Assembly: GCF_001563265.1 (NCBI RefSeq) | Contig: NZ_CP005084.1 | Location: 306,001-370,000, forward strand | Length of the DNA: 64,000 nt | Reading direction: 5' to 3' | DNA from: Sphingobium sp. TKS | GTDB taxonomy: Bacteria; Pseudomonadota; Alphaproteobacteria; Sphingomonadales; Sphingomonadaceae | In this document: piece after piece, positions 1 to 64,000 of the stretch | How positions within the stretch are numbered: the first letter of the stretch is position 1 | Layout of the letters: each line of letters opens with the position of its first letter | The notes under the pieces: model-generated | Databases searched by the model: none | What the model saw: the letters and a program-made list of their open reading frames with translations, nothing else | What the model was told of the DNA's origin: nothing | Made by a program: the position numbers and the translations under genes

Positions 1-1805
1 CGGCGATCCGCGCGGTTGGCTATGCCGAACATTATGCCGGGTTCATCGACGCCATCGGCCCGGCCGCTGGCAAGAACATCAATGACGGCCGCCGCTATGG
101 CGGACGGCTCAGCTTGCTCTGGGAACCGGCGCCGGGCATCAAGCTGACGCCGCGCATCATCTATCAGGATATCCGCACCAACGGCTTTAACCGGGAGGAC
201 AGCTATCATCTCTATTATAACGAGCTGATCAGCCCCTTCGACATTCTGCCCGAACGCACCCAATATCTGAAACTGCGCGAGGAGTTCCGCGACAAGACCA
301 CGCTGGCGGACTTCACGGCCAACATCGATATCGGGTCCGACGTCGCGCTGACCTCCATCACCACCTATATCCACCGCAACATTCTGGTCAGCCGCGACGC
401 TTCGGCGCTGACCGGATCGGTTTCGGTGACGCCTTTTGTCATGACCTTCGGCGTCAACCCCGCCATCGCCAATCTGCCATCGAACTTGCGCGATACGACC
501 AAGCTCAAGCAATGGACGCAGGAATTGCGCCTCGCCTCGACCGGCGCGGGGCCGTTCCAATGGGTGTTCGGTGGCTTTTACAGCCATGTCGATCGCGATT
601 ATGCCCAGCGTCTGCCGACCCCCGGCTATGACGCCTTCATCGACGCGGCACCCGCGCCGTTCGGTCCGGGCGCGTCGGCTGGAGCCGCCAACGGCTTCCC
701 GCTCAACTCGCCTTACAATGCCGACATTCCCTATATCATCAAGCAATACGCCGCCTTTGGCGAGGCGAGCTACAAGCTCGGCCAGTTCAAACTGACCGCA
801 GGCGGGCGCTATTATGACTTCAAGGAAGAGCGCGATTTCAAGACCGGCGGCGTCTTCCCCAATGGCGACAACCGCGTGGGCGACAAGACCGGGTCGACCG
901 GCTTCTCCCCCCGCTTCATAGCCAGCTATGAAGCCAATCGCGATCTGACCTTCAACGTTCAGGCGTCCAAGGGCTTCCGCCTGGGCGGCGTCAACGATCC
1001 GTTAAACCTGCCGCTCTGCAATGGCGGCGCGACCGGGCCGGACGCGGCGACCTATGGCAACCGTCCGACCTTCGACGACGAAACGCTGTGGAACTATGAG
1101 GCCGGGGTGAAGGCGTCGGGCAGCGGCATCACCTTCAACGCGGCGGTGTTCTACAACGACATCAAGAATCTTCAGGTCACGGCGGATGCGGGAAGCTGTT
1201 CCTCGCGCATCCTCTTCAACGTGCCGAAGGCGCATACGGCGGGCCTGGAAGCGGAACTGAGCGCCCGCGTCTCCCCCAACCTCGATCTGTCATTGAGCGG
1301 CAGCTATATCGATTCGAAGATCGATAGCAACGTCACCGACGGAGGCGGCGCGATCATCGCGGGCATCCGCAAGGGCAACCGCCTGCCCACCGTGCCGAAG
1401 TTCCAGATGGCGGCGGCAGCGACCTATACGATGGAGATCGCGGCGGAGACCGACTGGTCCTTCACCGCCAGCTACCAGCATGTGGGCGACCGCTATACCC
1501 AACTGGACGATCAGGAGCCGGGCAAGGGCAGTTTTACCAACTCCATCTATTATGACCCGGCCACGGGCGCTTATGGCACCGGCGCGTTCAACTTCGGCTC
1601 CTACAAGCTTGGCGCCTATAATCTGGTCAACCTGTCGACGGGCGTGAGCTGGGACAGCGGTCTGTCGGTCACACTCTACGTCAACAATCTGTTCGACGAA
1701 AATGCGCTCTATTCGCTGGACCGCGAGCGCGGCGGCCGGGGCCGGCTCGGCTATAATATCGGCACCCCGCGCAAGATCGGCGTGACCGTCCGCAAGGACT
1801 TCTAA
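1..1805 (+). CDS. TonB-dependent receptor, C-terminal part (5' end outside window)
   Basis: Outer-membrane beta-barrel receptor of the sphingomonad TonB-dependent family, which imports a large or scarce ligand using TonB energy. The reading frame is open from the first bases of the window, so the gene starts upstream and the plug domain and TonB box are not visible. About 600 codons of barrel are present, with alternating aromatic/polar strands. The protein ends KIGVTVRKDF, with the terminal Phe typical of outer-membrane barrels. A strong terminator follows directly. The ligand cannot be read from sequence. The sulfatase-maturase gene just downstream hints at a sulfated substrate, but that is inference. 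Confidence 0.9.
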   Translation, partial: AIRAVGYAEHYAGFIDAIGPAAGKNINDGRRYGGRLSLLWEPAPGIKLTPRIIYQDIRTNGFNREDSYHLYYNELISPFDILPERTQYLKLREEFRDKTTLADFTANIDIGSDVALTSITTYIHRNILVSRDASALTGSVSVTPFVMTFGVNPAIANLPSNLRDTTKLKQWTQELRLASTGAGPFQWVFGGFYSHVDRDYAQRLPTPGYDAFIDAAPAPFGPGASAGAANGFPLNSPYNADIPYIIKQYAAFGEASYKLGQFKLTAGGRYYDFKEERDFKTGGVFPNGDNRVGDKTGSTGFSPRFIASYEANRDLTFNVQASKGFRLGGVNDPLNLPLCNGGATGPDAATYGNRPTFDDETLWNYEAGVKASGSGITFNAAVFYNDIKNLQVTADAGSCSSRILFNVPKAHTAGLEAELSARVSPNLDLSLSGSYIDSKIDSNVTDGGGAIIAGIRKGNRLPTVPKFQMAAAATYTMEIAAETDWSFTASYQHVGDRYTQLDDQEPGKGSFTNSIYYDPATGAYGTGAFNFGSYKLGAYNLVNLSTGVSWDSGLSVTLYVNNLFDENALYSLDRERGGRGRLGYNIGTPRKIGVTVRKDF

Positions 1806-1819
1806 AGCCCAATCACACG

Positions 1820-1859
1820 GGACGCCGGAAGCCAAACCGCTTCCGGCGTCCTTATTTTT
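1820..1859 (+). terminator. Rho-independent terminator after the TonB receptor
   Basis: A 13-bp perfect stem (1820-1832 with 1839-1851, arm GGACGCCGGAAGC) with a 6-nt loop is followed by TTATTTTT at 1852-1859. It lies 15 bases after the receptor stop codon, so the next gene probably has its own promoter. Confidence 0.9.
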
Positions 1860-1898
1860 GGGCAATACACCGGGCCGATCCGTCGCTATGGTCGCCCG

Positions 1899-2855
1899 GT
1901 GATCGAGACCGAGAATGCCATCGCGCAAGAGATGCGCTTCGTCGAAGGCAGCGCCTTCACCATGGGCTCCGACCGCTTCTATCCGGAGGAAGCCCCGTTG
2001 CGGCAAGTCCGCGTGGATAGCTTCTGGATCGACGAAACGCCTGTCACCAACCGCCAGTTCGCGGAATTTGTCGAGGCGACCGGCTACCGCACTTTTGCTG
2101 AGATTGCGCCCGACCCCAAAGATTATCCCGGCATGCCGCCCGAAATGGCGCGGGCCGGTTCGCTGCTGTTCCAGCGTACGGCGACGCCCGTCGACCTCAG
2201 CGATTTCAGCCAATGGTGGCATTTCAGCTTCGGCACGGACTGGCGCCATCCCCATGGCCCCGACAGCCATCTGGATGAGCTTTGGGACCATCCGGTGGTC
2301 CATGTCGTGTTTCAGGATGCGGAGGCCTATGCCAAATGGGCGGGCAAGGCGCTGCCGACCGAAGCGGAGTGGGAGTTTGCGGCGCGCGGCGGGCTTGACG
2401 GCGCGGATTATGCCTGGGGCGATGAACTGGCGCCCAAGGGAGCCATGCTCGCCAATTATTGGCAGGGCATGTTCCCCTACAGCAATCTGCTGGAGGATGG
2501 CTATGAGCGAACCTCGCCGGTGCGAACCTATGCGCCCAATGGCTATGGCCTGTTCGACATGATCGGCAATGTCTGGGAATGGACGACTGATTGGTATGCC
2601 CAGCCCAGGGTCGAGCGCAAGGCAAAGGGAAGCTGCTGCGTCCCATCCAACCCACGCGGCGGCACGAAGCGGGAAAGCCTTGATCCCGTCAGTCCGCATG
2701 TGCCGATTCCAAGAAAAGTGCTGAAGGGCGGTTCCCATCTCTGCGCGCCAAGCTATTGCCAGCGCTACCGCCCCGCCGCCCGCCACCCGCAGGCGGTGGA
2801 TAGTTCCACCAGCCATATCGGTTTCCGCTGCATCATCCGCGAACCGGGCCGCTGA
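1899..2855 (+). CDS. Formylglycine-generating (sulfatase-modifying) enzyme
   Basis: Member of the FGE/SUMF1 family, about 318 aa, a usual length. These enzymes oxidise the active-site Cys of sulfatases to C-alpha-formylglycine using O2 and copper. The opening MGSDRFYPEEAP and WIDETPVTN motifs and the central NVWEWT motif are typical of the fold. Near the C-terminus, GGSHLCAPSYCQRYR carries both catalytic cysteines (about Cys282 and Cys287), which separates true FGEs from EgtB-like or inactive relatives. The client sulfatase is not in the window and may lie upstream of the TonB receptor. The start is uncertain: GTG at 1899 or ATG at 1932 (MRFVEG). Confidence 0.88.
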   Translation: MIETENAIAQEMRFVEGSAFTMGSDRFYPEEAPLRQVRVDSFWIDETPVTNRQFAEFVEATGYRTFAEIAPDPKDYPGMPPEMARAGSLLFQRTATPVDLSDFSQWWHFSFGTDWRHPHGPDSHLDELWDHPVVHVVFQDAEAYAKWAGKALPTEAEWEFAARGGLDGADYAWGDELAPKGAMLANYWQGMFPYSNLLEDGYERTSPVRTYAPNGYGLFDMIGNVWEWTTDWYAQPRVERKAKGSCCVPSNPRGGTKRESLDPVSPHVPIPRKVLKGGSHLCAPSYCQRYRPAARHPQAVDSSTSHIGFRCIIREPGR

Positions 2856-2877
2856 ATTTCAATAACGGGAAGACGTC

Positions 2878-3120
2878 ATGCTCAATATCCCCTGGGACCA
2901 GCCCGCCACCATGATCGACCTTGACGGCAAGGCGCCGCTCATCGGCACGATCCGCGATTGCGCCCAGCATTTCGCGATCTTCAAGCCCCATGCGAAGGAA
3001 CAGGCGCGCATCCTCCTCACCCAGCCCGTCCACCGCGAAGGCCGCAAGACGCGAACCTGGGTGCTGGAACCCTGGGAGATCGAAAAGCTGGTCGAACGGA
3101 TGAAGGCGGAGGTGCATTGA
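2878..3120 (+). CDS. Conserved small hypothetical protein, 80 aa
   Basis: Starts 22 bases after the FGE stop on the same strand, with GGGA of the SD type (in AACGGGAAG) before its ATG, so it is probably co-transcribed with the FGE gene. The product is soluble, without signal peptide or membrane segment. It has a mixed N-terminal half (IDLDGKAPLIGTIRDCAQHF) and a charged helical C-terminus (EPWEIEKLVERMKAEVH). I do not recognise a named family. Its position suggests a role linked to sulfatase maturation or the TonB/sulfatase locus. Confidence 0.6.
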   Translation: MLNIPWDQPATMIDLDGKAPLIGTIRDCAQHFAIFKPHAKEQARILLTQPVHREGRKTRTWVLEPWEIEKLVERMKAEVH

Positions 3121-3525
3121 TCATCCGCCGAAACTGAAAAGTAGCGTGCTCCTGCGAAGGCAGGAGCCCAGTTCTCATGTGTGAACTAAGTTCCTTCCTT
3201 CGCAGCAACAGGGACCGCCTCAGACCCTCCAGGCCGCCTCTTTCGCCGCCTGGGACTAGAGACGAAGCGCGCCAGGAAATGCGCTCCTTTTGGTTGCAGC
3301 ATTTTCGGAGCCGTTGACCATTAAAGGTCAACTTGAAAATACTCTAGAATGCGACGGCGTCTCCGGCCTTGAGCAGAGTGCTGCGGCAATGAGGGGGCAT
3401 AACCCGCGCACATCCACCGAAGGACTATGGAGATACCGCCACATTCGAACTTGCCCATGCGCCCTTGGACATTCTGCGTCTAATATATAATATGGCATGA
3501 TCGATAGCTTGAACGACATGATCTT
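3121..3525. other. Intergenic region before the LysR gene
   Basis: No convincing gene in 405 bases. It holds the short palindrome at 3149-3166, a GGAAATGCGC element at 3275-3284 related to one arm of the 26.4-kb inverted repeat, and an AT-rich stretch at about 3478-3495 that probably contains the promoter of the LysR gene. Confidence 0.6.
3149..3166. repeat. Short palindromic element (hairpin)
   Basis: Perfect 7-bp stem (CTCCTGC / GCAGGAG) around GAAG, followed by CCCAG. Elements of the form CCTGCGAA-GCAGGAGCCCAG occur dispersed in intergenic DNA of sphingomonads (family knowledge from memory). It lies 29 bases after the 80-aa gene, but it has no T-tract, so I call it a dispersed palindrome rather than a terminator. 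Confidence 0.5.
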
Positions 3526-4449
3526 ATGGACCTGCGCCATCTGCGTTATTTTCTCTGCGTCGCTGAAGAGATGCATTTCGGCCGCGCCGCGCTGCGCCTT
3601 GGCATATCACAGCCGCCGCTCAGCCAGCAGATCCGCGCTCTGGAAGATGAGCTTGGCGTCCGCCTGTTCGACCGCACCAGCCGCCGTGTACGCCTGACCG
3701 AAGCGGGCCGGCTGTTCGAGCCGGAGGCCCGCCAGACCCTCGCCCAGGCCGAACGCGCCGCCCAGATCGCCCGCATGGCGCAGCGGGCCGAGATCGGTCA
3801 TCTTGGCCTTGCCTTCACCACGTCCGGCCCCTTCGTGCCCCCTGTGGCGCGCGCGCTCTACCGCTTCCGCCAAACCTATCCCAATGTCGAGCTGATCCTG
3901 CGCGAACAGGGCCGTGACGAGCAGGTCGAAAGCGTCGGTAGTCGACAGCTCGATCTCGGCATCGTGCGCAACTACGAGCCGCCGGTCCTGCCCGAAGGCA
4001 TGGTGTCGCGATGCCTGCTCACGGAAGAGATGGTGCTGGCCCTGCGCACCGATCATCCGCTGGCGCTGCGGTCGGCCCCGCCCAGCATTGCGGACCTGGC
4101 CGACGAACCGCTGGTGCTGTACGGCGCGCCCAATGGCGCGGGCTTTACCGAGCATTTCTTCGCCCTGTGCGAGAAGGCGGGCTTCGCACCCAAAATCTCC
4201 CATGAGGCCCGCAGCCTCGCGACCCTTTTTGGACTGGTCGCGGCGGGCTTCGGCCCCACTGTGATCGCTCAGTCCATGGCGCGGCTGCACGTCGACAATG
4301 TGATCCACCGTGCTTTCGACGTGCCGGTCATGAGTTCGCTCTGGCTGATCCACAATGAGGATTTGTCGCCGACCGGCCAGGCCTTCCTCAAGACCCTGCT
4401 CGAAGAACGCATGGCGGCGGAGACCGGAACGGCGCCTGAGCCGGCATAG
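3526..4449 (+). CDS. LysR-family transcriptional regulator
   Basis: A 307-aa protein with the usual LysR layout. The N-terminal winged helix-turn-helix covers about residues 1-60 (MDLRHLRYFLCVAEEMHFGRAA, then ISQPPLSQQIRALEDELG, FDRTSRRVRLTEAG). A LysR substrate-binding domain follows from about residue 90, containing LDLGIVRNYEPP. It sits alone between the FGE group and the first cobalamin riboswitch. LysR proteins often control a divergent neighbour, but none is divergent here, so the target is unknown. Confidence 0.9.
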   Translation: MDLRHLRYFLCVAEEMHFGRAALRLGISQPPLSQQIRALEDELGVRLFDRTSRRVRLTEAGRLFEPEARQTLAQAERAAQIARMAQRAEIGHLGLAFTTSGPFVPPVARALYRFRQTYPNVELILREQGRDEQVESVGSRQLDLGIVRNYEPPVLPEGMVSRCLLTEEMVLALRTDHPLALRSAPPSIADLADEPLVLYGAPNGAGFTEHFFALCEKAGFAPKISHEARSLATLFGLVAAGFGPTVIAQSMARLHVDNVIHRAFDVPVMSSLWLIHNEDLSPTGQAFLKTLLEERMAAETGTAPEPA

Positions 4450-4530
4450 CGCGTCGCCCCCTTCCAATTCTCCACGCCAGCCTCTATGCAGTCCGGCGAA
4501 AGCCAGCCTCGGCCAGCTTTCACTGATCGC

Positions 4531-4800
4531 GCCGGTGCCCTCCCAAGGGGCTTAATAGGGAATGCGGTGATGAATCCGCGGCTGTCCCTGCAACTGTAAG
4601 CGGTGAGCGAGACGCATATCGATTCTTCGGACCGCCGGAGAATCAGCCACTGGGCCGGACGCTAAATCCTGCGAGGCCTGGGAAGGCCATGCGTCGAGCC
4701 GAGACCCGTGAGCCAGGAAACCTGCCTGCGTCTGGTCGCTCTTGCCTTGGTCCAGGGGATGGCCGCGGCACGGTACTCCGTCTGAGCGACGCTTTACGCA
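4531..4800 (+). promoter_or_regulatory. Cobalamin riboswitch 1 with P13-type hairpin
   Basis: Adenosylcobalamin-sensing leader. The aptamer core is visible: GGTGCCC at the start, AGGGAATGCGGTG, the L5 region GCTGTCCCTGCAACTGTAAGC, GCCACTG, and the B12 box AGCCAGGAAACCTGCC at about 4711-4726. A distal hairpin follows with outer stem GTCGCTC (4735-4741) / GAGCGAC (4794-4800). Its inner stem GGTC/GGCC closes a loop CAGGGGAT, which can pair with TCCCTG in L5, the kissing contact expected for this RNA class. It controls the cobalt transporter-cobW-cobN-cobO-bluB operon, turning it off when cobalamin is plentiful. Confidence 0.95.
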
Positions 4801-4857
4801 GCGGGAGCTGCTGTCCGCATGCCGGGCGCAAGCGCGTCCGTCCGGCATGAAGGCAGG

Positions 4858-4889
4858 TCCCGTCCGGTTTCGCTGACGCCGACGGGGGA
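4858..4889 (+). promoter_or_regulatory. Hairpin around the ribosome-binding site of the cobalt transporter
   Basis: CCCGTC (4859-4864) can pair with GACGGG (4881-4886), extended inward by GG/CC, and the right arm runs into the G-rich Shine-Dalgarno GGGGGA (4884-4889) of the ATG at 4898. This fits translational control by the riboswitch just upstream. The arrangement is seen; the regulatory role is inferred. Confidence 0.5.
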
Positions 4890-4897
4890 TCGCCCTG

Positions 4898-5983
4898 ATG
4901 AGACCTGTTTTGAATGCACTGGCCCGTTCCAGCCCGATGGAATCGGCCGGCCTGCTGCGCCGCCGTGCCACGGCCATGTTCGCCGCGCTGATCGCCGCCA
5001 ATCTGGCCGCATGGGCATGGGCCTTCACGATCTTCGCGGGCGATACGGTCATGCTGGGCACAGCGCTGCTGGCCTGGAGCCTGGGCCTGCGCCATGCGGT
5101 TGATGCCGACCATATCGCCGCCATCGACAATGTGACCCGTAAATTGATGCAGGACGGCCAGCGCCCACTGACCGTCGGCTTCTGGTTCGCCATCGGTCAT
5201 AGCGGCATCGTTCTGATCGCCGCCGTCACCATCGCCATTGCCGCCAATGCTCTGAGCCGTGTCGAAGCGGCGGGCGCGATCGGCGGCACCATTGCAACAA
5301 TCGCCTCCGCGACCTTCCTTTTCACCATCGCCGCGATGAACCTGATCATCCTGAGATCGGTTCTCAAGACCTTCAATCATGTTCGCAACGGTGGGCTCTA
5401 TATCGATGAAGATATGGATATCCTGCTTGGTTCACGTGGTTTTCTGGCCCGTATCTTCCGCCCGCTTTTCCGGCTGATAACGCGGAGCTGGCATATGGCC
5501 CCGCTCGGCTTTCTCTTCGGGCTTGGCTTCGACACTGCCACCGAAGTCGCGATCCTCGGCCTGTCGGCTGGCCAGGCGGCGAGCGGCCTTTCGATATCGA
5601 CCGTCCTCATTTTCCCGCTGCTCTTCGCGGTGGGCATGGCGCTGATCGACACGGCGGACGGCGCGCTGATGATGGGCGCCTATCAATGGGCCTTCGTGAA
5701 GCCGATCCGCAAGCTCTATTACAACATCACCATCACGCTGGTGTCCGCCTTGGTCGCGCTGCTCATCGGCGGGATCGAGGCTGCGGCGCTGCTGGGCGAC
5801 AAGCTGGGCCTGACCGGCGGCATCTGGACACTTGCCGCCGACCTTGGCGAACATTTCAACAGCCTGGGTTTCTTCATCATCGGCCTGTTCGCTGCCTGCT
5901 GGCTGGCGAGCTGGGCCATCTACCGCTGGAAACGCTTCGACGAGATCGAAGTCACTCTCGAACCGCAAGGAAATCCCGCATGA
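4898..5983 (+). CDS. Nickel/cobalt transporter, NiCoT family
   Basis: Inner-membrane permease for Co2+ (or Ni2+), 361 aa. The NiCoT signature RHAVDADHI at residues 65-73 supplies the metal-binding His/Asp cluster of helix II. FAIGHSGIVLI and LGFDTATEVAIL are the other family motifs. About eight hydrophobic helices are present, with a short charged C-terminus. It is the first gene after a cobalamin riboswitch and overlaps cobW by 4 bases, so cobalt supply for corrin synthesis is the likely job. ATG at 4898 is preceded by GGGGGA. Confidence 0.93.
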   Translation: MRPVLNALARSSPMESAGLLRRRATAMFAALIAANLAAWAWAFTIFAGDTVMLGTALLAWSLGLRHAVDADHIAAIDNVTRKLMQDGQRPLTVGFWFAIGHSGIVLIAAVTIAIAANALSRVEAAGAIGGTIATIASATFLFTIAAMNLIILRSVLKTFNHVRNGGLYIDEDMDILLGSRGFLARIFRPLFRLITRSWHMAPLGFLFGLGFDTATEVAILGLSAGQAASGLSISTVLIFPLLFAVGMALIDTADGALMMGAYQWAFVKPIRKLYYNITITLVSALVALLIGGIEAAALLGDKLGLTGGIWTLAADLGEHFNSLGFFIIGLFAACWLASWAIYRWKRFDEIEVTLEPQGNPA

Positions 5984-7035
5984 AAAAGGTTCCCGCCTCA
6001 AAAATTCCGGCCACTGTCATCACCGGCTTCCTCGGCGCGGGCAAGACGACGCTGATCCGTCACTTGATCGAAAATGCAGGCGGCCGCCGCCTCGCCCTCA
6101 TCATCAACGAGTTCGGAGATGTCGGCGTCGACGGCGCGCTGGTGCAGGGCTGCGGCGACGAAGCCTGCCCGGACGAGGACATTATCGAACTGGCGAACGG
6201 TTGCATCTGCTGCACTGTCGCGGACGATTTCCTGCCGACCATGCAAAAGCTGCTCGACCGCCCGACGCCCCCCGATCACATCATCATCGAAACCTCGGGC
6301 CTTGCATTGCCCAAACCGTTGGTGAAGGCCTTCCAATGGCCCGACATCCGTACCCGCGCCACGGTGGATGGGGTGATCACGCTGATCGACGCCGATGCAC
6401 TGGCGGCAGGCCGCTTCGCCCATGACGAGGTCGCGCTTGCCGCCGCCCGCGCCGCAGACCCGACACTTGATCATGACAGCCCGATCGAGGAATTGTTCGA
6501 GGATCAGCTTGCCTGCGCCGACCTCGTCCTGCTCAACAAGACCGATCTGGTCGATGCCGCCACACTGGCGGGTCTGGAACGGGATTTGGCCCGGGAAACC
6601 CGTCCCGGCGTCAGCATCATCCGCACGTCAAAGGGCGAAATCGATGCCGCTGTCTTGCTCGGCCTGGACTCAGGCGTGGAAGATCAGATCGATGCCCGCC
6701 CCTCCCATCACGACAATGAGGAGGAGCATGATCATGATGATTTCGAGAGCTTCATCATCAATCTTGGCGAACTGGGCACGCCCGAACCGTTGCTGGCGGC
6801 GCTCGCGGACGCCATCGCCACCCACGACCTGTTGCGGGTGAAGGGCTTCCTCGCCATCGCAGGCCGCCCGGCTCGTCTGGTCGTCCAGGCCGTCGGTCCA
6901 CGCATCCAGCATCATTACGACCGCCAATGGCAGGCAAGCGAGCAACGCTCCTCCCGCCTTGTCGTGATCGGCCAGACGGGCCTGGATTGCGCCGCCATCG
7001 AAACCACCCTCAAGGTGCAGACGGTCCCCGCCTGA
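5980..7035 (+). CDS. cobW: CobW-family GTP-binding metallochaperone
   Basis: G3E GTPase, 351 aa, thought to deliver cobalt to the CobN-containing chelatase. Walker A GFLGAGKTT is at residues 16-24, the metal-binding CICC at 75-78, and the guanine-specificity motif NKTD follows. A His/Asp/Glu-rich stretch (about 242-255, SHHDNEEEHDHDDF) joins the C-terminal CobW domain. The ATG at 5980 overlaps the transporter stop (ATGA) and the gene ends TGATG into cobN. The frame is open further upstream, but the overlap and family length fix the start. Confidence 0.95.
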   Translation: MKKVPASKIPATVITGFLGAGKTTLIRHLIENAGGRRLALIINEFGDVGVDGALVQGCGDEACPDEDIIELANGCICCTVADDFLPTMQKLLDRPTPPDHIIIETSGLALPKPLVKAFQWPDIRTRATVDGVITLIDADALAAGRFAHDEVALAAARAADPTLDHDSPIEELFEDQLACADLVLLNKTDLVDAATLAGLERDLARETRPGVSIIRTSKGEIDAAVLLGLDSGVEDQIDARPSHHDNEEEHDHDDFESFIINLGELGTPEPLLAALADAIATHDLLRVKGFLAIAGRPARLVVQAVGPRIQHHYDRQWQASEQRSSRLVVIGQTGLDCAAIETTLKVQTVPA

Positions 7036-10000
7036 TGCACCTGCTGACCGCCACGCCCGGCACCGTCTCCAACGGCGACGAAGCGATCGACCTTGGCCAG
7101 TCGCCGGGCGACATCGTGCTGCTGACCGTGGCGGACAGCGAACTCGCCTGCTTCGCCAGCGCCGCCGCAGCCTTGGGCGAGGCAGGCCCAACAATCCGCC
7201 TCGCCAATCTCCTCCAGCTCAAGCATCCCTATTCCGTCGATCTCTATGTTGAAAAGGTGATCGCCCACGCCAAATTCGTCTGCGTGATCCTTCTGGGCGG
7301 TAAGAGCTATTGGCCCTATGGCATTGATGAAATTGCCAATATTGCCCGCGAAAAAGGCATAGCCTTTGCCGCCCTGGCCGATGGTCGGGAGGATGATCCG
7401 GAACTGCGCGCCGCCTCAACCCTGCCCGCAGAAACCTGCGACTATCTGCGCGACTATCTCCGGCAAGGCGGCATTCCCAATGCCATCGCCTTCCTCAAGA
7501 CCGCCGCTCGTCTCGCGGGTTTCGATGCAGGAATGCCCGATGCCCCGATTCCGATAGCCGACGCCGGTCTCTACCTTCCCTGTACCGACCGTCCGACATT
7601 GGAACAGGTCAAGGCCCGCTGGGCCGCAGGCCAACCGACAGCGCTCTTCGTCTTCTACCGCGCCCTGCTGATTGCGGGCACACTCGAAGCCGTCGACGCG
7701 ATGATCGCAGGTCTCGAAGCAGCAGGCCTCAACGTCCTCCCCGTCCATGTTCGCGCCCTGCGCGAACCCTTCGCCAAGGATTTCCTGCAAGGCCTGATGG
7801 AAGGGACCGCGCCTGACGTCATCCTCAACGCCACCGCCTTTGCCGCGAGCGCGCCGGGAGAACCACGCACGCGCTCGATCCTGGAGCAGGCGGACTGCCC
7901 GATCCTGCAAACCATCTTCGCCAGCGCCGAACAAGGCGCCTGGGAAGCGAGCGCTCGTGGCCTTGGCCCCCGCGACCTCGCCATGCATATCGCGCTTCCC
8001 GAAGTGGATGGCCGCCTCTTCACCCGCGCCGTCGCCTTCAAGGCTGCTGCCCGCTTCGACGAGCGCACGGAATGCAGCATCATCGTGCCCCGCATATTGG
8101 AAAATCGTGTTAGATTCGTTTCCCAACTCACTGTTAATTGGGCAAAACTTCGTAAATCCCTCATTGCAGATCGCCGCGTTGCACTGGTACTCGCCAACTA
8201 TCCCAACAAGGATGGCCGCATCGGCAATGGCGTCGGTCTCGACACGCCGGCCAGTGCCACCGCTATCCTGAACGCGCTGCGGGAATCCGGCTACACCACC
8301 CATGACGCTCCCGCCGATGGGGCCACCCTGATGCGCCTCATGACGGGAGGCATCACGAACGCCTCCCCCGATCGTCCCGCCGAAGTCTCGCTCCTCCTCG
8401 ACGCATATCAATCCGCCTTCGCCGTCCTGCCCGAAGCCGCTCGCGAAGCCATTCAGACCCGTTGGGGCATGCCCGAAGCCGACCCCTTCTTCCAGGAGGG
8501 CGCCTTCCGGCTCCCGGTCCACCGCTTCGGCAACATCGCCGTCGCGGTCCAGCCATCGCGCGGCTATCATATCGATCCCAAGGCCAGCTATCACGACCCG
8601 GCCCTGCCGCCGCCGCACGCCTATCTCGCTTTCCACATCTGGCTGGCGCAGGAATTTAGCGCCCATGCCGTCGTTCATGTCGGCAAGCACGGCAATCTCG
8701 AATGGCTCCCCGGCAAGGCCATCGCGCTATCCGAAAACTGCTTCCCCGAAATCTGCGCCGGGCCGATCCCGCAAATCTACCCCTTCATCGTCAACGATCC
8801 CGGCGAAGGCACGCAGGCCAAACGCCGCATCGGCGCCTGCATCATCGACCATCTGACGCCACCCCTTACCCGGGCCGAAACCTATGGTCCGCTCAAGGAA
8901 CTGGAGGCGTTGGTCGACGAATATTATCTCGCCGCCGGCATGGACCCGCGCCGTTTGGAAACGCTGCGCAAGGACATACTCGCGCTCGCCGCTTCTCAGG
9001 GGTTGGATAAGGATGCAGTCGCTCAAGGCAGTGGAGAAGATGCTTTAGCTGCGATCGATAACTATCTGTGCGACCTCAAGGAAATGCAGATCCGTGATGG
9101 CCTGCATATTTTTACCCAAAGCCCTGAAGGTCACCTCCGCCGTGATCTGCTCATAGCCCTTGCCCGCTGTCCCAGAGGCATGGATCATGAAAGCCAGCAA
9201 TCCCTCCTGCGCGCGCTTGCCGCTGACCTGGCCCTGAATTTCGACCCGCTCGATTGCATTATGGGCACCCCCTGGACCGGTCCCCGCCCGGAACCGCTCC
9301 AAGGCTTGACCCAAGCCCCATGGCGCACCACCGGCGACACGGTGGAGCGCCTCGAACTCTACGCCATCCATCTGCTCGACAGCGGCGATCCAGCTCCCGG
9401 CCCGCAAAGCGCCGCTGTCCTGAACGCTATCGAAACCGACCTCGCCCCCCGCGTCACCGCCTGCGGCGATGCTGAAAAGACGGCCCTCCTCCAAGCCCTC
9501 AACGGCAATTTCGTCCTTCCCGGTCCTTCCGGCGCGCCCACGAGAGGCCGCCCGGACGTCCTCCCCACGGGCCGCAATTTCTACTCGATCGACACCCGCG
9601 CCGTGCCCACGATCGCCGCCTGGAATCTCGGCCAGCGCTCCGCCGATCTCATCGTGCAGGACTATCTCCAGCGAGAGGGCGACTATCCCCGCGCCATCGC
9701 GCTTTCCGCCTGGGGCACGGCCAATATGCGCACCGGCGGGGATGACATCGCGCAGGCCCTCGCCCTTATGGGAGTGCGCCCTCGCTGGGACTGGGCTTCC
9801 GGCAGGGTCATCGGGTTCGAGGTGATGAAGATCGCGGAACTGAACCGCCCCCGCGTGGACGTCACTTTCCGCGTCTCCGGCTTCTTCCGCGATGCCTTCC
9901 CCGAACAGATCGACCTGCTGGACAGCGCCGCCCGCGCCGTCATGGCGCTGGACGAGCCGGAGGAAGACAATCCCGCTGCTGCCCGTCACCGCGCCGAAAC

Positions 10001-10751
10001 CGCCGCCCTGATCGCGCAGGGCACGCCGGAGAAAGCTGCCCGGCGCCGCGCTGGAAGCCGCGTTTTCGGCTCAAAACCCGGAGCCTATGGCGCAGGCCTG
10101 CAAGCCATGATCGACGAGAAGATCTGGCACGACCGCGCCGACCTTGCGAACGTCTATCTCGACTGGGGCAGCTACGCCTATGGCGGCGGCGTGGAAGGCG
10201 AAGCCGAGCGCAACCTCTTCGCGGAGCGACTGACTCAGGCCGACGCCTTGATTCAGAACCAGGACAATCGCGAACATGATCTGCTCGACAGCGACGATTA
10301 CTACCAGTTCGAAGGGGGCATAGCCGCCGCCGTCGAACATCTGTCCGGCAGGAAGCCGCTCAGCTATCACAATGACCACAGCCGCCCGGAACGGCCGGTC
10401 ATCCGCACGCTGGAGGATGAGATCGGCCGCATCGTGAGAGCGCGGGTCACCAACCCCAAATGGATCGCGGGCATAATGCGCCACGGCTACAAGGGCGCGT
10501 TCGAGATCGCCGCCTCGGTCGATTATCTCTTCGCCTTCGCCGCCACCACCCATGCGGTGAAGGATCATCATTTCGACGCCGTCCACGCCGCCTTCATTGA
10601 GGACGAGACGGTTCGCGCCTTCATGGCGGAGGCCAATCCGGCAGCCCTGCGCGAAACCGCCGCCCGCCTCCACGAAGCGCTCGACCGCGCGCTTTGGAAA
10701 CCCAGGTCGAACAGCGCCGCCATGCTCCTAACCCAACTCAAGGACGCCTAG
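7035..10751 (+). CDS. cobN: Aerobic cobaltochelatase subunit CobN
   Basis: Large catalytic subunit, 1238 aa, of the ATP-dependent chelatase that inserts Co2+ into hydrogenobyrinic acid a,c-diamide. The length fits the family. Typical CobN/BchH segments are visible, such as HVGKHGNLEWLPGKA around residue 545 and YGGGVEGE near 1050. The ATG at 7035 overlaps the cobW stop. The ATPase partners CobS and CobT are not in this window and must be encoded elsewhere if the pathway works. Confidence 0.96.
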   Translation: MHLLTATPGTVSNGDEAIDLGQSPGDIVLLTVADSELACFASAAAALGEAGPTIRLANLLQLKHPYSVDLYVEKVIAHAKFVCVILLGGKSYWPYGIDEIANIAREKGIAFAALADGREDDPELRAASTLPAETCDYLRDYLRQGGIPNAIAFLKTAARLAGFDAGMPDAPIPIADAGLYLPCTDRPTLEQVKARWAAGQPTALFVFYRALLIAGTLEAVDAMIAGLEAAGLNVLPVHVRALREPFAKDFLQGLMEGTAPDVILNATAFAASAPGEPRTRSILEQADCPILQTIFASAEQGAWEASARGLGPRDLAMHIALPEVDGRLFTRAVAFKAAARFDERTECSIIVPRILENRVRFVSQLTVNWAKLRKSLIADRRVALVLANYPNKDGRIGNGVGLDTPASATAILNALRESGYTTHDAPADGATLMRLMTGGITNASPDRPAEVSLLLDAYQSAFAVLPEAAREAIQTRWGMPEADPFFQEGAFRLPVHRFGNIAVAVQPSRGYHIDPKASYHDPALPPPHAYLAFHIWLAQEFSAHAVVHVGKHGNLEWLPGKAIALSENCFPEICAGPIPQIYPFIVNDPGEGTQAKRRIGACIIDHLTPPLTRAETYGPLKELEALVDEYYLAAGMDPRRLETLRKDILALAASQGLDKDAVAQGSGEDALAAIDNYLCDLKEMQIRDGLHIFTQSPEGHLRRDLLIALARCPRGMDHESQQSLLRALAADLALNFDPLDCIMGTPWTGPRPEPLQGLTQAPWRTTGDTVERLELYAIHLLDSGDPAPGPQSAAVLNAIETDLAPRVTACGDAEKTALLQALNGNFVLPGPSGAPTRGRPDVLPTGRNFYSIDTRAVPTIAAWNLGQRSADLIVQDYLQREGDYPRAIALSAWGTANMRTGGDDIAQALALMGVRPRWDWASGRVIGFEVMKIAELNRPRVDVTFRVSGFFRDAFPEQIDLLDSAARAVMALDEPEEDNPAAARHRAETAALIAQGTPEKAARRRAGSRVFGSKPGAYGAGLQAMIDEKIWHDRADLANVYLDWGSYAYGGGVEGEAERNLFAERLTQADALIQNQDNREHDLLDSDDYYQFEGGIAAAVEHLSGRKPLSYHNDHSRPERPVIRTLEDEIGRIVRARVTNPKWIAGIMRHGYKGAFEIAASVDYLFAFAATTHAVKDHHFDAVHAAFIEDETVRAFMAEANPAALRETAARLHEALDRALWKPRSNSAAMLLTQLKDA

Positions 10752-10753
10752 AA

Positions 10754-11359
10754 ATGATCGAACGCACTCCCGAACAACATGCCGAAAAGATGAAGAAGAA
10801 ACAGGCCGCCCATGACAAGATCATGGCGACCAAGACCCAGGAAAAGGGCCTTCTCATCGTCCACACCGGCAAGGGCAAGGGCAAGACGACGGCAGCTCTG
10901 GGCATGGTCGTCCGCGCCATCGGCCATGGCAGGAAAGTGGGCGTCGTCCAATTCGTGAAGGGCGCCATGACCACCGGAGAAAAAACGGTGTTCGATGCGT
11001 TTCCCGACCATGTCGAGTTCAAGTCCATGGGTGAAGGCTTTACCTGGAACACGCAGGACCGTACGCGGGACATTGCCCTTGCCCGTGAAGCATGGGATGA
11101 AGTCAGACGCATGATTGCCGACCCGGCCTATGATATGGTCCTTGCCGATGAGCTCAATATCGTCCTGCGCTACGACTATCTGCCGGTCGAAGAGGTGCTG
11201 GAAGCCGTGACCGCCAGAAGCGAAATGAAACACGTCCTCATCACCGGCCGCAACGCGCCCGAAGCGCTGATCGAGGCGGCCGATCTCGTCACCGAAATGA
11301 CCCTTGTCAAACATCCCTTCCGCAGCGGCGTGAAGGCTCAGCCAGGAATCGAATTCTGA
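10754..11359 (+). CDS. cobO: Cob(I)yrinic acid a,c-diamide adenosyltransferase
   Basis: ATP:corrinoid adenosyltransferase of the CobA/CobO/BtuR family, 201 aa. It forms the Co-C bond to the 5'-deoxyadenosyl group after cobalt insertion. The P-loop HTGKGKGKTTAALG covers residues 37-50 and QFVKGA follows. LADELNIVLRYDYL is the usual second motif. It starts 2 bases after the cobN stop, and its own stop is overlapped by the likely bluB start region. Confidence 0.96.
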   Translation: MIERTPEQHAEKMKKKQAAHDKIMATKTQEKGLLIVHTGKGKGKTTAALGMVVRAIGHGRKVGVVQFVKGAMTTGEKTVFDAFPDHVEFKSMGEGFTWNTQDRTRDIALAREAWDEVRRMIADPAYDMVLADELNIVLRYDYLPVEEVLEAVTARSEMKHVLITGRNAPEALIEAADLVTEMTLVKHPFRSGVKAQPGIEF

Positions 11360-11985
11360 CACACACTGCCTTCGACATCGCCGCTTTCGAGGAATTGGTG
11401 CACCTGCGTCGCGACGTGCGCCATTTTCTGACCGATCCGCTGGATGAACATGAGGTCGAACGACTCCTCGCCCTCGCGCACAGCGCTCCCTCGGTGGGGC
11501 TGTCGCAACCCTGGCGCTTCGTCCGGATCGCCACGCCCGCCTTGCGCGAAGATCTCGCCGTCCATGTCGACGCCCAGATCATCAAGGCGGGCAAGATTTA
11601 TGAAGGCGATGAAGACAGGCTCTACCGCAGCCTGAAACTGCACGGTCTGCGCGAGGCGCCGGTGCTGTTCGCCGTCTATTGCGACGAAGGCACCGAAACC
11701 GGCCATAAGCTGGGCGCTATCACCATGCCGGAGGCACGCCGCTATAGCTGCGTGATGGCGATTCACACGGTCTGGCTGGCCGCCCGCACGCGTGGCATCG
11801 GCATGGGATGGGTGTCGATCCTGGATCGTCCCACAGTCGATGCGATGCTGGAGATTCCGGAAAATTGGCGCTGCCTCGGCCTGCTGTGCCTCGGCTATCC
11901 GGTGAGCGAGGAAGCGACGCCGGAACTGGAACGGCGCGGCTGGGAGCATCGCACCGATTGGCATTCCGCGATCGTGACTCGCTGA
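11356..11985 (+). CDS. bluB: 5,6-dimethylbenzimidazole synthase BluB
   Basis: Nitroreductase-fold flavoenzyme that uses O2 to break down reduced FMN to 5,6-dimethylbenzimidazole, the lower ligand of B12. LRRDVRHFL, SAPSVGLSQPWRF and GMGWVSILD are BluB-type motifs. The start is unusual. The only standard start codons, TTG 11395 or GTG 11398, leave 3-4 residues before RRDVR, shorter than relatives. CTG at 11356, overlapping the cobO stop TGA, has AGGA 8 bases upstream and adds a plausible FDIAAFEELV helix. ATT at 11353 is a second option. The stop is certain; the start is inference. Confidence 0.9.
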   Translation: MTHTAFDIAAFEELVHLRRDVRHFLTDPLDEHEVERLLALAHSAPSVGLSQPWRFVRIATPALREDLAVHVDAQIIKAGKIYEGDEDRLYRSLKLHGLREAPVLFAVYCDEGTETGHKLGAITMPEARRYSCVMAIHTVWLAARTRGIGMGWVSILDRPTVDAMLEIPENWRCLGLLCLGYPVSEEATPELERRGWEHRTDWHSAIVTR

Positions 11986-12095
11986 CCATTCCCCTCCCGC
12001 CCGCGTAAGGGAGCAAATTCTCCCCACTTCCCTTTCCCCCACTCTGCGCGTATGAACCGCATCCGGAGCGGGCATATGTTCGCTCCATCGATCGC

Positions 12096-12356
12096 GTCGG
12101 TGCCCCGCAAGGGGCTTAAATGGGAACGCGGTGCGGGATGAAACTCCCTAATCCGTGGCTGTCCCTGCAACTGTGAGCGGCGAGCAAGGCAAGGACCGGC
12201 CAACCCCCATCAACCCGGGACGGCCAGCCACTGGAGCAATCCGGGAAGGCCCCCTGCCAAGGCTATGACCCGCAAGCCAGGAGACCTGCCGAACGCAAAG
12301 GTCGCTCTAGCCATGACCCAGGGGATGGTCGCGGCTCGGTTTTCCGCACGAGCGAC
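12096..12356 (+). promoter_or_regulatory. Cobalamin riboswitch 2 with P13-type hairpin
   Basis: Second cobalamin aptamer. It shows GGTGCCCCGCAAGGGGC, GGGAACGCGGTG, the L5 segment GCTGTCCCTGCAACTGTGAGC, GCCACTGG, and the B12 box AGCCAGGAGACCTGCC at about 12275-12290. The distal hairpin repeats riboswitch 1 almost exactly: GTCGCTC (12301-12307) / GAGCGAC (12350-12356), inner stem GACC/GGTC, loop CAGGGGAT. The inner stem differs from riboswitch 1 by compensating changes, which supports its being real. It precedes the cobG-to-cobF operon. Confidence 0.95.
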
Positions 12357-12376
12357 GGATAAGCGGCTGGGGAAGC

Positions 12377-12407
12377 ATCCTCCAGTCGTCGTTGCGACGT
12401 GGGAGGT
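12377..12407 (+). promoter_or_regulatory. Hairpin sequestering the cobG ribosome-binding site
   Basis: CCTCC (12379-12383) pairs with GGAGG (12402-12406), the Shine-Dalgarno of the cobG GTG at 12416. An inner CGTCG/CGACG stem has a TTG loop (12387-12399). Directly downstream of riboswitch 2, this is a natural switch for blocking translation when cobalamin is bound. Confidence 0.6.
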
Positions 12408-12415
12408 GAAGTCCG

Positions 12416-13546
12416 GTGCCAGACGCGCAGAGCGCATCATCCGCCGCCATTCGCGGCTGGTGTCCGACGGCATGGCGCCCGATGATGGCGGGCGATGGCC
12501 TGCTCGTGCGCGTGCGCCCTCCGTTCGGCCGCATGACGGTGGCCCAGGCTATCGGCCTCAGCGATGCCGTCCGCCGCCACGGCAACGGCCAGATCAACCT
12601 CACCAACCGCGCCGCGCTTCAGGTCCGGGGCGTGACGGAACAAAGCCACCCCGCATTGCTCGGGCAGCTTGTCGCACTCGGCCTCACCGATCCTGATCCG
12701 GCCCGCGAGGCGCGCCGCAATTTCCTGCTCGCTCCCGACTGGTCCGCCGGAGACGGCACGGAAAACATCGCCCAAAATCTGCTTGCCCGTCTCGACGACC
12801 TGCCCGACCTTCCTCCCAAGATCGGCATTGCCATCGACACCGGCCCTGCTCCCTGCCTGACCCTCGTACCGGCCGATTTCCGTTTCGAACGCAGCTCAGC
12901 CGGCACCCTGCTGCTCCGCGCCGAAGGACACGCCCTCGGCACGCCCACCACTGCGGAAACGGCCGTCCAGGACCTGATCGCGCTCACCCGCTGGTTCCTC
13001 GCAACAGACGGAGCCACCTCCGGCCGCATGGCGCGGCACAAAGCCTCGCTGCCAGCACATCCCAAGGTCGCTCCCGCTGCGGCACGCCCGATTCCGCAGC
13101 TTCTCACCCAGGCTCCCGGTCCCTTTCACGGCATCCCCTTCGGGCGGCTCGACGCCGACGGCCTCACCGCTCTGGCCGGACAGCAAGGCGTTGTCGCGCT
13201 GCGCCTTACCCCATGGCGCGGCCTGATTCTCGAAGGCGGCACGACCAGCCCCGATCACGCCTTCACCGACCCGTTGCTCCGCATCGACGCATGTCCCGGC
13301 GCACCAGCCTGTCCGCAGGCCAGCGTCGCGACCCGCGGCCTCGCCACCCGGCTTGCACCCCTTGTCGACGGCTCGCTGCATGTTTCCGGCTGCGCCAAGG
13401 GCTGCGCGCGTCCAAGGCCCGCCGACATCGTCCTCACCGGCAATCGGGGCCGCTTCGACCTTTCCCGCAAGGCCCGCGCCGGATCGCCGCCCGACCAGGC
13501 CAGTCTTGCCCCCGACCAGATTCTCGCCCTCTTCGGAAGCCACTAA
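12416..13546 (+). CDS. cobG: Precorrin-3B synthase CobG
   Basis: Oxygen-dependent monooxygenase that prepares precorrin-3A for ring contraction, the hallmark of the aerobic pathway. It is a 376-aa protein of the sulfite/nitrite-reductase fold. The N-terminal GWCPTAWRPM and GQINLTNRAALQVRG motifs are typical. Four cysteines for the Fe-S centre are seen as CPGAPAC (Cys293, Cys299) and SGCAKGC (Cys326, Cys330). GTG start with a GGAGG site held in a hairpin. Its stop overlaps cobH as TAATG. Confidence 0.94.
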   Translation: MPDAQSASSAAIRGWCPTAWRPMMAGDGLLVRVRPPFGRMTVAQAIGLSDAVRRHGNGQINLTNRAALQVRGVTEQSHPALLGQLVALGLTDPDPAREARRNFLLAPDWSAGDGTENIAQNLLARLDDLPDLPPKIGIAIDTGPAPCLTLVPADFRFERSSAGTLLLRAEGHALGTPTTAETAVQDLIALTRWFLATDGATSGRMARHKASLPAHPKVAPAAARPIPQLLTQAPGPFHGIPFGRLDADGLTALAGQQGVVALRLTPWRGLILEGGTTSPDHAFTDPLLRIDACPGAPACPQASVATRGLATRLAPLVDGSLHVSGCAKGCARPRPADIVLTGNRGRFDLSRKARAGSPPDQASLAPDQILALFGSH

Positions 13547-14175
13547 TGCCCCATATCTACGAAACCGATGGCGCCGCCATCTACCGGCAATCCTTCCGCA
13601 CCATCCGTGCCGAGGCCGATCTCGCTCGCTTCTCGACGGAGGAGGAACGCATCGCGGTCCGCATGATCCACGCGGCGGGGCTGGTCGGCCTGGCTTCCCA
13701 CATCCGCTTTTCCTCCACCTTCGCCCGGACCGCCATCGCTGCGCTGGAGGCAGGGGCGCCGATCCTGTGCGATGCGCGCATGGTGTCCGAAGGCGTCACC
13801 ACAAGGCGCCTGCCTGCCCAAAACCCAATCCTTTGCACGCTGAACGATCCGCAGGTTCCAACGCTGGCGGCGCAAATGTCGAACACCCGTTCGGCGGCTG
13901 CGCTCGAACTCTGGCGTCCACATCTGGGGGGAGCGCTGGTCGCCATCGGCAATGCGCCCACGGCACTTTTCCATCTGCTCAATATGCTGGAAGATCCCGC
14001 CTGTCCCCGCCCCGCCGCGATCATCGGTTGCCCGGTCGGCTTCGTCGGCGCGGCGGAGTCCAAGGAAGCGCTCTGGCAGAGCCAGCCCGTCCCCTGCTGC
14101 ATCGTGGAGGGCCGTCTGGGCGGCAGCGCCATCACAGTCGCGGCGATCAATGCGATAGCGAGCCCGGCAGAATGA
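13546..14175 (+). CDS. cobH: Precorrin-8X methylmutase
   Basis: CobH/CbiC family, 209 aa. It moves the C11 methyl of precorrin-8X to C12, giving hydrogenobyrinic acid. The catalytic His is His42 in RMIHAAG, and the central CDARMVSEGV segment is family-typical. ATG overlaps the cobG stop (TAATG), and its own stop overlaps the cobI start (ATGA), so translation of the three genes is probably coupled. Confidence 0.96.
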   Translation: MPHIYETDGAAIYRQSFRTIRAEADLARFSTEEERIAVRMIHAAGLVGLASHIRFSSTFARTAIAALEAGAPILCDARMVSEGVTTRRLPAQNPILCTLNDPQVPTLAAQMSNTRSAAALELWRPHLGGALVAIGNAPTALFHLLNMLEDPACPRPAAIIGCPVGFVGAAESKEALWQSQPVPCCIVEGRLGGSAITVAAINAIASPAE

Positions 14176-14891
14176 CCAACGGCATCATCCATGGCGTAGG
14201 CCTGGGCCCCGGCGCGCAGGACCTGATGAGCGTCCGCGCCGACCGCCTGATCCGCGAAGCCAGCCACGTCGCCTATTTCCGCAAAAGGGGAAAATCCGGC
14301 CATGCCCGCCGGATCGTGGAGGGCATGTTGCGTCCTGACGCCATCGAATATCCGATGGAATATCCGGTGACGACGGAAATCCCGCTGTCCGACCCGCGAT
14401 ATAATGAAGTCCTGTCCGGCTTCTATGCCGATTGCACCGCCCATCTGGACGGGCTTTCCGCCACTGGCGAGGATGTGGTGGTCCTCTGCGAAGGCGATCC
14501 CTTTTTCTACGGCAGCTTCATGCACCTGCACAGCCGTCTCTCGGCGCCGGTAAAGATCGTCCCCGGCATCACCGGCATGTCCGGCGCCTGGACCGCCAGC
14601 GGCATACCGATCAGTTGGGGCGACGATGTGACGACGGTGCTGATGGCTACCTTGCCCGAAGAGGAACTGGCCCGCCGCATCCATGACACCAATGCGCTGG
14701 TCGTCATGAAGATCGGCCGCAACCTCCCCAAGCTCCGCCGCGCCGTCGAAGCGGCCGGCAAGCAGGGCTGCGCCTGGCTGGTGGAATATGCGACCATGGC
14801 CGATCAGCGGATCACGCCTTTGGCGGAGGCAACCGACGTCACCGCCTATTTCTCGATCCTGCTGATCCACGGGCAGGGCCGCCGTCCATGA
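14172..14891 (+). CDS. cobI: Precorrin-2 C20-methyltransferase
   Basis: SAM-dependent tetrapyrrole methylase, 239 aa, converting precorrin-2 to precorrin-3A. It shows the N-terminal GVGLGPGAQDL loop, CEGDPFFYGS and VPGITGMSGA motifs shared by the family. ATG at 14172 overlaps the cobH stop, and the stop overlaps cobJ (ATGA). No SUMT (cobA) gene to feed it precorrin-2 is present in the window. Confidence 0.95.
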   Translation: MTNGIIHGVGLGPGAQDLMSVRADRLIREASHVAYFRKRGKSGHARRIVEGMLRPDAIEYPMEYPVTTEIPLSDPRYNEVLSGFYADCTAHLDGLSATGEDVVVLCEGDPFFYGSFMHLHSRLSAPVKIVPGITGMSGAWTASGIPISWGDDVTTVLMATLPEEELARRIHDTNALVVMKIGRNLPKLRRAVEAAGKQGCAWLVEYATMADQRITPLAEATDVTAYFSILLIHGQGRRP

Positions 14892-15637
14892 CGGGCTGGA
14901 TCGCTATAGCAGGCCTCGGCCCAGGAGCGGACGCGCTTATCACGCCGGAGGTATCGGATGCACTGGCGGAGGCGACCGACGTTATCGGCTATATCCCCTA
15001 TGTCGCCCGCATTGCGGAACGTCCCGGCCTGACGCTCCATGCCACGGACAACCGCGTCGAACTGGATCGCGCCACCCACGCATTGACCCTCGCCGCGCAA
15101 GGGAAGCGGGTTGCGATCGTGTCCTCTGGCGATCCCGGCGTCTTCGCCATGGCCTCCGCCCTGTTCGAGGCGCTCGAAGCAGGCCCGAAGGAATGGCGCA
15201 CGCTCGACATCCGCGTTCTCCCCGGCATCACCGCCATGCTCGCCGCCGCCGCGAAGGCGGGCGCGCCGCTCGGCCATGATTTCTGCGCCATCAACCTGTC
15301 CGACAATCTGAAGCCCTGGCCGCTGATCGAGCGCCGCCTGCGCCTCGCTGTACAGGCCGATTTCGCCATGGCCTTCTACAATCCGCGCTCCAGGTCTCGC
15401 CCTGAAGGCTTCGGACGCGCATTGAATGTCTTGCGCGAGGAATGCGGCGGGGATCGCCTCATCCTGTTCGCCCGCGCCGTCTCGACGCCGGAAGAGAGCC
15501 TGCATATCGTCCCCTTGAGCCGGGCCACCCCGGACATGGCCGACATGCGCACCATCGTCATCGTCGGGTCCAGCCGCACCCGCCTGATCGAGCGGCCCGG
15601 CCAGCCCATCCTCTACACCCCGCGCTCTGCCGCATGA
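14888..15637 (+). CDS. cobJ: Precorrin-3B C17-methyltransferase
   Basis: Tetrapyrrole methylase, 249 aa, that methylates C17 and contracts the ring, giving precorrin-4. Motifs are AGLGPGADALITPE near the N-terminus, SSGDPGVFAMAS, and LPGITAMLAAAAKAGAPLGHD. A single-domain CobJ, not fused to CobG or CbiG. Its last 25 bases overlap the 3' end of cobK, which runs the other way. Confidence 0.95.
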   Translation: MTGWIAIAGLGPGADALITPEVSDALAEATDVIGYIPYVARIAERPGLTLHATDNRVELDRATHALTLAAQGKRVAIVSSGDPGVFAMASALFEALEAGPKEWRTLDIRVLPGITAMLAAAAKAGAPLGHDFCAINLSDNLKPWPLIERRLRLAVQADFAMAFYNPRSRSRPEGFGRALNVLREECGGDRLILFARAVSTPEESLHIVPLSRATPDMADMRTIVIVGSSRTRLIERPGQPILYTPRSAA

Positions 15638-16362
15638 CCCAGCCATTCCAGCACCCCGACGACCTCATGCGTCACCCGCGCGGCGGGACAGGGGGGGCGG
15701 TCGATCATCACGACCGGCAGCCCCAGCGACCGAGCCGCGATCAGCTTCGCTTGCGCGCCGCTGCCCCCCGCATTTTTCGAAACGACGAAGTCGATGCCAT
15801 GATCGCGCATCAACCTTATGTCTCCATAGGTGGTGAAAGGCCCCCGGTCGACGATCAGACTATGACGCGGCAGTCCCGGTGGGTGTTCCGGCTTGTCGAC
15901 AAAGCGCAACAGATAATGATGCTGCGGCTGTACGGCGAAAGCGTCGACATGCATTCGTCCCAACGCCAGCATCACATTCCGGGCGGGGCCGTTCAGCGTC
16001 GCCACGGCTCCGGCAATGTCCGGTACATGCGTCCAGCGATCCCCCTCCGCCGCAACCCAGGGCGGTCTGGTCAGCATGATATGCTCCACTCCGGCCTCTC
16101 GCGCAGCCGTCACGGCATGCTCGCTCATCGTCGCGGCGAAGGGATGGGTCGCATCGACCAGATGGGTGATGCCCTCGTCCCGCAAATGGCGAACCAGCCC
16201 CGCGATGCCGCCAAAGCCGCCGACGCGCACCGGCACCGGTTGCGCCCGTGGCTTGTCCGTCCGCCCGGCATAGCTCAACACAGCGGGCGCGCGTCGCTCG
16301 GCCAGTGCCGTAGCGAGTGCGCTGGCCTCGGTCGTCCCGCCCAATATGAGGATATTGGAAAT
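15613..16362 (-). CDS. cobK: Precorrin-6A reductase, antisense within the cob operon
   Basis: NADPH-dependent reductase giving precorrin-6B, 249 aa. The Rossmann opening ILILGGTTEA is at about residues 4-13, HLVDATHPFAATMSEHA near 70, and KNAGGSGAQAKL near the end. Between the in-frame stop and the glycine loop there is no ATG, GTG or usable TTG: TTG at 16344 would remove the first beta strand. ATT at 16362 has AGGAG 8 bases upstream and gives MSNILILGG, so I take it as the start. The gene is wholly antisense to any transcript joining cobJ and cobL. Confidence 0.92.
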   Translation of the reverse strand: MSNILILGGTTEASALATALAERRAPAVLSYAGRTDKPRAQPVPVRVGGFGGIAGLVRHLRDEGITHLVDATHPFAATMSEHAVTAAREAGVEHIMLTRPPWVAAEGDRWTHVPDIAGAVATLNGPARNVMLALGRMHVDAFAVQPQHHYLLRFVDKPEHPPGLPRHSLIVDRGPFTTYGDIRLMRDHGIDFVVSKNAGGSGAQAKLIAARSLGLPVVMIDRPPCPAARVTHEVVGVLEWLGHAAERGV

Positions 16363-17584
16363 GCCCGAAGCTCCTGAAGGTCACTGGCCTGACGGTCCAT
16401 GGCTGACGATCGTCGGGATCGGGGAAGACGGCCTGGATGGCCTGTCGTCCGCCGCCCGCGACGCGCTGGAGGACGCCGCGCTCATCATGGGAGCGCCGCG
16501 CCACCTCGCGCTGCTGCCTGCCTTTAAGGCGGAAACCCTGAGCTGGCCAGTCCCGTTCGAAGAGGGCGTTCGGGCGTTGCTGGCCCGGCGTGGCAAACCC
16601 ACCGTCATGCTGGCCTCGGGCGATCCCTTCTGGTTCGGCGCGGGCGCCAGCGTCACGCGGCATCTGGAGCGGCAGGAATGGACGGCCCACCCCGCACCGT
16701 CCACCTTTGCCCTCGCCGCCGCCCGACTCGGCTGGCCGCTTCAGGATACGGAATGCCACGGTCTCCATGCCGCGCCGCTGACACGGCTGCGCCCAAGCCT
16801 CGTGCCGGGCCGCCGCGCCATCCTGCTGCTGCGCGACGGCCCGGCGGTGAGTGAACTGGCTGCCTGGCTGAAAGAGCAAGGATTCGGCACCTCGACGATC
16901 CATGTGCTGGAAGCGCTGGGCGGCCCGCGCGAGCGCATCCGCCAAAGCACGGCGGAAACGCTGAACTTTGCCGACATCGCCCATCCCGTCGCGGTCGGCC
17001 TGTCGATGACGGGCGAAGGCCGGACACTCCCCCGCTCCAGCGGTATCCCCGACGACTGGTTCGACCATGACGGCCAGATCACCAAGCGCCCCGCCCGCGC
17101 CCTGACCCTGTCCGCGCTGGCGCCCCGCCCCAGTGAAACGCTTTGGGACATAGGGGCAGGGTCCGGCTCGATCGCCATAGAATGGCTGCTCGCCCATTCC
17201 TTGACGAATGCGGTCGCTTTCGAAGCCGATCCCGAACGCGCCGAACGCGCCCGCGCCAATGCCCTGGCATTGGGGGTGGACCGCCTGACCGTCATCGAAG
17301 GCAGAGCCCCGGACATTCTGGGCGGCCGGTCCCGCCCCGACGCCGTCTTCATCGGTGGGGGTCTCAGCCAAGCTCTGCTTGAAACGCTGTTCGCCCTGCC
17401 CGGCGGACCCACGCGCCTCGTCGCCAACGCCGTTACATTGGAATCCGAAACGCTGCTCGCCCAATGGCATGCCGCCAAGGGCGGCGAGCTGCTCCGCATC
17501 GAACTCGCGCAGGCAGCGCCCCTCGGCACCCGTCGCGGCTGGCGTTCCGCCTATCCGCTGGTGCAGTGGAGCGTCACGCTATGA
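16361..17584 (+). CDS. cobL: Precorrin-6Y C5,15-methyltransferase (decarboxylating)
   Basis: Fused CbiE-CbiT enzyme, 407 aa, that adds methyls at C5 and C15 and removes the C12 carboxyl. The N-terminal methylase has [23 protein letters not shown] and a [14 protein letters not shown] segment. The C-terminal CbiT domain has the SAM loop [14 protein letters not shown] near residue 262. I choose ATG 16361 because GAGGA sits 8 bases upstream; ATG 16346 has no such site. The start codon overlaps the cobK start on the other strand. Confidence 0.95.
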
Positions 17585-17946
17585 TCGTCGCCGGCTTCGG
17601 CTTCCGGACCAGCGCCTCCCTCGCCTCACTGGAAGCCGCGCTGGAAGAGGCGACGGGCGCCAAGATTACCGTGGATGCGCTCGCCACGCTGGATCGCAAA
17701 GCCGACCAGCTCGCCCCATTGGCGCACAAGCTGTCCCTCCCCCTCATCGCCATCACAGCGGACCGTCTGGCCAATCAACGGACGCTCACGCGATCTCCCG
17801 CCAGCATCGCCGCTTATGGCACCGGCAGCGTGGCCGAAGCCGCCGCTCTCGCCGCCCTCGCCCCCAATGCGCGCCTTCTTGCCCCCCGCGCCTTCTCGCC
17901 CGACCGCCGGGCGAGCTGCGCCCTTGCCGAAAGCCTCCTCCCATGA
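17581..17946 (+). CDS. cobE: CobE / CbiG C-terminal domain protein
   Basis: Small 121-aa protein matching the C-terminal domain of CbiG ([40 protein letters not shown]). CobE is needed in the aerobic pathway, but its exact reaction is unsettled; a role around the ring-contracted intermediates is usually assumed. ATG overlaps the cobL stop, and the stop overlaps cobM. Confidence 0.9.
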
Positions 17947-18725
17947 CCGTCCATTTCATCGGCGCAGGCCCCGGCGCGCCCGACCTCATCACCCTGCGCG
18001 GGCGCGACCTGATCGCGAGCTGCCCTGTCTGCCTCTACGCCGGATCGCTGGTGCCCGCCGCCTTGCTCGATCACTGCCCGCCGGGTGCGCGGATCGTGAA
18101 CAGCGCGCCACTCACCCTGGACGAAATCATCGCCATCATGGCTGAGGCCGATGAAGTAGGGCAGGACATCGCCCGCCTCCATTCCGGCGACCTGTCGGTC
18201 TGGTCGGCCATGGGGGAGCAGCTCCGGCGCCTGAAAGCACTCGGCATCCCCACCAGCATCACGCCCGGCGTCCCGTCCTTCGCCGCCGCCGCCGCCGCGA
18301 TCGGTGCTGAGCTGACCCTGCCCGAACTCAGCCAATCCCTCATCCTCACCCGTACCCCCGGTCGCGCCAGCGCCATGCCGCCCGGCGAAAGCCTTGCCGC
18401 CTTCGGCGCGACCGGCGCCACGCTCGCCATCCACCTTTCGATCCACAATCTCGCTCAGGTGGTGAGCGACCTGATGCCTCTTTATGGCGCCGAATGCCCC
18501 GTGGCCGTGGTCTGGCGCGCAAGCTGGCCCGACCAGAGGATCGTCCACGCCACGCTCGCCACCATCGCGCAAGCCGCCGCCGATGGCCCCGAACGCACCG
18601 CCATCATTCTGGTCGGCCCGGTACTGGGTAACGGGGATTTCATCGAAAGCAGCCTCTACGCGCCCGGCTATGACCGCCGGTTCCGTCCGGCCAGCGCCGA
18701 TTCCGTCTTCATCGACAAGCCATGA
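17943..18725 (+). CDS. cobM: Precorrin-4 C11-methyltransferase
   Basis: Tetrapyrrole methylase, 260 aa. The N-terminus [43 protein letters not shown] and [19 protein letters not shown] are classical CobM/CbiF motifs. It converts precorrin-4 to precorrin-5. It is coupled by ATGA overlaps on both sides. Confidence 0.96.
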
Positions 18726-20029
18726 CGCCCGGCCTGCTCATAGCCGCACCTCGATCCGGATCGGGCAAGACGACCGTCACGCTCGGCCTGCTGCGCGCCT
18801 TCACTCGCATGGGGCTCAGGGTTCAGCCGTTCAAGTCCGGCCCCGACTATATCGACCCCGCCTTTCAGCAGGCCGCCGCCCGTTGCCCGTCCTTCAACCT
18901 CGATAGCTGGGCGATGTCCCGCACGCGGATCGCCGCCATCGCGGCCGGGCCGGATGCCGATCTTATCCTGGCGGAAGGCGTGATGGGCCTGTTCGACGGA
19001 GCGCCCGCCAGCGGAGAAGCCGGCACGGGCTCCAGCGCCGACATCGCCGCCCTGCTCGGCTGGCCGGTCGTTCTCGTCATGGACGTGTCGGGCCAGAGCC
19101 AGTCCGCCGCCGCCATCGCCAGCGGCTTCCGGAGCCTGCGTTCCGATATCGCCATGGCAGGCGTGATCCTCAACCATGTCGCCAGCGAGCGCCATGAAAG
19201 GCTGATCCGCGCAGCAATGGCGCAGGCAGGCATAGTCGCCCTCGGGGCCATCCCACGCTCCGCCGAACTCGGCTTGCCGGAACGGCATCTCGGACTGGTC
19301 CAGGCCAGCGAACAGACCGATCTCGACCGGATCATCGATCGCATGGCCGACATCGTCGCCGCTCATGTGGACCTGAACGCGATCCGCGAGGCTGCCTGTC
19401 CGGCGATACAAGACCGTCGCGCAGTCCGGTCGATGCCCCCCGGCCAACGCATCGCCATCGCCCAGGACGAGGCCTTTTCCTTCACCTACGCGCACCTCCT
19501 GTCGGACTGGCGAAGCGCGGGGGCGGAAATCCTGCCCTTTTCCCCTCTGGCCGACGAAGCGCCCGCCGCCGATGCCGACGCCATCTGGCTCCCCGGCGGC
19601 TATCCTGAACTGCACGCCGCCCGCATCGCCCATGCGCACCATTTCCTGTCCGGCCTGCGCCGCCATGCGCAAGACCGGCCCGTCCATGGCGAATGCGGCG
19701 GCTATATGGTCTTGGGCCAAGCGCTGATCGATGCACAGAGCCAGGCGCACGCCATGGCGGGCCTGCTCGGCCTGGTTACCAGCTTTGCGGAGCGGCGCCT
19801 GCATCTGGGCTATCGCCGGGCACGCCTGCTCGCGCCTATGGGCGGCATGCCCACCGATGCGATGCTGAACGGCCATGAATTTCACTATTCCACCATCGTC
19901 GAGCAGCCCGACAGCCCGCTGGCGCGCGTGACGGATGCGGAGGGTAACACCGTCGCATCCAGCGGATCGCATCGCGGCCTCGTTACGGGCAGTTTCTTCC
20001 ACCTCATCGCCCCCGCATCGGAAGCCTGA
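18722..20029 (+). CDS. cobB: Hydrogenobyrinic acid a,c-diamide synthase
   Basis: Glutamine-dependent amidotransferase, 435 aa. The N-terminal dethiobiotin-synthetase-like ATPase domain has P-loop [10 protein letters not shown] (residues 9-18) and [10 protein letters not shown]. The C-terminal class I glutaminase domain carries the nucleophile in [11 protein letters not shown] and ends with the SFFHLIAP region. It amidates the a and c side chains before cobalt insertion. cobQ, which finishes amidation, is not in the window. Confidence 0.96.
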
Positions 20030-20030
20030 C

Positions 20031-20786
20031 ATGATCACCCTCCACCTCATCGGCATCGGCACGGGCAATCCCGACCATCTGACTTTCGCGGCGGTGAAGG
20101 CGATGAACGCGGCCGACCTCATCCTGCTGCCCCGCAAGGGCGAGGAGAAATCCGACCTCATCGACCTGCGCCGGACGATCTGTGCCGAATTGCTGACCAA
20201 TCCGGTCAGGATCGTGGAATTCGATATGCCCCGGCGCGCTGACCGACAGGATTATGTCGACGCCGTCCTCGACTGGCACGACGCTATCGCCGCGCTCTGG
20301 ATGGAGCAGATCGCCCGATACCTTCCCGACGGCGGCACGCTTGCGCTGCTGGTCTGGGGCGATCCATCGCTTTACGACAGCAGCCTTCGCATCGCCGCGC
20401 GCCTGCCGAACGTCAGGGTCCGCGTCACCCCCGGCATCACGAGCATCCAGGCGTTGACCGCCGCCCACGGCATCTGCCTCAACGATCTGGCAGAGCCCGT
20501 GCTGATCACCACCGGCCGCCGCCTTCGCGAACAGGGCTGGCCGGACGGTGCCGACAGCCTTGTCGTCATGCTGGACGGCGATTGCGCCTTCCAGACCTTG
20601 GCGGCCGAAGGCATCGACATATGGTGGGGCGCCTATCTGGGCATGCCGCAAGAGACGCTGGCACATGGCCCGCTGGCCATGACCGGACCAGATATCATCC
20701 AACGCCGCGCCATGCTCCGCAAGGAACAGGGCTGGATCATGGATATCTATCTTTTACGCAAGCGCGATCGAGCCCAACGGCCCTGA
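20031..20786 (+). CDS. cobF: Precorrin-6A synthase (deacetylating), C1-methyltransferase
   Basis: Tetrapyrrole methylase, 251 aa, specific to the aerobic route: it methylates C1 and releases acetate from precorrin-5. Motifs are LHLIGIGTGNPDHLTF, VWGDPSLYDSS and TPGITSIQALTAAHGI. ATG lies one base after the cobB stop (TGACATG). It is the last gene of the operon; no clear terminator follows before the convergent small gene at 20792. Confidence 0.95.
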   Translation: MITLHLIGIGTGNPDHLTFAAVKAMNAADLILLPRKGEEKSDLIDLRRTICAELLTNPVRIVEFDMPRRADRQDYVDAVLDWHDAIAALWMEQIARYLPDGGTLALLVWGDPSLYDSSLRIAARLPNVRVRVTPGITSIQALTAAHGICLNDLAEPVLITTGRRLREQGWPDGADSLVVMLDGDCAFQTLAAEGIDIWWGAYLGMPQETLAHGPLAMTGPDIIQRRAMLRKEQGWIMDIYLLRKRDRAQRP

Positions 20787-20791
20787 AGCCA

Positions 20792-20995
20792 TCAAGCGAC
20801 GTTGGGCATCAATTCGATGATGGGCCTGCTGGCTACCTGGCGCACGCCGTCGACCGCCATTTCGGCCCGGCGGCGAAATTCAGCGGCCATGGCCTGATGC
20901 ATCATGCGCGCCGAGGCATCGGCGGTCGTCGCCGCCAGTTGTTCATGCATCCTTGCCCGGTCAAGACACTCTTCTGATGTAAGAGCATTCGTCAT
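20792..20995 (-). CDS. Small hypothetical protein, 67 aa
   Basis: The frame is open further upstream, but the natural start is ATG 20995 (MTNALTSEECLDRARMHEQL). The product is a soluble, mostly helical, charged protein with REMA-like repeats of Ala/Met (SARMMHQAMAAEFRRRAEMA). Short proteins of this look are frequent in sphingomonads with no assigned function (recollection, not searched). It lies between convergent cobF and downstream of the spoVR gene on the same strand, about 170 bases away. Confidence 0.55.
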   Translation of the reverse strand: MTNALTSEECLDRARMHEQLAATTADASARMMHQAMAAEFRRRAEMAVDGVRQVASRPIIELMPNVA

Positions 20996-21161
20996 GAATC
21001 GAACTCCTGCCTGTCGCGGGGGCTCATCCTCTCCATCGCCTTGGCAGAGCGACAGATCAAACTTCGCCCACGAAAAACCGGCGGTCAACTTAGCCGTTCC
21101 TAACACGGATTGGAAACGGAATCTTGCCTGCGCCCAGCACCCGTCCGCCCCGCGCACCGGC

Positions 21162-22703
21162 TTAGCGCAACCACCCTGCGGTGGGCTGCGCGCTGTGGCT
21201 CTTCAACGCCTTGCGCGTTTCGGAGTCGACCTCCGTCAACAGCACTTCGTAACCCCAGAGATTTGCGAGGTTTTGCAAGACCATGGCAGCATCGCCCGCG
21301 TCCAGTTGCACGCCATCCAGCACCGCATGCTCCACGATCAGCTTGCGGTCGCCGGCCAGGTCGACATCGACCACCTGGATGTCCGGTTCCTGCCGCCCGA
21401 TTTCATATTCCCGCGCCAAAGAGCGCCGAATCCGCCGATAACCGCGCTCATCATGAATGGCGTCGACCCGTAACTCCGACTCGCCCTGCCGGTCGAGAAT
21501 CTTGAACAGCCGCCATTGCCGGATCAGATGGGGGCTCAGAAATTGCGAAACGAAGCTTTCATCGCGATAATTGGCCCAGATATCCTTCAATACCTCCATC
21601 GCGTCGCCCGATCCGGCGATTTCCGGGAACCATTGCCGGTCCTCCTCCGTCGGCTCGCGGCAGATGCGCTCAATGTCCGACATGATGCCGAAACCCAGCG
21701 CATAAGGATTGAATCCACCAAAATGTCCTGAATCATAAGTAGGTTGATAGACGACATTGGTATGGGATTGCAGGAATTCCATGAATGAACCGTCGGTGAT
21801 CCAACCCCGTTCATGCAGTGTCGTCATGATACGATAATGGGTATAGGTGGCGCATCCCTCATTCATCGCCTTGGTCTGGCGCTGAGGGTAGAAATATTGC
21901 GCGATCAGCCGCACGATCCGCAATATTTCCCGCTGCCAGCTTTCCAGCCGGGGGCCGGTCTTTTCAAGGAAATAGAGGATATTCTCCTGCGGCAGCCCAA
22001 GGGCTGCGCGCCTTGCGTCGCTGGGGATCGCGTCGGCCTTGGCTCCTGTGGGCACCGTGCGCCACAGATCGTCATAAATCCGGTCGCGATAGGCCTGACG
22101 CTCCGCTTCCCGCGCTGCCTCGGCCTTGAGGTCTCTCGGCCGGACGCGAGGATAGCGGTGCACGCCTTGGTTCATCAGCGCATGGGCGGCATCCAGCACC
22201 CGCTCGACCGGCAACTGGCCATAGCGCTCCTCGCATTGCGCGATATAGCGCTTGGCGAACTCCAGATAGTCGAGAATCCCTTCCGCATCGGTCCATTGCT
22301 TGAAGACATAATTATTCTTGAAGAAATGATTATGCCCGAAGGCGGCATGCGCGATGACCAAAGTCTGCATGGTCGCGCTGTTTTCCTGCATCAGATAGTT
22401 GATGCAGGGATCGGAGTTGATGACCAGTTCATAGGCCAAGCCCCGCAGCCCCTTGCGGTACATCATTTCATTGGTCACGAACTGCTTGCCGAAGGACCAA
22501 TGCTTGTAAAAAAGCGGCATGCCTATGGAGGAATAGGCGTCCAGCATCTGTTCCGCGCTGATGATTTCTATCTGGTTGGGATAGATATCCAGCTTCATAT
22601 CCTTGAGCGCGATCGGCTCGATCGTATCATGGATGCGGTTGATGAGCGAAAAGTCCCAATCGCTCCCCGTGAACAGCGGGGCCGGTGCCAAAGCGCCCGT
22701 CAT
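21162..22703 (-). CDS. SpoVR family protein (YcgB-like)
   Basis: A 513-aa member of the SpoVR/YcgB family: FSLINRIHDTIEPIALKDMKLDIYPNQIE, then SIGMPLFYKHWSFGKQF and HAAFGHNHFFKNNY. The molecular role is unknown. In many proteobacteria it is co-transcribed with the PrkA/YeaG kinase and YeaH and is induced by starvation or stress. Here it is the last of that trio, starting 13 bases after the yeaH stop. Confidence 0.93.
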   Translation of the reverse strand: MTGALAPAPLFTGSDWDFSLINRIHDTIEPIALKDMKLDIYPNQIEIISAEQMLDAYSSIGMPLFYKHWSFGKQFVTNEMMYRKGLRGLAYELVINSDPCINYLMQENSATMQTLVIAHAAFGHNHFFKNNYVFKQWTDAEGILDYLEFAKRYIAQCEERYGQLPVERVLDAAHALMNQGVHRYPRVRPRDLKAEAAREAERQAYRDRIYDDLWRTVPTGAKADAIPSDARRAALGLPQENILYFLEKTGPRLESWQREILRIVRLIAQYFYPQRQTKAMNEGCATYTHYRIMTTLHERGWITDGSFMEFLQSHTNVVYQPTYDSGHFGGFNPYALGFGIMSDIERICREPTEEDRQWFPEIAGSGDAMEVLKDIWANYRDESFVSQFLSPHLIRQWRLFKILDRQGESELRVDAIHDERGYRRIRRSLAREYEIGRQEPDIQVVDVDLAGDRKLIVEHAVLDGVQLDAGDAAMVLQNLANLWGYEVLLTEVDSETRKALKSHSAQPTAGWLR

Positions 22704-22716
22704 GCCAACTCCACCA

Positions 22717-24024
22717 TCATGAACTCCGCTCCGCCACGCCCTTGCGCTGGAACAATTCGCGGAAAACGGGATAGATTTCGCGCCGGTGATGCACCTTGCG
22801 CATCACGAAATTGCGGTGGGCCTCGCTGACCGGCGCATAGGCCTGCCACAGCCCCGTCGCCGTGCCGACCGTCTCTATATCCGCGAATTCCTCGCGCCCG
22901 ACCTCCAGATAGGCGAAATATTGGCTGAAGGGCAGGATTTCCTGCTGCATCAGGCTGACCACCCGGCCATTGTCGGATTGCATGGTGTCGCCGTCCGACG
23001 CCTGCGCCACATAGATGTTCCAATCGTCCGGCCGGAAACGTTCCTGCACCACCTCGATCAGCTTTTCCAGCGCGCTCGATACCAAAGTCCCGCCCGTCAC
23101 CGTGCTGTAGAAGAAGGTCTGCTCGTCCACTTCCGCCGCCCGGTCGGTATGGTGGATGAACACCACCTCGACATGCTCGTAGCAGCGCGTCAGGAACAGA
23201 TGCAGCAGCGCGAAGAAGCGCTTTGCCAGATCCTTCATATGCTCCGTCATGGAGCCGGATACATCCATCAAGCAGAACATCACCGCCTGGGCCACGGGCT
23301 TGGGCACCGTTTCGAACCGGCGGTAGCGCAGGTCGACGGGATCGATATAGGCGATCAGGTTGCGCCGCCGGATGATCGTCGAGCGCTCCTCCCGCAAGGC
23401 CTCCAGCCGCACGGCGTCGTCGGGCAAGGCGGGATCGCGTGCCTCGATCAGCGCAATCTCTTCCTCGATCCGCGCAAGATCGGCGCCCTTGGGACGACGC
23501 AGCGCCAGCCGCCGCGACATCGCCTTCTGCATGGTGCGCGGCACGGACAGGTTGGACGGATTGCCGGCCGTCGAATAGCCAGCGCGCCGAATTCCGTCGA
23601 CCGCCCCGCCGATCAGCCGCCGCTTGGCCAGGTCCGGCAGCTCCAGATCGTCCAGGAACAGGTCCAGAAATTCTTCCCGGCTGAGAGCGAACTGGAAATC
23701 GTCATTCCCCTCGCCCTGCCCGGCTTTCGATCCCGCACCCGCGCCGCCATCGGGCCGCTTGATCCGGTCGCCTTCCATATAGTCGTGATTGCCGGGGAAC
23801 ACCCGTTCGCGATTGCCGCCCTGCGCGGCGCGATGCAGCGTCGGTTCGTGGATGACGTCGCGCTGGATCGAAATCTGGCCTTCCTTGTCCAGATCCTTGA
23901 TGCTGCGATCCTTCAGACTATCGCGCACCGCCTGCTGCACATAGGCTCTTGCCCTCCGCAGGAAGCGTTGCCTGTTGACCAGGCTCTTGCCTCCTGGATT
24001 CAGCCGTCTGTCGACTATGTGCAT
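22717..24024 (-). CDS. YeaH/YhbH family (DUF444) protein
   Basis: A 435-aa protein of the DUF444 family. The N-terminus IVDRRLNPGGKSLVNRQRFLRRAR and the von Willebrand A-like core CLMDVSGSMTEHMKDLAKRFF (MIDAS DxSxS motif) are diagnostic. It is a probable partner or effector of the YeaG kinase. Middle gene of the prkA-yeaH-spoVR operon, 20 bases behind prkA. Confidence 0.94.
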   Translation of the reverse strand: MHIVDRRLNPGGKSLVNRQRFLRRARAYVQQAVRDSLKDRSIKDLDKEGQISIQRDVIHEPTLHRAAQGGNRERVFPGNHDYMEGDRIKRPDGGAGAGSKAGQGEGNDDFQFALSREEFLDLFLDDLELPDLAKRRLIGGAVDGIRRAGYSTAGNPSNLSVPRTMQKAMSRRLALRRPKGADLARIEEEIALIEARDPALPDDAVRLEALREERSTIIRRRNLIAYIDPVDLRYRRFETVPKPVAQAVMFCLMDVSGSMTEHMKDLAKRFFALLHLFLTRCYEHVEVVFIHHTDRAAEVDEQTFFYSTVTGGTLVSSALEKLIEVVQERFRPDDWNIYVAQASDGDTMQSDNGRVVSLMQQEILPFSQYFAYLEVGREEFADIETVGTATGLWQAYAPVSEAHRNFVMRKVHHRREIYPVFRELFQRKGVAERSS

Positions 24025-24044
24025 GGTGGCTTATGCGCCCTCCA

Positions 24045-25988
24045 TCAACCGGCCTGTTTCACGCGGATATACCATTCGACAAGCCGCCGGACCTGCCGCT
24101 CAGTATAGCCTCTTTCGATCATCCGCGCGACGAATTCGTCATGCTTGCTCGCGGTGTCGCCATCCTTCTTCGACCCGAAGCTGATGACCGGCAACAAATC
24201 CTCGACCTGGCTGAACATCCGCTTTTCTATGACTTCGCGGATCTTCTCGTAAGAAGTCCAGGACGGATTGCGCCCGTCATTACTCGCCCGCATGCGCAGC
24301 GCGAATTTCACGACCTCGTTGCGGAAATCCTTGGGATTGGCGATGCCTGCGGGCTTCTCGGTCTTGGAGAGTTCCTGGTTGATGATTTCCCGGTCCAGCA
24401 ACTGCCCGGTGTCGGGATCCTTGAAGTCCAGATCCTCGATCCACGCGTCGGCATAGGCGACATAGCGGTCGAACAGATTCTGCCCATAATCATGGTAGGA
24501 TTCAAGATAGGCCTTCTGAATCTCATTGCCGATGAACTCGGCGTAGCGCGGCGCCAGCTCGCCCTTGATGAACTCCAGATAGCGCGCCTCGACCTCGGCC
24601 GGGAACTGCTCCTGCCGCACCATGCCTTCCAGCACATACATGAGGTGCACCGGGTCGGCCGCGATCTCGATCGTGTCATGGTTGAACGTGGCGGAAAGCG
24701 CCTTGAAGGCGAAGCGGGTCGAAATGCCTGACATCCCCTCATCCACGCCCGCGGCATCGCGATATTCCTGCAAGCTCTTGGCCCTGGGGTCGATCTCCCG
24801 CAGCATTTCACCGTCATAGACGCGCATCTTGGAATAGAGATTGCTGTTCTCATGTTCGCGCAGCCGGGTCAGCACCGAAAAGCGCGCCAACATGTCCAAA
24901 GTCCCCGGCGCGCAGGGCGCCTTGCTGAGATCGGATTCCCTCAGCAATTTCTCGTAAACATGCCGTTCTTCAGTGGACTGCAGACTATAAGGCACCTTGA
25001 TGACATAGATGCGGTCGATAAAGGCTTCATTATTCTTGTTATTCTTGAAATTCGCCCATTCCGATTCATTGGAGTGGGCCATGATGATGCCGTTATAGGG
25101 AATGGCGCCGATATTCTCCGTGCCGATATAATTGCCCTCCTGCGTCGCGGTCAGCAACGGGTGGAGCATCTTGATCGGCGCCTTGAACATCTCGACGAAT
25201 TCCAGCATCCCCTGGTTCGCCCGGTTGAGGCCACCCGAATAGCTGTAGGCATCGGGATCGTTCTGAGAGAGCATCTCCAGCTTGCGGATGTCGACCTTGC
25301 CGACCAGCGAGCTAATGTCCTGGTTGTTCTCGTCACCCGGCTCGGTCTTGGCAATGGCGACCTGCCGCATGCGCGATGGCATCATCTTGACGACCTTGAA
25401 CTGCGAGATGTCGCCGCCAAACTCGTCCAGCCGCTTACGGCACCAGGGGCTGATCATGCCGGTCAGCCGCCGCCGGGGGATGGCGTAATTTTCCTCGATG
25501 AAATCGCCATGCTGCTCGGCATCGAACAGCGCGAGCGGGCTTTCGAAGATCGGGCTGATCTCGTCCCCCGCCTTCAGCACATAGATGGGATGAACCTCCA
25601 TCAGCGCCTTCAGCCGTTCCGCCAGCGACGACTTGCCGCCGCCGACCGGACCCAGCAGGTAGAGTATCTGCTTGCGCTCCTCCAATCCCTGACTGGCATG
25701 GCGCAGGAAACTGACGATATGTTCGATCGTCCCTTCCATGCCATAGAAATTGGTGAAGCTCTTATAGCGTCGGATCGTCCGGTTCATGAAGATCCGGCCC
25801 AGCCGCTGATCGCGCGAGGTGTCGATGATCTCCGGCTCACCGATCGCCGCCAGCAATCGCTCCGGCGCTGATGCATGCATCAATGGATCGTTGCGACACC
25901 CCAGCAGATAATCTTCGACGGACATTTCGGCCTGACGCCGATCATCGAACTTCCGCGTAAAGCTGGAAAACAGCTCATTTTTTGTCAC
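24045..25988 (-). CDS. PrkA/YeaG-type serine protein kinase (AAA)
   Basis: A 647-aa PrkA family protein with an AAA-type ATPase domain and a C-terminal kinase-like domain. The Walker A motif LLGPVGGGKSSL is at about residues 111-122. NEMEGTIEH-like and RLNEFGGDIS-type segments follow the family pattern. GTG start at 25988 is chosen because GGGAG sits 6 bases upstream. In E. coli YeaG acts in nitrogen-starvation and low-shift responses; the same trio order here suggests a stress role. The AT-rich region upstream should hold its promoter. Confidence 0.93.
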   Translation of the reverse strand: MTKNELFSSFTRKFDDRRQAEMSVEDYLLGCRNDPLMHASAPERLLAAIGEPEIIDTSRDQRLGRIFMNRTIRRYKSFTNFYGMEGTIEHIVSFLRHASQGLEERKQILYLLGPVGGGKSSLAERLKALMEVHPIYVLKAGDEISPIFESPLALFDAEQHGDFIEENYAIPRRRLTGMISPWCRKRLDEFGGDISQFKVVKMMPSRMRQVAIAKTEPGDENNQDISSLVGKVDIRKLEMLSQNDPDAYSYSGGLNRANQGMLEFVEMFKAPIKMLHPLLTATQEGNYIGTENIGAIPYNGIIMAHSNESEWANFKNNKNNEAFIDRIYVIKVPYSLQSTEERHVYEKLLRESDLSKAPCAPGTLDMLARFSVLTRLREHENSNLYSKMRVYDGEMLREIDPRAKSLQEYRDAAGVDEGMSGISTRFAFKALSATFNHDTIEIAADPVHLMYVLEGMVRQEQFPAEVEARYLEFIKGELAPRYAEFIGNEIQKAYLESYHDYGQNLFDRYVAYADAWIEDLDFKDPDTGQLLDREIINQELSKTEKPAGIANPKDFRNEVVKFALRMRASNDGRNPSWTSYEKIREVIEKRMFSQVEDLLPVISFGSKKDGDTASKHDEFVARMIERGYTERQVRRLVEWYIRVKQAG

Positions 25989-26369
25989 TGGCGACTCCCG
26001 CTAAAGTAGCCATGGAATGTATATAGACCCATATGGTCCGTAAAAACAGTGTAATAGAAGGATGATAGAGTAAAAAATTCAAATCTGTCCGAAAGTTAAT
26101 CTGCATAGTTCTATAAAAAAGAACGCACGATGCTCGTCCGGCGACGCGAAAGCATTTCCGGCATTTGCACGACGGTCATCCTGCGACCGGCAAGACCTTA
26201 CCGCGCCGCCGTCATGCAGCATCTTCAAATCGGCGCGACGTTCCCCCGCCGCGATCTAATGCATAGTGTCACCTGAGGCCTTGAGAGGGAAGAGGGTAAT
26301 GGAGATAATCTCGGCAAGGCTGCATTGGTTCCATTGCGCTCTCCCGCCCTGAGTCCGGGTCGATCGGTC
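25989..26369. other. Intergenic region upstream of prkA
   Basis: No gene seen. The first 130 bases are markedly AT-rich for this genome and probably contain the prkA promoter (reading leftwards). A GTTCT-N7-AGAAC inverted repeat lies at about 26108-26125. The remainder is unremarkable. Confidence 0.6.
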
Positions 26370-26453
26370 AGAGTCTGTTTGGAAACGCGCGGAAGAGCGC
26401 ATTTTAGCGCCGGTGCGGCTATGCGTCCAAAGGCGCATTTCCAAACAGACTCT
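26370..26453. repeat. 16-bp perfect inverted repeat at the end of the histidine kinase gene
   Basis: AGAGTCTGTTTGGAAA (26370-26385) and its exact reverse complement (26438-26453) enclose 52 GC-rich bases with further GCGC pairs. The right arm reaches the kinase stop codon. It could serve as a terminator structure or be a small mobile palindromic unit. The motif GCGCATTT-CAAA-AG-CT also occurs once before kynA (54155-54173). Confidence 0.7.
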
Positions 26454-27823
26454 CAGGCCTTCATATCGATCTTAGCCACCAGCCCCCCATCCGGCGCATT
26501 GGCCAACCGCACGGACGCCTCGAAACTCAGCGCTAGCGACCGCGCTATGGTGAGGCCGATTCCCGTCCCCGGCCGGCCGCCCGGCTGACCGGCCGTTCCA
26601 CGGGTGAAGGGCTCGAACATCTGATCCAGTTGATCGGGCGCTATGCCCGGCCCATGGTCGCGCACCTCGATCAGCACGCGCCCCGCCTGCCGTGCGCAAC
26701 TGATGTCCGCGCTGCCGCCATATTTGACCGCATTGTTCACCAGATTGCTGATGCAGCGCGTGAGCGCATTCGGCTTGACCCGCACGGTCCCGCCACAGCC
26801 CGCCAGGAAACGGACCGGCGATCCCAGATCCTGCGCGTCCTCCGCCATGCTGGTGAGCAGCGAATCGATGTCGATCACCGACCAGTCCTCCTGCGCTTCC
26901 GTGCTCGCCGCCAAGTCCAGCCCCTCGCGCACCAGCGTCATCATCGCCTGATGATCCTGCAACAGCCGCGCCCGCAATTCCTCATTCTCGACCAGTTCCA
27001 ACCGCAGGCGCAGGCGGGTGAGCGGCGTCTGAAGGTCATGGCTGATCGCGGCAAGCAATTGCGTCCGCTCGGCAAAGCCCGCCCGCACCCGGCGCTGCAT
27101 CAGGTTGAAGGTGGATAGCGCCGCCCGCACCTCTTCCGGCCCGCGTTCGGGAATTTCCTCCGGGTCGATCGATACGGAGAAGGCCTCGGCCGCCCGTTCC
27201 AGCCGGCGCAGCGGCTTGGCGACGAAGCGCGCGACGACGATCGCCAGGCCCGCCGAAGAGAGCAAGATCAGCAGCAGATAGACCGGCTTGGCGAGATTGC
27301 TGGGCGGCTTGACCAGGCGCGGCAGATAGAGCGCGAGCGACCGCCGCTCGCCCGTGCTATCGGTAAAGCGGACGACCCAGCAATCGGGACGGGGCGCGCC
27401 GATCAGTCCGGCCGCACGGTTGTTCGGATCAGCCTTGCTCGCAGGGAAGCAAAGCCCCGCAGGCACCTGCCCCGCCTCCGGGTTGGAATGCGGCCCGAAA
27501 CGCGCCTCCAGCGCGTGCGCCAAGGCCGGGTCCGGATCGGTCAGGGCGATTCCACTTGGCGCCGTTCTGGCGCCCATGATCTGCTGGTCGCTCAGCATCG
27601 CCTCGATCCGGACGGGATCGTGGCTGAGGCGCTGCGCGATGTCGACGGCGCTCGCCACCACGCGCTGCAGGCGCCAGCGTTCGAAATCGAGATGCCGGGC
27701 CTGCTCCGCGACCAGCAGCGCCAGGATAGCGGCGGTCATCATGCCGACCGTCAGCAACAGGAAGATCTGCCCCACCAGCGACCGGAAGAAATTGCGCGCC
27801 CGCGCCACGACCGGAACCATCAT
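26453..27823 (-). CDS. Sensor histidine kinase
   Basis: A 456-aa membrane kinase. A first transmembrane helix is at about residues 18-40, a periplasmic domain with two Cys (LCFPASK, DCWVVRF), and a second helix at about 180-200. HAMP linker follows, then HisKA with the phospho-acceptor His262 in AAISHDLQTPLTRLR and HATPase (ISNLVNNAVKYGG, DHGPGIAPDQ, GTGIGLTIAR). Its ATG overlaps the response regulator stop. It probably controls the divergent efflux operon. Confidence 0.93.
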   Translation of the reverse strand: MMVPVVARARNFFRSLVGQIFLLLTVGMMTAAILALLVAEQARHLDFERWRLQRVVASAVDIAQRLSHDPVRIEAMLSDQQIMGARTAPSGIALTDPDPALAHALEARFGPHSNPEAGQVPAGLCFPASKADPNNRAAGLIGAPRPDCWVVRFTDSTGERRSLALYLPRLVKPPSNLAKPVYLLLILLSSAGLAIVVARFVAKPLRRLERAAEAFSVSIDPEEIPERGPEEVRAALSTFNLMQRRVRAGFAERTQLLAAISHDLQTPLTRLRLRLELVENEELRARLLQDHQAMMTLVREGLDLAASTEAQEDWSVIDIDSLLTSMAEDAQDLGSPVRFLAGCGGTVRVKPNALTRCISNLVNNAVKYGGSADISCARQAGRVLIEVRDHGPGIAPDQLDQMFEPFTRGTAGQPGGRPGTGIGLTIARSLALSFEASVRLANAPDGGLVAKIDMKA

Positions 27824-28542
27824 TCGTATGTCACCGTGCTCGCCAGGACATAGCCTTCGCCGCGCACCGTCAGGATCAGGCCGTCGCCGCCGGGGCTGTC
27901 GGCCAGTTTCTGCCGCAACCGGCTGACCTGCAGATCGATCGACCGATCGAACGCCGCCGTCGCCCGCCGCTCGGGCACCAGCGCCTCACGGGAAAGCACC
28001 ATATTGGGCTCCTCGATGAAGCGGGAGAGCAGGCGGAATTCGGCGGAGGACAGCATGATCAGCCGGTCGTCGCTGGCGATCAGGCGGCGCTGGAACAGGT
28101 CCAGCCGCCAGGGTCCGAAACGCACGATCCGCGCCGTCTTTTGCCGCGCCGGCTCTTCGTTCCGCGATCGCCGCAACAGGTTGCGGATACGCACCAGCAG
28201 TTCACGCGGCTCGAACGGCTTGGTCAGATAATCGTCGGCGCCCAGCTCCAGCCCCAGCACCCGGTCGATGGCGCTGCCCCGCGCCGTCACCATGATGATC
28301 TGAACGCCGCTGCCCTGCGCCCGCAATTCCCGGCACAGCGACAGCCCGTCGCCGTCGGGCAGGTTGAGGTCGAGCACGATCAGGTCGACCGCCTGCGTCG
28401 CCATCAGCGCTTGCAGTTCGCCAAGGCTCCCTGCCGCCAGCACCTCATAGCGTTCCTGCGCAAGCTGACCGACGATCAGATCCCGGATATCCTCATCATC
28501 ATCGACGACAATCACGCGGGGCGGACGGGACGGATCGGGCAT
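27820..28542 (-). CDS. OmpR-family response regulator
   Basis: A 240-aa regulator. The receiver domain has acidic pocket VVDDDED, phospho-acceptor Asp58 in VLDLNLPDGDG and Lys108 in TKPFEP. The C-terminal winged helix shows LSSAEFRLLSRF and VSRLRQKL, VRGEGYVL. First gene of a two-gene operon with the kinase and divergent from the RND pump genes, 243 bases apart, so autoregulation and pump control from the shared region are likely. Confidence 0.95.
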   Translation of the reverse strand: MPDPSRPPRVIVVDDDEDIRDLIVGQLAQERYEVLAAGSLGELQALMATQAVDLIVLDLNLPDGDGLSLCRELRAQGSGVQIIMVTARGSAIDRVLGLELGADDYLTKPFEPRELLVRIRNLLRRSRNEEPARQKTARIVRFGPWRLDLFQRRLIASDDRLIMLSSAEFRLLSRFIEEPNMVLSREALVPERRATAAFDRSIDLQVSRLRQKLADSPGGDGLILTVRGEGYVLASTVTYE

Positions 28543-28785
28543 GGGCGTCTTCTAGCCGCATTTTCGCGCCAAGTCTGCGCCTGCCGCCCGCGCAGATACA
28601 TAAAGATACAATCCGCTACAGATTGAACCATCGGGACAATAAGTCGCGCTGGAATGATGCGCGCCAAGCGATCATGAGGGCAAGGTCGGCGCCGGATGAC
28701 GGAGCCGACCTTCGCCCGGCGCGTCCCTCCCCTCCCCCTGCGCCGGGCGAAGATCCCTCTCGTCATTTGGACCCGTCCGCCGACC

Positions 28786-29916
28786 ATGCCCAGCCGCCTT
28801 TCTGCCCTCCGGATCGCCCCCATCGCGCTTTGTGCGCTGGTCGCCGCCTGCGGTCACAGGGAACCGCCGAAAAAAGGGCCGGTCGAGGTCGGCGTGGTGA
28901 CGCTGACGACGCAGAATGTAACGGTGTCCACCGAATTGCCGGGCCGCACCGCCTCCACCATGATGTCGGAGGTCAGGCCGCAGGTGGCAGGCGTCGTCCA
29001 GAAGCGCCTCTTCACCGAAGGCTCCTATGTGACGGCGGGCCAGCCGCTCTACCAGATCGATCCCTCGCTCTACCGCGCCTCCCGCGACGAGGCGCAGGCG
29101 ACCCTGGCGAGCGCGCAGGCGACCGCCGCCGCCGCCCAGGCCAGGGCCAATCGCTACCGCGCCCTTGGCCAGAGCGAGGCAGTGAGCGCGCAGGATCGCG
29201 ACGATGTGATCGCCACCGCCCGCCAGGCCGCTGCCGCCGTGAGCCAAGCCCGCGCCACGCTCCAGACCACGGGCATCAACCTCAATTTCACCCAGGTCCG
29301 TGCCCCGATCAGCGGGCGCATCGGCCGATCCTCAGTCACGCCCGGTGCGCTGGTGACCGCCAGCCAGACGACAGCGCTCGCCACCATCCAGCAGCTTGAC
29401 CCGATCTTCGTGGACGTGACGCAGTCCAGCGCAAAGCTGCTCCAATTGCGCCGCGCCCTCGCCGCCGGCAACGCGCTGCCCGCCAGCGCCACGATCCGGC
29501 TGAAACTGGACGACGGCACCGACTATCCGCTCGAAGGCCGCATCGAATTTGCCGAGCCGATCGTCGATCCGGACAGCGGCACCGTCACGCTGCGCGCCCG
29601 CTTCCCCAATCCCGACAGCCTGCTGCTGCCCGGCATGTTCGTGCGCGTCGTCGCCCCGCAATCGGTCGTTCCTAACGCCATATTGGTGCCGCAACAGGGC
29701 ATCAGCCGCGACCCCAAGGGCAACGCCACCGCTCTGGTCGTGGACAAGTCGGGCAAGGTCGAACGCCGAATCGTCACCGCCGCGCAAGCCGTGGGTGACA
29801 AATGGCTGATCACCAGCGGGCTTAAAAAGGGCGACAGGCTGATCGTCGAAGGCACCGACAAGGTGCAGCCCGGCGACGCTGTGAAACCCGTGCCCGTCGA
29901 TCAGGCCGCGAAATAA
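28786..29916 (+). CDS. RND efflux periplasmic adaptor lipoprotein (MexA/AcrA type)
   Basis: Membrane-fusion protein, 376 aa. The start ATG 28786 gives a proper lipoprotein signal with the lipobox LVAAC (Cys22), so the frame open further upstream is not used. The order is lipoyl half (PQVAGVVQKRLF), alpha-hairpin rich in Ala/Gln, lipoyl half (RAPISGRIGRS), and beta-barrel. It links the inner-membrane pump to the outer-membrane channel. First gene of the pump operon. Confidence 0.95.
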   Translation: MPSRLSALRIAPIALCALVAACGHREPPKKGPVEVGVVTLTTQNVTVSTELPGRTASTMMSEVRPQVAGVVQKRLFTEGSYVTAGQPLYQIDPSLYRASRDEAQATLASAQATAAAAQARANRYRALGQSEAVSAQDRDDVIATARQAAAAVSQARATLQTTGINLNFTQVRAPISGRIGRSSVTPGALVTASQTTALATIQQLDPIFVDVTQSSAKLLQLRRALAAGNALPASATIRLKLDDGTDYPLEGRIEFAEPIVDPDSGTVTLRARFPNPDSLLLPGMFVRVVAPQSVVPNAILVPQQGISRDPKGNATALVVDKSGKVERRIVTAAQAVGDKWLITSGLKKGDRLIVEGTDKVQPGDAVKPVPVDQAAK

Positions 29917-29928
29917 GGGGTCGAGACC

Positions 29929-32900
29929 TTGCTCAGCCGCTTTTTCATCGAACGGCCCATTTTCGCCTGGGTCATCGCCATCGGCATCATGATGGCGGGC
30001 CTGGGCGCTATGCTGACCCTGCCGATCGCCCAATATCCCGACATCGCCCCGCCGTCGGTCAATATCAGCGCCAACTATCCCGGCGCCTCCGCCGAAACCG
30101 TCGAGACCAGCGTCACCCAGGTCATCGAGCAGCAACTCACCGGCATAGACGGCCTCATGTATTTCTCCTCCTCGTCGACCGCCAACGGTCAGGCGCGGAT
30201 CACCGTCACCTTCAAGAAGGGCACCGATCCCGACACCGCGCAGGTGCAGGTGCAGAACAAAGTGCAGCAGGCGCTGAGTCGCCTGCCCAACGCCGTGCAG
30301 CAACAGGGTCTGACCGTCACCAAATCGCAGAACGACTTTTTGATGGTGGTCGGCCTCTACGACCGGACCGACACGGCGTCTCAGGCTGATATTGCCGACT
30401 ATCTGGTCAATAATTTCCAGGATCCCATCGCTCGCGTCGACGGCGTGGGTTCCTCGCAGATCTTCGGATCGCAATATGCGATGCGCATCTGGCTGGACCC
30501 CTATAAGCTGGCGACGGTCAAGCTGATGCCGTCCGACGTGCAAAGCGCCATCGCCAGCCAGAATGTCGAAGTGTCGGCAGGCCAGATCGGCGCCGATCCC
30601 GCGCCGGAGGGGCAGCAACTCAACGCCACCGTCACCGCCCGAGCCCGCCTGCAAACGCCCGAGCAGTTCCGCAATATCATCGTCAAGACGCAGAGCGACG
30701 GTTCGGTCGTCCACCTGTCCGACGTGGCTCGGGTCGAACTGGGCAATGAAAGCTACACTTCCTCCGCCCGCCTGAACGGCCATCCGGCAACAGGCATGGC
30801 GCTGCAGCTCGCGCCGGGCGCCGACGCGCTCAAGACCGCGGAGCTGGTCAAGGCCAGAGTGGCGCAGCTGTCGACCAACCTGCCGCACGGCTACACCGTC
30901 ACCTATCCCCGCGACACCACGCCCTTCATCAAGCTATCGGTCGAGGAAGTCGTTCAGACGCTGATCGAAGCGGTCGGGCTGGTCGTGGTGGTGATGTTCC
31001 TCTTCCTGCAAAGCTGGCGCGCCACTTTGGTGCCCGCCATCGCCGTGCCGGTGGTGCTGCTCGGCACGTTCGGCGTGCTGGCGCTGTTCGGCTATTCGAT
31101 CAACACGCTGACCCTGTTCGGCATGGTGCTGGCGATCGGCCTGCTGGTCGACGACGCCATCGTCGTGGTCGAAAATGTCGAACGCATCATGGAGGAGGAA
31201 GGACTTTCCCCGCGTGACGCCACCATCAAGTCGATGGAGGAAATCGGCAACGCCCTGATCGGCATCGCCCTTGTCCTGTCCGCCGTGCTGCTGCCCATGG
31301 CCTTTTTCGGCGGGTCGACGGGCGTCATCTATCGCCAATTCTCGATCACCATCGTTTCCTCGATGCTGCTTTCGGTGCTGGTCGCGCTGATCCTCTCCCC
31401 CGCGCTCTGCGCCACGATCCTGAAACCCATAGCCGAGGAGCATCGCGAACGCGGCTGGACCGGCAGGTTCAACCGCTGGTTCAGCCGCGTCACCAACGGC
31501 TATATGACGCGGCTCAACGGCTTCATCGGCCGCCGGACCTTTTTCTGGATCGGCTATGCCGTCATCCTCGCCCTGCTCTGGCTGCTGTTCGTCCGCCTGC
31601 CGACCAGCTTCCTGCCGGTGGAGGATCAGGGGCAGGTGATGGTTCAGATCACCCTGCCCGCCGGCGCAAAATCCTCCCGCACGGCTGCCGCGGTGGAGCG
31701 CGTCCAGAATTATTTCATGAGCGATGAAAAGGACAATGTCGCCTTCGCCTTCGTCACCCAGGGCTTCAGTTTCGCGGGACAGGGCGAAAATACCGCGCAA
31801 GGGTTTATCAACCTGGCCCCATGGGACGAGCGCAAGGGGGCGGCCAACAGCGCGACGATGATCGCGAACCGCGCCACCAAGCAGCTCGCCGCGATCCGCG
31901 ATGCGAAGGCGCTGGCGATGACCCCGCCCTCCATTCGCGGCCTGGGCCAGTCCAACGGCTTCACCTTCGAGCTGCTGAACACCGGCGGCCTCAGCCGCGA
32001 GCGCTTTCTAGCGCTGCGCAACCAGCTCATGAAGGCCGCGGCAAACGACCCGAAGCTGGCGGGCGTGCGCGCCGCCACGCTGGAGGACACGCCGCAGCTC
32101 AAGGTCGACGTTGATTCCGAGAAACTCGCCGTCCTCGGCCTTACCCAAAACAGCGTCGACAATGTGCTGAGCGCCGCCTGGGGCAGCACCTATATCAACG
32201 ATTTCGTCGACCGTGGCCGGGTGAAGCGCGTCTATATGCAAGCCGACGCGCCATATCGCGCGCTGCCGACGGACCTCGACAACTGGCAGGTGCGGTCCAG
32301 CACCACCGGCGAAATGGTGCCCTTTTCCGCCTTTGCCACCACCCATTGGACGATGGGGCCGACCACCGTTTCGCGCTATAACGGCCAGTCCTCCTATGAA
32401 ATCCAGGGCCAGGCCGCGCCGGGCGCCAGTTCGGGCGAAGCGATGGACGAGATGGTGAAGCTGCAAAAGCAGCTCCCGCCCGGCACCAGCTATGCCTGGA
32501 GCGGCCTGTCCTATCAGGAGCAGCTTTCCGGCGGGCAGGCACCGCTGCTCTATAGCCTGTCGGTGCTGGTGGTATTCCTGTGCCTCGCCGCGCTCTATGA
32601 AAGCTGGTCGATCCCGCTCGCGGTGCTGCTGGTCATCCCGCTCGGCCTGATCGGCGCGGTGCTGGCGGTGACGCTGCGCGGGCTGGAGAACAACATCTAT
32701 TTCCAGGTCGGCCTGCTCACAACCATGGGTCTGGCCGCCAAGAACGCGATCCTGATCGTCGAATTCGCGGAACTCGCCTATCTGCAGGGCAAGGACGCCA
32801 CGGCCGCCGCTCTGGAGGCCGCGCGCCTGCGCTTCCGCCCGATCCTGATGACTTCGCTGGCCTTCATCGCGGGCGTCATCCCCCTGGCCATCGCCACGGG

Positions 32901-33072
32901 AGCGGGCGCGCAGAGCCGCATCGCCATCGGCACGGCGGTGGTCGGCGGCATGCTGACCGCGACCGTGCTCGCCATCTTCTATGTCCCTCTCTTCTTCCTG
33001 ACGATCATGCGCATCTTCAACCGCGAGAATCCGCCGCCCGCTGCCGTCCCCGCTACGGAGGTTCCGGCATGA
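29929..33072 (+). CDS. RND multidrug efflux permease (AcrB/MexB, HAE1 family)
   Basis: Proton-driven inner-membrane pump, 1047 aa, full length. TTG start giving MLSRFFIERPIFAWVIAI, 12 bases after the adaptor stop. QYPDIAPPSVNISANYPGAS and the proton-relay helix region GLLVDDAIVVVENVER (Asp-Asp of TM4) and GLAAKNAILIVEF (Lys of TM10) are present. Two large periplasmic loops are seen. Substrates are likely lipophilic drugs, solvents or dyes; specificity is not readable. Confidence 0.96.
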   Translation: MLSRFFIERPIFAWVIAIGIMMAGLGAMLTLPIAQYPDIAPPSVNISANYPGASAETVETSVTQVIEQQLTGIDGLMYFSSSSTANGQARITVTFKKGTDPDTAQVQVQNKVQQALSRLPNAVQQQGLTVTKSQNDFLMVVGLYDRTDTASQADIADYLVNNFQDPIARVDGVGSSQIFGSQYAMRIWLDPYKLATVKLMPSDVQSAIASQNVEVSAGQIGADPAPEGQQLNATVTARARLQTPEQFRNIIVKTQSDGSVVHLSDVARVELGNESYTSSARLNGHPATGMALQLAPGADALKTAELVKARVAQLSTNLPHGYTVTYPRDTTPFIKLSVEEVVQTLIEAVGLVVVVMFLFLQSWRATLVPAIAVPVVLLGTFGVLALFGYSINTLTLFGMVLAIGLLVDDAIVVVENVERIMEEEGLSPRDATIKSMEEIGNALIGIALVLSAVLLPMAFFGGSTGVIYRQFSITIVSSMLLSVLVALILSPALCATILKPIAEEHRERGWTGRFNRWFSRVTNGYMTRLNGFIGRRTFFWIGYAVILALLWLLFVRLPTSFLPVEDQGQVMVQITLPAGAKSSRTAAAVERVQNYFMSDEKDNVAFAFVTQGFSFAGQGENTAQGFINLAPWDERKGAANSATMIANRATKQLAAIRDAKALAMTPPSIRGLGQSNGFTFELLNTGGLSRERFLALRNQLMKAAANDPKLAGVRAATLEDTPQLKVDVDSEKLAVLGLTQNSVDNVLSAAWGSTYINDFVDRGRVKRVYMQADAPYRALPTDLDNWQVRSSTTGEMVPFSAFATTHWTMGPTTVSRYNGQSSYEIQGQAAPGASSGEAMDEMVKLQKQLPPGTSYAWSGLSYQEQLSGGQAPLLYSLSVLVVFLCLAALYESWSIPLAVLLVIPLGLIGAVLAVTLRGLENNIYFQVGLLTTMGLAAKNAILIVEFAELAYLQGKDATAAALEAARLRFRPILMTSLAFIAGVIPLAIATGAGAQSRIAIGTAVVGGMLTATVLAIFYVPLFFLTIMRIFNRENPPPAAVPATEVPA

Positions 33073-34448
33073 AGCGCGCCCTCCTCGCCCTGACCTCGGC
33101 CGCCGCATTGTCGGCCTGCAACATGGCGCCCCACTATGTCCGCCCCGCGCCGCCCGTGCCCGCCAGCTTCCCCAGCGGCCAGGCCTATGCGCCGACGGTC
33201 GCCACGGAAAAGCCCGGCCTGCCCTGGACCGCCTTGGTGGGCGACCAACGCCTCAGGACGGTCATCGAACGCGCCCTCGCCAATAATCGCGACCTGCGCG
33301 CCGCGCTCGCCAATGTGGAGGCTGCCCGCGCCCAATATCGGGTCCAGCGCGCCGCCCAGCTTCCCGCCGTCACGGGCGAGGCGGCGGCCAGCTTCGTCCG
33401 GCGAAACGATGACCGCCAGAACAGCTACAGTGCCGACATCGGTTTCAGCGCGTTCGAGATCGACCTGTTCGGCCGGGTGAAGAACCTCACCCGCTCGGCG
33501 CTCGAATCCTATCTCGCGACGGAGGAGGGCGCGCGGGCGACCCGCATCACCCTGATCGCGGAGACGGCCAGCGCCTATGCCACCCTGGCCGCCGACCAGG
33601 AATTGCTGGCACTTTCCCGCCAGACACTGACCAGCACGGAACGCACGCTGGCCCTCACCCGGTCTCTCAATAGTGCGGGCCTGATCGGCAAGCTCGACGT
33701 GCATCAGGCCGAAACCACGGTGGAGCAGGCGCGCAGCGATATTGCCGCGACAATCACTCAGGTCGCTCAGGATCGGAATGCGCTTGATCTTCTCGTCGGT
33801 GCCCCGGTCGAGGACGCCTTGCTGCCCCAATCGCTGCAAGAGCTGACCGGCAGCGTCGCAAAGGTGCCCGCAGGCCTTTCTTCCAACGTGCTACTCCAGC
33901 GCCCGGACGTGTTGCAGGCCGAACATCAGCTAAAGGCCGCCAATGCCGATATCGGGGCAGCGCGGGCGGCGATGTTTCCGAAAATCAGCCTGACCGCGGC
34001 CATCGGCGTGGCGAGTTCGGCGCTGTCCTCGCTCTTCACCGGCGGGGGCTTTGCCTGGTCCGCGGCGCCATCTGCGACCATGCCGATCTTCGGTGGCGGC
34101 GCACGCGGCAATCTTGACTATAGCAAGGCGCAGCGCGACATCAGCCTCGCCCAATATGAAAAGGCGATCCAGACGGCCTTTCAGGAAGTGTCCGACGCCC
34201 TAGCCCGCGAAGGCACGATCGACGACCAGCAGGCTGCCCAGCAACGTCTGGTCCTTGCCAGCCAGCGCAGCTACACACTGGCCGAGGAACGCTATCGCGC
34301 GGGCATCGATACCTTCCTCAACAGCCTGACCAGCCAGCGCAGTCTCTACAATGCTCAACAAAGCGCCATCGCGACGAACCTGACACTGATCCGGAACCGC
34401 ATCCTGCTCTACCGGGTCATTGGCGCGGATTTCGCGAGCGGACGATAG
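33069..34448 (+). CDS. NodT/OprM-type outer-membrane efflux lipoprotein
   Basis: Outer-membrane channel of the tripartite pump, 459 aa. Lipobox LSAC (Cys17), then MAPHYVRP typical of NodT-family factors, and two OEP repeats of long helices (NRDLRAALANVEAARAQY and the second half around QYEKAIQTAFQEVSDAL). ATG overlaps the permease stop by 4 bases. The operon ends at the terminator at 34461-34496. Confidence 0.95.
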   Translation: MKRALLALTSAAALSACNMAPHYVRPAPPVPASFPSGQAYAPTVATEKPGLPWTALVGDQRLRTVIERALANNRDLRAALANVEAARAQYRVQRAAQLPAVTGEAAASFVRRNDDRQNSYSADIGFSAFEIDLFGRVKNLTRSALESYLATEEGARATRITLIAETASAYATLAADQELLALSRQTLTSTERTLALTRSLNSAGLIGKLDVHQAETTVEQARSDIAATITQVAQDRNALDLLVGAPVEDALLPQSLQELTGSVAKVPAGLSSNVLLQRPDVLQAEHQLKAANADIGAARAAMFPKISLTAAIGVASSALSSLFTGGGFAWSAAPSATMPIFGGGARGNLDYSKAQRDISLAQYEKAIQTAFQEVSDALAREGTIDDQQAAQQRLVLASQRSYTLAEERYRAGIDTFLNSLTSQRSLYNAQQSAIATNLTLIRNRILLYRVIGADFASGR

Positions 34449-34460
34449 GCCGCCGTCCAC

Positions 34461-34496
34461 AAAAAAGCCCGCCGAACATGTCCGGCGGGCTTTTTC
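34461..34496. terminator. Bidirectional rho-independent terminator
   Basis: A 9-bp stem AGCCCGCCG / CGGCGGGCT (34466-34474 with 34483-34491) is flanked by A6 on the left and T5 on the right, so it can stop transcription from the efflux operon (plus) and from pntB (minus), which converge here. Confidence 0.9.
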
Positions 34497-34521
34497 TGTT
34501 CAAGCTTCTGTCAACTTGCCC

Positions 34522-35916
34522 TCAATGCAGCCCTGAGCCCCCGCCTGCGAGTTCCTTGGCGATGGAGCCGACCATGTCCTTGGCATCACCGAACAGCATC
34601 TGGGTATTGCTGTTATAGTAGATCGGATTGTCGATCCCGGCGAAGCCCGCATTCATGGAGCGCTTGATCACGAACACCGACTTGGCGCGATCCGCCTCGA
34701 TGATCGGCATGCCCGCAATGGCGCTCTGCGGATCGTCGCGGGCCGAAGGGTTGATCGTGTCGTTCGCCCCGATGATCAGCGCGACATCCGCCTGCGGCAG
34801 TTCAGGGTTGATGTCGTCCAGCTCGATCAACTGCTCATAGGGCACATTGGCCTCGGCCAGCAGCACGTTCATATGCCCTGGCATGCGGCCCGCCACGGGA
34901 TGGATCGCGAACTTCACGTCCACGCCCTTCTTGGTCAGCGCCTGATACAGCTCGCTCACCTTATGCTGCGCCTGCGCCACGGCCATGCCATAGCCGGGGA
35001 TGATCACCACGACACTGGCATTTTCGAGCTGCATCGCCGCTTCCTCGGCAGAGGCGGAGCGCACCACCCGGTCGTCCTTGCCGCCCGCCGCGCCCGCCAC
35101 GACCTTGCCGAAGCCGCCGAACATGACGTTGGCGAAGCTGCGATTCATCGCCTTGCACATGATGACCGCCAGAATGAAGCCCGACGCCCCATCCAGCGCG
35201 CCCGCCACGATCAGCAGCTTGTTGCCCAGGGCAAAGCCCATGGCGCTCGCCGCCAGACCCGCATAGCTGTTGAGCAGCGCGATGACGGTCGGCATGTCCG
35301 CGCCGCCGATCGGGATCACCAGCAGCACGCCGAACAGCAGAGCCAGCGCGACGAAGGCGGGGAACAGCCAGGTCTGCGTCGGATCGATCGCCAGCATGAC
35401 CCCGATCACCACCGTCGCCAGCGCCACGCCGCCGTTCAGCACGCGCTGACCGACGAAGGACACCGGTCGGCTGCCCATGATCTCCTGCAACTTGGCAAAG
35501 GCGATGACCGATGCGGTGCAGGTCAGGAAACCCAGCAGCATCTCGAACATCAGCGCCCACATGATGAAGCCGCCGGCATATTCGGCATGGGCATGCTTGT
35601 AATATTCCGCCGCACCGATCAGACCAACCGCCAGCGCGCCGAAAGCGTGACTGATCGCGGTCCGCTGCGGGATCGCGGTCATCGGCATCAGCAGCGCCAT
35701 CGGGATACCGGCGGCCGCGCCCGCGATCATCGCGATGATGATGAGATTATAATCGACCACCTCATGCTGCACGAGCGCGCCGATAATGGCCACGACCATG
35801 CCGATCTCGCCTGCCCGCACGCCCCGGCGCGCGGTCGATGGGTGGCTCATCCACATGAGCGCCAGGATGAACAGCGAGGACGAGAGGATCGCCGCAAAGG
35901 GCACGAATGCGTTCAT
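34522..35916 (-). CDS. pntB: NAD(P) transhydrogenase subunit beta
   Basis: Membrane plus NADP(H)-binding subunit of proton-translocating transhydrogenase, 464 aa. Multiple membrane helices occupy the N-terminal 260 residues. The C-terminal dIII domain shows VIIPGYGMAVAQAQHKV, IHPVAGRMPGHMNVLLAE, IGANDTINPSARDDP and VIKRSMNAGFAGIDN. It makes NADPH from NADH at the expense of the proton gradient. It starts 1 base after the pntAB stop. Confidence 0.96.
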   Translation of the reverse strand: MNAFVPFAAILSSSLFILALMWMSHPSTARRGVRAGEIGMVVAIIGALVQHEVVDYNLIIIAMIAGAAAGIPMALLMPMTAIPQRTAISHAFGALAVGLIGAAEYYKHAHAEYAGGFIMWALMFEMLLGFLTCTASVIAFAKLQEIMGSRPVSFVGQRVLNGGVALATVVIGVMLAIDPTQTWLFPAFVALALLFGVLLVIPIGGADMPTVIALLNSYAGLAASAMGFALGNKLLIVAGALDGASGFILAVIMCKAMNRSFANVMFGGFGKVVAGAAGGKDDRVVRSASAEEAAMQLENASVVVIIPGYGMAVAQAQHKVSELYQALTKKGVDVKFAIHPVAGRMPGHMNVLLAEANVPYEQLIELDDINPELPQADVALIIGANDTINPSARDDPQSAIAGMPIIEADRAKSVFVIKRSMNAGFAGIDNPIYYNSNTQMLFGDAKDMVGSIAKELAGGGSGLH

Positions 35917-35917
35917 C

Positions 35918-36208
35918 TCACTTCCCCCGCGGCTTGAACATCTTGAGCATGCGGTCGGTGATCATGAAACCGCTGACCAGATTGACCGTGGCGCAGAACA
36001 CCGCGATGAAGCCCAGCGTCTTCGCCAGCGGCGTCGCGCCTTCCTCCCCCGTGATCGTGATTGCGCCCACGACCACCACCGCCGCAATCGCATTGGTCAG
36101 CGACATCAGCGGCGAATGCAGCAGCGGCGATACCTTCTTGATCAACTGAAAACCCACAAAGGCCGCCAATATGAACACGAACAAATAATCGGGATTAAGC
36201 GAACTCAC
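35918..36208 (-). CDS. pntAB: NAD(P) transhydrogenase alpha subunit 2 (membrane part)
   Basis: A 96-aa membrane protein equal to the C-terminal part of E. coli PntA, as in split alphaproteobacterial enzymes. Hydrophobic helices include YLFVFILAAFVGFQLI and AIAAVVVVGAITI. I choose GTG 36208 because an AGGGGGA site lies about 6 bases upstream; an ATG 27 bases earlier (36235) is also open. The usual partner pntAA (NAD-binding alpha-1) is not next to it; the upstream 300 bases contain no gene. Confidence 0.9.
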   Translation of the reverse strand: MSSLNPDYLFVFILAAFVGFQLIKKVSPLLHSPLMSLTNAIAAVVVVGAITITGEEGATPLAKTLGFIAVFCATVNLVSGFMITDRMLKMFKPRGK

Positions 36209-36235
36209 AGACCATCCCCCTGATTGAGCAGGCAT

Positions 36236-36542
36236 GAAACCGAGCGAAAATGCCGCCCATCATATTCAGCCAATAATAATTGGTGGTAGCGTTTACGACA
36301 CTCATGCCCCCTGCCGGACCAGCCGCCTTCCATAAACCCCTCCACAGCTTTTCAGCCGTCTCCGCCCTTATTGCCTCGGATGGCAGCAGGCAAGACGCAC
36401 GAACCCAAATATTACACCGGCATTTTGCGCAACGAAGTTTTCTTATCCCCCCGTCTAGGTCGCGTTTCTGTTCACCCACAGAATGGCGATCAGCTTGCAA
36501 TTCCATCGGTGGATCACTAAAATTCTATACCATGGTGCAATA
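36236..36542. other. Intergenic region between cobU and pntAB
   Basis: No gene recognised. It should contain the pntAB promoter on the minus strand. Visible features are an inverted repeat CCAAT-TATT-ATTGG near 36270-36285 and a nearby GGTAGCGTTTACGA motif that resembles half of a LacI-type operator. An AT-rich patch at 36515-36546 lies just after cobU. Confidence 0.5.
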
Positions 36543-37055
36543 TTAAGCTTTCAACGTCAAGGGCAACCCCGCCGCCAGCAATATGACCTCCCGGCACAGG
36601 GTCGCCATCTGCTGGTTGAGCCACCCCGCCTCGTCCCGGAATCGCCGGGCCAAGGCGTTGTCGGGCACGATGCCCAGTCCCACTTCATTGGCCACCAATG
36701 TGACGGGGATGGGACAAGCGACGACAGCACCCGCCAAAGCGGCCCGGGCCGCCGAAATATCCGCCTCCGCCAGCATGAGATTGGAAAGCCAGAGGGTGAG
36801 GCAGTCGATTAGGATCGCGTCCGCCCTCCCTGCGGCTTCGGATAGCGCCTCAGCCAGGTTTATGGGCGCGTCGATGGTCAGCCAGCGGCTGCCGCGTTCG
36901 CTCCGGTGGCGCGCGATCCGCTCCTCCATTTCCGCATCGAAGACCTGCGCCGTTGCGATATAAGCCAGGCTGCCGTCTGAAACGGCTTCGCACCGCTCTT
37001 GTGCATAGCGGCTCTTGCCGGAGCGGCATCCGCCCAGCACCAGCAATGTCGTCAT
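36543..37055 (-). CDS. cobU: Adenosylcobinamide kinase / adenosylcobinamide-phosphate guanylyltransferase
   Basis: Bifunctional CobU (CobP in P. denitrificans naming), 170 aa. It phosphorylates adenosylcobinamide and activates it with GTP. P-loop LVLGGCRSGKSRYAQE starts at residue 5, AYIATAQVFDAEMEERIARHRSERG holds the guanylation His region, and VANEVGLGIVPDNALARRFRDEAG is diagnostic. ATG 37055 (MTTLLVLGG) overlaps the cbiB stop as ATGA. Last gene of the riboswitch-3 operon. Confidence 0.95.
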   Translation of the reverse strand: MTTLLVLGGCRSGKSRYAQERCEAVSDGSLAYIATAQVFDAEMEERIARHRSERGSRWLTIDAPINLAEALSEAAGRADAILIDCLTLWLSNLMLAEADISAARAALAGAVVACPIPVTLVANEVGLGIVPDNALARRFRDEAGWLNQQMATLCREVILLAAGLPLTLKA

Positions 37056-37987
37056 CCGATTCCCTCCCCGATCGCGGCCAGACCCCACAACATCAGGCAG
37101 GCCCATAAATAGATCCGAAGCGCGGCCCGCAGGGCACGGACATCCGCTTCGCCACCCGTCCCGATCCATGGTTTGTCATGCAGCACGCCGTCATAGCGGA
37201 TCGGCCCGGCCAGCCTTATCCCCAGCGCTCCGGCCATGGCGGCCTCGGGCCAACCCGCATTGGGCGAGGCATGGCGTCCATGGTCCCGCCACATCACGGC
37301 CCATCCTCCGCCGCCCGCGATGCAAAGGACAAAGGCCGCCAGCCGCGCCGGCGCCCAGTTCAGCAGATCGTCGAATCGCGCTGCCGCCCAGCCGAAATCC
37401 GTGAAAGGCGCCTCCTTGTGCCCGATCATGCTGTCGGCGGTGTTCACGGCCTTATAGGCCCAGATTCCCGGCAGCCCCAACAGCAGGAGCCAAAACAGCG
37501 GCGCGACGATTCCATCGCAGAAGCTTTCGGCCAGGCTCTCGATCCCGGCCCTGGCAACGCCCGCTTCGTCCAGCGAATCCGTATCGCGTCCCACGATCCG
37601 GCCCACCGCCTGCCGCGCGGCATCCAGCTCTCCCCTCGCCAGCGCGCGCGCCACAGGCGCCACATGCGCATAGAGGCTGCGCTGCGCCAGCGCCGGCCAG
37701 GCCGCCAGCGCGAGCCAGATCCACGCCATATCCCCGGCCCACCTGCGGATCGCCCATTCCAACGCGAGACCGGAACCTCCCGCAACGCCCAGCAATAGCA
37801 ACAGCAGGGCAATTCCGGCCCATCGCCGGGTCGGATCGCTCCAGGCTTCCTGGTTCCACCGCCGTTCCACCGCGCCGATGATCCGCGCAAAACCACCCAC
37901 CGGATGCCCGATCCGCGCATATAGCCAGACCGGCCAGCCCAGAGCCACGTCCAGCATCAGCGCAGCCAGCGCCACCGGCTCAGCCAT
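37052..37987 (-). CDS. cbiB: Adenosylcobinamide-phosphate synthase CbiB/CobD
   Basis: Membrane protein, 311 aa (cobD in P. denitrificans naming), that attaches the aminopropanol arm to adenosylcobyric acid. MAEPVALAALMLDVALG, HPVGGFARIIG, SFCDGIVAPLFWLLL, and NTADSMIGHKEAPFTDFGWAAARFDDLLNW-type segments are conserved in the family. The start ATG 37987 overlaps the previous gene by 8 bases and fits family length. Confidence 0.94.
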   Translation of the reverse strand: MAEPVALAALMLDVALGWPVWLYARIGHPVGGFARIIGAVERRWNQEAWSDPTRRWAGIALLLLLLGVAGGSGLALEWAIRRWAGDMAWIWLALAAWPALAQRSLYAHVAPVARALARGELDAARQAVGRIVGRDTDSLDEAGVARAGIESLAESFCDGIVAPLFWLLLLGLPGIWAYKAVNTADSMIGHKEAPFTDFGWAAARFDDLLNWAPARLAAFVLCIAGGGGWAVMWRDHGRHASPNAGWPEAAMAGALGIRLAGPIRYDGVLHDKPWIGTGGEADVRALRAALRIYLWACLMLWGLAAIGEGIG

Positions 37988-38957
37988 CCGCCAAGGCCCG
38001 GTCGAGCCGCGCCAGCGCAGCCGCATCGCCCGGCAGACCAAGCCGCAGCCAGCGCCGATTTTCCTCAAAAGGTCGTGTCAGGATCGCCCGCCGCGCCAGC
38101 CGGTCGAACAGGGCCGGTCCATCCTCCACCTCCACCAGCCGGAACAGCGGACATTCCCCCCGCGCCGCCAGTCCGTGCCGCGCCAGCACTTCATCCAGTT
38201 GCGCCGCGCGTTCCGCCAAAGCCGCAATCGCCTCTTCGATCCATGCCCGGTCATCATAGGCCGCACGCCCGAACGCGATCGCCGCAGCAGAGACCGGCCA
38301 TTCCCCCAGCATCCGCCGCGCCTCCGCGACGATCGCCCGCGGCCCGATGAGAAAGCCCAGCCGCACGCCCGCCAGCCCGAAGAACTTGCCGAAGGATCGC
38401 AGCAGGATCAGCCGCCGCTCGTCCCCGACCGCATCCGCCAGGCTGCATGACGGCATGGCATCGGCATAGGCTTCGTCGATGATTAGCCATCCCCCGGCCC
38501 GCTCCAATCCCGACAGCCATTCCAGCAGACGGGCAGGCGGCAGGATGCGGCCATCGGGATTGTTGGGATTGGCGAACAGCAGCGCAACCGCTTCCCGAGA
38601 CGCATCTTCCCCGGCGGCCATCGGGCGGCCCTGCGCGAAAATCTCGCCATGGGTGCGATAGCTCGGCATCCGCCAACGGCCGGGCATGTCCAGCATCCGG
38701 CCCACCAGCCGCAAACCCGCTTCGCTGCCCGGCACAGTGCAGAGATGATCGGGATCGACGCCGAAATGCGCCGCCGCCGCCGCTTCCAGCACCGTCAGAT
38801 CATGCGGGTCGGGCAAGCATCGCCAATCCACGGAGATGCGATCGGCCCCCGGCCATGTCAGAGGGCTGATCCCCGTCGACAGGTCGATCCAGTCCGCACC
38901 GCCATAGACCGCCCGCGCCTCGGCCAGTCGTCCGCCATGCCAGGTGAAGCCGCTCAT
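37980..38957 (-). CDS. cobD: Threonine-phosphate decarboxylase-like PLP enzyme (CobC/CobD)
   Basis: Fold-type I aminotransferase homologue, 325 aa, making the (R)-1-amino-2-propanol phosphate arm in Salmonella (CobD) and called cobC in P. denitrificans. IDLSTGISPLTWP near the start, NPNNPDG, IIDEAYAD and the PLP-binding Lys191 in LRSFGKFFGLAGVRLGF are seen. ATG 38957 overlaps the cobS stop by 4 bases. Which arm substrate it uses cannot be read from sequence. Confidence 0.92.
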   Translation of the reverse strand: MSGFTWHGGRLAEARAVYGGADWIDLSTGISPLTWPGADRISVDWRCLPDPHDLTVLEAAAAAHFGVDPDHLCTVPGSEAGLRLVGRMLDMPGRWRMPSYRTHGEIFAQGRPMAAGEDASREAVALLFANPNNPDGRILPPARLLEWLSGLERAGGWLIIDEAYADAMPSCSLADAVGDERRLILLRSFGKFFGLAGVRLGFLIGPRAIVAEARRMLGEWPVSAAAIAFGRAAYDDRAWIEEAIAALAERAAQLDEVLARHGLAARGECPLFRLVEVEDGPALFDRLARRAILTRPFEENRRWLRLGLPGDAAALARLDRALADG

Positions 38958-39664
38958 CGCGCCAGCACCATAACGGCCAGCATGCCGCTTTCCAGCAGTT
39001 CGATGCCAGCGCCATGTCCGTCCCCGGAAATGCCGCCGATCCGCGACCGCAGCCACAGCCCCCAGAGCGGAATCAATATGACTGCCGCCCATAAGGCAGG
39101 CACCCAGAAACCCAGCAGCAGCCCCAGCGCCATCCAGAGGATAAGGGGTGCCGCCCGCCAGCCTGCTCGAAATCGGCTCGCCAGCCCTTCGTGCAGTGGC
39201 GGCAGCCATCGCGTCCAGACCAGCGGGCCGATTCTCGCCGCCATCGCCACGGGAACCAGCATCCACAGCGGGAAAATTTCCACCCACAGCCGCAGCAGCA
39301 CCAGCTTGGCCAGCAATTGCAGGCCGATGGCGACCACGCCGAAACTGCCGATATGCGGATCGGCCAGAACGGCGGACAGGCGCGACCGGTCGCCATGCGC
39401 GGCGCCCGCCGCATCCGCGATATCGCCCAATCCGTCGAGATGCAGCGCGCCAGTAACAGTGACCCAGGCCAGCAGGCCGCACAAGGCGCCCGCCCATGGA
39501 TCGATCCGGAGGCCAAGACCGGTGGCACCCGCGACGATCAGGCCCACGGCGATCCCCGTGGCGGGAAACCAACGGATCGCGGCAGCGAAATCCGCTTCAT
39601 CGACGTCCAGCGCGGGCAAGGGCAAGCGCGTCATCAATTGCAGGGCCAGCACCAGCCGCTTCAT
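38954..39664 (-). CDS. cobS: Adenosylcobinamide-GDP ribazoletransferase
   Basis: Cobalamin synthase (cobV in P. denitrificans naming), 236 aa, an inner-membrane enzyme joining adenosylcobinamide-GDP to alpha-ribazole. LQLMTRLPLP, the metal-binding LHLDGLGDIADAAGAAHG and DPHIGSFGVVAIGLQLLAK motifs and hydrophobic helices are present. ATG 39664 overlaps the phosphatase stop. Confidence 0.95.
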   Translation of the reverse strand: MKRLVLALQLMTRLPLPALDVDEADFAAAIRWFPATGIAVGLIVAGATGLGLRIDPWAGALCGLLAWVTVTGALHLDGLGDIADAAGAAHGDRSRLSAVLADPHIGSFGVVAIGLQLLAKLVLLRLWVEIFPLWMLVPVAMAARIGPLVWTRWLPPLHEGLASRFRAGWRAAPLILWMALGLLLGFWVPALWAAVILIPLWGLWLRSRIGGISGDGHGAGIELLESGMLAVMVLAR

Positions 39665-40227
39665 GGCATCAGCCCTGTAATCTGCGCCGACGGCTGCTCG
39701 CCGGGCCAGACCTGCAGACTCAGCACCGCGCCATAGGGCAGGTCGACCGCCCAACCCTGCCACACGTCGAAGCCGCACAGGACAGCCAGCGCCGCCCGCA
39801 TCGCTCCGGCATGACAAATCACCAGCACCGGCTCGCCAAGGTCGCCCAGCCCGTCCCGTATCCGGCCGCAAAGATCGGTCCAGCTTTCGCCCTCCGGCGG
39901 TGGAAAGCCGTCCGGATCGTCCCAGAAGCGGGCCAGATCGGCAGAAGGAAGAGTCGCCGGGTCGGCCCCCTCCCAACGTCCGAAATGCAGTTCCCGCCAA
40001 CGGCTGTCGACGCCATGGCCGACGCCCCGCTCCGCCGCTATGATCGCGCCCGGCGCCCGCGCCCGGGCAAGGTCGGACGTCACCACCCGCGCAAAGTCCA
40101 ATCCTCGCGCGCGCTCGACGCAAAGCGCGATGCCCTCCGCTTCCGGCGGCGCGTCCAGATGCCCCAGCAACCGCCCGGCGAGCTGCGGCGCGCCATGGCG
40201 CATCAGGTGGAGCGGGAAAGTGCTCAC
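39661..40227 (-). CDS. Alpha-ribazole phosphatase-like histidine phosphatase
   Basis: A 188-aa phosphoglycerate-mutase-fold phosphatase with the RHG motif (LMRHGAPQLAG), SDLARAR, RELHFGRWEG and CHAGAMRAA (second catalytic His). In this operon it most likely removes the phosphate from alpha-ribazole phosphate (the role of CobC in Salmonella). ATGA overlaps on both sides. Confidence 0.88.
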   Translation of the reverse strand: MSTFPLHLMRHGAPQLAGRLLGHLDAPPEAEGIALCVERARGLDFARVVTSDLARARAPGAIIAAERGVGHGVDSRWRELHFGRWEGADPATLPSADLARFWDDPDGFPPPEGESWTDLCGRIRDGLGDLGEPVLVICHAGAMRAALAVLCGFDVWQGWAVDLPYGAVLSLQVWPGEQPSAQITGLMP

Positions 40228-41240
40228 AAGGCGCCCGCCACCGCCGCTTCCGCAAAGGTCGCCATGCCGGCATGGGCAGCCAGAGCCGACCGTACGATCT
40301 GCGTCGCCACCGCAGCGCCGCTGCCCTCGCCCAGCCGCATGTTCAGCCGCAGCAGCGGGTCCAGCGCCAGCGCCGCCAGCAGGCGCTCATGCCCCGCCTC
40401 GGCCGACATATGCGCCGCCAGGCAATGGCCGACGATCACCGGACTGTCCTTCGCCAGCGGAGTGACCGCCGCGCAGCCGATGAAGCCGTCCAGCATCACC
40501 GGCACGCGCAGCATCCGCGCCGCCAGCACCGCACCGGCCAGCGCCGCGATCTCGCGCCCGCCCAGCCGCCGCAGCGTTTCGAACGCGTCGGCGCAATGCG
40601 CCCCGTGCAGGGCCAGCGCCTGCGCCACCGCTTCGGCCTTGCGCGCCAGTCCATCGCCGTCCACGCCCGTGCCGCGCCCGACCCAATGCGCCGCCGCGCC
40701 GCCAAAGGCCTGCGCGCAAAGCGCCGCCGCTGGCGTGCTGTTGGCAATGCCCATCTCGCCCAGCAGCAGCAGGTCGAGGCCTGGTTCGACCGCCGCCGCC
40801 CCGGCATTGATCGCGGCAAGGCAGTCCGCCTCGCTCATCGCCGCTTCGACGCAAATGTCTCCAGTCGGCCGTTCCAGATCGAGCGCCACCACGGTCAGCT
40901 CCGCGCCGCAGGCTTGCGCCAAAGCATTGATCGCCGCGCCGCCATGGCGGAAATTCGCGACCATCTGGGCCGTGACCTCTGCCGGGAAGGCGCTGACCCC
41001 CCGCGCCGCCACGCCATGATTGCCCGCGAAGATCGCGGCGCGGATGCGCTCGGCCCGGGGCCGCTCCCGGCCCTGCCAGCCCGCCATGAACAGGGCGATC
41101 TCTTCCAGCCGCCCCAGCGATCCGGCGGGCTTCGTCAGCACCGCCTGCCGCGCCGCCGCCGCTGCGACGGCGCTTTCGTCCCGCACGGGCAAATCCGCCA
41201 GCGCGGCGGCAAAGGCCGCACGATCATCGAAACGGATCAT
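40224..41240 (-). CDS. cobT: Nicotinate-nucleotide:dimethylbenzimidazole phosphoribosyltransferase
   Basis: Activates the lower ligand made by BluB to alpha-ribazole phosphate, 338 aa (cobU in P. denitrificans naming). KPAGSLGRLEEIA, FAGNHGVAARGVSAFP, LGEMGIANSTPAAAL and the catalytic Glu305 in LGEGSGAAVA are diagnostic. ATG 41240 is used; it overlaps the DUF1636 stop (ATGA). Not to be confused with the chelatase subunit CobT. Confidence 0.96.
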   Translation of the reverse strand: MIRFDDRAAFAAALADLPVRDESAVAAAAARQAVLTKPAGSLGRLEEIALFMAGWQGRERPRAERIRAAIFAGNHGVAARGVSAFPAEVTAQMVANFRHGGAAINALAQACGAELTVVALDLERPTGDICVEAAMSEADCLAAINAGAAAVEPGLDLLLLGEMGIANSTPAAALCAQAFGGAAAHWVGRGTGVDGDGLARKAEAVAQALALHGAHCADAFETLRRLGGREIAALAGAVLAARMLRVPVMLDGFIGCAAVTPLAKDSPVIVGHCLAAHMSAEAGHERLLAALALDPLLRLNMRLGEGSGAAVATQIVRSALAAHAGMATFAEAAVAGAL

Positions 41241-41644
41241 GAGCAGACGAAGCCTTCGGGCGGCGTACGGACGATGAAATGCCCCTTCACCCCCTGCGGC
41301 CAGTCGGCATAGCGCACCACGCCCTCCTCGCTTGCGGCATGGCGCACCGCATAATCCAATATGGCGCGGGCGGCCTCCTCGTCCGGCGTGAAGTCGCCCA
41401 GCACATAGCCGATCTTGCCGGTTCCCCGGATATGCACCGTGCAATGGCGCTGGCAGGCGAAGAGGCAGGGCATGTCCTGCACCGCGACCGCCGCATAGGC
41501 GGGGTCGCTCTCCTGCATTTTTTGGAGCGCCTCGGTCAGCAATGCGCCGCCACGCCGACCATACTCATCCTCCCTGCTCTCCGCCGACAGACGGCAGGTC
41601 GAACAGACCACCACCGACGCCCCGCGCCCGACGGCCCGCAACAT
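41237..41644 (-). CDS. DUF1636 family putative metal-binding protein
   Basis: First gene of the riboswitch-3 operon, 135 aa from ATG 41644; GTG 41659 is also open. Two Cys pairs are visible, VVCSTCR near the N-terminus and MPCLFACQRHC in the middle, suggesting a metal or Fe-S site of thioredoxin-like ferredoxin style. The C-terminus is GVKGHFIVRTPPEG. Family function is unknown; riboswitch control and overlap with cobT imply cobalt handling or a redox job in B12 synthesis (inference). Confidence 0.85.
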   Translation of the reverse strand: MLRAVGRGASVVVCSTCRLSAESREDEYGRRGGALLTEALQKMQESDPAYAAVAVQDMPCLFACQRHCTVHIRGTGKIGYVLGDFTPDEEAARAILDYAVRHAASEEGVVRYADWPQGVKGHFIVRTPPEGFVCS

Positions 41645-41670
41645 CAGCGACAGCTCCACATATCAGTCAT
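41644..41670 (-). CDS. Possible 8-codon leader ORF before the DUF1636 gene
   Basis: GGAGG (41678-41682) stands 7 bases before an ATG that encodes MTDMWSCR and stops at a TGA overlapping the ATG of the DUF1636 gene (TGATG). This is the best ribosome-binding site in the leader, so ribosomes would reach the gene through this short ORF by re-initiation. It may be accidental. Confidence 0.3.
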   Translation of the reverse strand: MTDMWSCR

Positions 41671-41790
41671 TCCGCTTCCTCCAGCCCGACGGCAAATGCC
41701 CGGCCAGGAAACCAGGCAGAGGAGGACAGGCCGACACCGGACAGGCGACAAAACTCCCCCCTGCTCGATCACGCCGGCAAGGCGATGGCT

Positions 41791-42016
41791 GTCGCTTCGC
41801 GAGGGAAAACCCCGTTCGGCCGGCGCACCCTGTCCGGTCGAAGAACGACTGCGTCAGGCAGGTCTCCTGGCTCACGGGTCGATGCTTCCCGGCCGCCTTC
41901 TCGGAACCTTGTCCCAATGGCGTGATGGCCGGATCGCTCGCCGCTTACAGTTGCAGGGGCAGCGCGAGCCTTCCACCCGACTTCCCTTTTCATCCCCTTT
42001 CGGGGAACCTGTCGCG
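41791..42016 (-). promoter_or_regulatory. Cobalamin riboswitch 3 with P13-type hairpin
   Basis: On the minus strand the aptamer shows GGTTCCCCGAAAGGGGA, GGGAAGTCGGGTGGAA, the L5 segment GCTGCCCCTGCAACTGTAAGC and the B12 box AGCCAGGAGACCTGCC (about 41858-41873). The distal hairpin has GTCGT/GCGAC at its base, a CCGG/CCGG inner stem and a loop with CAGGG (41828-41832), again complementary to CCCTG of L5. It leads the DUF1636-cobT-phosphatase-cobS-cobD-cbiB-cobU operon. Confidence 0.95.
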
Positions 42017-42022
42017 CCGATG

Positions 42023-42051
42023 CTGATAAAGACCCCGTCGTCCCATCGCAA
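42023..42051 (-). promoter_or_regulatory. Candidate promoter of the riboswitch-3 operon
   Basis: On the minus strand TTGCGA (42046-42051), 17 bases, then TATCAG (42023-42028), a fair sigma-70-type promoter. Its expected start would be at about 42016, where the aptamer begins. Confidence 0.45.
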
Positions 42052-42175
42052 GGGGGGTAGAAAGGCATGGTCTTTCCTGACGCCGCGGCACGGAAATATG
42101 CGGCGGCGCTACCATGGTTAGACTTCTCTTCACCTCCCCAAACTGCTATCATCCGACAAAATAAGGGAGAGGGTC

Positions 42176-42295
42176 ATGGCTATTCTGACGCGCTGGATGG
42201 ACTGGATCTGTCGGCTGTTCGCCTGCACGGCGGAAAACGATATGCGGGTCAACAGGTTGATCGCGCACATCCCTTCCGACACCAACGACCGCTGA
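42176..42295 (+). CDS. Possible 39-aa small protein
   Basis: ATG 42176 follows GGGAGAGGG. The product MAILTRWMDWICRLFAC... is amphipathic at the N-terminus, with two Cys, and ends IPSDTNDR. It is divergent from the riboswitch-3 operon. I do not recognise it; the good ribosome-binding site is the main support. Confidence 0.35.
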   Translation: MAILTRWMDWICRLFACTAENDMRVNRLIAHIPSDTNDR

Positions 42296-42615
42296 GCCGC
42301 CCGCGCTGGGTGTCTCTCGCGCCGCTTGGCGCTCCCGATGGAACGGCGGCGCCTCTGGCGGATATTATGGCCATGTTGGCCAACGTCCTATGTCACCACT
42401 CTCATCCGCCTCTGTCTCGCCATGCCCAACCGCCGCGGTTCCGCTGCCCGGGATCAAGAGCGCTGACCGTTGCACGTGCCTCCGCGATAGGGGAAGAGGC
42501 TGCACGATGCCGACGGAAATCCAGATTGCGATTCGGGGCATGGCCGGACTCGGCCTCATGGGCATGACCCCGCCCAAGGCGGTCGGTGGCCCGGGCACCC
42601 GTTGAGGAGAAAGAT
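42296..42615. other. Region before the thiolase gene
   Basis: No confident gene. A 32-codon ORF (42507-42605, MPTEIQIAIRGMAGLG...) with an AGAGG site 7 bases upstream ends just before the thiolase ribosome-binding site and might be a leader peptide, but its composition is not persuasive. Confidence 0.35.
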
Positions 42616-43809
42616 ATGACCGATATACACGACCGGGACATCATCATCGCGGGCTATGCCCGAACCCCGATGGGCGGTTTTCAGGGCGCGCTCTCCGGCG
42701 TGTCCGCTACCGAACTGGGCGCCGTCGCGGTGAAGGCGGCCGTCGAACGCTCCGGGGTCGCGCCCGAAGCCATCGACCGCATCTATATGGGTTGCGTCCT
42801 CCCCGCCGCTCTGGGCCAGGCTCCTGCACGCCAGGCGGCATTGGGCGCGGGCCTTCCGCAATCGGTCGAGGCCACCACCGTCAACAAGATGTGCGGGTCC
42901 GGCATGCAGGCGGCGATCATGGCGGCCGAAGCGCTCTCCGCAGGCTCCGTCGACGTCGTCGTCGCGGGCGGCATGGAAAGCATGACCAACGCGCCCTATG
43001 CCTTGCCCAAGCACCGGTCCGGCGCGCGCATCGGCCATGACCGGGTCATCGACACGATGATGATGGACGGGTTGGAGGACGCCTATGATCGCGGTAAGCC
43101 GATGGGTTCCTTTGCCGAGGATACGGCCCGCGATTATCAGTTCACCCGCGCAGAGATGGACGCCTATGCGATCGAGAGTCTCGCCCGCGCCAATGCCGCG
43201 ATCAGCAGCGGCGCCTTCGCGGGGGAAGTGGCGCCCGTCACGGTCAAGACCCGCAACGGCGAAGTCCAGATCGATAAGGACGAACAGCCGGGCAATGCGA
43301 GGCCGGAGAAAATCCCGTCCCTGAAACCTGCCTTCGCCAAGGATGGCGCGATCACGGCCGCATCCTCCGCCTCGATTTCGGACGGCGCGGCGGCGCTGGT
43401 GCTGACCCGTGCCGATGTGGCGGAGAAGCTGGGCCTGACGCGGGAAGCCCGCATCGTCGCCACCGCCGCCCACGCCCACGCTCCGGCGCTGTTCACCACC
43501 GCCCCGGTCTTCGCGATCCGCAAGGCGATGGAAAAGGCGGGCTGGTCAGCCGGGGATGTCGATCTCTACGAAGTCAATGAAGCCTTCGCCGCCGTCGCCA
43601 TGATCGCGATGCGCGACCTGGGCATTCCGCATGACAAGATCAACGTCAATGGCGGCGCCACCGCGCTGGGCCATCCCATCGGCGCGAGCGGCGCGCGTAT
43701 CATCGCCACGCTGATCGCGGCTCTCAAGGCTCGCGGCCTGAAGAAAGGCGTCGCCGCGCTCTGCATCGGCGGCGGCGAAGCCACGGCGGTCGCCCTGGAA
43801 GTCCTGTAA
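42616..43809 (+). CDS. Acetyl-CoA C-acyltransferase (thiolase)
   Basis: Thiolase, 397 aa. The acyl-binding Cys93 is in NKMCGSGMQ, His in GHPIGASGAR, and the second catalytic Cys383 in LCIGGGEA. It either condenses two acetyl-CoA or cleaves 3-ketoacyl-CoA. ATG 42616 follows GAGGAG. It is paired with a type-2 3-hydroxyacyl-CoA dehydrogenase gene 12 bases downstream, which favours a beta-oxidation role (isoleucine or short-chain acyl-CoA) over polyester synthesis. Confidence 0.93.
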   Translation: MTDIHDRDIIIAGYARTPMGGFQGALSGVSATELGAVAVKAAVERSGVAPEAIDRIYMGCVLPAALGQAPARQAALGAGLPQSVEATTVNKMCGSGMQAAIMAAEALSAGSVDVVVAGGMESMTNAPYALPKHRSGARIGHDRVIDTMMMDGLEDAYDRGKPMGSFAEDTARDYQFTRAEMDAYAIESLARANAAISSGAFAGEVAPVTVKTRNGEVQIDKDEQPGNARPEKIPSLKPAFAKDGAITAASSASISDGAAALVLTRADVAEKLGLTREARIVATAAHAHAPALFTTAPVFAIRKAMEKAGWSAGDVDLYEVNEAFAAVAMIAMRDLGIPHDKINVNGGATALGHPIGASGARIIATLIAALKARGLKKGVAALCIGGGEATAVALEVL

Positions 43810-43821
43810 GGGGGAACGGAT

Positions 43822-44583
43822 ATGAATATCGAAGGACTGGCCGCCATCGTCACCGGCGGCGCATCCGGCCTGGGCGCCGCCACCGCTCGCGCCCTCGCCG
43901 CCAGGGGCGCCCGCGTCACCCTGTTCGACCTCAACGAAGAGGAAGGCGTGAAAATCGCGGCCGACATTGGCGGCCTGTTCCAGCGCGTCAACGTCACCGA
44001 CGAGGACAGCGTCAATGCCGGCCTCGACGCGGCGGAGGCCGCCCATGGCACTGCCCGCATAGCCGTCAATTGCGCGGGCGTGGCCCCTGCCATCAAGGCG
44101 GTCGGGCGCGAATTCGTCCCCCATCCGATCGACAGTTTCCGCAAGGCGGTGGAAATCAACCTTACCGGCACATTCCTGATCGCCTCGCGCTTTGCCGCCC
44201 GGCTGCAACGGGCCGAAGCGATCGGTGAGGAACGCGGCGTCATCGTCAACACCGCGTCGGTCGCGGCTTTCGACGGGCAGATCGGCCAAGCCGCCTATGC
44301 CGCATCCAAGGGCGGCGTGGTCGGCCTGACGCTTCCCCTCGCCCGCGAATTCGCGCAGTCGCTGATCCGCGTCGTCACCATCGCACCGGGCATTTTCTGG
44401 ACGCCGATGCTGGCGGGACTGCCTCAGGCGGCGCAGGATTCGCTCGGCAAGCAGGTTCCGCATCCCAGCCGCCTGGGCAAGCCGGAGGAATATGCGATGC
44501 TGGTCGAATCGATCATCGCCAACCCCATGCTGAACGGCGAAACCATCCGCCTCGACGGCGCCATCCGCATGGCGCCCAAATAG
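43822..44583 (+). CDS. 3-hydroxyacyl-CoA dehydrogenase type 2-like SDR
   Basis: Short-chain dehydrogenase, 253 aa, NAD-binding TGGASGLG at residues 11-18, NCAG at 83-86, catalytic Ser146, Tyr159 and Lys163 (YAASK). The overall pattern (FDLNEE, PGIFWTPML, HPSRLGKPEEYA, GETIRLDGAIRMAP) matches HSD10-type enzymes. The GGGGGAA site precedes ATG. It acts with the thiolase to oxidise 3-hydroxyacyl-CoA. It converges with the P-type ATPase gene. Confidence 0.9.
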   Translation: MNIEGLAAIVTGGASGLGAATARALAARGARVTLFDLNEEEGVKIAADIGGLFQRVNVTDEDSVNAGLDAAEAAHGTARIAVNCAGVAPAIKAVGREFVPHPIDSFRKAVEINLTGTFLIASRFAARLQRAEAIGEERGVIVNTASVAAFDGQIGQAAYAASKGGVVGLTLPLAREFAQSLIRVVTIAPGIFWTPMLAGLPQAAQDSLGKQVPHPSRLGKPEEYAMLVESIIANPMLNGETIRLDGAIRMAPK

Positions 44584-44630
44584 GCCACGAGCCGTCTTTT
44601 ATGCTCTCGCGCAAGGTTGACGCATTTCAT

Positions 44631-47198
44631 TCACGCTTCTTTCCGCCTGGCAGTTGTCGACGCAGCCACCAGAAACCTTTTCCGGTCCTTCACACGTTCA
44701 CACAGAAGGAGAACCAGAGCGGGAACCAGAACAAGGAACGACAGGTCCGCCGGTTCCAGTGGAGCGAAATGGAGTATGCGACGCAGCGGCTCCACGGTCA
44801 GGATCAATGCGCAAGCTATCGACACCACGGCCGCGACATAGCGCAGTGAAGGGTTGTTGCGCCAAACGGCGCGCGTCAGGGATGTGCTGAAGGATCTGTT
44901 CACCAACACCAGCGCCATGATGGAAGCGACCAGGGCGAAAAAAAGGAGCGCCCTCACGCGATCGGGAGCGAAGCCCCAATATGTCGTGGCGATGTGAAGC
45001 CCAAGAAGCAGCGCGAAAGCGATCCCGCCATAGAGGATGCTCGGCAGGACCAGCGCCGCGGAAAAGAGGCGTTCAGCCGGATCACGGGGCGGTCTCTGCA
45101 TGATGCGGCTTTCTTCCCGTTCGGCTTCGAAGACGAGCGCGCAGACGGGATCGATGATCATTTCGAGCAAGGCGATCTGGATCGGCCCAAGTACCAGCGG
45201 CAGGTTCAGCAGCAGCGGCGCAACAGCCAGACCCGCGATCGGCACATGGACGGCGAAGATGAAGCCGATGGCCTTGCGGATATTGTCGTAGATGCGGCGG
45301 CCCAGGCGAATGGCGACGATGATCGCGCCGAAATCATCCTCCACCAGGACAATGGCCGCCGCCTCCCGCGCCACATCGGTGCCGCGCCTGCCCATGGCGA
45401 TGCCGATATGGGCCGCCTTGAGCGCAGGCGCGTCGTTGACGCCATCTCCGGTCATCGCGACCACTTCGCCCGCCGCCTTGAGCGCCGAGACGATCCGCAG
45501 TTTCTGTTCCGGCATCGTGCGCGCGAAAATGGCCACGTCCTTAACCCGCGCGCGCAGCTCCCCGTCCGACAGCGCCTTGACTTCATCGCCTGTCATGAGC
45601 GCGCCTGAGCCAATCCCCGCTTGTGCCGCAATCGCCTGCGCGGTGACGGGATAGTCGCCGGTGATCATCACAACCCGGATTCCGGCCGAATGACTTTGGG
45701 TTATCGCTTCGGGAACTCCCGCCCGCAGCGGGTCGGACAGGCCGACCAGTCCCAGAAGGCTGAAGTCATGCGCTTCATGCCCCTTGCCAAGATCATCCCC
45801 GACCGTGTTCGCATAGGCCACGCCCAGGACACGCATGCCACGGGCCGCCATGGCGTGGACCGCCCGCTCCAGCGCCAGATGGGCCTCGCCATCCAGCCGG
45901 CAAAGGCGCGCGATCGCTTCCGGCGCGCCCTTGGCGGCGGCGAACAAAGGCTCACCGGCTTCTACCGGCCGCCACACATTGGACATCGCCAGCAGGTCCG
46001 GCCGAAGACCATTGGTGTGAACCAGTTCCCAATCCTCGCGAGCGGGAACCCTGGCATCCCTTGCGGTGGCGTGGAAGGCCACCTCCATCGGATCGACCGG
46101 GACCGGCGCGCTCGCCAGGGCCGCCGCGCCGATCAACTCATGAAATTCGGGCCGCGGAGACCCGTCGCCCATTGACGCCACGCTGCCGGACGGGAGCCAA
46201 AGCTCCGTCACCGTCATACGGTTCTGGGTCAACGTTCCCGTCTTGTCAGTGCACAGGACTGTGGCGGCGCCCAATGCTTCCATGGCCGAAGCCCGTCGGG
46301 TGAGCACGCCGACCTGCGCGATGCGCCAGGCGCCCATGGCAAGGAAGATGGTGAGGACCACCGGGAACTCTTCGGGCAACAGCGACATGGCGGTCGCGAT
46401 GCCAGCCAGCAATGCGGCCATCCAATCGCCGCGCAGCGAGCCATAGAGCAGAACCACCAACAGTGCGATGGTCACGCCGCCAATGGCGCACAGGCTGACC
46501 ATCCGGGCAGTTTCCCTCTGCAGATGCGGAGCCTCGGTTTCCAATGTTTCCAGAAACCGTCCGATCTGGCCGATGCGGCTGCGCATGCCGGTGGCGGTCA
46601 CCCGCGCGATGCCGCCGCCACGCGTGACGATGGCGCCCGAAAAAAGATGAGGCGTGTCGTCACCGCCCGGTTCTGCCTGCTCCGGATCGCTTGCCTGCGC
46701 GGCGCGTTTATGTACCGGAACCGCCTCGCCGGTCAGCAGGGATTCGTCCGCCTCCAGTTCCTGGGCTTCGACCAGCAGCGCATCCGCTGCGATGCGGTCG
46801 CCCGCTTCCAGCACCAATATGTCGCCGTTCACGACCTCGCGGCCCGGGACACGCAAGGTCTCCCCATCGCGTATCACGAGCGCGCGCGGCGCCGACAGGT
46901 CACGAAGCGCCTCCAGCGTCCGTTCGGTGCGCGCTTCCTGCACGATCGTGATGATGATGGACAAGCCCGCAAAGCCCAGCAGGATCAATGCCTCCGTCCT
47001 GTCGCCTAGCAGCAGATAGATGGCGCCCGCCGCCAGCAACATGGCGAACATGGGTTCGCGCAGCACTTCCATCGTGATCCGCAGGGGCGTCCGCCGGTTC
47101 GGCCGGGGAAGCTCATTGGGGCCATCCTCGGCCAGCCGCTCACGCGCCTGCGAAGTGGAAAGGCCGGTAAGACCAAGCTGTCCACCCACCATCACCAC
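44631..47198 (-). CDS. Cation-transporting P-type ATPase (P2, Ca2+-like)
   Basis: An 855-aa P2-type pump. Actuator motif LTGEAV (155-160), membrane motif LLPEEFPVVLTIF near 275, phosphorylation site CTDKTGTLTQN with Asp318, and hinge MTGDGVNDAPALKAAHIGIAMG. There is no N-terminal heavy-metal domain and no CPx motif, arguing against Cu/Zn export. The cation may be Ca2+ or Mg2+. Divergent from the nuclease operon, with only 122 bases between, so shared regulation is likely. Start may be ATG 47198 or one of the next Met codons. Confidence 0.92.
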   Translation of the reverse strand: MVMVGGQLGLTGLSTSQARERLAEDGPNELPRPNRRTPLRITMEVLREPMFAMLLAAGAIYLLLGDRTEALILLGFAGLSIIITIVQEARTERTLEALRDLSAPRALVIRDGETLRVPGREVVNGDILVLEAGDRIAADALLVEAQELEADESLLTGEAVPVHKRAAQASDPEQAEPGGDDTPHLFSGAIVTRGGGIARVTATGMRSRIGQIGRFLETLETEAPHLQRETARMVSLCAIGGVTIALLVVLLYGSLRGDWMAALLAGIATAMSLLPEEFPVVLTIFLAMGAWRIAQVGVLTRRASAMEALGAATVLCTDKTGTLTQNRMTVTELWLPSGSVASMGDGSPRPEFHELIGAAALASAPVPVDPMEVAFHATARDARVPAREDWELVHTNGLRPDLLAMSNVWRPVEAGEPLFAAAKGAPEAIARLCRLDGEAHLALERAVHAMAARGMRVLGVAYANTVGDDLGKGHEAHDFSLLGLVGLSDPLRAGVPEAITQSHSAGIRVVMITGDYPVTAQAIAAQAGIGSGALMTGDEVKALSDGELRARVKDVAIFARTMPEQKLRIVSALKAAGEVVAMTGDGVNDAPALKAAHIGIAMGRRGTDVAREAAAIVLVEDDFGAIIVAIRLGRRIYDNIRKAIGFIFAVHVPIAGLAVAPLLLNLPLVLGPIQIALLEMIIDPVCALVFEAEREESRIMQRPPRDPAERLFSAALVLPSILYGGIAFALLLGLHIATTYWGFAPDRVRALLFFALVASIMALVLVNRSFSTSLTRAVWRNNPSLRYVAAVVSIACALILTVEPLRRILHFAPLEPADLSFLVLVPALVLLLCERVKDRKRFLVAASTTARRKEA

Positions 47199-47320
47199 GC
47201 CTCATCTCCCCCGATATGGTTGGCACTGGCGCCGTTGACTGCTGGAAAATCAATAAGCCCTGCATTGCCGTCTATCAGGATAACTACGGACTGCCCCAGC
47301 CGTGATATGATCTATTGATC

Positions 47321-48952
47321 ATGGAGATGCCGCAAGTGGGAGAAGTTCGGTTGGACACATCATCGCTCACGCTCACATTTCACGGCGCCGCTGGCACGGT
47401 CACCGGCTCCTGCATGGAATTGCGGCTGGGCGATCGCAGCATCCTTGTCGACTGCGGTCTGTTCCAGGGGTCGCGCAGCCTGGAAACCCTGAATCATGGC
47501 GACTTCAGCTTCGATCCGCGAAAGATCGACGCGGTCGTGCTGACGCATGCGCATATCGACCATTGCGGGCTTCTGCCCAAACTTTCGGCACAGGGATTTG
47601 ACCGGCCGATCTGGTGCACGCCCGCGACGTCGGACCTGCTGGAATATATGCTGGCCGATGCGGGGCGCATCCAGGAAAGCGAAGCCGACCGCCGCAACCG
47701 CCGGCGCGACCGGGCAGGCGAGAGCCAGTTCGTCCCGCTCTACACCGAAGAGGATGCCTTGCGCGCATGGCGGCTGAGCCGTCCTGTGCCCCTGTCTGAA
47801 TGGTTCGATCCTGTCCCCGGTTTTCGGGCACGTTTCTGGAACGCGGGCCATATATTGGGCGCTGCGTCCGTGGAGATCGAGGCAGCGGGCGTACGACTGC
47901 TCTTCTCCGGCGATCTCGGTCCGGATAACAAAGCCTTTCATCCCGACCCGCAGGCGCCGTCCGGCCTCGATCATGTCGTCTGCGAATCGACCTATGGCGA
48001 CCGGGCACGCGAGAAATTCACGATCGAGCAGCGCCGCAGCCAGTTGGAAGCGGAGATCAAGCAAGCGCTGGCAAACAGCGGCAATCTTGTCATTCCCAGC
48101 TTCGCGCTGGAAAGGACGCAGGAATTGCTGCTCGACCTTGCCAGGCTCGCGGACGCCAACCGCATCCCCAATGTGCCGATCTTCGTCGACTCTCCGCTCG
48201 CCAGCCGCGCTACCAAGGTCTTTGCGGCCCATGCCTCGGAGATGGAAGATATGGACGGGCAGGACGTCTTCCGTCACCCGTCCATCCATTATGTCGAGGA
48301 TGTGGCGGAATCGATCCGGCTCAACACCATCTCGGGCGCGATCATCATGGCGGCGTCCGGCATGTGCGAAGCTGGACGCATCCGGCACCATCTGAAGCAT
48401 AATCTGTTCCGGCGGGAATCCACCGTGCTCTTCGTCGGCTTCCAGGCCAAGGGCACATTGGGCAGGGTATTGCTGGATGGAGCGCAGCGCGTGCGCATTT
48501 CCGGCGAGGACGTGAATGTGCGGGCGCGCATCCGGCGGATCGACAGCTATTCCGCCCATGCCGACCGCGACGAATTGCACCGCTGGATCGCCGCCCGCCG
48601 GCCGATTGCGGGCAGCCTGTTCCTCGACCATGGGGAGCAGGAAGCGGTCGCGTCGCTGCGCGAACTCGTCCAGGCGGACGATCCGGCCGCCAGCATCGTC
48701 ACGCCGCAGATCGGAGAGACCTATGCTCTGGAACCGGGCGCACCCGCGCGCAGGGTCCAGACGGGCCGCGTCGACATGGACCTGCTCGCCGGGCCGGACT
48801 GGCAGAATGACTATGCCGATTTCGTCACCCATCTGAAACAGCATCTGGGCCGGATCAGGAGCGAACGGGCACGCCGCGAGGCGCTCGCCCAGATGCGGCG
48901 CGTGCTCGACACATATGAGGATGCGAGGCATCGTCGCTCGACGGCAAAATGA
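47321..48952 (+). CDS. Metallo-beta-lactamase / beta-CASP RNA-processing nuclease
   Basis: A 543-aa protein with an MBL domain (GAAGTVTGSC, then THAHIDHCG at about 75-83) and a beta-CASP domain (SFALERTQELLLDLARL, the RHHLKHNLF and GTLGR segments, IDSYSAHADRDEL). The domain order matches Ysh1/CPSF73-like bacterial nucleases acting on RNA. ATG 47321 is taken; TTG 47352 after GGGAGAAG is a shorter alternative. First gene of a four-gene operon with an oxidoreductase, an AMP-phosphorylase-like enzyme and a PRPP synthetase. Confidence 0.92.
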   Translation: MEMPQVGEVRLDTSSLTLTFHGAAGTVTGSCMELRLGDRSILVDCGLFQGSRSLETLNHGDFSFDPRKIDAVVLTHAHIDHCGLLPKLSAQGFDRPIWCTPATSDLLEYMLADAGRIQESEADRRNRRRDRAGESQFVPLYTEEDALRAWRLSRPVPLSEWFDPVPGFRARFWNAGHILGAASVEIEAAGVRLLFSGDLGPDNKAFHPDPQAPSGLDHVVCESTYGDRAREKFTIEQRRSQLEAEIKQALANSGNLVIPSFALERTQELLLDLARLADANRIPNVPIFVDSPLASRATKVFAAHASEMEDMDGQDVFRHPSIHYVEDVAESIRLNTISGAIIMAASGMCEAGRIRHHLKHNLFRRESTVLFVGFQAKGTLGRVLLDGAQRVRISGEDVNVRARIRRIDSYSAHADRDELHRWIAARRPIAGSLFLDHGEQEAVASLRELVQADDPAASIVTPQIGETYALEPGAPARRVQTGRVDMDLLAGPDWQNDYADFVTHLKQHLGRIRSERARREALAQMRRVLDTYEDARHRRSTAK

Positions 48953-48963
48953 TGGAGGTTTCC

Positions 48964-49635
48964 ATGAACAGCGCCTCTCCTTCCGGCATCCGCCACGCCG
49001 TGGTGCTTGCTCATCCCGATCCGAAGAGCTTCAACGCCGCCATCGCCACGGCCTATTGCGAGGCCGTTCGCCAGGCAGGCCAGGAAGCCGTGCTGCGCGA
49101 TCTGTATCGCATGCGCTTCGATCCGGTCCTGAAGAATGAGGAGCGGCCTGACCGGAAGGGATACCGCATGTCGCCCGATGTCCGTGCAGAGCGTGAACTG
49201 CTGGACGGCGCACAGGTCTTCACCCTTATCTTCCCGATCTGGTTCGGCATGCCGCCAGCCATGATGACGGGCTATGTCGATCGCGTATTGGGGGCAAGCG
49301 TCACGGCCCGTCAAATCCAGGAAGGATCGGACACGGGCCTGCTGGGCAAGGGCCATCTGTGCACCATCACGACCTCCGGCGCTTCGGAGGACTGGCTGGA
49401 TGCCCAGGGCCAGACCCAGGCGCTACGGGAGCTGTCCGGCACCTATCTGTTCCGCGGCTTCGCCATGCGATCGAGCGAGACATTGCACATCGGTGACGTG
49501 GTCGAGGGCGCGACCGCCGCCTTCATCGAAGCCAATCTGGATCGGGTGCGCAGGCGTGCGCGAAACATCTGCGCTCGGGTGGCGCAGGAAATCTTTGGAA
49601 CGCCGCTCCCACCGGAAACGAGCGACGGCAGTTGA
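48964..49635 (+). CDS. NAD(P)H:quinone oxidoreductase-like flavodoxin-fold protein
   Basis: A 223-aa flavodoxin-fold protein: VVLAHPDPKSFN at the N-terminus, FIFPIWFGMPPAMMTGYVDRVL in the middle. This pattern fits the NQO/modulator-of-drug-activity group that reduces quinones with NAD(P)H and FMN or FAD. ATG 48964 is chosen because GGAGG (48955-48959) precedes it. It starts 11 bases after the nuclease stop. Its substrate and link to nucleotide metabolism are unclear. Confidence 0.85.
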   Translation: MNSASPSGIRHAVVLAHPDPKSFNAAIATAYCEAVRQAGQEAVLRDLYRMRFDPVLKNEERPDRKGYRMSPDVRAERELLDGAQVFTLIFPIWFGMPPAMMTGYVDRVLGASVTARQIQEGSDTGLLGKGHLCTITTSGASEDWLDAQGQTQALRELSGTYLFRGFAMRSSETLHIGDVVEGATAAFIEANLDRVRRRARNICARVAQEIFGTPLPPETSDGS

Positions 49636-49660
49636 CGCACCATTTCGTTCCGAGGAAGAC

Positions 49661-51148
49661 ATGCTGACCATAAAGCGCCTCGCTATCGACACTTATCCGG
49701 AAAACACCGCCTTCCTGCTGCGCCGGAACAACGGCTATTCGGCGGAACAGTTTCAGGCCCTGCGCAAGATACGGGTCAGCGGCGAGCGTGCGGAAATCCT
49801 GGCCACCCTGGCGCTGGTCGATGAACCTCTGCTACTGAAGCCGGGCGAAATCGGCTTGGGCGAACAGGCGTTCAGGCGGCTTGGCCTGCCCGAAGGAACG
49901 CGCGTTGCCGTCGAACAGGCCAGGCCGCCCGCCAGCCTGGAATTCGTCCGCCGCAAGATTGACGGCGACACGCTGGAAGATGACGAGATCGCGGCCATCA
50001 TCCGGGACATCGCCGCACATCTTTATTCGCCGATGGAGATAGGAGCATTCCTGGTCGCCTGCGCCGGCTTCATGAGCACGCAGGAAACGCTGGCGATGAC
50101 CCGCGCCATGGCGAAGCTTGGCAACCGCTTCGACTGGAAGGCGCCTCTGGTCGTCGACAAGCATTGCATCGGCGGCATTCCGGGCAACCGCACCTCGATG
50201 ATCGTCGTGCCCATTGTCGCGGCGCACGGCCTCATCATGCCCAAGACATCCTCGCGCGCGATCACTTCTCCGTCCGGCACGGCCGACACGATGGAAGTGC
50301 TCGCCAATGTCGACCTGTCCGAAGAAGCCATGAGGGCCATAGTGGCGCGGGAAAGGGCCGTGCTGGCATGGGGCGGCCGGGTGAACCTGTCGCCCGCGGA
50401 CGATGTGCTGATATCGGTCGAACGGCCGCTGCGCATCGATACGTTCGATCAGATGGTGGCGTCCATTCTCTCCAAGAAGCTTTCCGCCGGTTCCACCCAT
50501 CTGGTGCTCGACATCCCTGTCGGTCCTACTGCCAAAGTCCGCACCCAGGATGAGGCGGTGCGGTTGCGTAAGCTGTTCGAGCATGTCGCAGACAAGCTCG
50601 GCCTCGTCACCGACATCGTGATCACGGACGGATCCCAGCCGGTCGGTAACGGCGTCGGGCCGGTGCTGGAGGCCCGCGATGTCATGGCCGTGCTCCGCAA
50701 CGATGCCGATGCGCCGCCGGACCTGCGCGAACATGCGCTGTTCCTGGCGGGGCGTGTGCTGGACTTCGATCCGGCCCTTCGCGGCGGCAGGGGCTATGCG
50801 CGGGCCATGGACCTGCTGGCGTCGGGCAAGGCGCTCGCCGCGATGGAGCGGCTGATCGAGGCGCAGGGACGCCAGCCGATCCGCTATGCTCCGGGAGAGC
50901 ATGTGCATGAGGTTCGCGCAGAGGAAGGCGGGCGGGTGACCGCCATCGACTGTCACCGCATTGCCCGCATCGCCCGGCTTGCCGGGGCGCCGATGGACAA
51001 GGGGGCGGGCATCGACCTGCTGCACAAGGTCGGGGCGGAGGTGCGCAAGGGCCAGTCGCTCTACCGCATCCATGCACAGTCCGCGACGGGCCTGGGCTTT
51101 GCCCGTGATCTGGCCGCAGAAGATTCCGGCTATGAGGTTACGCGGTGA
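49661..51148 (+). CDS. AMP phosphorylase-like / thymidine phosphorylase family protein
   Basis: A 495-aa member of the DeoA/AMPpase family. It has the extra N-terminal domain (about residues 1-85) seen in archaeal AMP phosphorylases rather than in short thymidine phosphorylases. Phosphate/sugar-binding residues are in KHCIGGIPGNRTS (167-179) and SSRAITSPSGTADTMEVL (197-214). Expected reaction: nucleoside or NMP plus phosphate gives base plus ribose-1-phosphate or ribose-1,5-bisphosphate. ATG 49661 follows GAGGAA; its stop overlaps the next gene (GTGA). Confidence 0.88.
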   Translation: MLTIKRLAIDTYPENTAFLLRRNNGYSAEQFQALRKIRVSGERAEILATLALVDEPLLLKPGEIGLGEQAFRRLGLPEGTRVAVEQARPPASLEFVRRKIDGDTLEDDEIAAIIRDIAAHLYSPMEIGAFLVACAGFMSTQETLAMTRAMAKLGNRFDWKAPLVVDKHCIGGIPGNRTSMIVVPIVAAHGLIMPKTSSRAITSPSGTADTMEVLANVDLSEEAMRAIVARERAVLAWGGRVNLSPADDVLISVERPLRIDTFDQMVASILSKKLSAGSTHLVLDIPVGPTAKVRTQDEAVRLRKLFEHVADKLGLVTDIVITDGSQPVGNGVGPVLEARDVMAVLRNDADAPPDLREHALFLAGRVLDFDPALRGGRGYARAMDLLASGKALAAMERLIEAQGRQPIRYAPGEHVHEVRAEEGGRVTAIDCHRIARIARLAGAPMDKGAGIDLLHKVGAEVRKGQSLYRIHAQSATGLGFARDLAAEDSGYEVTR

Positions 51149-52029
51149 GCACAGTCGTCTTTGGCTTTGAGGATAGCATGGCGGCAGCCGGAAGACTCGG
51201 CGTCCTGCTCAAGCTGCCCACCTTCCAGGTCGAAACCCGCCGCTTTCCCGATCGGGAATGTCTGGTCCGGATGCCCGCACCGGCCCGCACAGCCATCCTC
51301 TATCGCTCGCTCAACGATCCGGACGGAAAAATCGTCGAACTGTTGCTCGCTGCCTCCGCCGCGCGCGACCGGGGCGCGGAGCGCGTCATCCTGGTCGCGC
51401 CTTATCTTGCCTATATGCGGCAGGACAAAGCCTTCCATCCGGGCGAGGCAGTCAGCCAGCGTGTCATCGGCCGTCTCATCGCGGATCATTTCGACGCTTT
51501 ATTGACCGTTGACCCGCATCTTCATCGTATCGCGGATTTGAGCGAAGCCGTTCCCGGCATTCCCACGATCAGCCTGTCGGCCGCCCCCTTGCTCGCCAGC
51601 CTCATCGATCGCGCAGGCCATCCCGTCATCATCGGACCGGACGATGAGTCCCGGCAATGGACACAAAGCATCGCCGCGCCGCTTGCCCTCGACATGCTGA
51701 TAGCATCCAAGGAACGGAGCGGCGACCGCGATGTCAGCCTCACCCTGCCGGAGGCCGATGGAGTATGCGGACGCCCGGCCATATTGGTGGACGACATGAT
51801 TTCCAGCGGCCGGACGCTGATCGAAGCGGCAAGGCTGTTACGCGCAGCCGGCGCCTTGTCGGTCGAGGCGCTGGTTACCCATTGCCTCGCAACCGCCGCC
51901 GATCTCGCATTGATGAGGGCAAAAGGAATCAAGCGAATCTCTAGCACCGACAGCGTCAATGGCCCCACAAACAAAGCCTGTCTCGCGCCGTTGCTCTCGC
52001 AGGCTCTTCAGGAATGTGGATTGACCTAG
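51145..52029 (+). CDS. Ribose-phosphate pyrophosphokinase-like protein
   Basis: PRPP synthetase family, 294 aa, somewhat shorter than housekeeping Prs. RRFPDRE, PYLAYMRQDK, TVDPHLHR and the PRPP loop VDDMISSGRTL (215-225) are present. GTG start overlaps the phosphorylase stop, so the two are translated together. It may turn the phosphorylase sugar product into PRPP, or simply be a second Prs. The operon ends here; no clear terminator was found. Confidence 0.88.
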   Translation: MSTVVFGFEDSMAAAGRLGVLLKLPTFQVETRRFPDRECLVRMPAPARTAILYRSLNDPDGKIVELLLAASAARDRGAERVILVAPYLAYMRQDKAFHPGEAVSQRVIGRLIADHFDALLTVDPHLHRIADLSEAVPGIPTISLSAAPLLASLIDRAGHPVIIGPDDESRQWTQSIAAPLALDMLIASKERSGDRDVSLTLPEADGVCGRPAILVDDMISSGRTLIEAARLLRAAGALSVEALVTHCLATAADLALMRAKGIKRISSTDSVNGPTNKACLAPLLSQALQECGLT

Positions 52030-52080
52030 GACGGTTTGCGATCCGATTGCATATGATCAACCGCTCTTATTCCTTGGATT

Positions 52081-52494
52081 TCAGGCAAAACGCGCCAGCA
52101 ACTGGTTGAGCAATGGGTGCAGCCGGCGGATTTCATCGCGATGCGTGGCAGACAGCTTCGCCAGCAGATCCAGCGCGTCGGGCGTCAACTGCAACTGCGC
52201 GCGCCGCCGGTCCGTCGCGCTGGCATGGCGCGTGACCAACCCCAGCTTCTCCAGTCGATCCACAAGGCCCGTGGCGCTGTGCGGTTTCAGCAGCAAGCGC
52301 CGCGCGATATAGCCGACCGTGGCATCCTCCGCAGGCGCGGCGCGCAGGGCCAGCAGAGCTTGATGCTGCTGCGGCGTCAGCCCCATCTGCGCCGCCCGTT
52401 CACTGCTGAAAGCCTGAAACTGGCGCAGCGCGAAGCGGAATTCCGCCAGAGCCGCATAATCCTCATCGTTCAACATGGCGCCGTCTGTTTCCAT
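52081..52494 (-). CDS. MarR-family transcriptional regulator
   Basis: A 137-aa winged-helix protein. LTPQQHQALLAL, VGYIARRLLLKPHSATGLVDRLEKLGLV (recognition helix) and ATDRRRAQLQLT (wing) are typical. It lies downstream of phhA on the same strand with 115 bases between them that include an AT-rich stretch (52505-52520), probably its own promoter and operator. Alternative start ATG seven codons in. Ligand unknown. Confidence 0.9.
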   Translation of the reverse strand: METDGAMLNDEDYAALAEFRFALRQFQAFSSERAAQMGLTPQQHQALLALRAAPAEDATVGYIARRLLLKPHSATGLVDRLEKLGLVTRHASATDRRRAQLQLTPDALDLLAKLSATHRDEIRRLHPLLNQLLARFA

Positions 52495-52609
52495 GGTACC
52501 TTCATCTTAAAATATATCGTGTGGCGACAAAATTGCGCGGCACCGTAGCAACAAAGAGAGATTTTTGCATGATTCGGAAAGCCTTTGCTTTAACCGAGCC
52601 CGCCGCTTC

Positions 52610-53449
52610 TCAAGCTGGGAGGGGGACGAGCATGTCGCCGGCGACCTCAGCGTCGGGCGCGAACAGCGGTGCATTGCGGAGCCGATCATAGATCGGCGCA
52701 AAATCGGTTTCCGCCGTTACCTTCAGCAAATGTTCGAAGCTGTCGATCACGAAATAGCTACGCTGAAATTCGTCGAACAGATAATCGGTTTGCATCACCC
52801 GCGCCAAATCGAATTTGATCCGTCGAACGCCGGGCGCCTTCAGAGCATGATGGGTTTCGCTGGAACTGGAAAGCAATCCGGCCCCAAAACCGCGCAGGGC
52901 GCCTTTTTCCATCACCAGCCCGAATTCCACGGTGTGAAGATAGAGCCGGCTGAGAAGATCGACCGCATCCAGCGCCTCTGCACGAAGGCCAGCCTTCCCA
53001 TAGGCAACCATGAAGTCCGCGAAGACAGGGTTGGTCAACATGGGCAAATGACCGAAAAGATCATGGAACATGTCCGGCTCTTCGGAATAGTCGAGCGAAT
53101 CCGCGGACCGCAGAAAATTCGCGGCTGGAAATCGGCGTTCGGACAGGTGCCGGAAAAAGGGTTCGTTCGGGATGAGGCCTGGTACGGCGACGATCTGCCA
53201 ACCAGTCGCTGCCTGCAACCGGGGATTGAGTTCGGCAAGATCCGGAATGCCGGGCTTGGACAGCCGCAAAATATCCATGCCCGACAGGAATGCCTCGCAT
53301 GCCGTCGCAGTGACCGATCGCGTCTGCTGCTCGATGAGCCGGTCCCAGGCGTCATGCTCATCCCGGGTAAAACGGTTCCAGTCCTGGGCCATGGTCCAAT
53401 CCGACGCCACGCCCTCAGGCGGCGTTTCATAAACATGCGTTGCGGCCAT
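52610..53449 (-). CDS. phhA: Phenylalanine 4-monooxygenase
   Basis: Pterin- and Fe(II)-dependent hydroxylase, 279 aa, turning phenylalanine into tyrosine. The facial triad is visible: His129 and His134 in PDMFHDLFGHLPML and Glu175 in YLHTVEFGLV. Bacterial-type single catalytic domain. Divergent from the Lrp regulator across a 195-base region that carries an inverted repeat, so that regulator may control it. Confidence 0.95.
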   Translation of the reverse strand: MAATHVYETPPEGVASDWTMAQDWNRFTRDEHDAWDRLIEQQTRSVTATACEAFLSGMDILRLSKPGIPDLAELNPRLQAATGWQIVAVPGLIPNEPFFRHLSERRFPAANFLRSADSLDYSEEPDMFHDLFGHLPMLTNPVFADFMVAYGKAGLRAEALDAVDLLSRLYLHTVEFGLVMEKGALRGFGAGLLSSSSETHHALKAPGVRRIKFDLARVMQTDYLFDEFQRSYFVIDSFEHLLKVTAETDFAPIYDRLRNAPLFAPDAEVAGDMLVPLPA

Positions 53450-53493
53450 CGCCCAGCTCCTCGTGCCGCGCGAGCATAAGGCGAGCGTTGCGA

Positions 53494-53543
53494 AACATTG
53501 TCCCGAAGTGCCGCCCTAGACCTGCGAAATTAAGGACAATGTT
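53494..53543. promoter_or_regulatory. Candidate operator between phhA and the Lrp gene
   Basis: AACATTGTCC (53494-53503) and its perfect inverse GGACAATGTT (53534-53543), centres 40 bases apart (about four helical turns), plus a partial third copy AACTTGTCC at 53589-53597. Lrp-type regulators bind such spaced sites. Function is inferred. Confidence 0.55.
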
Positions 53544-53644
53544 CTGTACTGGTGAAGCTATAAGGAAATCGTTCCGTTTTTTGCCGTAAAACTTGTCCTT
53601 TGCTCTGCAAGGGATAGGCTGTGGGGAGCAGCCGGAGATAAGCG

Positions 53645-54118
53645 ATGGACAAGATCGATTGGAAAATATTGACGGAATTGGAAGGTGACGGGCGTTTGTC
53701 ATTCGCCGATCTGAGCGATCGGGTGGGGCTTTCGAAATCGCCCTGCTGGTCGCGGGTGCGCGACCTTGAGGCCGAGGGGGTCATTCAAGGGTTCAACGCC
53801 CGCATCGATCCGACCGCACTGGGTCTCGCCGTTCAGTGCTACGCCGCCGTACGCATCCGCCTGGACGGCCATGAGGAGTTCGAGGCGGCGGCCATCGCGC
53901 ATCCAGCCATCATCGAATGCCATACGACCGCTGGCGACGGCGACTATCTGCTGCGCATCTATGCGCGCTCGGTCGAGCATCTCGATGAGCTGTTACGTCA
54001 TGAACTGTCGAAACTGCCGGGGGTGCATCGACTGTCCACTACGATCTGCCTCAAGACGATCAAGGCGGGTTCGCCCCTGACGCGCTGGGCCACCCCACCT
54101 TCGAACGGGGCACGTTGA
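53645..54118 (+). CDS. Lrp/AsnC-family regulator, probable kyn/phh regulator
   Basis: A 157-aa protein: N-terminal helix-turn-helix (LSFADLSDRVGLSKSPCWSRVRDLE, about 18-42) and a C-terminal RAM/AsnC ligand domain (CHTTAGDGDYLLRIYARSVE). It precedes kynA by 58 bases on the same strand and is divergent from phhA. In Pseudomonas a related regulator (KynR) controls kyn genes in response to kynurenine; the same role is likely here. Confidence 0.92.
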   Translation: MDKIDWKILTELEGDGRLSFADLSDRVGLSKSPCWSRVRDLEAEGVIQGFNARIDPTALGLAVQCYAAVRIRLDGHEEFEAAAIAHPAIIECHTTAGDGDYLLRIYARSVEHLDELLRHELSKLPGVHRLSTTICLKTIKAGSPLTRWATPPSNGAR

Positions 54119-54176
54119 CCATGGCTCAGGCAATCCGTGCGGCTCCTGCCCAAGGCGCATTTTCAAAGAGGCTGCA

Positions 54177-55094
54177 ATGACCATTCGCAAATTCGTCGAA
54201 GACGGCATCGAGACTTTCGAGGCGCAGATCGATGGCGAGACCATCCAGTGGGACAAGGGCTTGTCCTACGCCCGGCATCTCCAGACCGAGCGCCTGCTCT
54301 CCGCGCAGATCCCGGTCTCGGACAAGCCCGACGAGATGCTGTTCATCATCATGCACCAGTCGATGGAGCTGTGGCTCAAGCTGTTGCTGCATGAGATGCG
54401 GCTGGTGATGGCGGCGGTGAAGGCTGACGACCTCGATCATGCCGTCAAGACGCTCGATCGCGTCGCGACGATACAGCGCCACATGATTCAGAGCTGGGAA
54501 GTGCTGGCGACACTGACACCGCACGATTTTCTCACCTTCCGGGGCTTTCTGCGCAAGGCGTCGGGCTTTCAGTCGCATCAATATCGCGAGCTTGAATTCA
54601 TGCTCGGCAACAAGCGGGAGGATTTGCTGCTCGTGCACGGCGATGACGCCGCCGTCCATGAGCGGTTGACCGCCGTGCTGCATGCGCCGTCCCTCTATGA
54701 CGAAATGCTGCGCTTGCTTGCGCGACGTGGCTACGCGATCCCCACCTCGCACCTCGATCGCGACTGGAGCCAGCCCTATACGCCGTCCGACGCGGTCGAG
54801 GACGCCTGGCTCGCCATCTACTCCGACGTCGATGCGCATTGGGATCTCTACACGCTCGCCGAGAAGATCACGTCGCTGGAATATTATTTCCAGGAATGGC
54901 GCTTCAAGCACATGAAGACCGTCGCGCGGGTGATAGGCCAGAAGATGGGCACGGGTGGTTCCTCTGGCGTCAATTATCTGGTCAAGGCGCTCAACCTCAG
55001 TTTCTTTCCCGAACTTTGGTCGATGCGGACACGCATGGTCGCGCCGAAGGAAGGTCCGAACTTTGCCGATCCGTCGGCGGGAGCGGCCGAATGA
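54177..55094 (+). CDS. kynA: Tryptophan 2,3-dioxygenase
   Basis: Haem enzyme, 305 aa, opening the indole ring of tryptophan to N-formylkynurenine. YARHLQTERLLSAQ, FIIMHQSMELWLKLLLHE and QKMGTGGSSGVNYL are strongly conserved. An AGAGG site 5 bases before ATG 54177 lies inside a GCGCATTTTCAAAGAGGCT element related to the 26.4-kb repeat. ATGA overlap with kynB. Confidence 0.96.
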   Translation: MTIRKFVEDGIETFEAQIDGETIQWDKGLSYARHLQTERLLSAQIPVSDKPDEMLFIIMHQSMELWLKLLLHEMRLVMAAVKADDLDHAVKTLDRVATIQRHMIQSWEVLATLTPHDFLTFRGFLRKASGFQSHQYRELEFMLGNKREDLLLVHGDDAAVHERLTAVLHAPSLYDEMLRLLARRGYAIPTSHLDRDWSQPYTPSDAVEDAWLAIYSDVDAHWDLYTLAEKITSLEYYFQEWRFKHMKTVARVIGQKMGTGGSSGVNYLVKALNLSFFPELWSMRTRMVAPKEGPNFADPSAGAAE

Positions 55095-55720
55095 AGATCT
55101 GGGACATTTCGCAGACGCTGCGTCCCGGCATGCCGATGTGGCCGGGCGAGCCGGCGCTGGCAGTGCGCCGCAACGCTGTCATCAGCGCACAATGCCCGGT
55201 CAATGTCGGGGAGATCGACATGCCGCTCCATGCCGGCACCCACGCCGATTCCCCCTATCATTATGATCCGCAGGGCGTGGCGAGCGCGCAGTGCGGCATC
55301 GACGCCTATATCGGGCGCTGCGTCGTCATTGATGTGCGCCATGCCAGGGGCCGGGTCGAGGCAGCCGATGTCGACTGGACAACCCTGACCGGCTCACAGC
55401 GCGTGCTGTTTCGTACCTATGACCGTTTCCCGGCGGACCGTTGGGATTCCGATTTCACGGCGGTCGCCGCCGAGGTGATCGCGCGGCTGCGCGAAAACGG
55501 CGTGCGCCTGGTCGGCACCGATGCCGCTTCGCTCGACCCCGAGCAGTCCAAGACGATGGACGCCCATCGGGAAATCCAGATCGGCGACATGCGCATCCTT
55601 GAGGGTCTCGTCCTCGATGACGTGCCGGCGGGCGAATATGAGCTGATCGCGTTGCCGCTGAAGATTGCGGAGGCCGATGCCAGCCCCGTTCGCGCGATTT
55701 TGCGGGAGATATCTCGATGA
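55091..55720 (+). CDS. kynB: Kynurenine formamidase
   Basis: Cyclase-family metal hydrolase, 209 aa. WDISQTLRPGMPMWPGE at the start and the metal motif HAGTHADSPYH with His47, His51, Asp53 and His57 are seen. It hydrolyses N-formylkynurenine to kynurenine and formate. It overlaps both neighbours by 4 bases; the frame open further upstream lies inside kynA. Confidence 0.95.
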   Translation: MKIWDISQTLRPGMPMWPGEPALAVRRNAVISAQCPVNVGEIDMPLHAGTHADSPYHYDPQGVASAQCGIDAYIGRCVVIDVRHARGRVEAADVDWTTLTGSQRVLFRTYDRFPADRWDSDFTAVAAEVIARLRENGVRLVGTDAASLDPEQSKTMDAHREIQIGDMRILEGLVLDDVPAGEYELIALPLKIAEADASPVRAILREISR

Positions 55721-56952
55721 CCCTTGACCTTGCCGAGATAACCGACCTCGATGGGCGCGACCCGTTGCGGGGCTTCCGTGACGAATTCCAACTGCGCGAG
55801 GGGTTGATTTACGTCGACGGCAATTCGCTGGGCGCGGCGCCTCGCGCAGCCGCGGCACGAATCGCCGATGCCGTGTCGAACCAATGGGGCGAAGGGCTGA
55901 TCACTTCCTGGCTGGGCGCCCAATGGTCGACAGCTCCGCGACGGATCGGCGACAAAATCGCGTCTATCGTCGGCGCGCGGCCAGGTGAGATCATCGCCTC
56001 GGACTCGACATCGGTGAACATCTTCAAGGCGCTCACGGCCGCGATCTCGCTCCGCCCGGACCGCTCCGTCATCCTTTCGGAAAGCACCAACTTCCCCACC
56101 GACGTCTATATGATGCAGGGAATCGAGGCATTCAGCGGCGGGCGGCTGCGCGCGGTAACGGTCGCCCCGGACACCGTGCTCGATCGCCTCGACGAGGATG
56201 TCGCGGTGTTGCTCCTTACCCAGGTTCATTACAAATCCGGCCTCGTCCGCGACATGGCCGAAGTGACCCGCCGCGCGCATGACAAGGGCGTGCTGGTGAT
56301 TTGGGATCTCAGCCATAGCGCAGGCGCCATCCAAGTCGATCTCAACGGCGCCGACGCCGATTTCGCGGTCGGATGCGGCTACAAGTTCCTGAACGGCGGG
56401 CCCGGCGCCCCGGCCTTCATCTTCGTCGCCGGGCGCCATCAGTCGGCGGCGCCGGTGCTGTCCGGCTGGTTCGGTCATGCCAGCCCCTTCACCTTCGAGG
56501 AGGATTATCGGCCAGCGGAGGGCATTGCGCGGTTCATGTGCGGCACTCCCCAGGTGCTGGGGCTGACCGCGCTCGAATGCGGCGTCGACCTGATGGCGCG
56601 GGCGGACATGCGTGAGATACGCGGCAAGTCGATCCGACTGGGTCAGCTCTTCATCGAGCGGATGGAACTTCGCTGCGCGGAGTTCGGCTTCCAACTGGTC
56701 AGCCCACTCGATCCGCAACTGCGGGGCAGCCAGATCGCCTATGCCCATCCCCATGGCTACGAGATGGTTCAGGCACTCAAGGAGAAGGACGTTATCGGCG
56801 ATTTCCGCGCGCCGGACATCCTCCGCTTCGGTCTGACGCCCCTCTATCTTCGCTACGCCGACATCGTCGAAGCCGTTGAGCGGCTTCGCGACGTCTGCCT
56901 GACCCGTGCCTGGGACAAGCCCGAATATCGCGAACGCGCCGCGGTCACCTGA
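55717..56952 (+). CDS. kynU: Kynureninase
   Basis: PLP-dependent hydrolase, 411 aa, making anthranilate and alanine from kynurenine. YVDGNSLGAAPR, SDSTSVNIFK, WDLSHSAGAIQVDLN and the PLP-binding Lys223 in GCGYKFLNGGPGAPAF are present. It completes kynABU. No anthranilate-consuming genes are seen in the window. Confidence 0.95.
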   Translation: MTLDLAEITDLDGRDPLRGFRDEFQLREGLIYVDGNSLGAAPRAAAARIADAVSNQWGEGLITSWLGAQWSTAPRRIGDKIASIVGARPGEIIASDSTSVNIFKALTAAISLRPDRSVILSESTNFPTDVYMMQGIEAFSGGRLRAVTVAPDTVLDRLDEDVAVLLLTQVHYKSGLVRDMAEVTRRAHDKGVLVIWDLSHSAGAIQVDLNGADADFAVGCGYKFLNGGPGAPAFIFVAGRHQSAAPVLSGWFGHASPFTFEEDYRPAEGIARFMCGTPQVLGLTALECGVDLMARADMREIRGKSIRLGQLFIERMELRCAEFGFQLVSPLDPQLRGSQIAYAHPHGYEMVQALKEKDVIGDFRAPDILRFGLTPLYLRYADIVEAVERLRDVCLTRAWDKPEYRERAAVT

Positions 56953-56971
56953 ATGCGCCTGTGAAAGGATC

Positions 56972-57121
56972 ATGATGCTCGATCCGCCGCGATCGACGAT
57001 CGCCGTACCCTTGCAGGCAGCCGTTCTCATCCTGCTGGCACCCATCACGCCGGCCAACGCCGACCATAGCTGGAACGTCGCCTATATGAACATTTCGCTG
57101 ATCTGCACATTGATGTGCTGA
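56972..57121 (+). pseudogene. Truncated ORF with signal peptide (gene remnant)
   Basis: AGGAT precedes ATG 56972. The 49 codons encode a clear Sec signal (about residues 10-30, AVPLQAAVLILLAPITPANA) and then DHSWNVAY, after which the frame runs into the tail of the opposite-strand giant gene and stops. It looks like the 5' end of a periplasmic or outer-membrane protein gene whose remainder was lost, with the break near 57085. The truncation is inferred. Confidence 0.45.
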
Positions 57122-60100
57122 ACGCCGAGCAGATCCAGATCGGCGTCCGCTACGTTGAAGGCGAAGTCCAGATTGGCGTCGATTGTCCCGCTCGTCTGCT
57201 GCACGAAGCCGATGTCCACGATCTTCAGAACATCGTTGTCGGTCGGGTCCCATGCCGTCAGGCTGCCCGTGGCGTTGCTGCCGCCATTGGTGCCGACAGC
57301 GCCGTTCAGGTTTATGGCGTTGCCCGTCAACCCATTGGCGCTTTGCATGATCTGGATGCCCTGTATCTGGTATGTCTCGCCAGCGACCGTGTAGTCATTC
57401 TGCTCGATGATGAGCAAGGCATCATTGTTATCGAGCGTGAACTCGCTATTGTACGGCAAGGGAATGTTCGCATTGCCCTTGATCAGGTCCGCGTTCTGGA
57501 CGTTGACCGCCCTGGTAATTTCATTGCCGTTCGCATCTTTCAGGTCGAGGATCACGATGAGGTCTTCGGAGTTACCGATGCCATCGAACTTGACGACAAC
57601 GCCGCTGGCCTTTGCGGTCGGGTCAAGCCTTTCATTGCCGCCCCCGGGCGCACCTGGATTGACATCGGTAAGGATGTTCTCCTGGAAGAACCGCAGAGTC
57701 AGCAGTTCACCTTTCTGGATCGTATCCCCAGCGACGCCATTGGTCGATTGCGTGGCGCTGACCCAGTCCTCGTTGACGTTGGTGACCAGGTCATGGGCTC
57801 CCTGCGTGAACGCGGTATCGGTAGGTGGTCCATTGGGCGCCCCATCCCCGGTCGCGTTGAATCCGAACCCGATCTGTTGGGTGGTCGAGTTCGCGGTGAA
57901 CTGGACAAAGAAGGGATTCGGATCGGCATTCGGCGTCAGTTGCTCTGCGACGATCAACGGATGTCCCGTATTGCCGGTGGGCTGCTTGGCGACCAGTTCG
58001 CTGGTGTGCAGCACGTTGAAGCTGAACCCGTCAATCACGTCGTTCAGGGTGATGGTGTAGGTGTCGGCTGCCTTGTCAAAGACAAGAGTGCCGCCCGCCG
58101 TGGCATCTTGCACGCCGGATGTGATCGGATCCTTGTCGTAATGGAACGAGAAGTCGAACGACGCAGAGGTGGTGGTCTCAGCCGTGAGGGTTGCGACCGC
58201 ATTGGTGATGCCCGGATTCTGCGCGTTATCGACCGTGCCGGTCAGATCGATCTGCACTCCATTGAGGGAAGCGTTGGTATCGACAAAATCGCTACCGCCC
58301 GCCGCATATTCTGCGGCCGTGCGCTTGTCCGTCATGTCGTAGCCAAAGGCGCCGCTAGCCGTCGCTCCCACCGCGTTGCCCAGTTCTTCGGGCGTTTGAT
58401 TACCCGGAGCAACGGGATCAGCGTCGAACGGAACCGTAAGCGTCGGATCGGTGTCGCTGAAGGTCAGCGACAGGCCACCCGTGGTCACACTTTGCGATGA
58501 CACGACGTCATTGTCGCCGTCCGTCACCGTCACCGTGGCCACCACGTTGATCAGACCGTTAAGGTCGAGCGTGTTATCCTCGCCCACGCCTTGCGGCGCG
58601 TTCGAATGCTCCAGCGCAACCAGCGCCGTCAACGTCACCGTCGTGCCGGACAGCGTTACGGTGAATGCCGTCGCATCGAGCACAGTGTCGCCGTCGCTGT
58701 CATATTGGCCCGAAATCTGGTTGGCCGAATCCACCACCAGCGTGATCGGATGGTTGCCGGCCGTCGTCAGCAGCCCGGTCGCGGCTGCCCCGGCCAAAGC
58801 TAGCGCGTAGGTCACATTCGACGTCTGGCCGTCGACCGCGCCCGCCGTGTAAGAGGGCGGCGTGATCGTCACCTGGCTCTGTCCGCCAGCCCCGCTTGCC
58901 TCGACCACCTCGGCGGCGCCGACGATCGGCGGCGCCGTGATCGAGAGCGTTGGATCGGTATCGTCGAAGGTCAGCGATAGCCCCGCACTCGTGCTTTGCG
59001 ATGACACGACGTCGTTGTCCCCGTCCGTCACCGTCACCGTCGCCACTACGTTGATCAGGCCGTTAAGGTCGAGCGTGTTATCCTCGCCCACGCCTTGCGG
59101 CGCGTTCGAATGCTCCAGCGCAACCAGCGACCTCAGCGTCACCGTCGTGCCGGACAGCGTTACGGTGAACGCCGTCGCATCCAGCGTGGCGTTGCCGTCG
59201 CTGTCATATTTGCCCGAAATCTGGTTGGCCGAATCCACCACCAACGTGATCGGATGGTTGCCGGTCGTCGTCAGCAGCCCGGTAGCGGACGCCCCGGCCA
59301 GCGCCAGCGCATAGGTGACATTCGTCGTCTGGCCGTCGACCGCGCCCGCCGTGTAGGAGGGTGGCGTGATCGTCGCCTGACTCTGCCCGCCAGCCCCGCT
59401 CGCCTCGACCACCTCGGCAGCGCCGACAACCGGCGGCGCGGTGATCGAGAGCGTCGGATCGGTGTCGTCGAAGGTCAGCGACAGACCCGCACTCGTGCTT
59501 TGCGATGACACGACGTCGTTGTCGCCGTCCGTCACTGTCACCGTGGCCACCACATTGATCAGGCCGTTAAGGTCGAGCGTGTTATCCTCGCCCACGCCTT
59601 GCGGCGCGTTCGAATGCTCCAGCGCAACCAGCGACCTCAGCGTCACCGTCGTGCCGGACAGCGTCACCGTGAACGCCGTCGCATCGAGCGTGGTGTTACC
59701 GTCGCTGTCATATTTGCCCGAAATCTGATTGGCCGAATCCACCACCAGCGTGATCGGATGGTTGCCGGCCGTCGTCAGCAGCCCGGTCGCAGACGCTCCG
59801 GCCAGCGCCAGCGCGTAGGTCACATTCGTCGTGAAGCCGTCGGCTGCGCCCGCGGTGAAAGTGGGCGGCGTGATCGTCGCCTGGCTCTGCCCGCCAGCCC
59901 CGCTCGCCTCGACCACCTCGGCGGCGCCGACGACCGGCGCTGCCGTGATCGAGAGCGTCGGCCCGTCATCGTCAAAGTTGATGAAAGAGCCAACCTGTTC
60001 GACATAGGCGTTGGGAGTTTGCGACGAGAAATGGAACTCAGTGACATCGAGCCCTTCGTTGGAATCGACCCCTGTAATCGTCAGTCGATCCAACGGGCTG

Positions 60101-61221
60101 CTCGTGGTGATATCCACGGTCGTGATGTTATCGAGTCCCCTGATGGTGACGGCATTGGTTCCCAGACCGCTGACGACGATGTCCACGTTCCCCGCGACAT
60201 CATAAGTGCCATCTGCGGTGATGGGGCTCGCGAACCCCGATTGGCCTGTCAACTTGATGCTGGTAATGGGCGCGGCAGTGGTCGGGCTGCCGTCCCAGAA
60301 GTTCAGGCCTTGCTCGTTGCCCTGAACGTTGAAGGCGCTGATCGTGATGTCCACCCGCAAATTCGGATTGGAAGGCGTGATCTGATTGACGGTGAACCCA
60401 GCCTTCGTGATGGTTTCGATATGACTGCCATACTGGATCTGGGAGGCGCTCCCCGCAGCCAGGGTACCGCCGGTCACGAAATCGACCTGGAGCTTTTCGG
60501 TCGGATTGATGCTCTGGTTATTGACGCCAAATCCCTGCGTGCTCACATTGGCCTGGGCATTGGCTGCCCCCAGGAAGCCCGTCACCAATATCTGCTTGGC
60601 AGCATCGCTGGGCGAATTGATGACGTAGAATTCGTGATTGCCCGGCGCGGCATTCTGGCCCGAGAAGCTGACCGTGGTGGTTCCCGACACCGCGGCGAAC
60701 ACATGATCGGTCAAATCGATGCGGTCGTCCGGATCGGTCGCGACCGGATGGAGCAACGGCACATATTGCACCGTATACAGGTCCGCCGTGGTGGCGCTGG
60801 TGCTCATCAGCGCGAATGAATAGGCGAGCGGTCCAGTTGCTGCGGGCATGGCGGCCGCGTCGGACGTGCCGATCACGCCGATGACGACATTTGCATGGGT
60901 TGCGTCCTGGAACAGCCAGACATAATTGCCGTCGACCGTTTGAATACCGCTGTTCACGCCCACGGTGGTGGAAAACGGAGTTCCAGAGACACTCTGGGCG
61001 AGAACGACTGTGGTGATGGTTTCTCCCGCGCTCGCCGTAGCCTGCACAAAATCGGCCTGAAAGGCGACTTGCGGCGAACTCAGCCCGCCCGCGCTGTCAA
61101 GAGACAGGAGATATTGCACCGTAGCGTTGTTGTGCGGCGAAAGGGACGAGTTGACGTCATCATCCTGAAGGCCGGTGGTCTCGTCGACGATGATGTCTTG
61201 GGCCAGGATATCGAGCGCCAT
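57082..61221 (-). CDS. Large repeat-containing extracellular protein (DUF5801-like)
   Basis: About 1379 aa, rich in Thr, Asp, Gly and Val and poor in Cys, as in exported adhesin or matrix proteins. N-terminus MALDILAQDIIVDETTGLQDDD; then a 168-residue unit repeated three times with TVTDGDNDVVSSQS and LSLTFDDTDPTLSIT, resembling the DUF5801 repeats-in-toxin domain. A unique C-terminal 480 residues end DFAFNVADADLDLLG...EMFI. No Sec signal and no GGxGxD calcium repeats are seen, so the secretion route (type I?) is unproven. ATG 61221 has AGGAG at 7 bases; ATG 61227 is too close to it. Confidence 0.8.
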   Translation of the reverse strand: MALDILAQDIIVDETTGLQDDDVNSSLSPHNNATVQYLLSLDSAGGLSSPQVAFQADFVQATASAGETITTVVLAQSVSGTPFSTTVGVNSGIQTVDGNYVWLFQDATHANVVIGVIGTSDAAAMPAATGPLAYSFALMSTSATTADLYTVQYVPLLHPVATDPDDRIDLTDHVFAAVSGTTTVSFSGQNAAPGNHEFYVINSPSDAAKQILVTGFLGAANAQANVSTQGFGVNNQSINPTEKLQVDFVTGGTLAAGSASQIQYGSHIETITKAGFTVNQITPSNPNLRVDITISAFNVQGNEQGLNFWDGSPTTAAPITSIKLTGQSGFASPITADGTYDVAGNVDIVVSGLGTNAVTIRGLDNITTVDITTSSPLDRLTITGVDSNEGLDVTEFHFSSQTPNAYVEQVGSFINFDDDGPTLSITAAPVVGAAEVVEASGAGGQSQATITPPTFTAGAADGFTTNVTYALALAGASATGLLTTAGNHPITLVVDSANQISGKYDSDGNTTLDATAFTVTLSGTTVTLRSLVALEHSNAPQGVGEDNTLDLNGLINVVATVTVTDGDNDVVSSQSTSAGLSLTFDDTDPTLSITAPPVVGAAEVVEASGAGGQSQATITPPSYTAGAVDGQTTNVTYALALAGASATGLLTTTGNHPITLVVDSANQISGKYDSDGNATLDATAFTVTLSGTTVTLRSLVALEHSNAPQGVGEDNTLDLNGLINVVATVTVTDGDNDVVSSQSTSAGLSLTFDDTDPTLSITAPPIVGAAEVVEASGAGGQSQVTITPPSYTAGAVDGQTSNVTYALALAGAAATGLLTTAGNHPITLVVDSANQISGQYDSDGDTVLDATAFTVTLSGTTVTLTALVALEHSNAPQGVGEDNTLDLNGLINVVATVTVTDGDNDVVSSQSVTTGGLSLTFSDTDPTLTVPFDADPVAPGNQTPEELGNAVGATASGAFGYDMTDKRTAAEYAAGGSDFVDTNASLNGVQIDLTGTVDNAQNPGITNAVATLTAETTTSASFDFSFHYDKDPITSGVQDATAGGTLVFDKAADTYTITLNDVIDGFSFNVLHTSELVAKQPTGNTGHPLIVAEQLTPNADPNPFFVQFTANSTTQQIGFGFNATGDGAPNGPPTDTAFTQGAHDLVTNVNEDWVSATQSTNGVAGDTIQKGELLTLRFFQENILTDVNPGAPGGGNERLDPTAKASGVVVKFDGIGNSEDLIVILDLKDANGNEITRAVNVQNADLIKGNANIPLPYNSEFTLDNNDALLIIEQNDYTVAGETYQIQGIQIMQSANGLTGNAINLNGAVGTNGGSNATGSLTAWDPTDNDVLKIVDIGFVQQTSGTIDANLDFAFNVADADLDLLGVQHINVQISEMFI
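58440..59954 (-). repeat. Three tandem coding repeats of about 504 bp
   Basis: Copies span about 59451-59954, 58947-59450 and 58440-58946. Fixed landmarks recur exactly 504 bases apart (GAGAGCGT at 58943, 59447, 59951; CACGACGTC at 58501, 59005, 59509). The third copy has one extra codon. Nucleotide identity is very high, including third codon positions, so the copies are recent or kept alike by recombination. Confidence 0.93.
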
Positions 61222-61227
61222 GGTCAT

Positions 61228-62074
61228 TCTCCTTGGATATCGGCCAACTCATTGGTTATTGGATGCTGACCGCGCCGTGCCGAATGTGCGGCGTCGCCAA
61301 AAAATGACATTGGGGTCTTTCCGGAACAAATCCCTACCTTGTCAGCCTGCGCATCAAGCGAGCCATATTGGCTCGTCACGTTGGGGGGGCTGGAGCAAAG
61401 CCCGAACGACGCGTTGCCATGGCCGGTCCAGCGATCAGAATCGCCGGGCGGCCACCGCCATTGAAATGACTATGCTTGAAGAATAGGGTTTCTCATCGCC
61501 ATTCTCCTGTTCACCGGAGGAAATGCAGCGATCCGTTATCGTTATTCCCAATCCATTTCAGACAGATGTCACTTGCATTTTAAAGTGCAGCAACAACAAT
61601 TCCCCATTCCAAGATCTTGGAACGCGGAGTTGAGTCGGATAGGGTTGTTCGGCCAAGATAATGCAGCCGATCGGGGACGGAGTCTATCGCGCGGATGGGT
61701 TATGACGTCCGCTGTACAATACAGAACCGTCTGGCATATTTCACTTGATGGATAGGCGACTCATTTACGCAGGCGCATAATGCCTGTCCCTCCTCTTGGA
61801 GGAACCAGACAGCCCCGCCTCGGCCCCCTTCCGAGACGGGGCTAATCGGATGCTGGTATCGTCGAGAGAATGGCCGGTGGCCGGATCAATTCCGCGCACC
61901 GCCCCGACCTTCTCCGAACCGAAAAGGATGTTTTTGAAACCCCTGCGCCTCGTGAACGTCGTGACGCCGCGCGCGACGATCGATATTCCGGACCACGATC
62001 CCGCTCATGCGCTTCTCCCTCGAAAAGATCGGTCAGTCAGGCGCACCGCGCGCTGGTAGCACCCGAACTCCGGT
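61228..62074. other. 847-base region without a convincing gene
   Basis: It is lower in GC than its surroundings. It contains the leader of the giant gene, the perfect palindrome TTCCAAGATCTTGGAA (61605-61620), and the hairpin at 61811-61843. On the minus strand a GAGGGAG site precedes ATG 62008 and a 40-codon Arg-rich ORF (to 61886), possibly another broken remnant downstream of the oxygenase fragment. Short plus-strand ORFs here look random. Confidence 0.6.
61811..61843 (-). terminator. Terminator-like GC hairpin downstream of the oxygenase remnant
   Basis: AGCCCCG-C-CTCGG (61811-61823) pairs with CCGAG-A-CGGGGCT (61831-61843) with one mismatch and a 7-base loop. No T-tract is obvious on the minus strand, so termination is plausible but not certain. 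Confidence 0.45.
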
Positions 62075-62830
62075 TCAGAGCCCGCTCGCGTCGATCTCAT
62101 ACCCCATCGCTTCTTCGCACATGCGGCGCACATGGTCCGGCTGACCGGCATGCAGAATGAATTTGCGGGACACGGCGTCCGCGCCGAGGGAGACGCGGTT
62201 CGCCACGGCCAGGGCGACCTTGTGGTTGATCTCCGGATCGCGGATGATGCCCTTGGGCGCGGCCCCTTCGACGACAGCTTCCAGTTCCTTGAAGAAGCGG
62301 TTGCGCATCATAACGATACCCTTGTCGCTCTGCCCCAGATTTTCCTTCTGCCGGTCGGTGATCCGCCCCTGCCCCACCCAGCCGATGATATCCTGATTGA
62401 TGACATGGGTTGTGATCCAGCGCCCGGTTTCCGGATCCTTGATCGGGCTTTGCCAGCTGGGAATGACCTCCTGTCGATAGGGACGGCGCTCTTCGGGAAC
62501 GGCAGTGTAGATCCAGCTGATGCTGAGCGTGTTCTCGTCATCGACCGGCACGCGCCATTCGAAATAACTGCCCAGGAAAAAGCCGTTGGGCCACAGCAGC
62601 ACGCGCCCCCACCGTCCATAGCGGATCGGTCTCATCTGTATCGCTGCGGATCCGCTTATAGATGAAGCCATAGTCGAACTCCTCGAAGCCAAGGGCACAT
62701 GGGCCGGGCCGAAATCGCTGTCAGGGCTGCGCATGCGCGCCGTCCAGTTCGAATGCATCCATTCGAACTGGACGGGATCGGCCGTCGGTGCGCGAAAAGG
62801 GTTCCCAGTCGGGCAAGAGCGGCCATGATG
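62075..62830 (-). pseudogene. Broken ring-hydroxylating oxygenase alpha subunit
   Basis: The C-terminal catalytic part of a Rieske-type oxygenase: FEWRVPVDDENTLSISW, PEERRPYRQEVIPSWQSP, NQDIIGWVGQG, SDKGIVMMRNRFF. The Rieske cluster motifs and roughly the first half are missing. The expected GFEEFDYGFIYKRI and DTDETDPLWTVG are encoded in a different frame, and the frame changes at a run of five C (62606-62610). So the gene is truncated and frameshifted, or the base run is a sequencing error. It overlaps the esterase 3' end. The 5' limit is approximate. Confidence 0.8.
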
Positions 62831-64000
62831 TGCGCAGGGACAGGCTGTCGCCAAACTCCAGGATGCTCATCGTTCCGGGCGCATAGCGCGGCCATTCGAT
62901 CGACCCTGGCGCACCTGTCTTGGCAAAGGTCACCCAGGCGGCATGCATCGCCGCTGCAATACGGGTATCCGTGGCGTCATGGCAATGATCCGATTCGCCG
63001 CGTGGCGGCAGTTCCGGCCGGTCGAAGACATAGCTGACATCCTCGCTATGTTTCGGCGCCCCTTTCCCCGGCCGACGGCGGGTGAAGGCATAGCGCCAGA
63101 CAGGCACGCCCGCTCCCGCGAAAACCCTGGACAGCGCGGCAACGCCATAGGTGAACCGGGTGTCGCCGAAGAGATCCCCCAGCGCGCCGGCTACATCGTC
63201 ATCGGACGCGACCGGATAGGCCTGGCCCCCTTGTGCGGCGTCTTCGCCGAATGTCCTGTCGAGCAGGGCAGCGAAATCCTCACGCGCCCTGACCGGCCAG
63301 GTGGCGACAGCGTTCGACCCCTCATCCTCCATGCAGCCGCCAATCGCCGGCACATGGGCGAAACGACCACCCAGGAAGCTGTCGCGATCGTCCGCCGGCA
63401 CGACATGGCTGTCACGGATCAGGCGCAGGATGCGGGGCGCCGTGAGGCTGCGGACAGCGGGCTCGATCAGCGTCTGCCGGTCCAGCAGATCCTCGGCCGA
63501 CAGCGCGAGTAGCGCGGCGATGTCGGCGTCCAGCGCTGCGCCCGCTTTCTCGGCGTCCGCGAGCGAGGCGAGCCGCCGGAAGGCGCCGGGGCTTTGCAAG
63601 ATCACCTGCTGGAACAGCCCCTGGGCCAGGGGCGAGGTCATCAACGGACTGATCGAGGCCGCGCTGGCCGATACGCCGAACAAGGTGACGCGGTCTGGGT
63701 CGCCGCCGAAGCGGACGATGTTCTCGCGCACCCAGCGCAGGCCGGCGATCTGGTCCAACAGGCCATAATTGCCAGAGCTTCCATCCTTCGATTCGGCGGT
63801 CAGTTGCGGATGGGCGAGGAAGCCGAACATGCCCGTGCGATAATTGATCGAGACATAGATGACACCGTCGCGCGCGAAGGTCATACCATCGGCGCGTTCT
63901 TCAGCCCCACTGCCGAACTGGAAGCTGCCGCCGAAGATCCAGACCATCACCGGCAGCCCTTCGTTCGGTCGGGCGGCCGGCGTCCAGACGTTGAGCGTGA
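62721..64000 (-). CDS. Type B carboxylesterase, N-terminus outside window
   Basis: At least 426 codons of an alpha/beta-hydrolase of the carboxylesterase B family; the frame continues past the window edge (LNVWTPA). Oxyanion-hole segment IFGGSFQFGSG, nucleophile region VTLFGVSASAAS, acid region GCMEDEGSN, and His in KHSEDVSYVF are seen. The elbow reads GVSAS, not the usual GESAG. It would hydrolyse an ester of unknown type. It probably headed an operon with the oxygenase remnant. Confidence 0.88.
   Translation of the reverse strand, partial: TLNVWTPAARPNEGLPVMVWIFGGSFQFGSGAEERADGMTFARDGVIYVSINYRTGMFGFLAHPQLTAESKDGSSGNYGLLDQIAGLRWVRENIVRFGGDPDRVTLFGVSASAASISPLMTSPLAQGLFQQVILQSPGAFRRLASLADAEKAGAALDADIAALLALSAEDLLDRQTLIEPAVRSLTAPRILRLIRDSHVVPADDRDSFLGGRFAHVPAIGGCMEDEGSNAVATWPVRAREDFAALLDRTFGEDAAQGGQAYPVASDDDVAGALGDLFGDTRFTYGVAALSRVFAGAGVPVWRYAFTRRRPGKGAPKHSEDVSYVFDRPELPPRGESDHCHDATDTRIAAAMHAAWVTFAKTGAPGSIEWPRYAPGTMSILEFGDSLSLRTSWPLLPDWEPFSRTDGRSRPVRMDAFELDGAHAQP
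62741..62774. repeat. 15-bp perfect inverted repeat at the esterase 3' end
   Basis: CGTCCAGTTCGAATG (62741-62755) and CATTCGAACTGGACG (62760-62774) with a 4-base loop CATC. It lies in the last codons of the esterase (RMDAFELDGA) where the oxygenase remnant begins, so it may mark or have promoted the junction. Confidence 0.8.

Follow-up and report, generated by a model that had tools for sequence, protein, structure and literature searches.

Which codon starts cobK in Sphingobium sp. TKS, and how might a gene for a biosynthetic enzyme have come to use it? We analyzed a stretch of 64,000 nucleotides (contig NZ_CP005084.1, positions 306,001 to 370,000 of the forward strand), referred to as the window, in which cobK and cobL meet head to head. 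A preliminary description of this DNA had claimed that the two start codons overlap in mirror image, with an ATT as the start of cobK, and had inferred a low, tuned level of cobK and a base-by-base constraint between the two genes. We re-read the junction and compared it with the corresponding region in related genomes.

The cobK/cobL junction

Read directly, the plus strand carries the tetramer AATG at the junction, two bases of which are common to both start codons (Table 1). The re-read sequence bears out the described layout throughout. The ATG of cobL and the ATT of cobK lie on opposite strands as mirror images, GAGGA and AGGAG are found 8 bases ahead of the respective codon, and the cobK frame is closed seven codons upstream by a TGA. 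Ahead of the glycine loop there is neither ATG nor GTG in the cobK frame, and the sole ATG, GTG or TTG after the TGA is TTG 16344, a start at which would cost CobK six residues and with them most of the first strand (I-L-I). Of the 1052 ATT triplets on both strands of the window, 3 have an AGGAG exactly 8 nt ahead of them, the cobK start among them. By its sequence cobK falls into the class of AUH starts, with a TGA at −7 codons, only a TTG without Shine–Dalgarno (SD) pairing at +6, and AGGAG at 8 nt. Most likely cobK starts at ATT, backed by its SD site; the position of the codon is conserved, the SD spacing fits, and there is no better alternative, in agreement with the earlier preference for ATT over TTG 16344. 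The cobL start is likely at 16361, a site kept in relatives, and a second in-frame ATG at 16346 is also possible in the window.

CobK is encoded by a single gene in the genome (E ≤ 0.001). It matches PF02571 over residues 3–241 (E 2.7e-70, 237 bits vs a cut-off of 28.6) and NF005968 with 329.8 bits (cut-off 231), and with family models above their curated cut-offs over the full length it is a member of the CobK/CbiJ precorrin-6A reductases. In the alignment with PDB chain 4x7g_A, a precorrin-6A reductase which we take to be from Rhodobacter capsulatus, residue 2 is aligned to residue 2 of the ATT-started CobK, and the ATT codon occupies position 1.

The gene order is cobJ > < cobK cobL >, cobK being inverted within a co-directional run on the plus strand, which is the inverted-gene arrangement of a noncontiguous operon. 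Sharing 2 bp at their 5′ ends on opposite strands, cobK and cobL are a divergent overlapping pair, and the annotation of Sphingobium sp. TomMM7A has a 2-bp overlap of cobK and cobL as well. The 3′ ends of cobK and cobJ also overlap, by 25 bp (window 15613–15637), so that cobK shares bases at each end with an opposite-strand gene; the position of the cobJ tail is similar in many relatives.

Besides the cobalamin riboswitch listed in Table 1, the window contains two further RF00174 riboswitches (4516–4743, plus strand; 41840–42027, minus strand). Since a riboswitch stands ahead of the plus-strand run and none was found near cobK on its own strand at Rfam gathering thresholds, the regulation of cobK may differ from that of its neighbours or run via antisense read-through as in noncontiguous operons. 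There were no Rfam matches in loci L028 and L153. A consensus scan of 15500–17700 returned no promoter-like or terminator-like sites, which does not decide the question of co-transcription, and the predicted mRNA folding at the junction was on neither strand better than that of shuffled sequences (z 0.56 and 0.39).

Table 1. Features of the cobK/cobL region, in window coordinates
Feature	Position	Strand	Remarks
ATT, most likely start codon of cobK	16360..16362	-	third base 16360 alone outside cobL ATG
ATG, likely start codon of cobL	16361..16363	+	ATG in 161/167 loci (8 counted at shifted site), GTG in 5, disrupted in 1
Shared start tetramer AATG	16360..16363	.	CATG palindrome in most relatives
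AGGAG, putative SD site of cobK	16371..16375	-	8 nt before ATT
GAGGA, SD-like site of cobL	16348..16352	+	8 nt before ATG; GAGGA at 8 nt in 41/167 loci
In-frame TGA closing cobK frame upstream	16381..16383	-	sequence
TTG, alternative cobK start picked by ORF callers (243 aa)	16342..16344	-	no SD pairing found ahead
cobK, precorrin-6A reductase	15613..16362	-	249 aa if ATT-started; PF02571, NF005968, PDB 4x7g_A
cobL, precorrin-6Y C5,15-methyltransferase (CbiE + CbiT)	16361..17584	+	TIGR02467, TIGR02469 above cut-off
cobJ, precorrin-3B C17-methyltransferase	14888..15637	+	TIGR01466 above cut-off
Cobalamin riboswitch ahead of plus-strand cob run	12081..12308	+	RF00174, 95.2 bits, gathering 31.5

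Start codons at the junction in related genomes

CobK matches were obtained in 51 of 94 genomes of the genus, 20 of 397 of the family, 134 of 385 of the class and 93 of 295 of a second large genus of the family; further sources were three small genome sets, named genomes (23 loci) and plasmids (268 records matched). All 51 matched loci of the genus were read, and among the other matches 61 of 133 class genomes (own genome excluded), 92 of 93 in the second large genus and 3 of 268 plasmid records. From the 245 loci examined, 15 duplicates and L083, which had no cobK hit, were dropped, leaving 229 distinct loci, in 190 of which cobL lies head to head with cobK. Our main count comprises the 167 head-to-head loci whose CobK is 52% or more identical to that of the window, a cut-off that we chose ourselves. 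The 23 head-to-head loci below it include two with CATG (L082, L089) and one with ATT and then ATG (L090), and in most other loci of lower identity the two starts are seemingly apart, as judged from the position of the cobL match only. The cobK of L231 (G1003), a sphingomonad, gave two overlapping partial matches, as a frameshift or an assembly error would produce.

In 145 of the 167 loci the shared tetramer reads CATG, with an ATG on each strand; AATG was found in 13, GATG in 2, TATG in 1 and NGTG in 5, and one junction is disrupted. This comparison, proposed in the preliminary description, shows CATG to be the usual state. The 145 CATG loci consist of 137 at the same codon and 8 shifted by 1–6 codons upstream, the cobL start at the shifted sites being assumed. 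L119 was counted as CATG for its ATG six codons upstream, the aligned codon being ACG in cobK and GTG in cobL, and in one ATG/ATG row the cobL match is out of phase. At the same position as in the window the cobK codon is ATG in 137, ATT in 13, ATC in 2 and ATA in 1 of the 167 loci; one of these 16 AUH loci, L088, has an ATG of its own one codon later.

A GTG or TTG of cobK at the shared site was found in none of the 167 loci, and a cobK ATG paired with a changed cobL ATG in none of the 145 CATG loci. Where cobL has GTG (5 loci) cobK always has ACN. In such loci the cobK start seems to have moved, to judge from L070, with a possible GTG start that follows GGGGAGG three codons upstream, and from L245, with a possible ATG start at the next codon; in L120 no other cobK start lies within 15 codons upstream. 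The only changes observed are those of the cobK wobble base, or a cobL GTG together with a cobK ACN. The proposed base-by-base constraint holds up here, since GTG and TTG are missing in cobK and any non-wobble change would alter the cobL ATG. Apparently the neighbour's start codon blocks the GUG and UUG routes and leaves cobK only rare starts such as ATT. Genome-wide, 363 switches to GUG, 113 to UUG, 2 to CUG and 1 to AUU were counted among 61,358 reconstructed AUG starts, an annotation-based figure in the available text of PMC5622118. CATG occurs beyond the family in Nioella and Rhodobacter loci, and from this spread it is probably the older state.

The codon ATT is present in 8 of the 51 loci of the genus (window included) and in 2 of the 92 loci read in the second large genus. 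On a CobK tree of all 167 rows at least 9 changes are required to explain ATT, and starred branches force 3 of them; a tree of 54 rows of our choice (13 ATT rows plus 41 without it) requires 8 and forces 4, gains and reversals being pooled in both counts. A single ATT clade is rejected on the 54-row tree (AU test, p-AU 6e-45). With pN/pS values of 0.19–0.31 in eight pairs, and 0.22–0.31 between the window and four relatives, cobK is by this measure under purifying selection.

We consider it likely that the CATG lock limits cobK to drift of the third base, which led to AUU, and that initiation is kept by the AGGAG 8 nt upstream in a manner resembling infC. In most sphingomonad loci the head-to-head genes share the palindrome CATG, in which each ATG uses two bases of the other. 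The ATG of cobL would fix the first two bases of the cobK start and leave the third alone free, allowing AUU, AUC and AUA, and this third base would have changed in several lineages, the window included, making the cobK start AUU. Ribosomes would bind AGGAG and initiate CobK at AUU with the same N-terminus as in the ATG relatives and in 4x7g. The strong AGGAG exactly 8 nt upstream may compensate for AUU, in the layout AGGAG-N8-AUA/AUC of infC, and the AUU may make cobK somewhat sensitive to IF3. If the cobL ATG at 16346 is used, the lock would be loosened in the window.

The Shine–Dalgarno site and the comparison with infC

At exactly 8 nt ahead of the start codon, GGAG is found in 13/13 ATT loci vs 30/145 CATG loci and the full AGGAG in 11/13 vs 5/145. 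The ATT loci L172 and L175 have GGAG without AGGAG, and the ATA locus L066 has neither. The median SD pairing energy is −6.9 kcal/mol in the ATT loci vs −4.7 kcal/mol in the CATG loci. The association of the SD site with ATT gives p of about 1e-11 in a Fisher test that ignores kinship; corrected for kinship, only three supported independent pairs are left, in which on average the SD site differs the same way in 0.9, the opposite way in 0 and not at all in 2.1, without significance. In a 50-kb stretch of the S. herbicidovorans plasmid pMSHV, AGGAG at 8 nt precedes none of the 42 annotated starts, and GGAG one.

The low, tuned level of cobK that had been proposed finds no support in these data: the SD sites of the ATT loci are better placed and on average stronger than those of the ATG loci. 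A strong SD site would speak for compensation no less than for low expression. That the SD site can make up for a weak start is described in PMC5622118, and the likeness is that a weaker start goes with a stronger SD; that description, as far as its available text goes, concerns GUG and UUG, whereas the cobK case concerns AUU. For alphaproteobacteria the same text reports no significant difference in SD conservation.

As a yardstick we used infC of Sphingobium, for which 41 genomes were searched, 40 had a match, and 30 loci were returned and read (L246, the own genome, and L247–L275). AGGAG-N8 leads to an in-frame ATA in 28 and to an ATC in 2 of these 30 loci, and a downstream ATG lies at a distance of four codons in 29 and of five codons in one. 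The infC of the genus likely starts at AUA or AUC, which suggests autocontrol by IF3 in the genus. According to the available text of PMC5472188, infC starts with ATT in E. coli and with ATC in Streptomyces and is under IF3 autocontrol, and Streptomyces sigR has a GTC start that is repressed by IF3.

infC and the ATT-type cobK are alike in having an AUH start with AGGAG 8 nt ahead (30/30 in infC, 11/13 in cobK). They differ in that cobK does not encode IF3, hence no autocontrol loop arises, and in that its ATT would come from the overlap of start codons. With sigR (PMC5472188) cobK has in common that its start is non-canonical although the gene is not infC; sigR, unlike cobK, belongs to a co-directional operon and was tested by experiment, whereas the cobK start is predicted from sequence. 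Given the same layout as in infC of the genus, IF3 sensitivity of cobK is plausible.

This layout also bears on whether ATT was selected as a means of keeping cobK low or placing it under IF3 gating, like infC or sigR (PMC5472188). We regard this as unlikely, although the infC-like arrangement has these two precedents. Several separate changes to ATT would fit selection, and so would the ratio of 13 ATT to 1 ATA, rows that are not independent, though ATA needs only a transition; yet the lock alone accounts for AUH rather than GUG or UUG. The SD sites of the ATT loci are moreover stronger, not weaker, and close relatives have kept ATG. The reading in which the lock limits cobK to third-base drift, with AGGAG sustaining initiation, is the one that we prefer.

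Internal starts, annotation and wider meaning

It is very improbable that translation of cobK begins at TTG 16344, or at some other near-cognate codon inside the gene, with loss of the first six residues. TTG belongs to the usual start codons and was picked by the ORF listing, but such a start removes the strand before the glycine loop, which is present in 4x7g_A, and a duplex scan found no SD pairing ahead of it; on these two grounds we ruled it out as the likely start. Several database CobK proteins do begin at the TTG site with 243 aa, but these calls are not telling, as P0045 equals the protein of L059, whose locus has ATG. The TTG is also absent here in 8 of the 13 ATT loci (L004, L025, L054, L069, L078, L153, L172 and L175).

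The upstream frame is closed by a TGA in L028 as in the window. L078 has no ATG, GTG or TTG from −30 to +11 codons, and L002 and L052 have only the TTG at +6, with no SD pairing ahead of it. A longer CobK is possible in L004, L025, L054, L055, L153, L175 and L228, where an ATG lies upstream in frame and is preceded by some SD pairing.

The NCBI-named proteins P0003, P0009, P0014, P0015 and P0039 are the ATT-started translations of L028, L004, L054, L055 and L069. They lend the ATT start weak support, because similar annotation gives ATA or ATT starts to 2 of 42 complete genes in the 50-kb stretch of pMSHV. These two are an alpha/beta hydrolase gene at 29018 (plus strand of L276), whose annotated ATA start has a GTG as the next codon, and bluB at 30560 (minus strand) with an ATT start; annotated AUH starts such as this pair need care. 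The protein of L004 is 249 aa in one source and 222 aa in another.

That ATT is a sequencing error, or cobK a decaying pseudogene, has next to no probability and was ruled out: relatives do mostly have ATG at this codon, which the preliminary description would have taken together with an error here as a refutation, yet another 12 distinct loci have the same ATT and do not make up one clade with it, and the frame is intact, single copy and under purifying selection.

AUU starts and divergent overlaps are known kinds of features, and ATT-started NCBI-named proteins already exist for five relatives. Divergent overlaps are strongly under-represented, with more of them in a few alphaproteobacteria such as Caulobacter, in the available text of PMC2174442. 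Like the pairs treated there, cobK and cobL are on opposite strands with overlapping 5′ ends; unlike other divergent overlaps, theirs consists of two bases only, lies within both start codons and is kept across many genera. The noncontiguous operon menE-menC-MW1733-ytkD-MW1731 of S. aureus, as presented in the available text of PMC7154746, has one inverted gene in a co-directional run, as is the case for cobK; for cobJ-cobK-cobL the likeness is one of gene order. In the titles and abstract openings that were covered, a scope with most subscription journals outside it, neither the overlap of the cobK and cobL starts nor the CATG lock, the skewed codon spectrum or the infC layout is named.

AGGAG, 8 nt and AUH together make a suggested sequence rule for real AUU, AUA and AUC starts, which gene callers can miss. 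Switches from AUG to AUU are almost unseen genome-wide in the annotation-based count given above (1/61,358; PMC5622118, available text), yet they are recurrent at the cobK codon. The junction offers a natural experiment on the evolution of start codons, in which ATT relatives can be set against matched ATG relatives that differ in the SD site. A bolder idea, which we hold to be quite doubtful, is that the CATG lock acts as an evolutionary trap, repeatedly pushing cobK into AUH, and that the sphingobia made cobK a second IF3-gated gene, with AGGAG-N8-AUH as the signal. If this were true, B12 synthesis would be tied to the capacity for translation initiation, while the rest of the cluster would answer to the B12 riboswitch.
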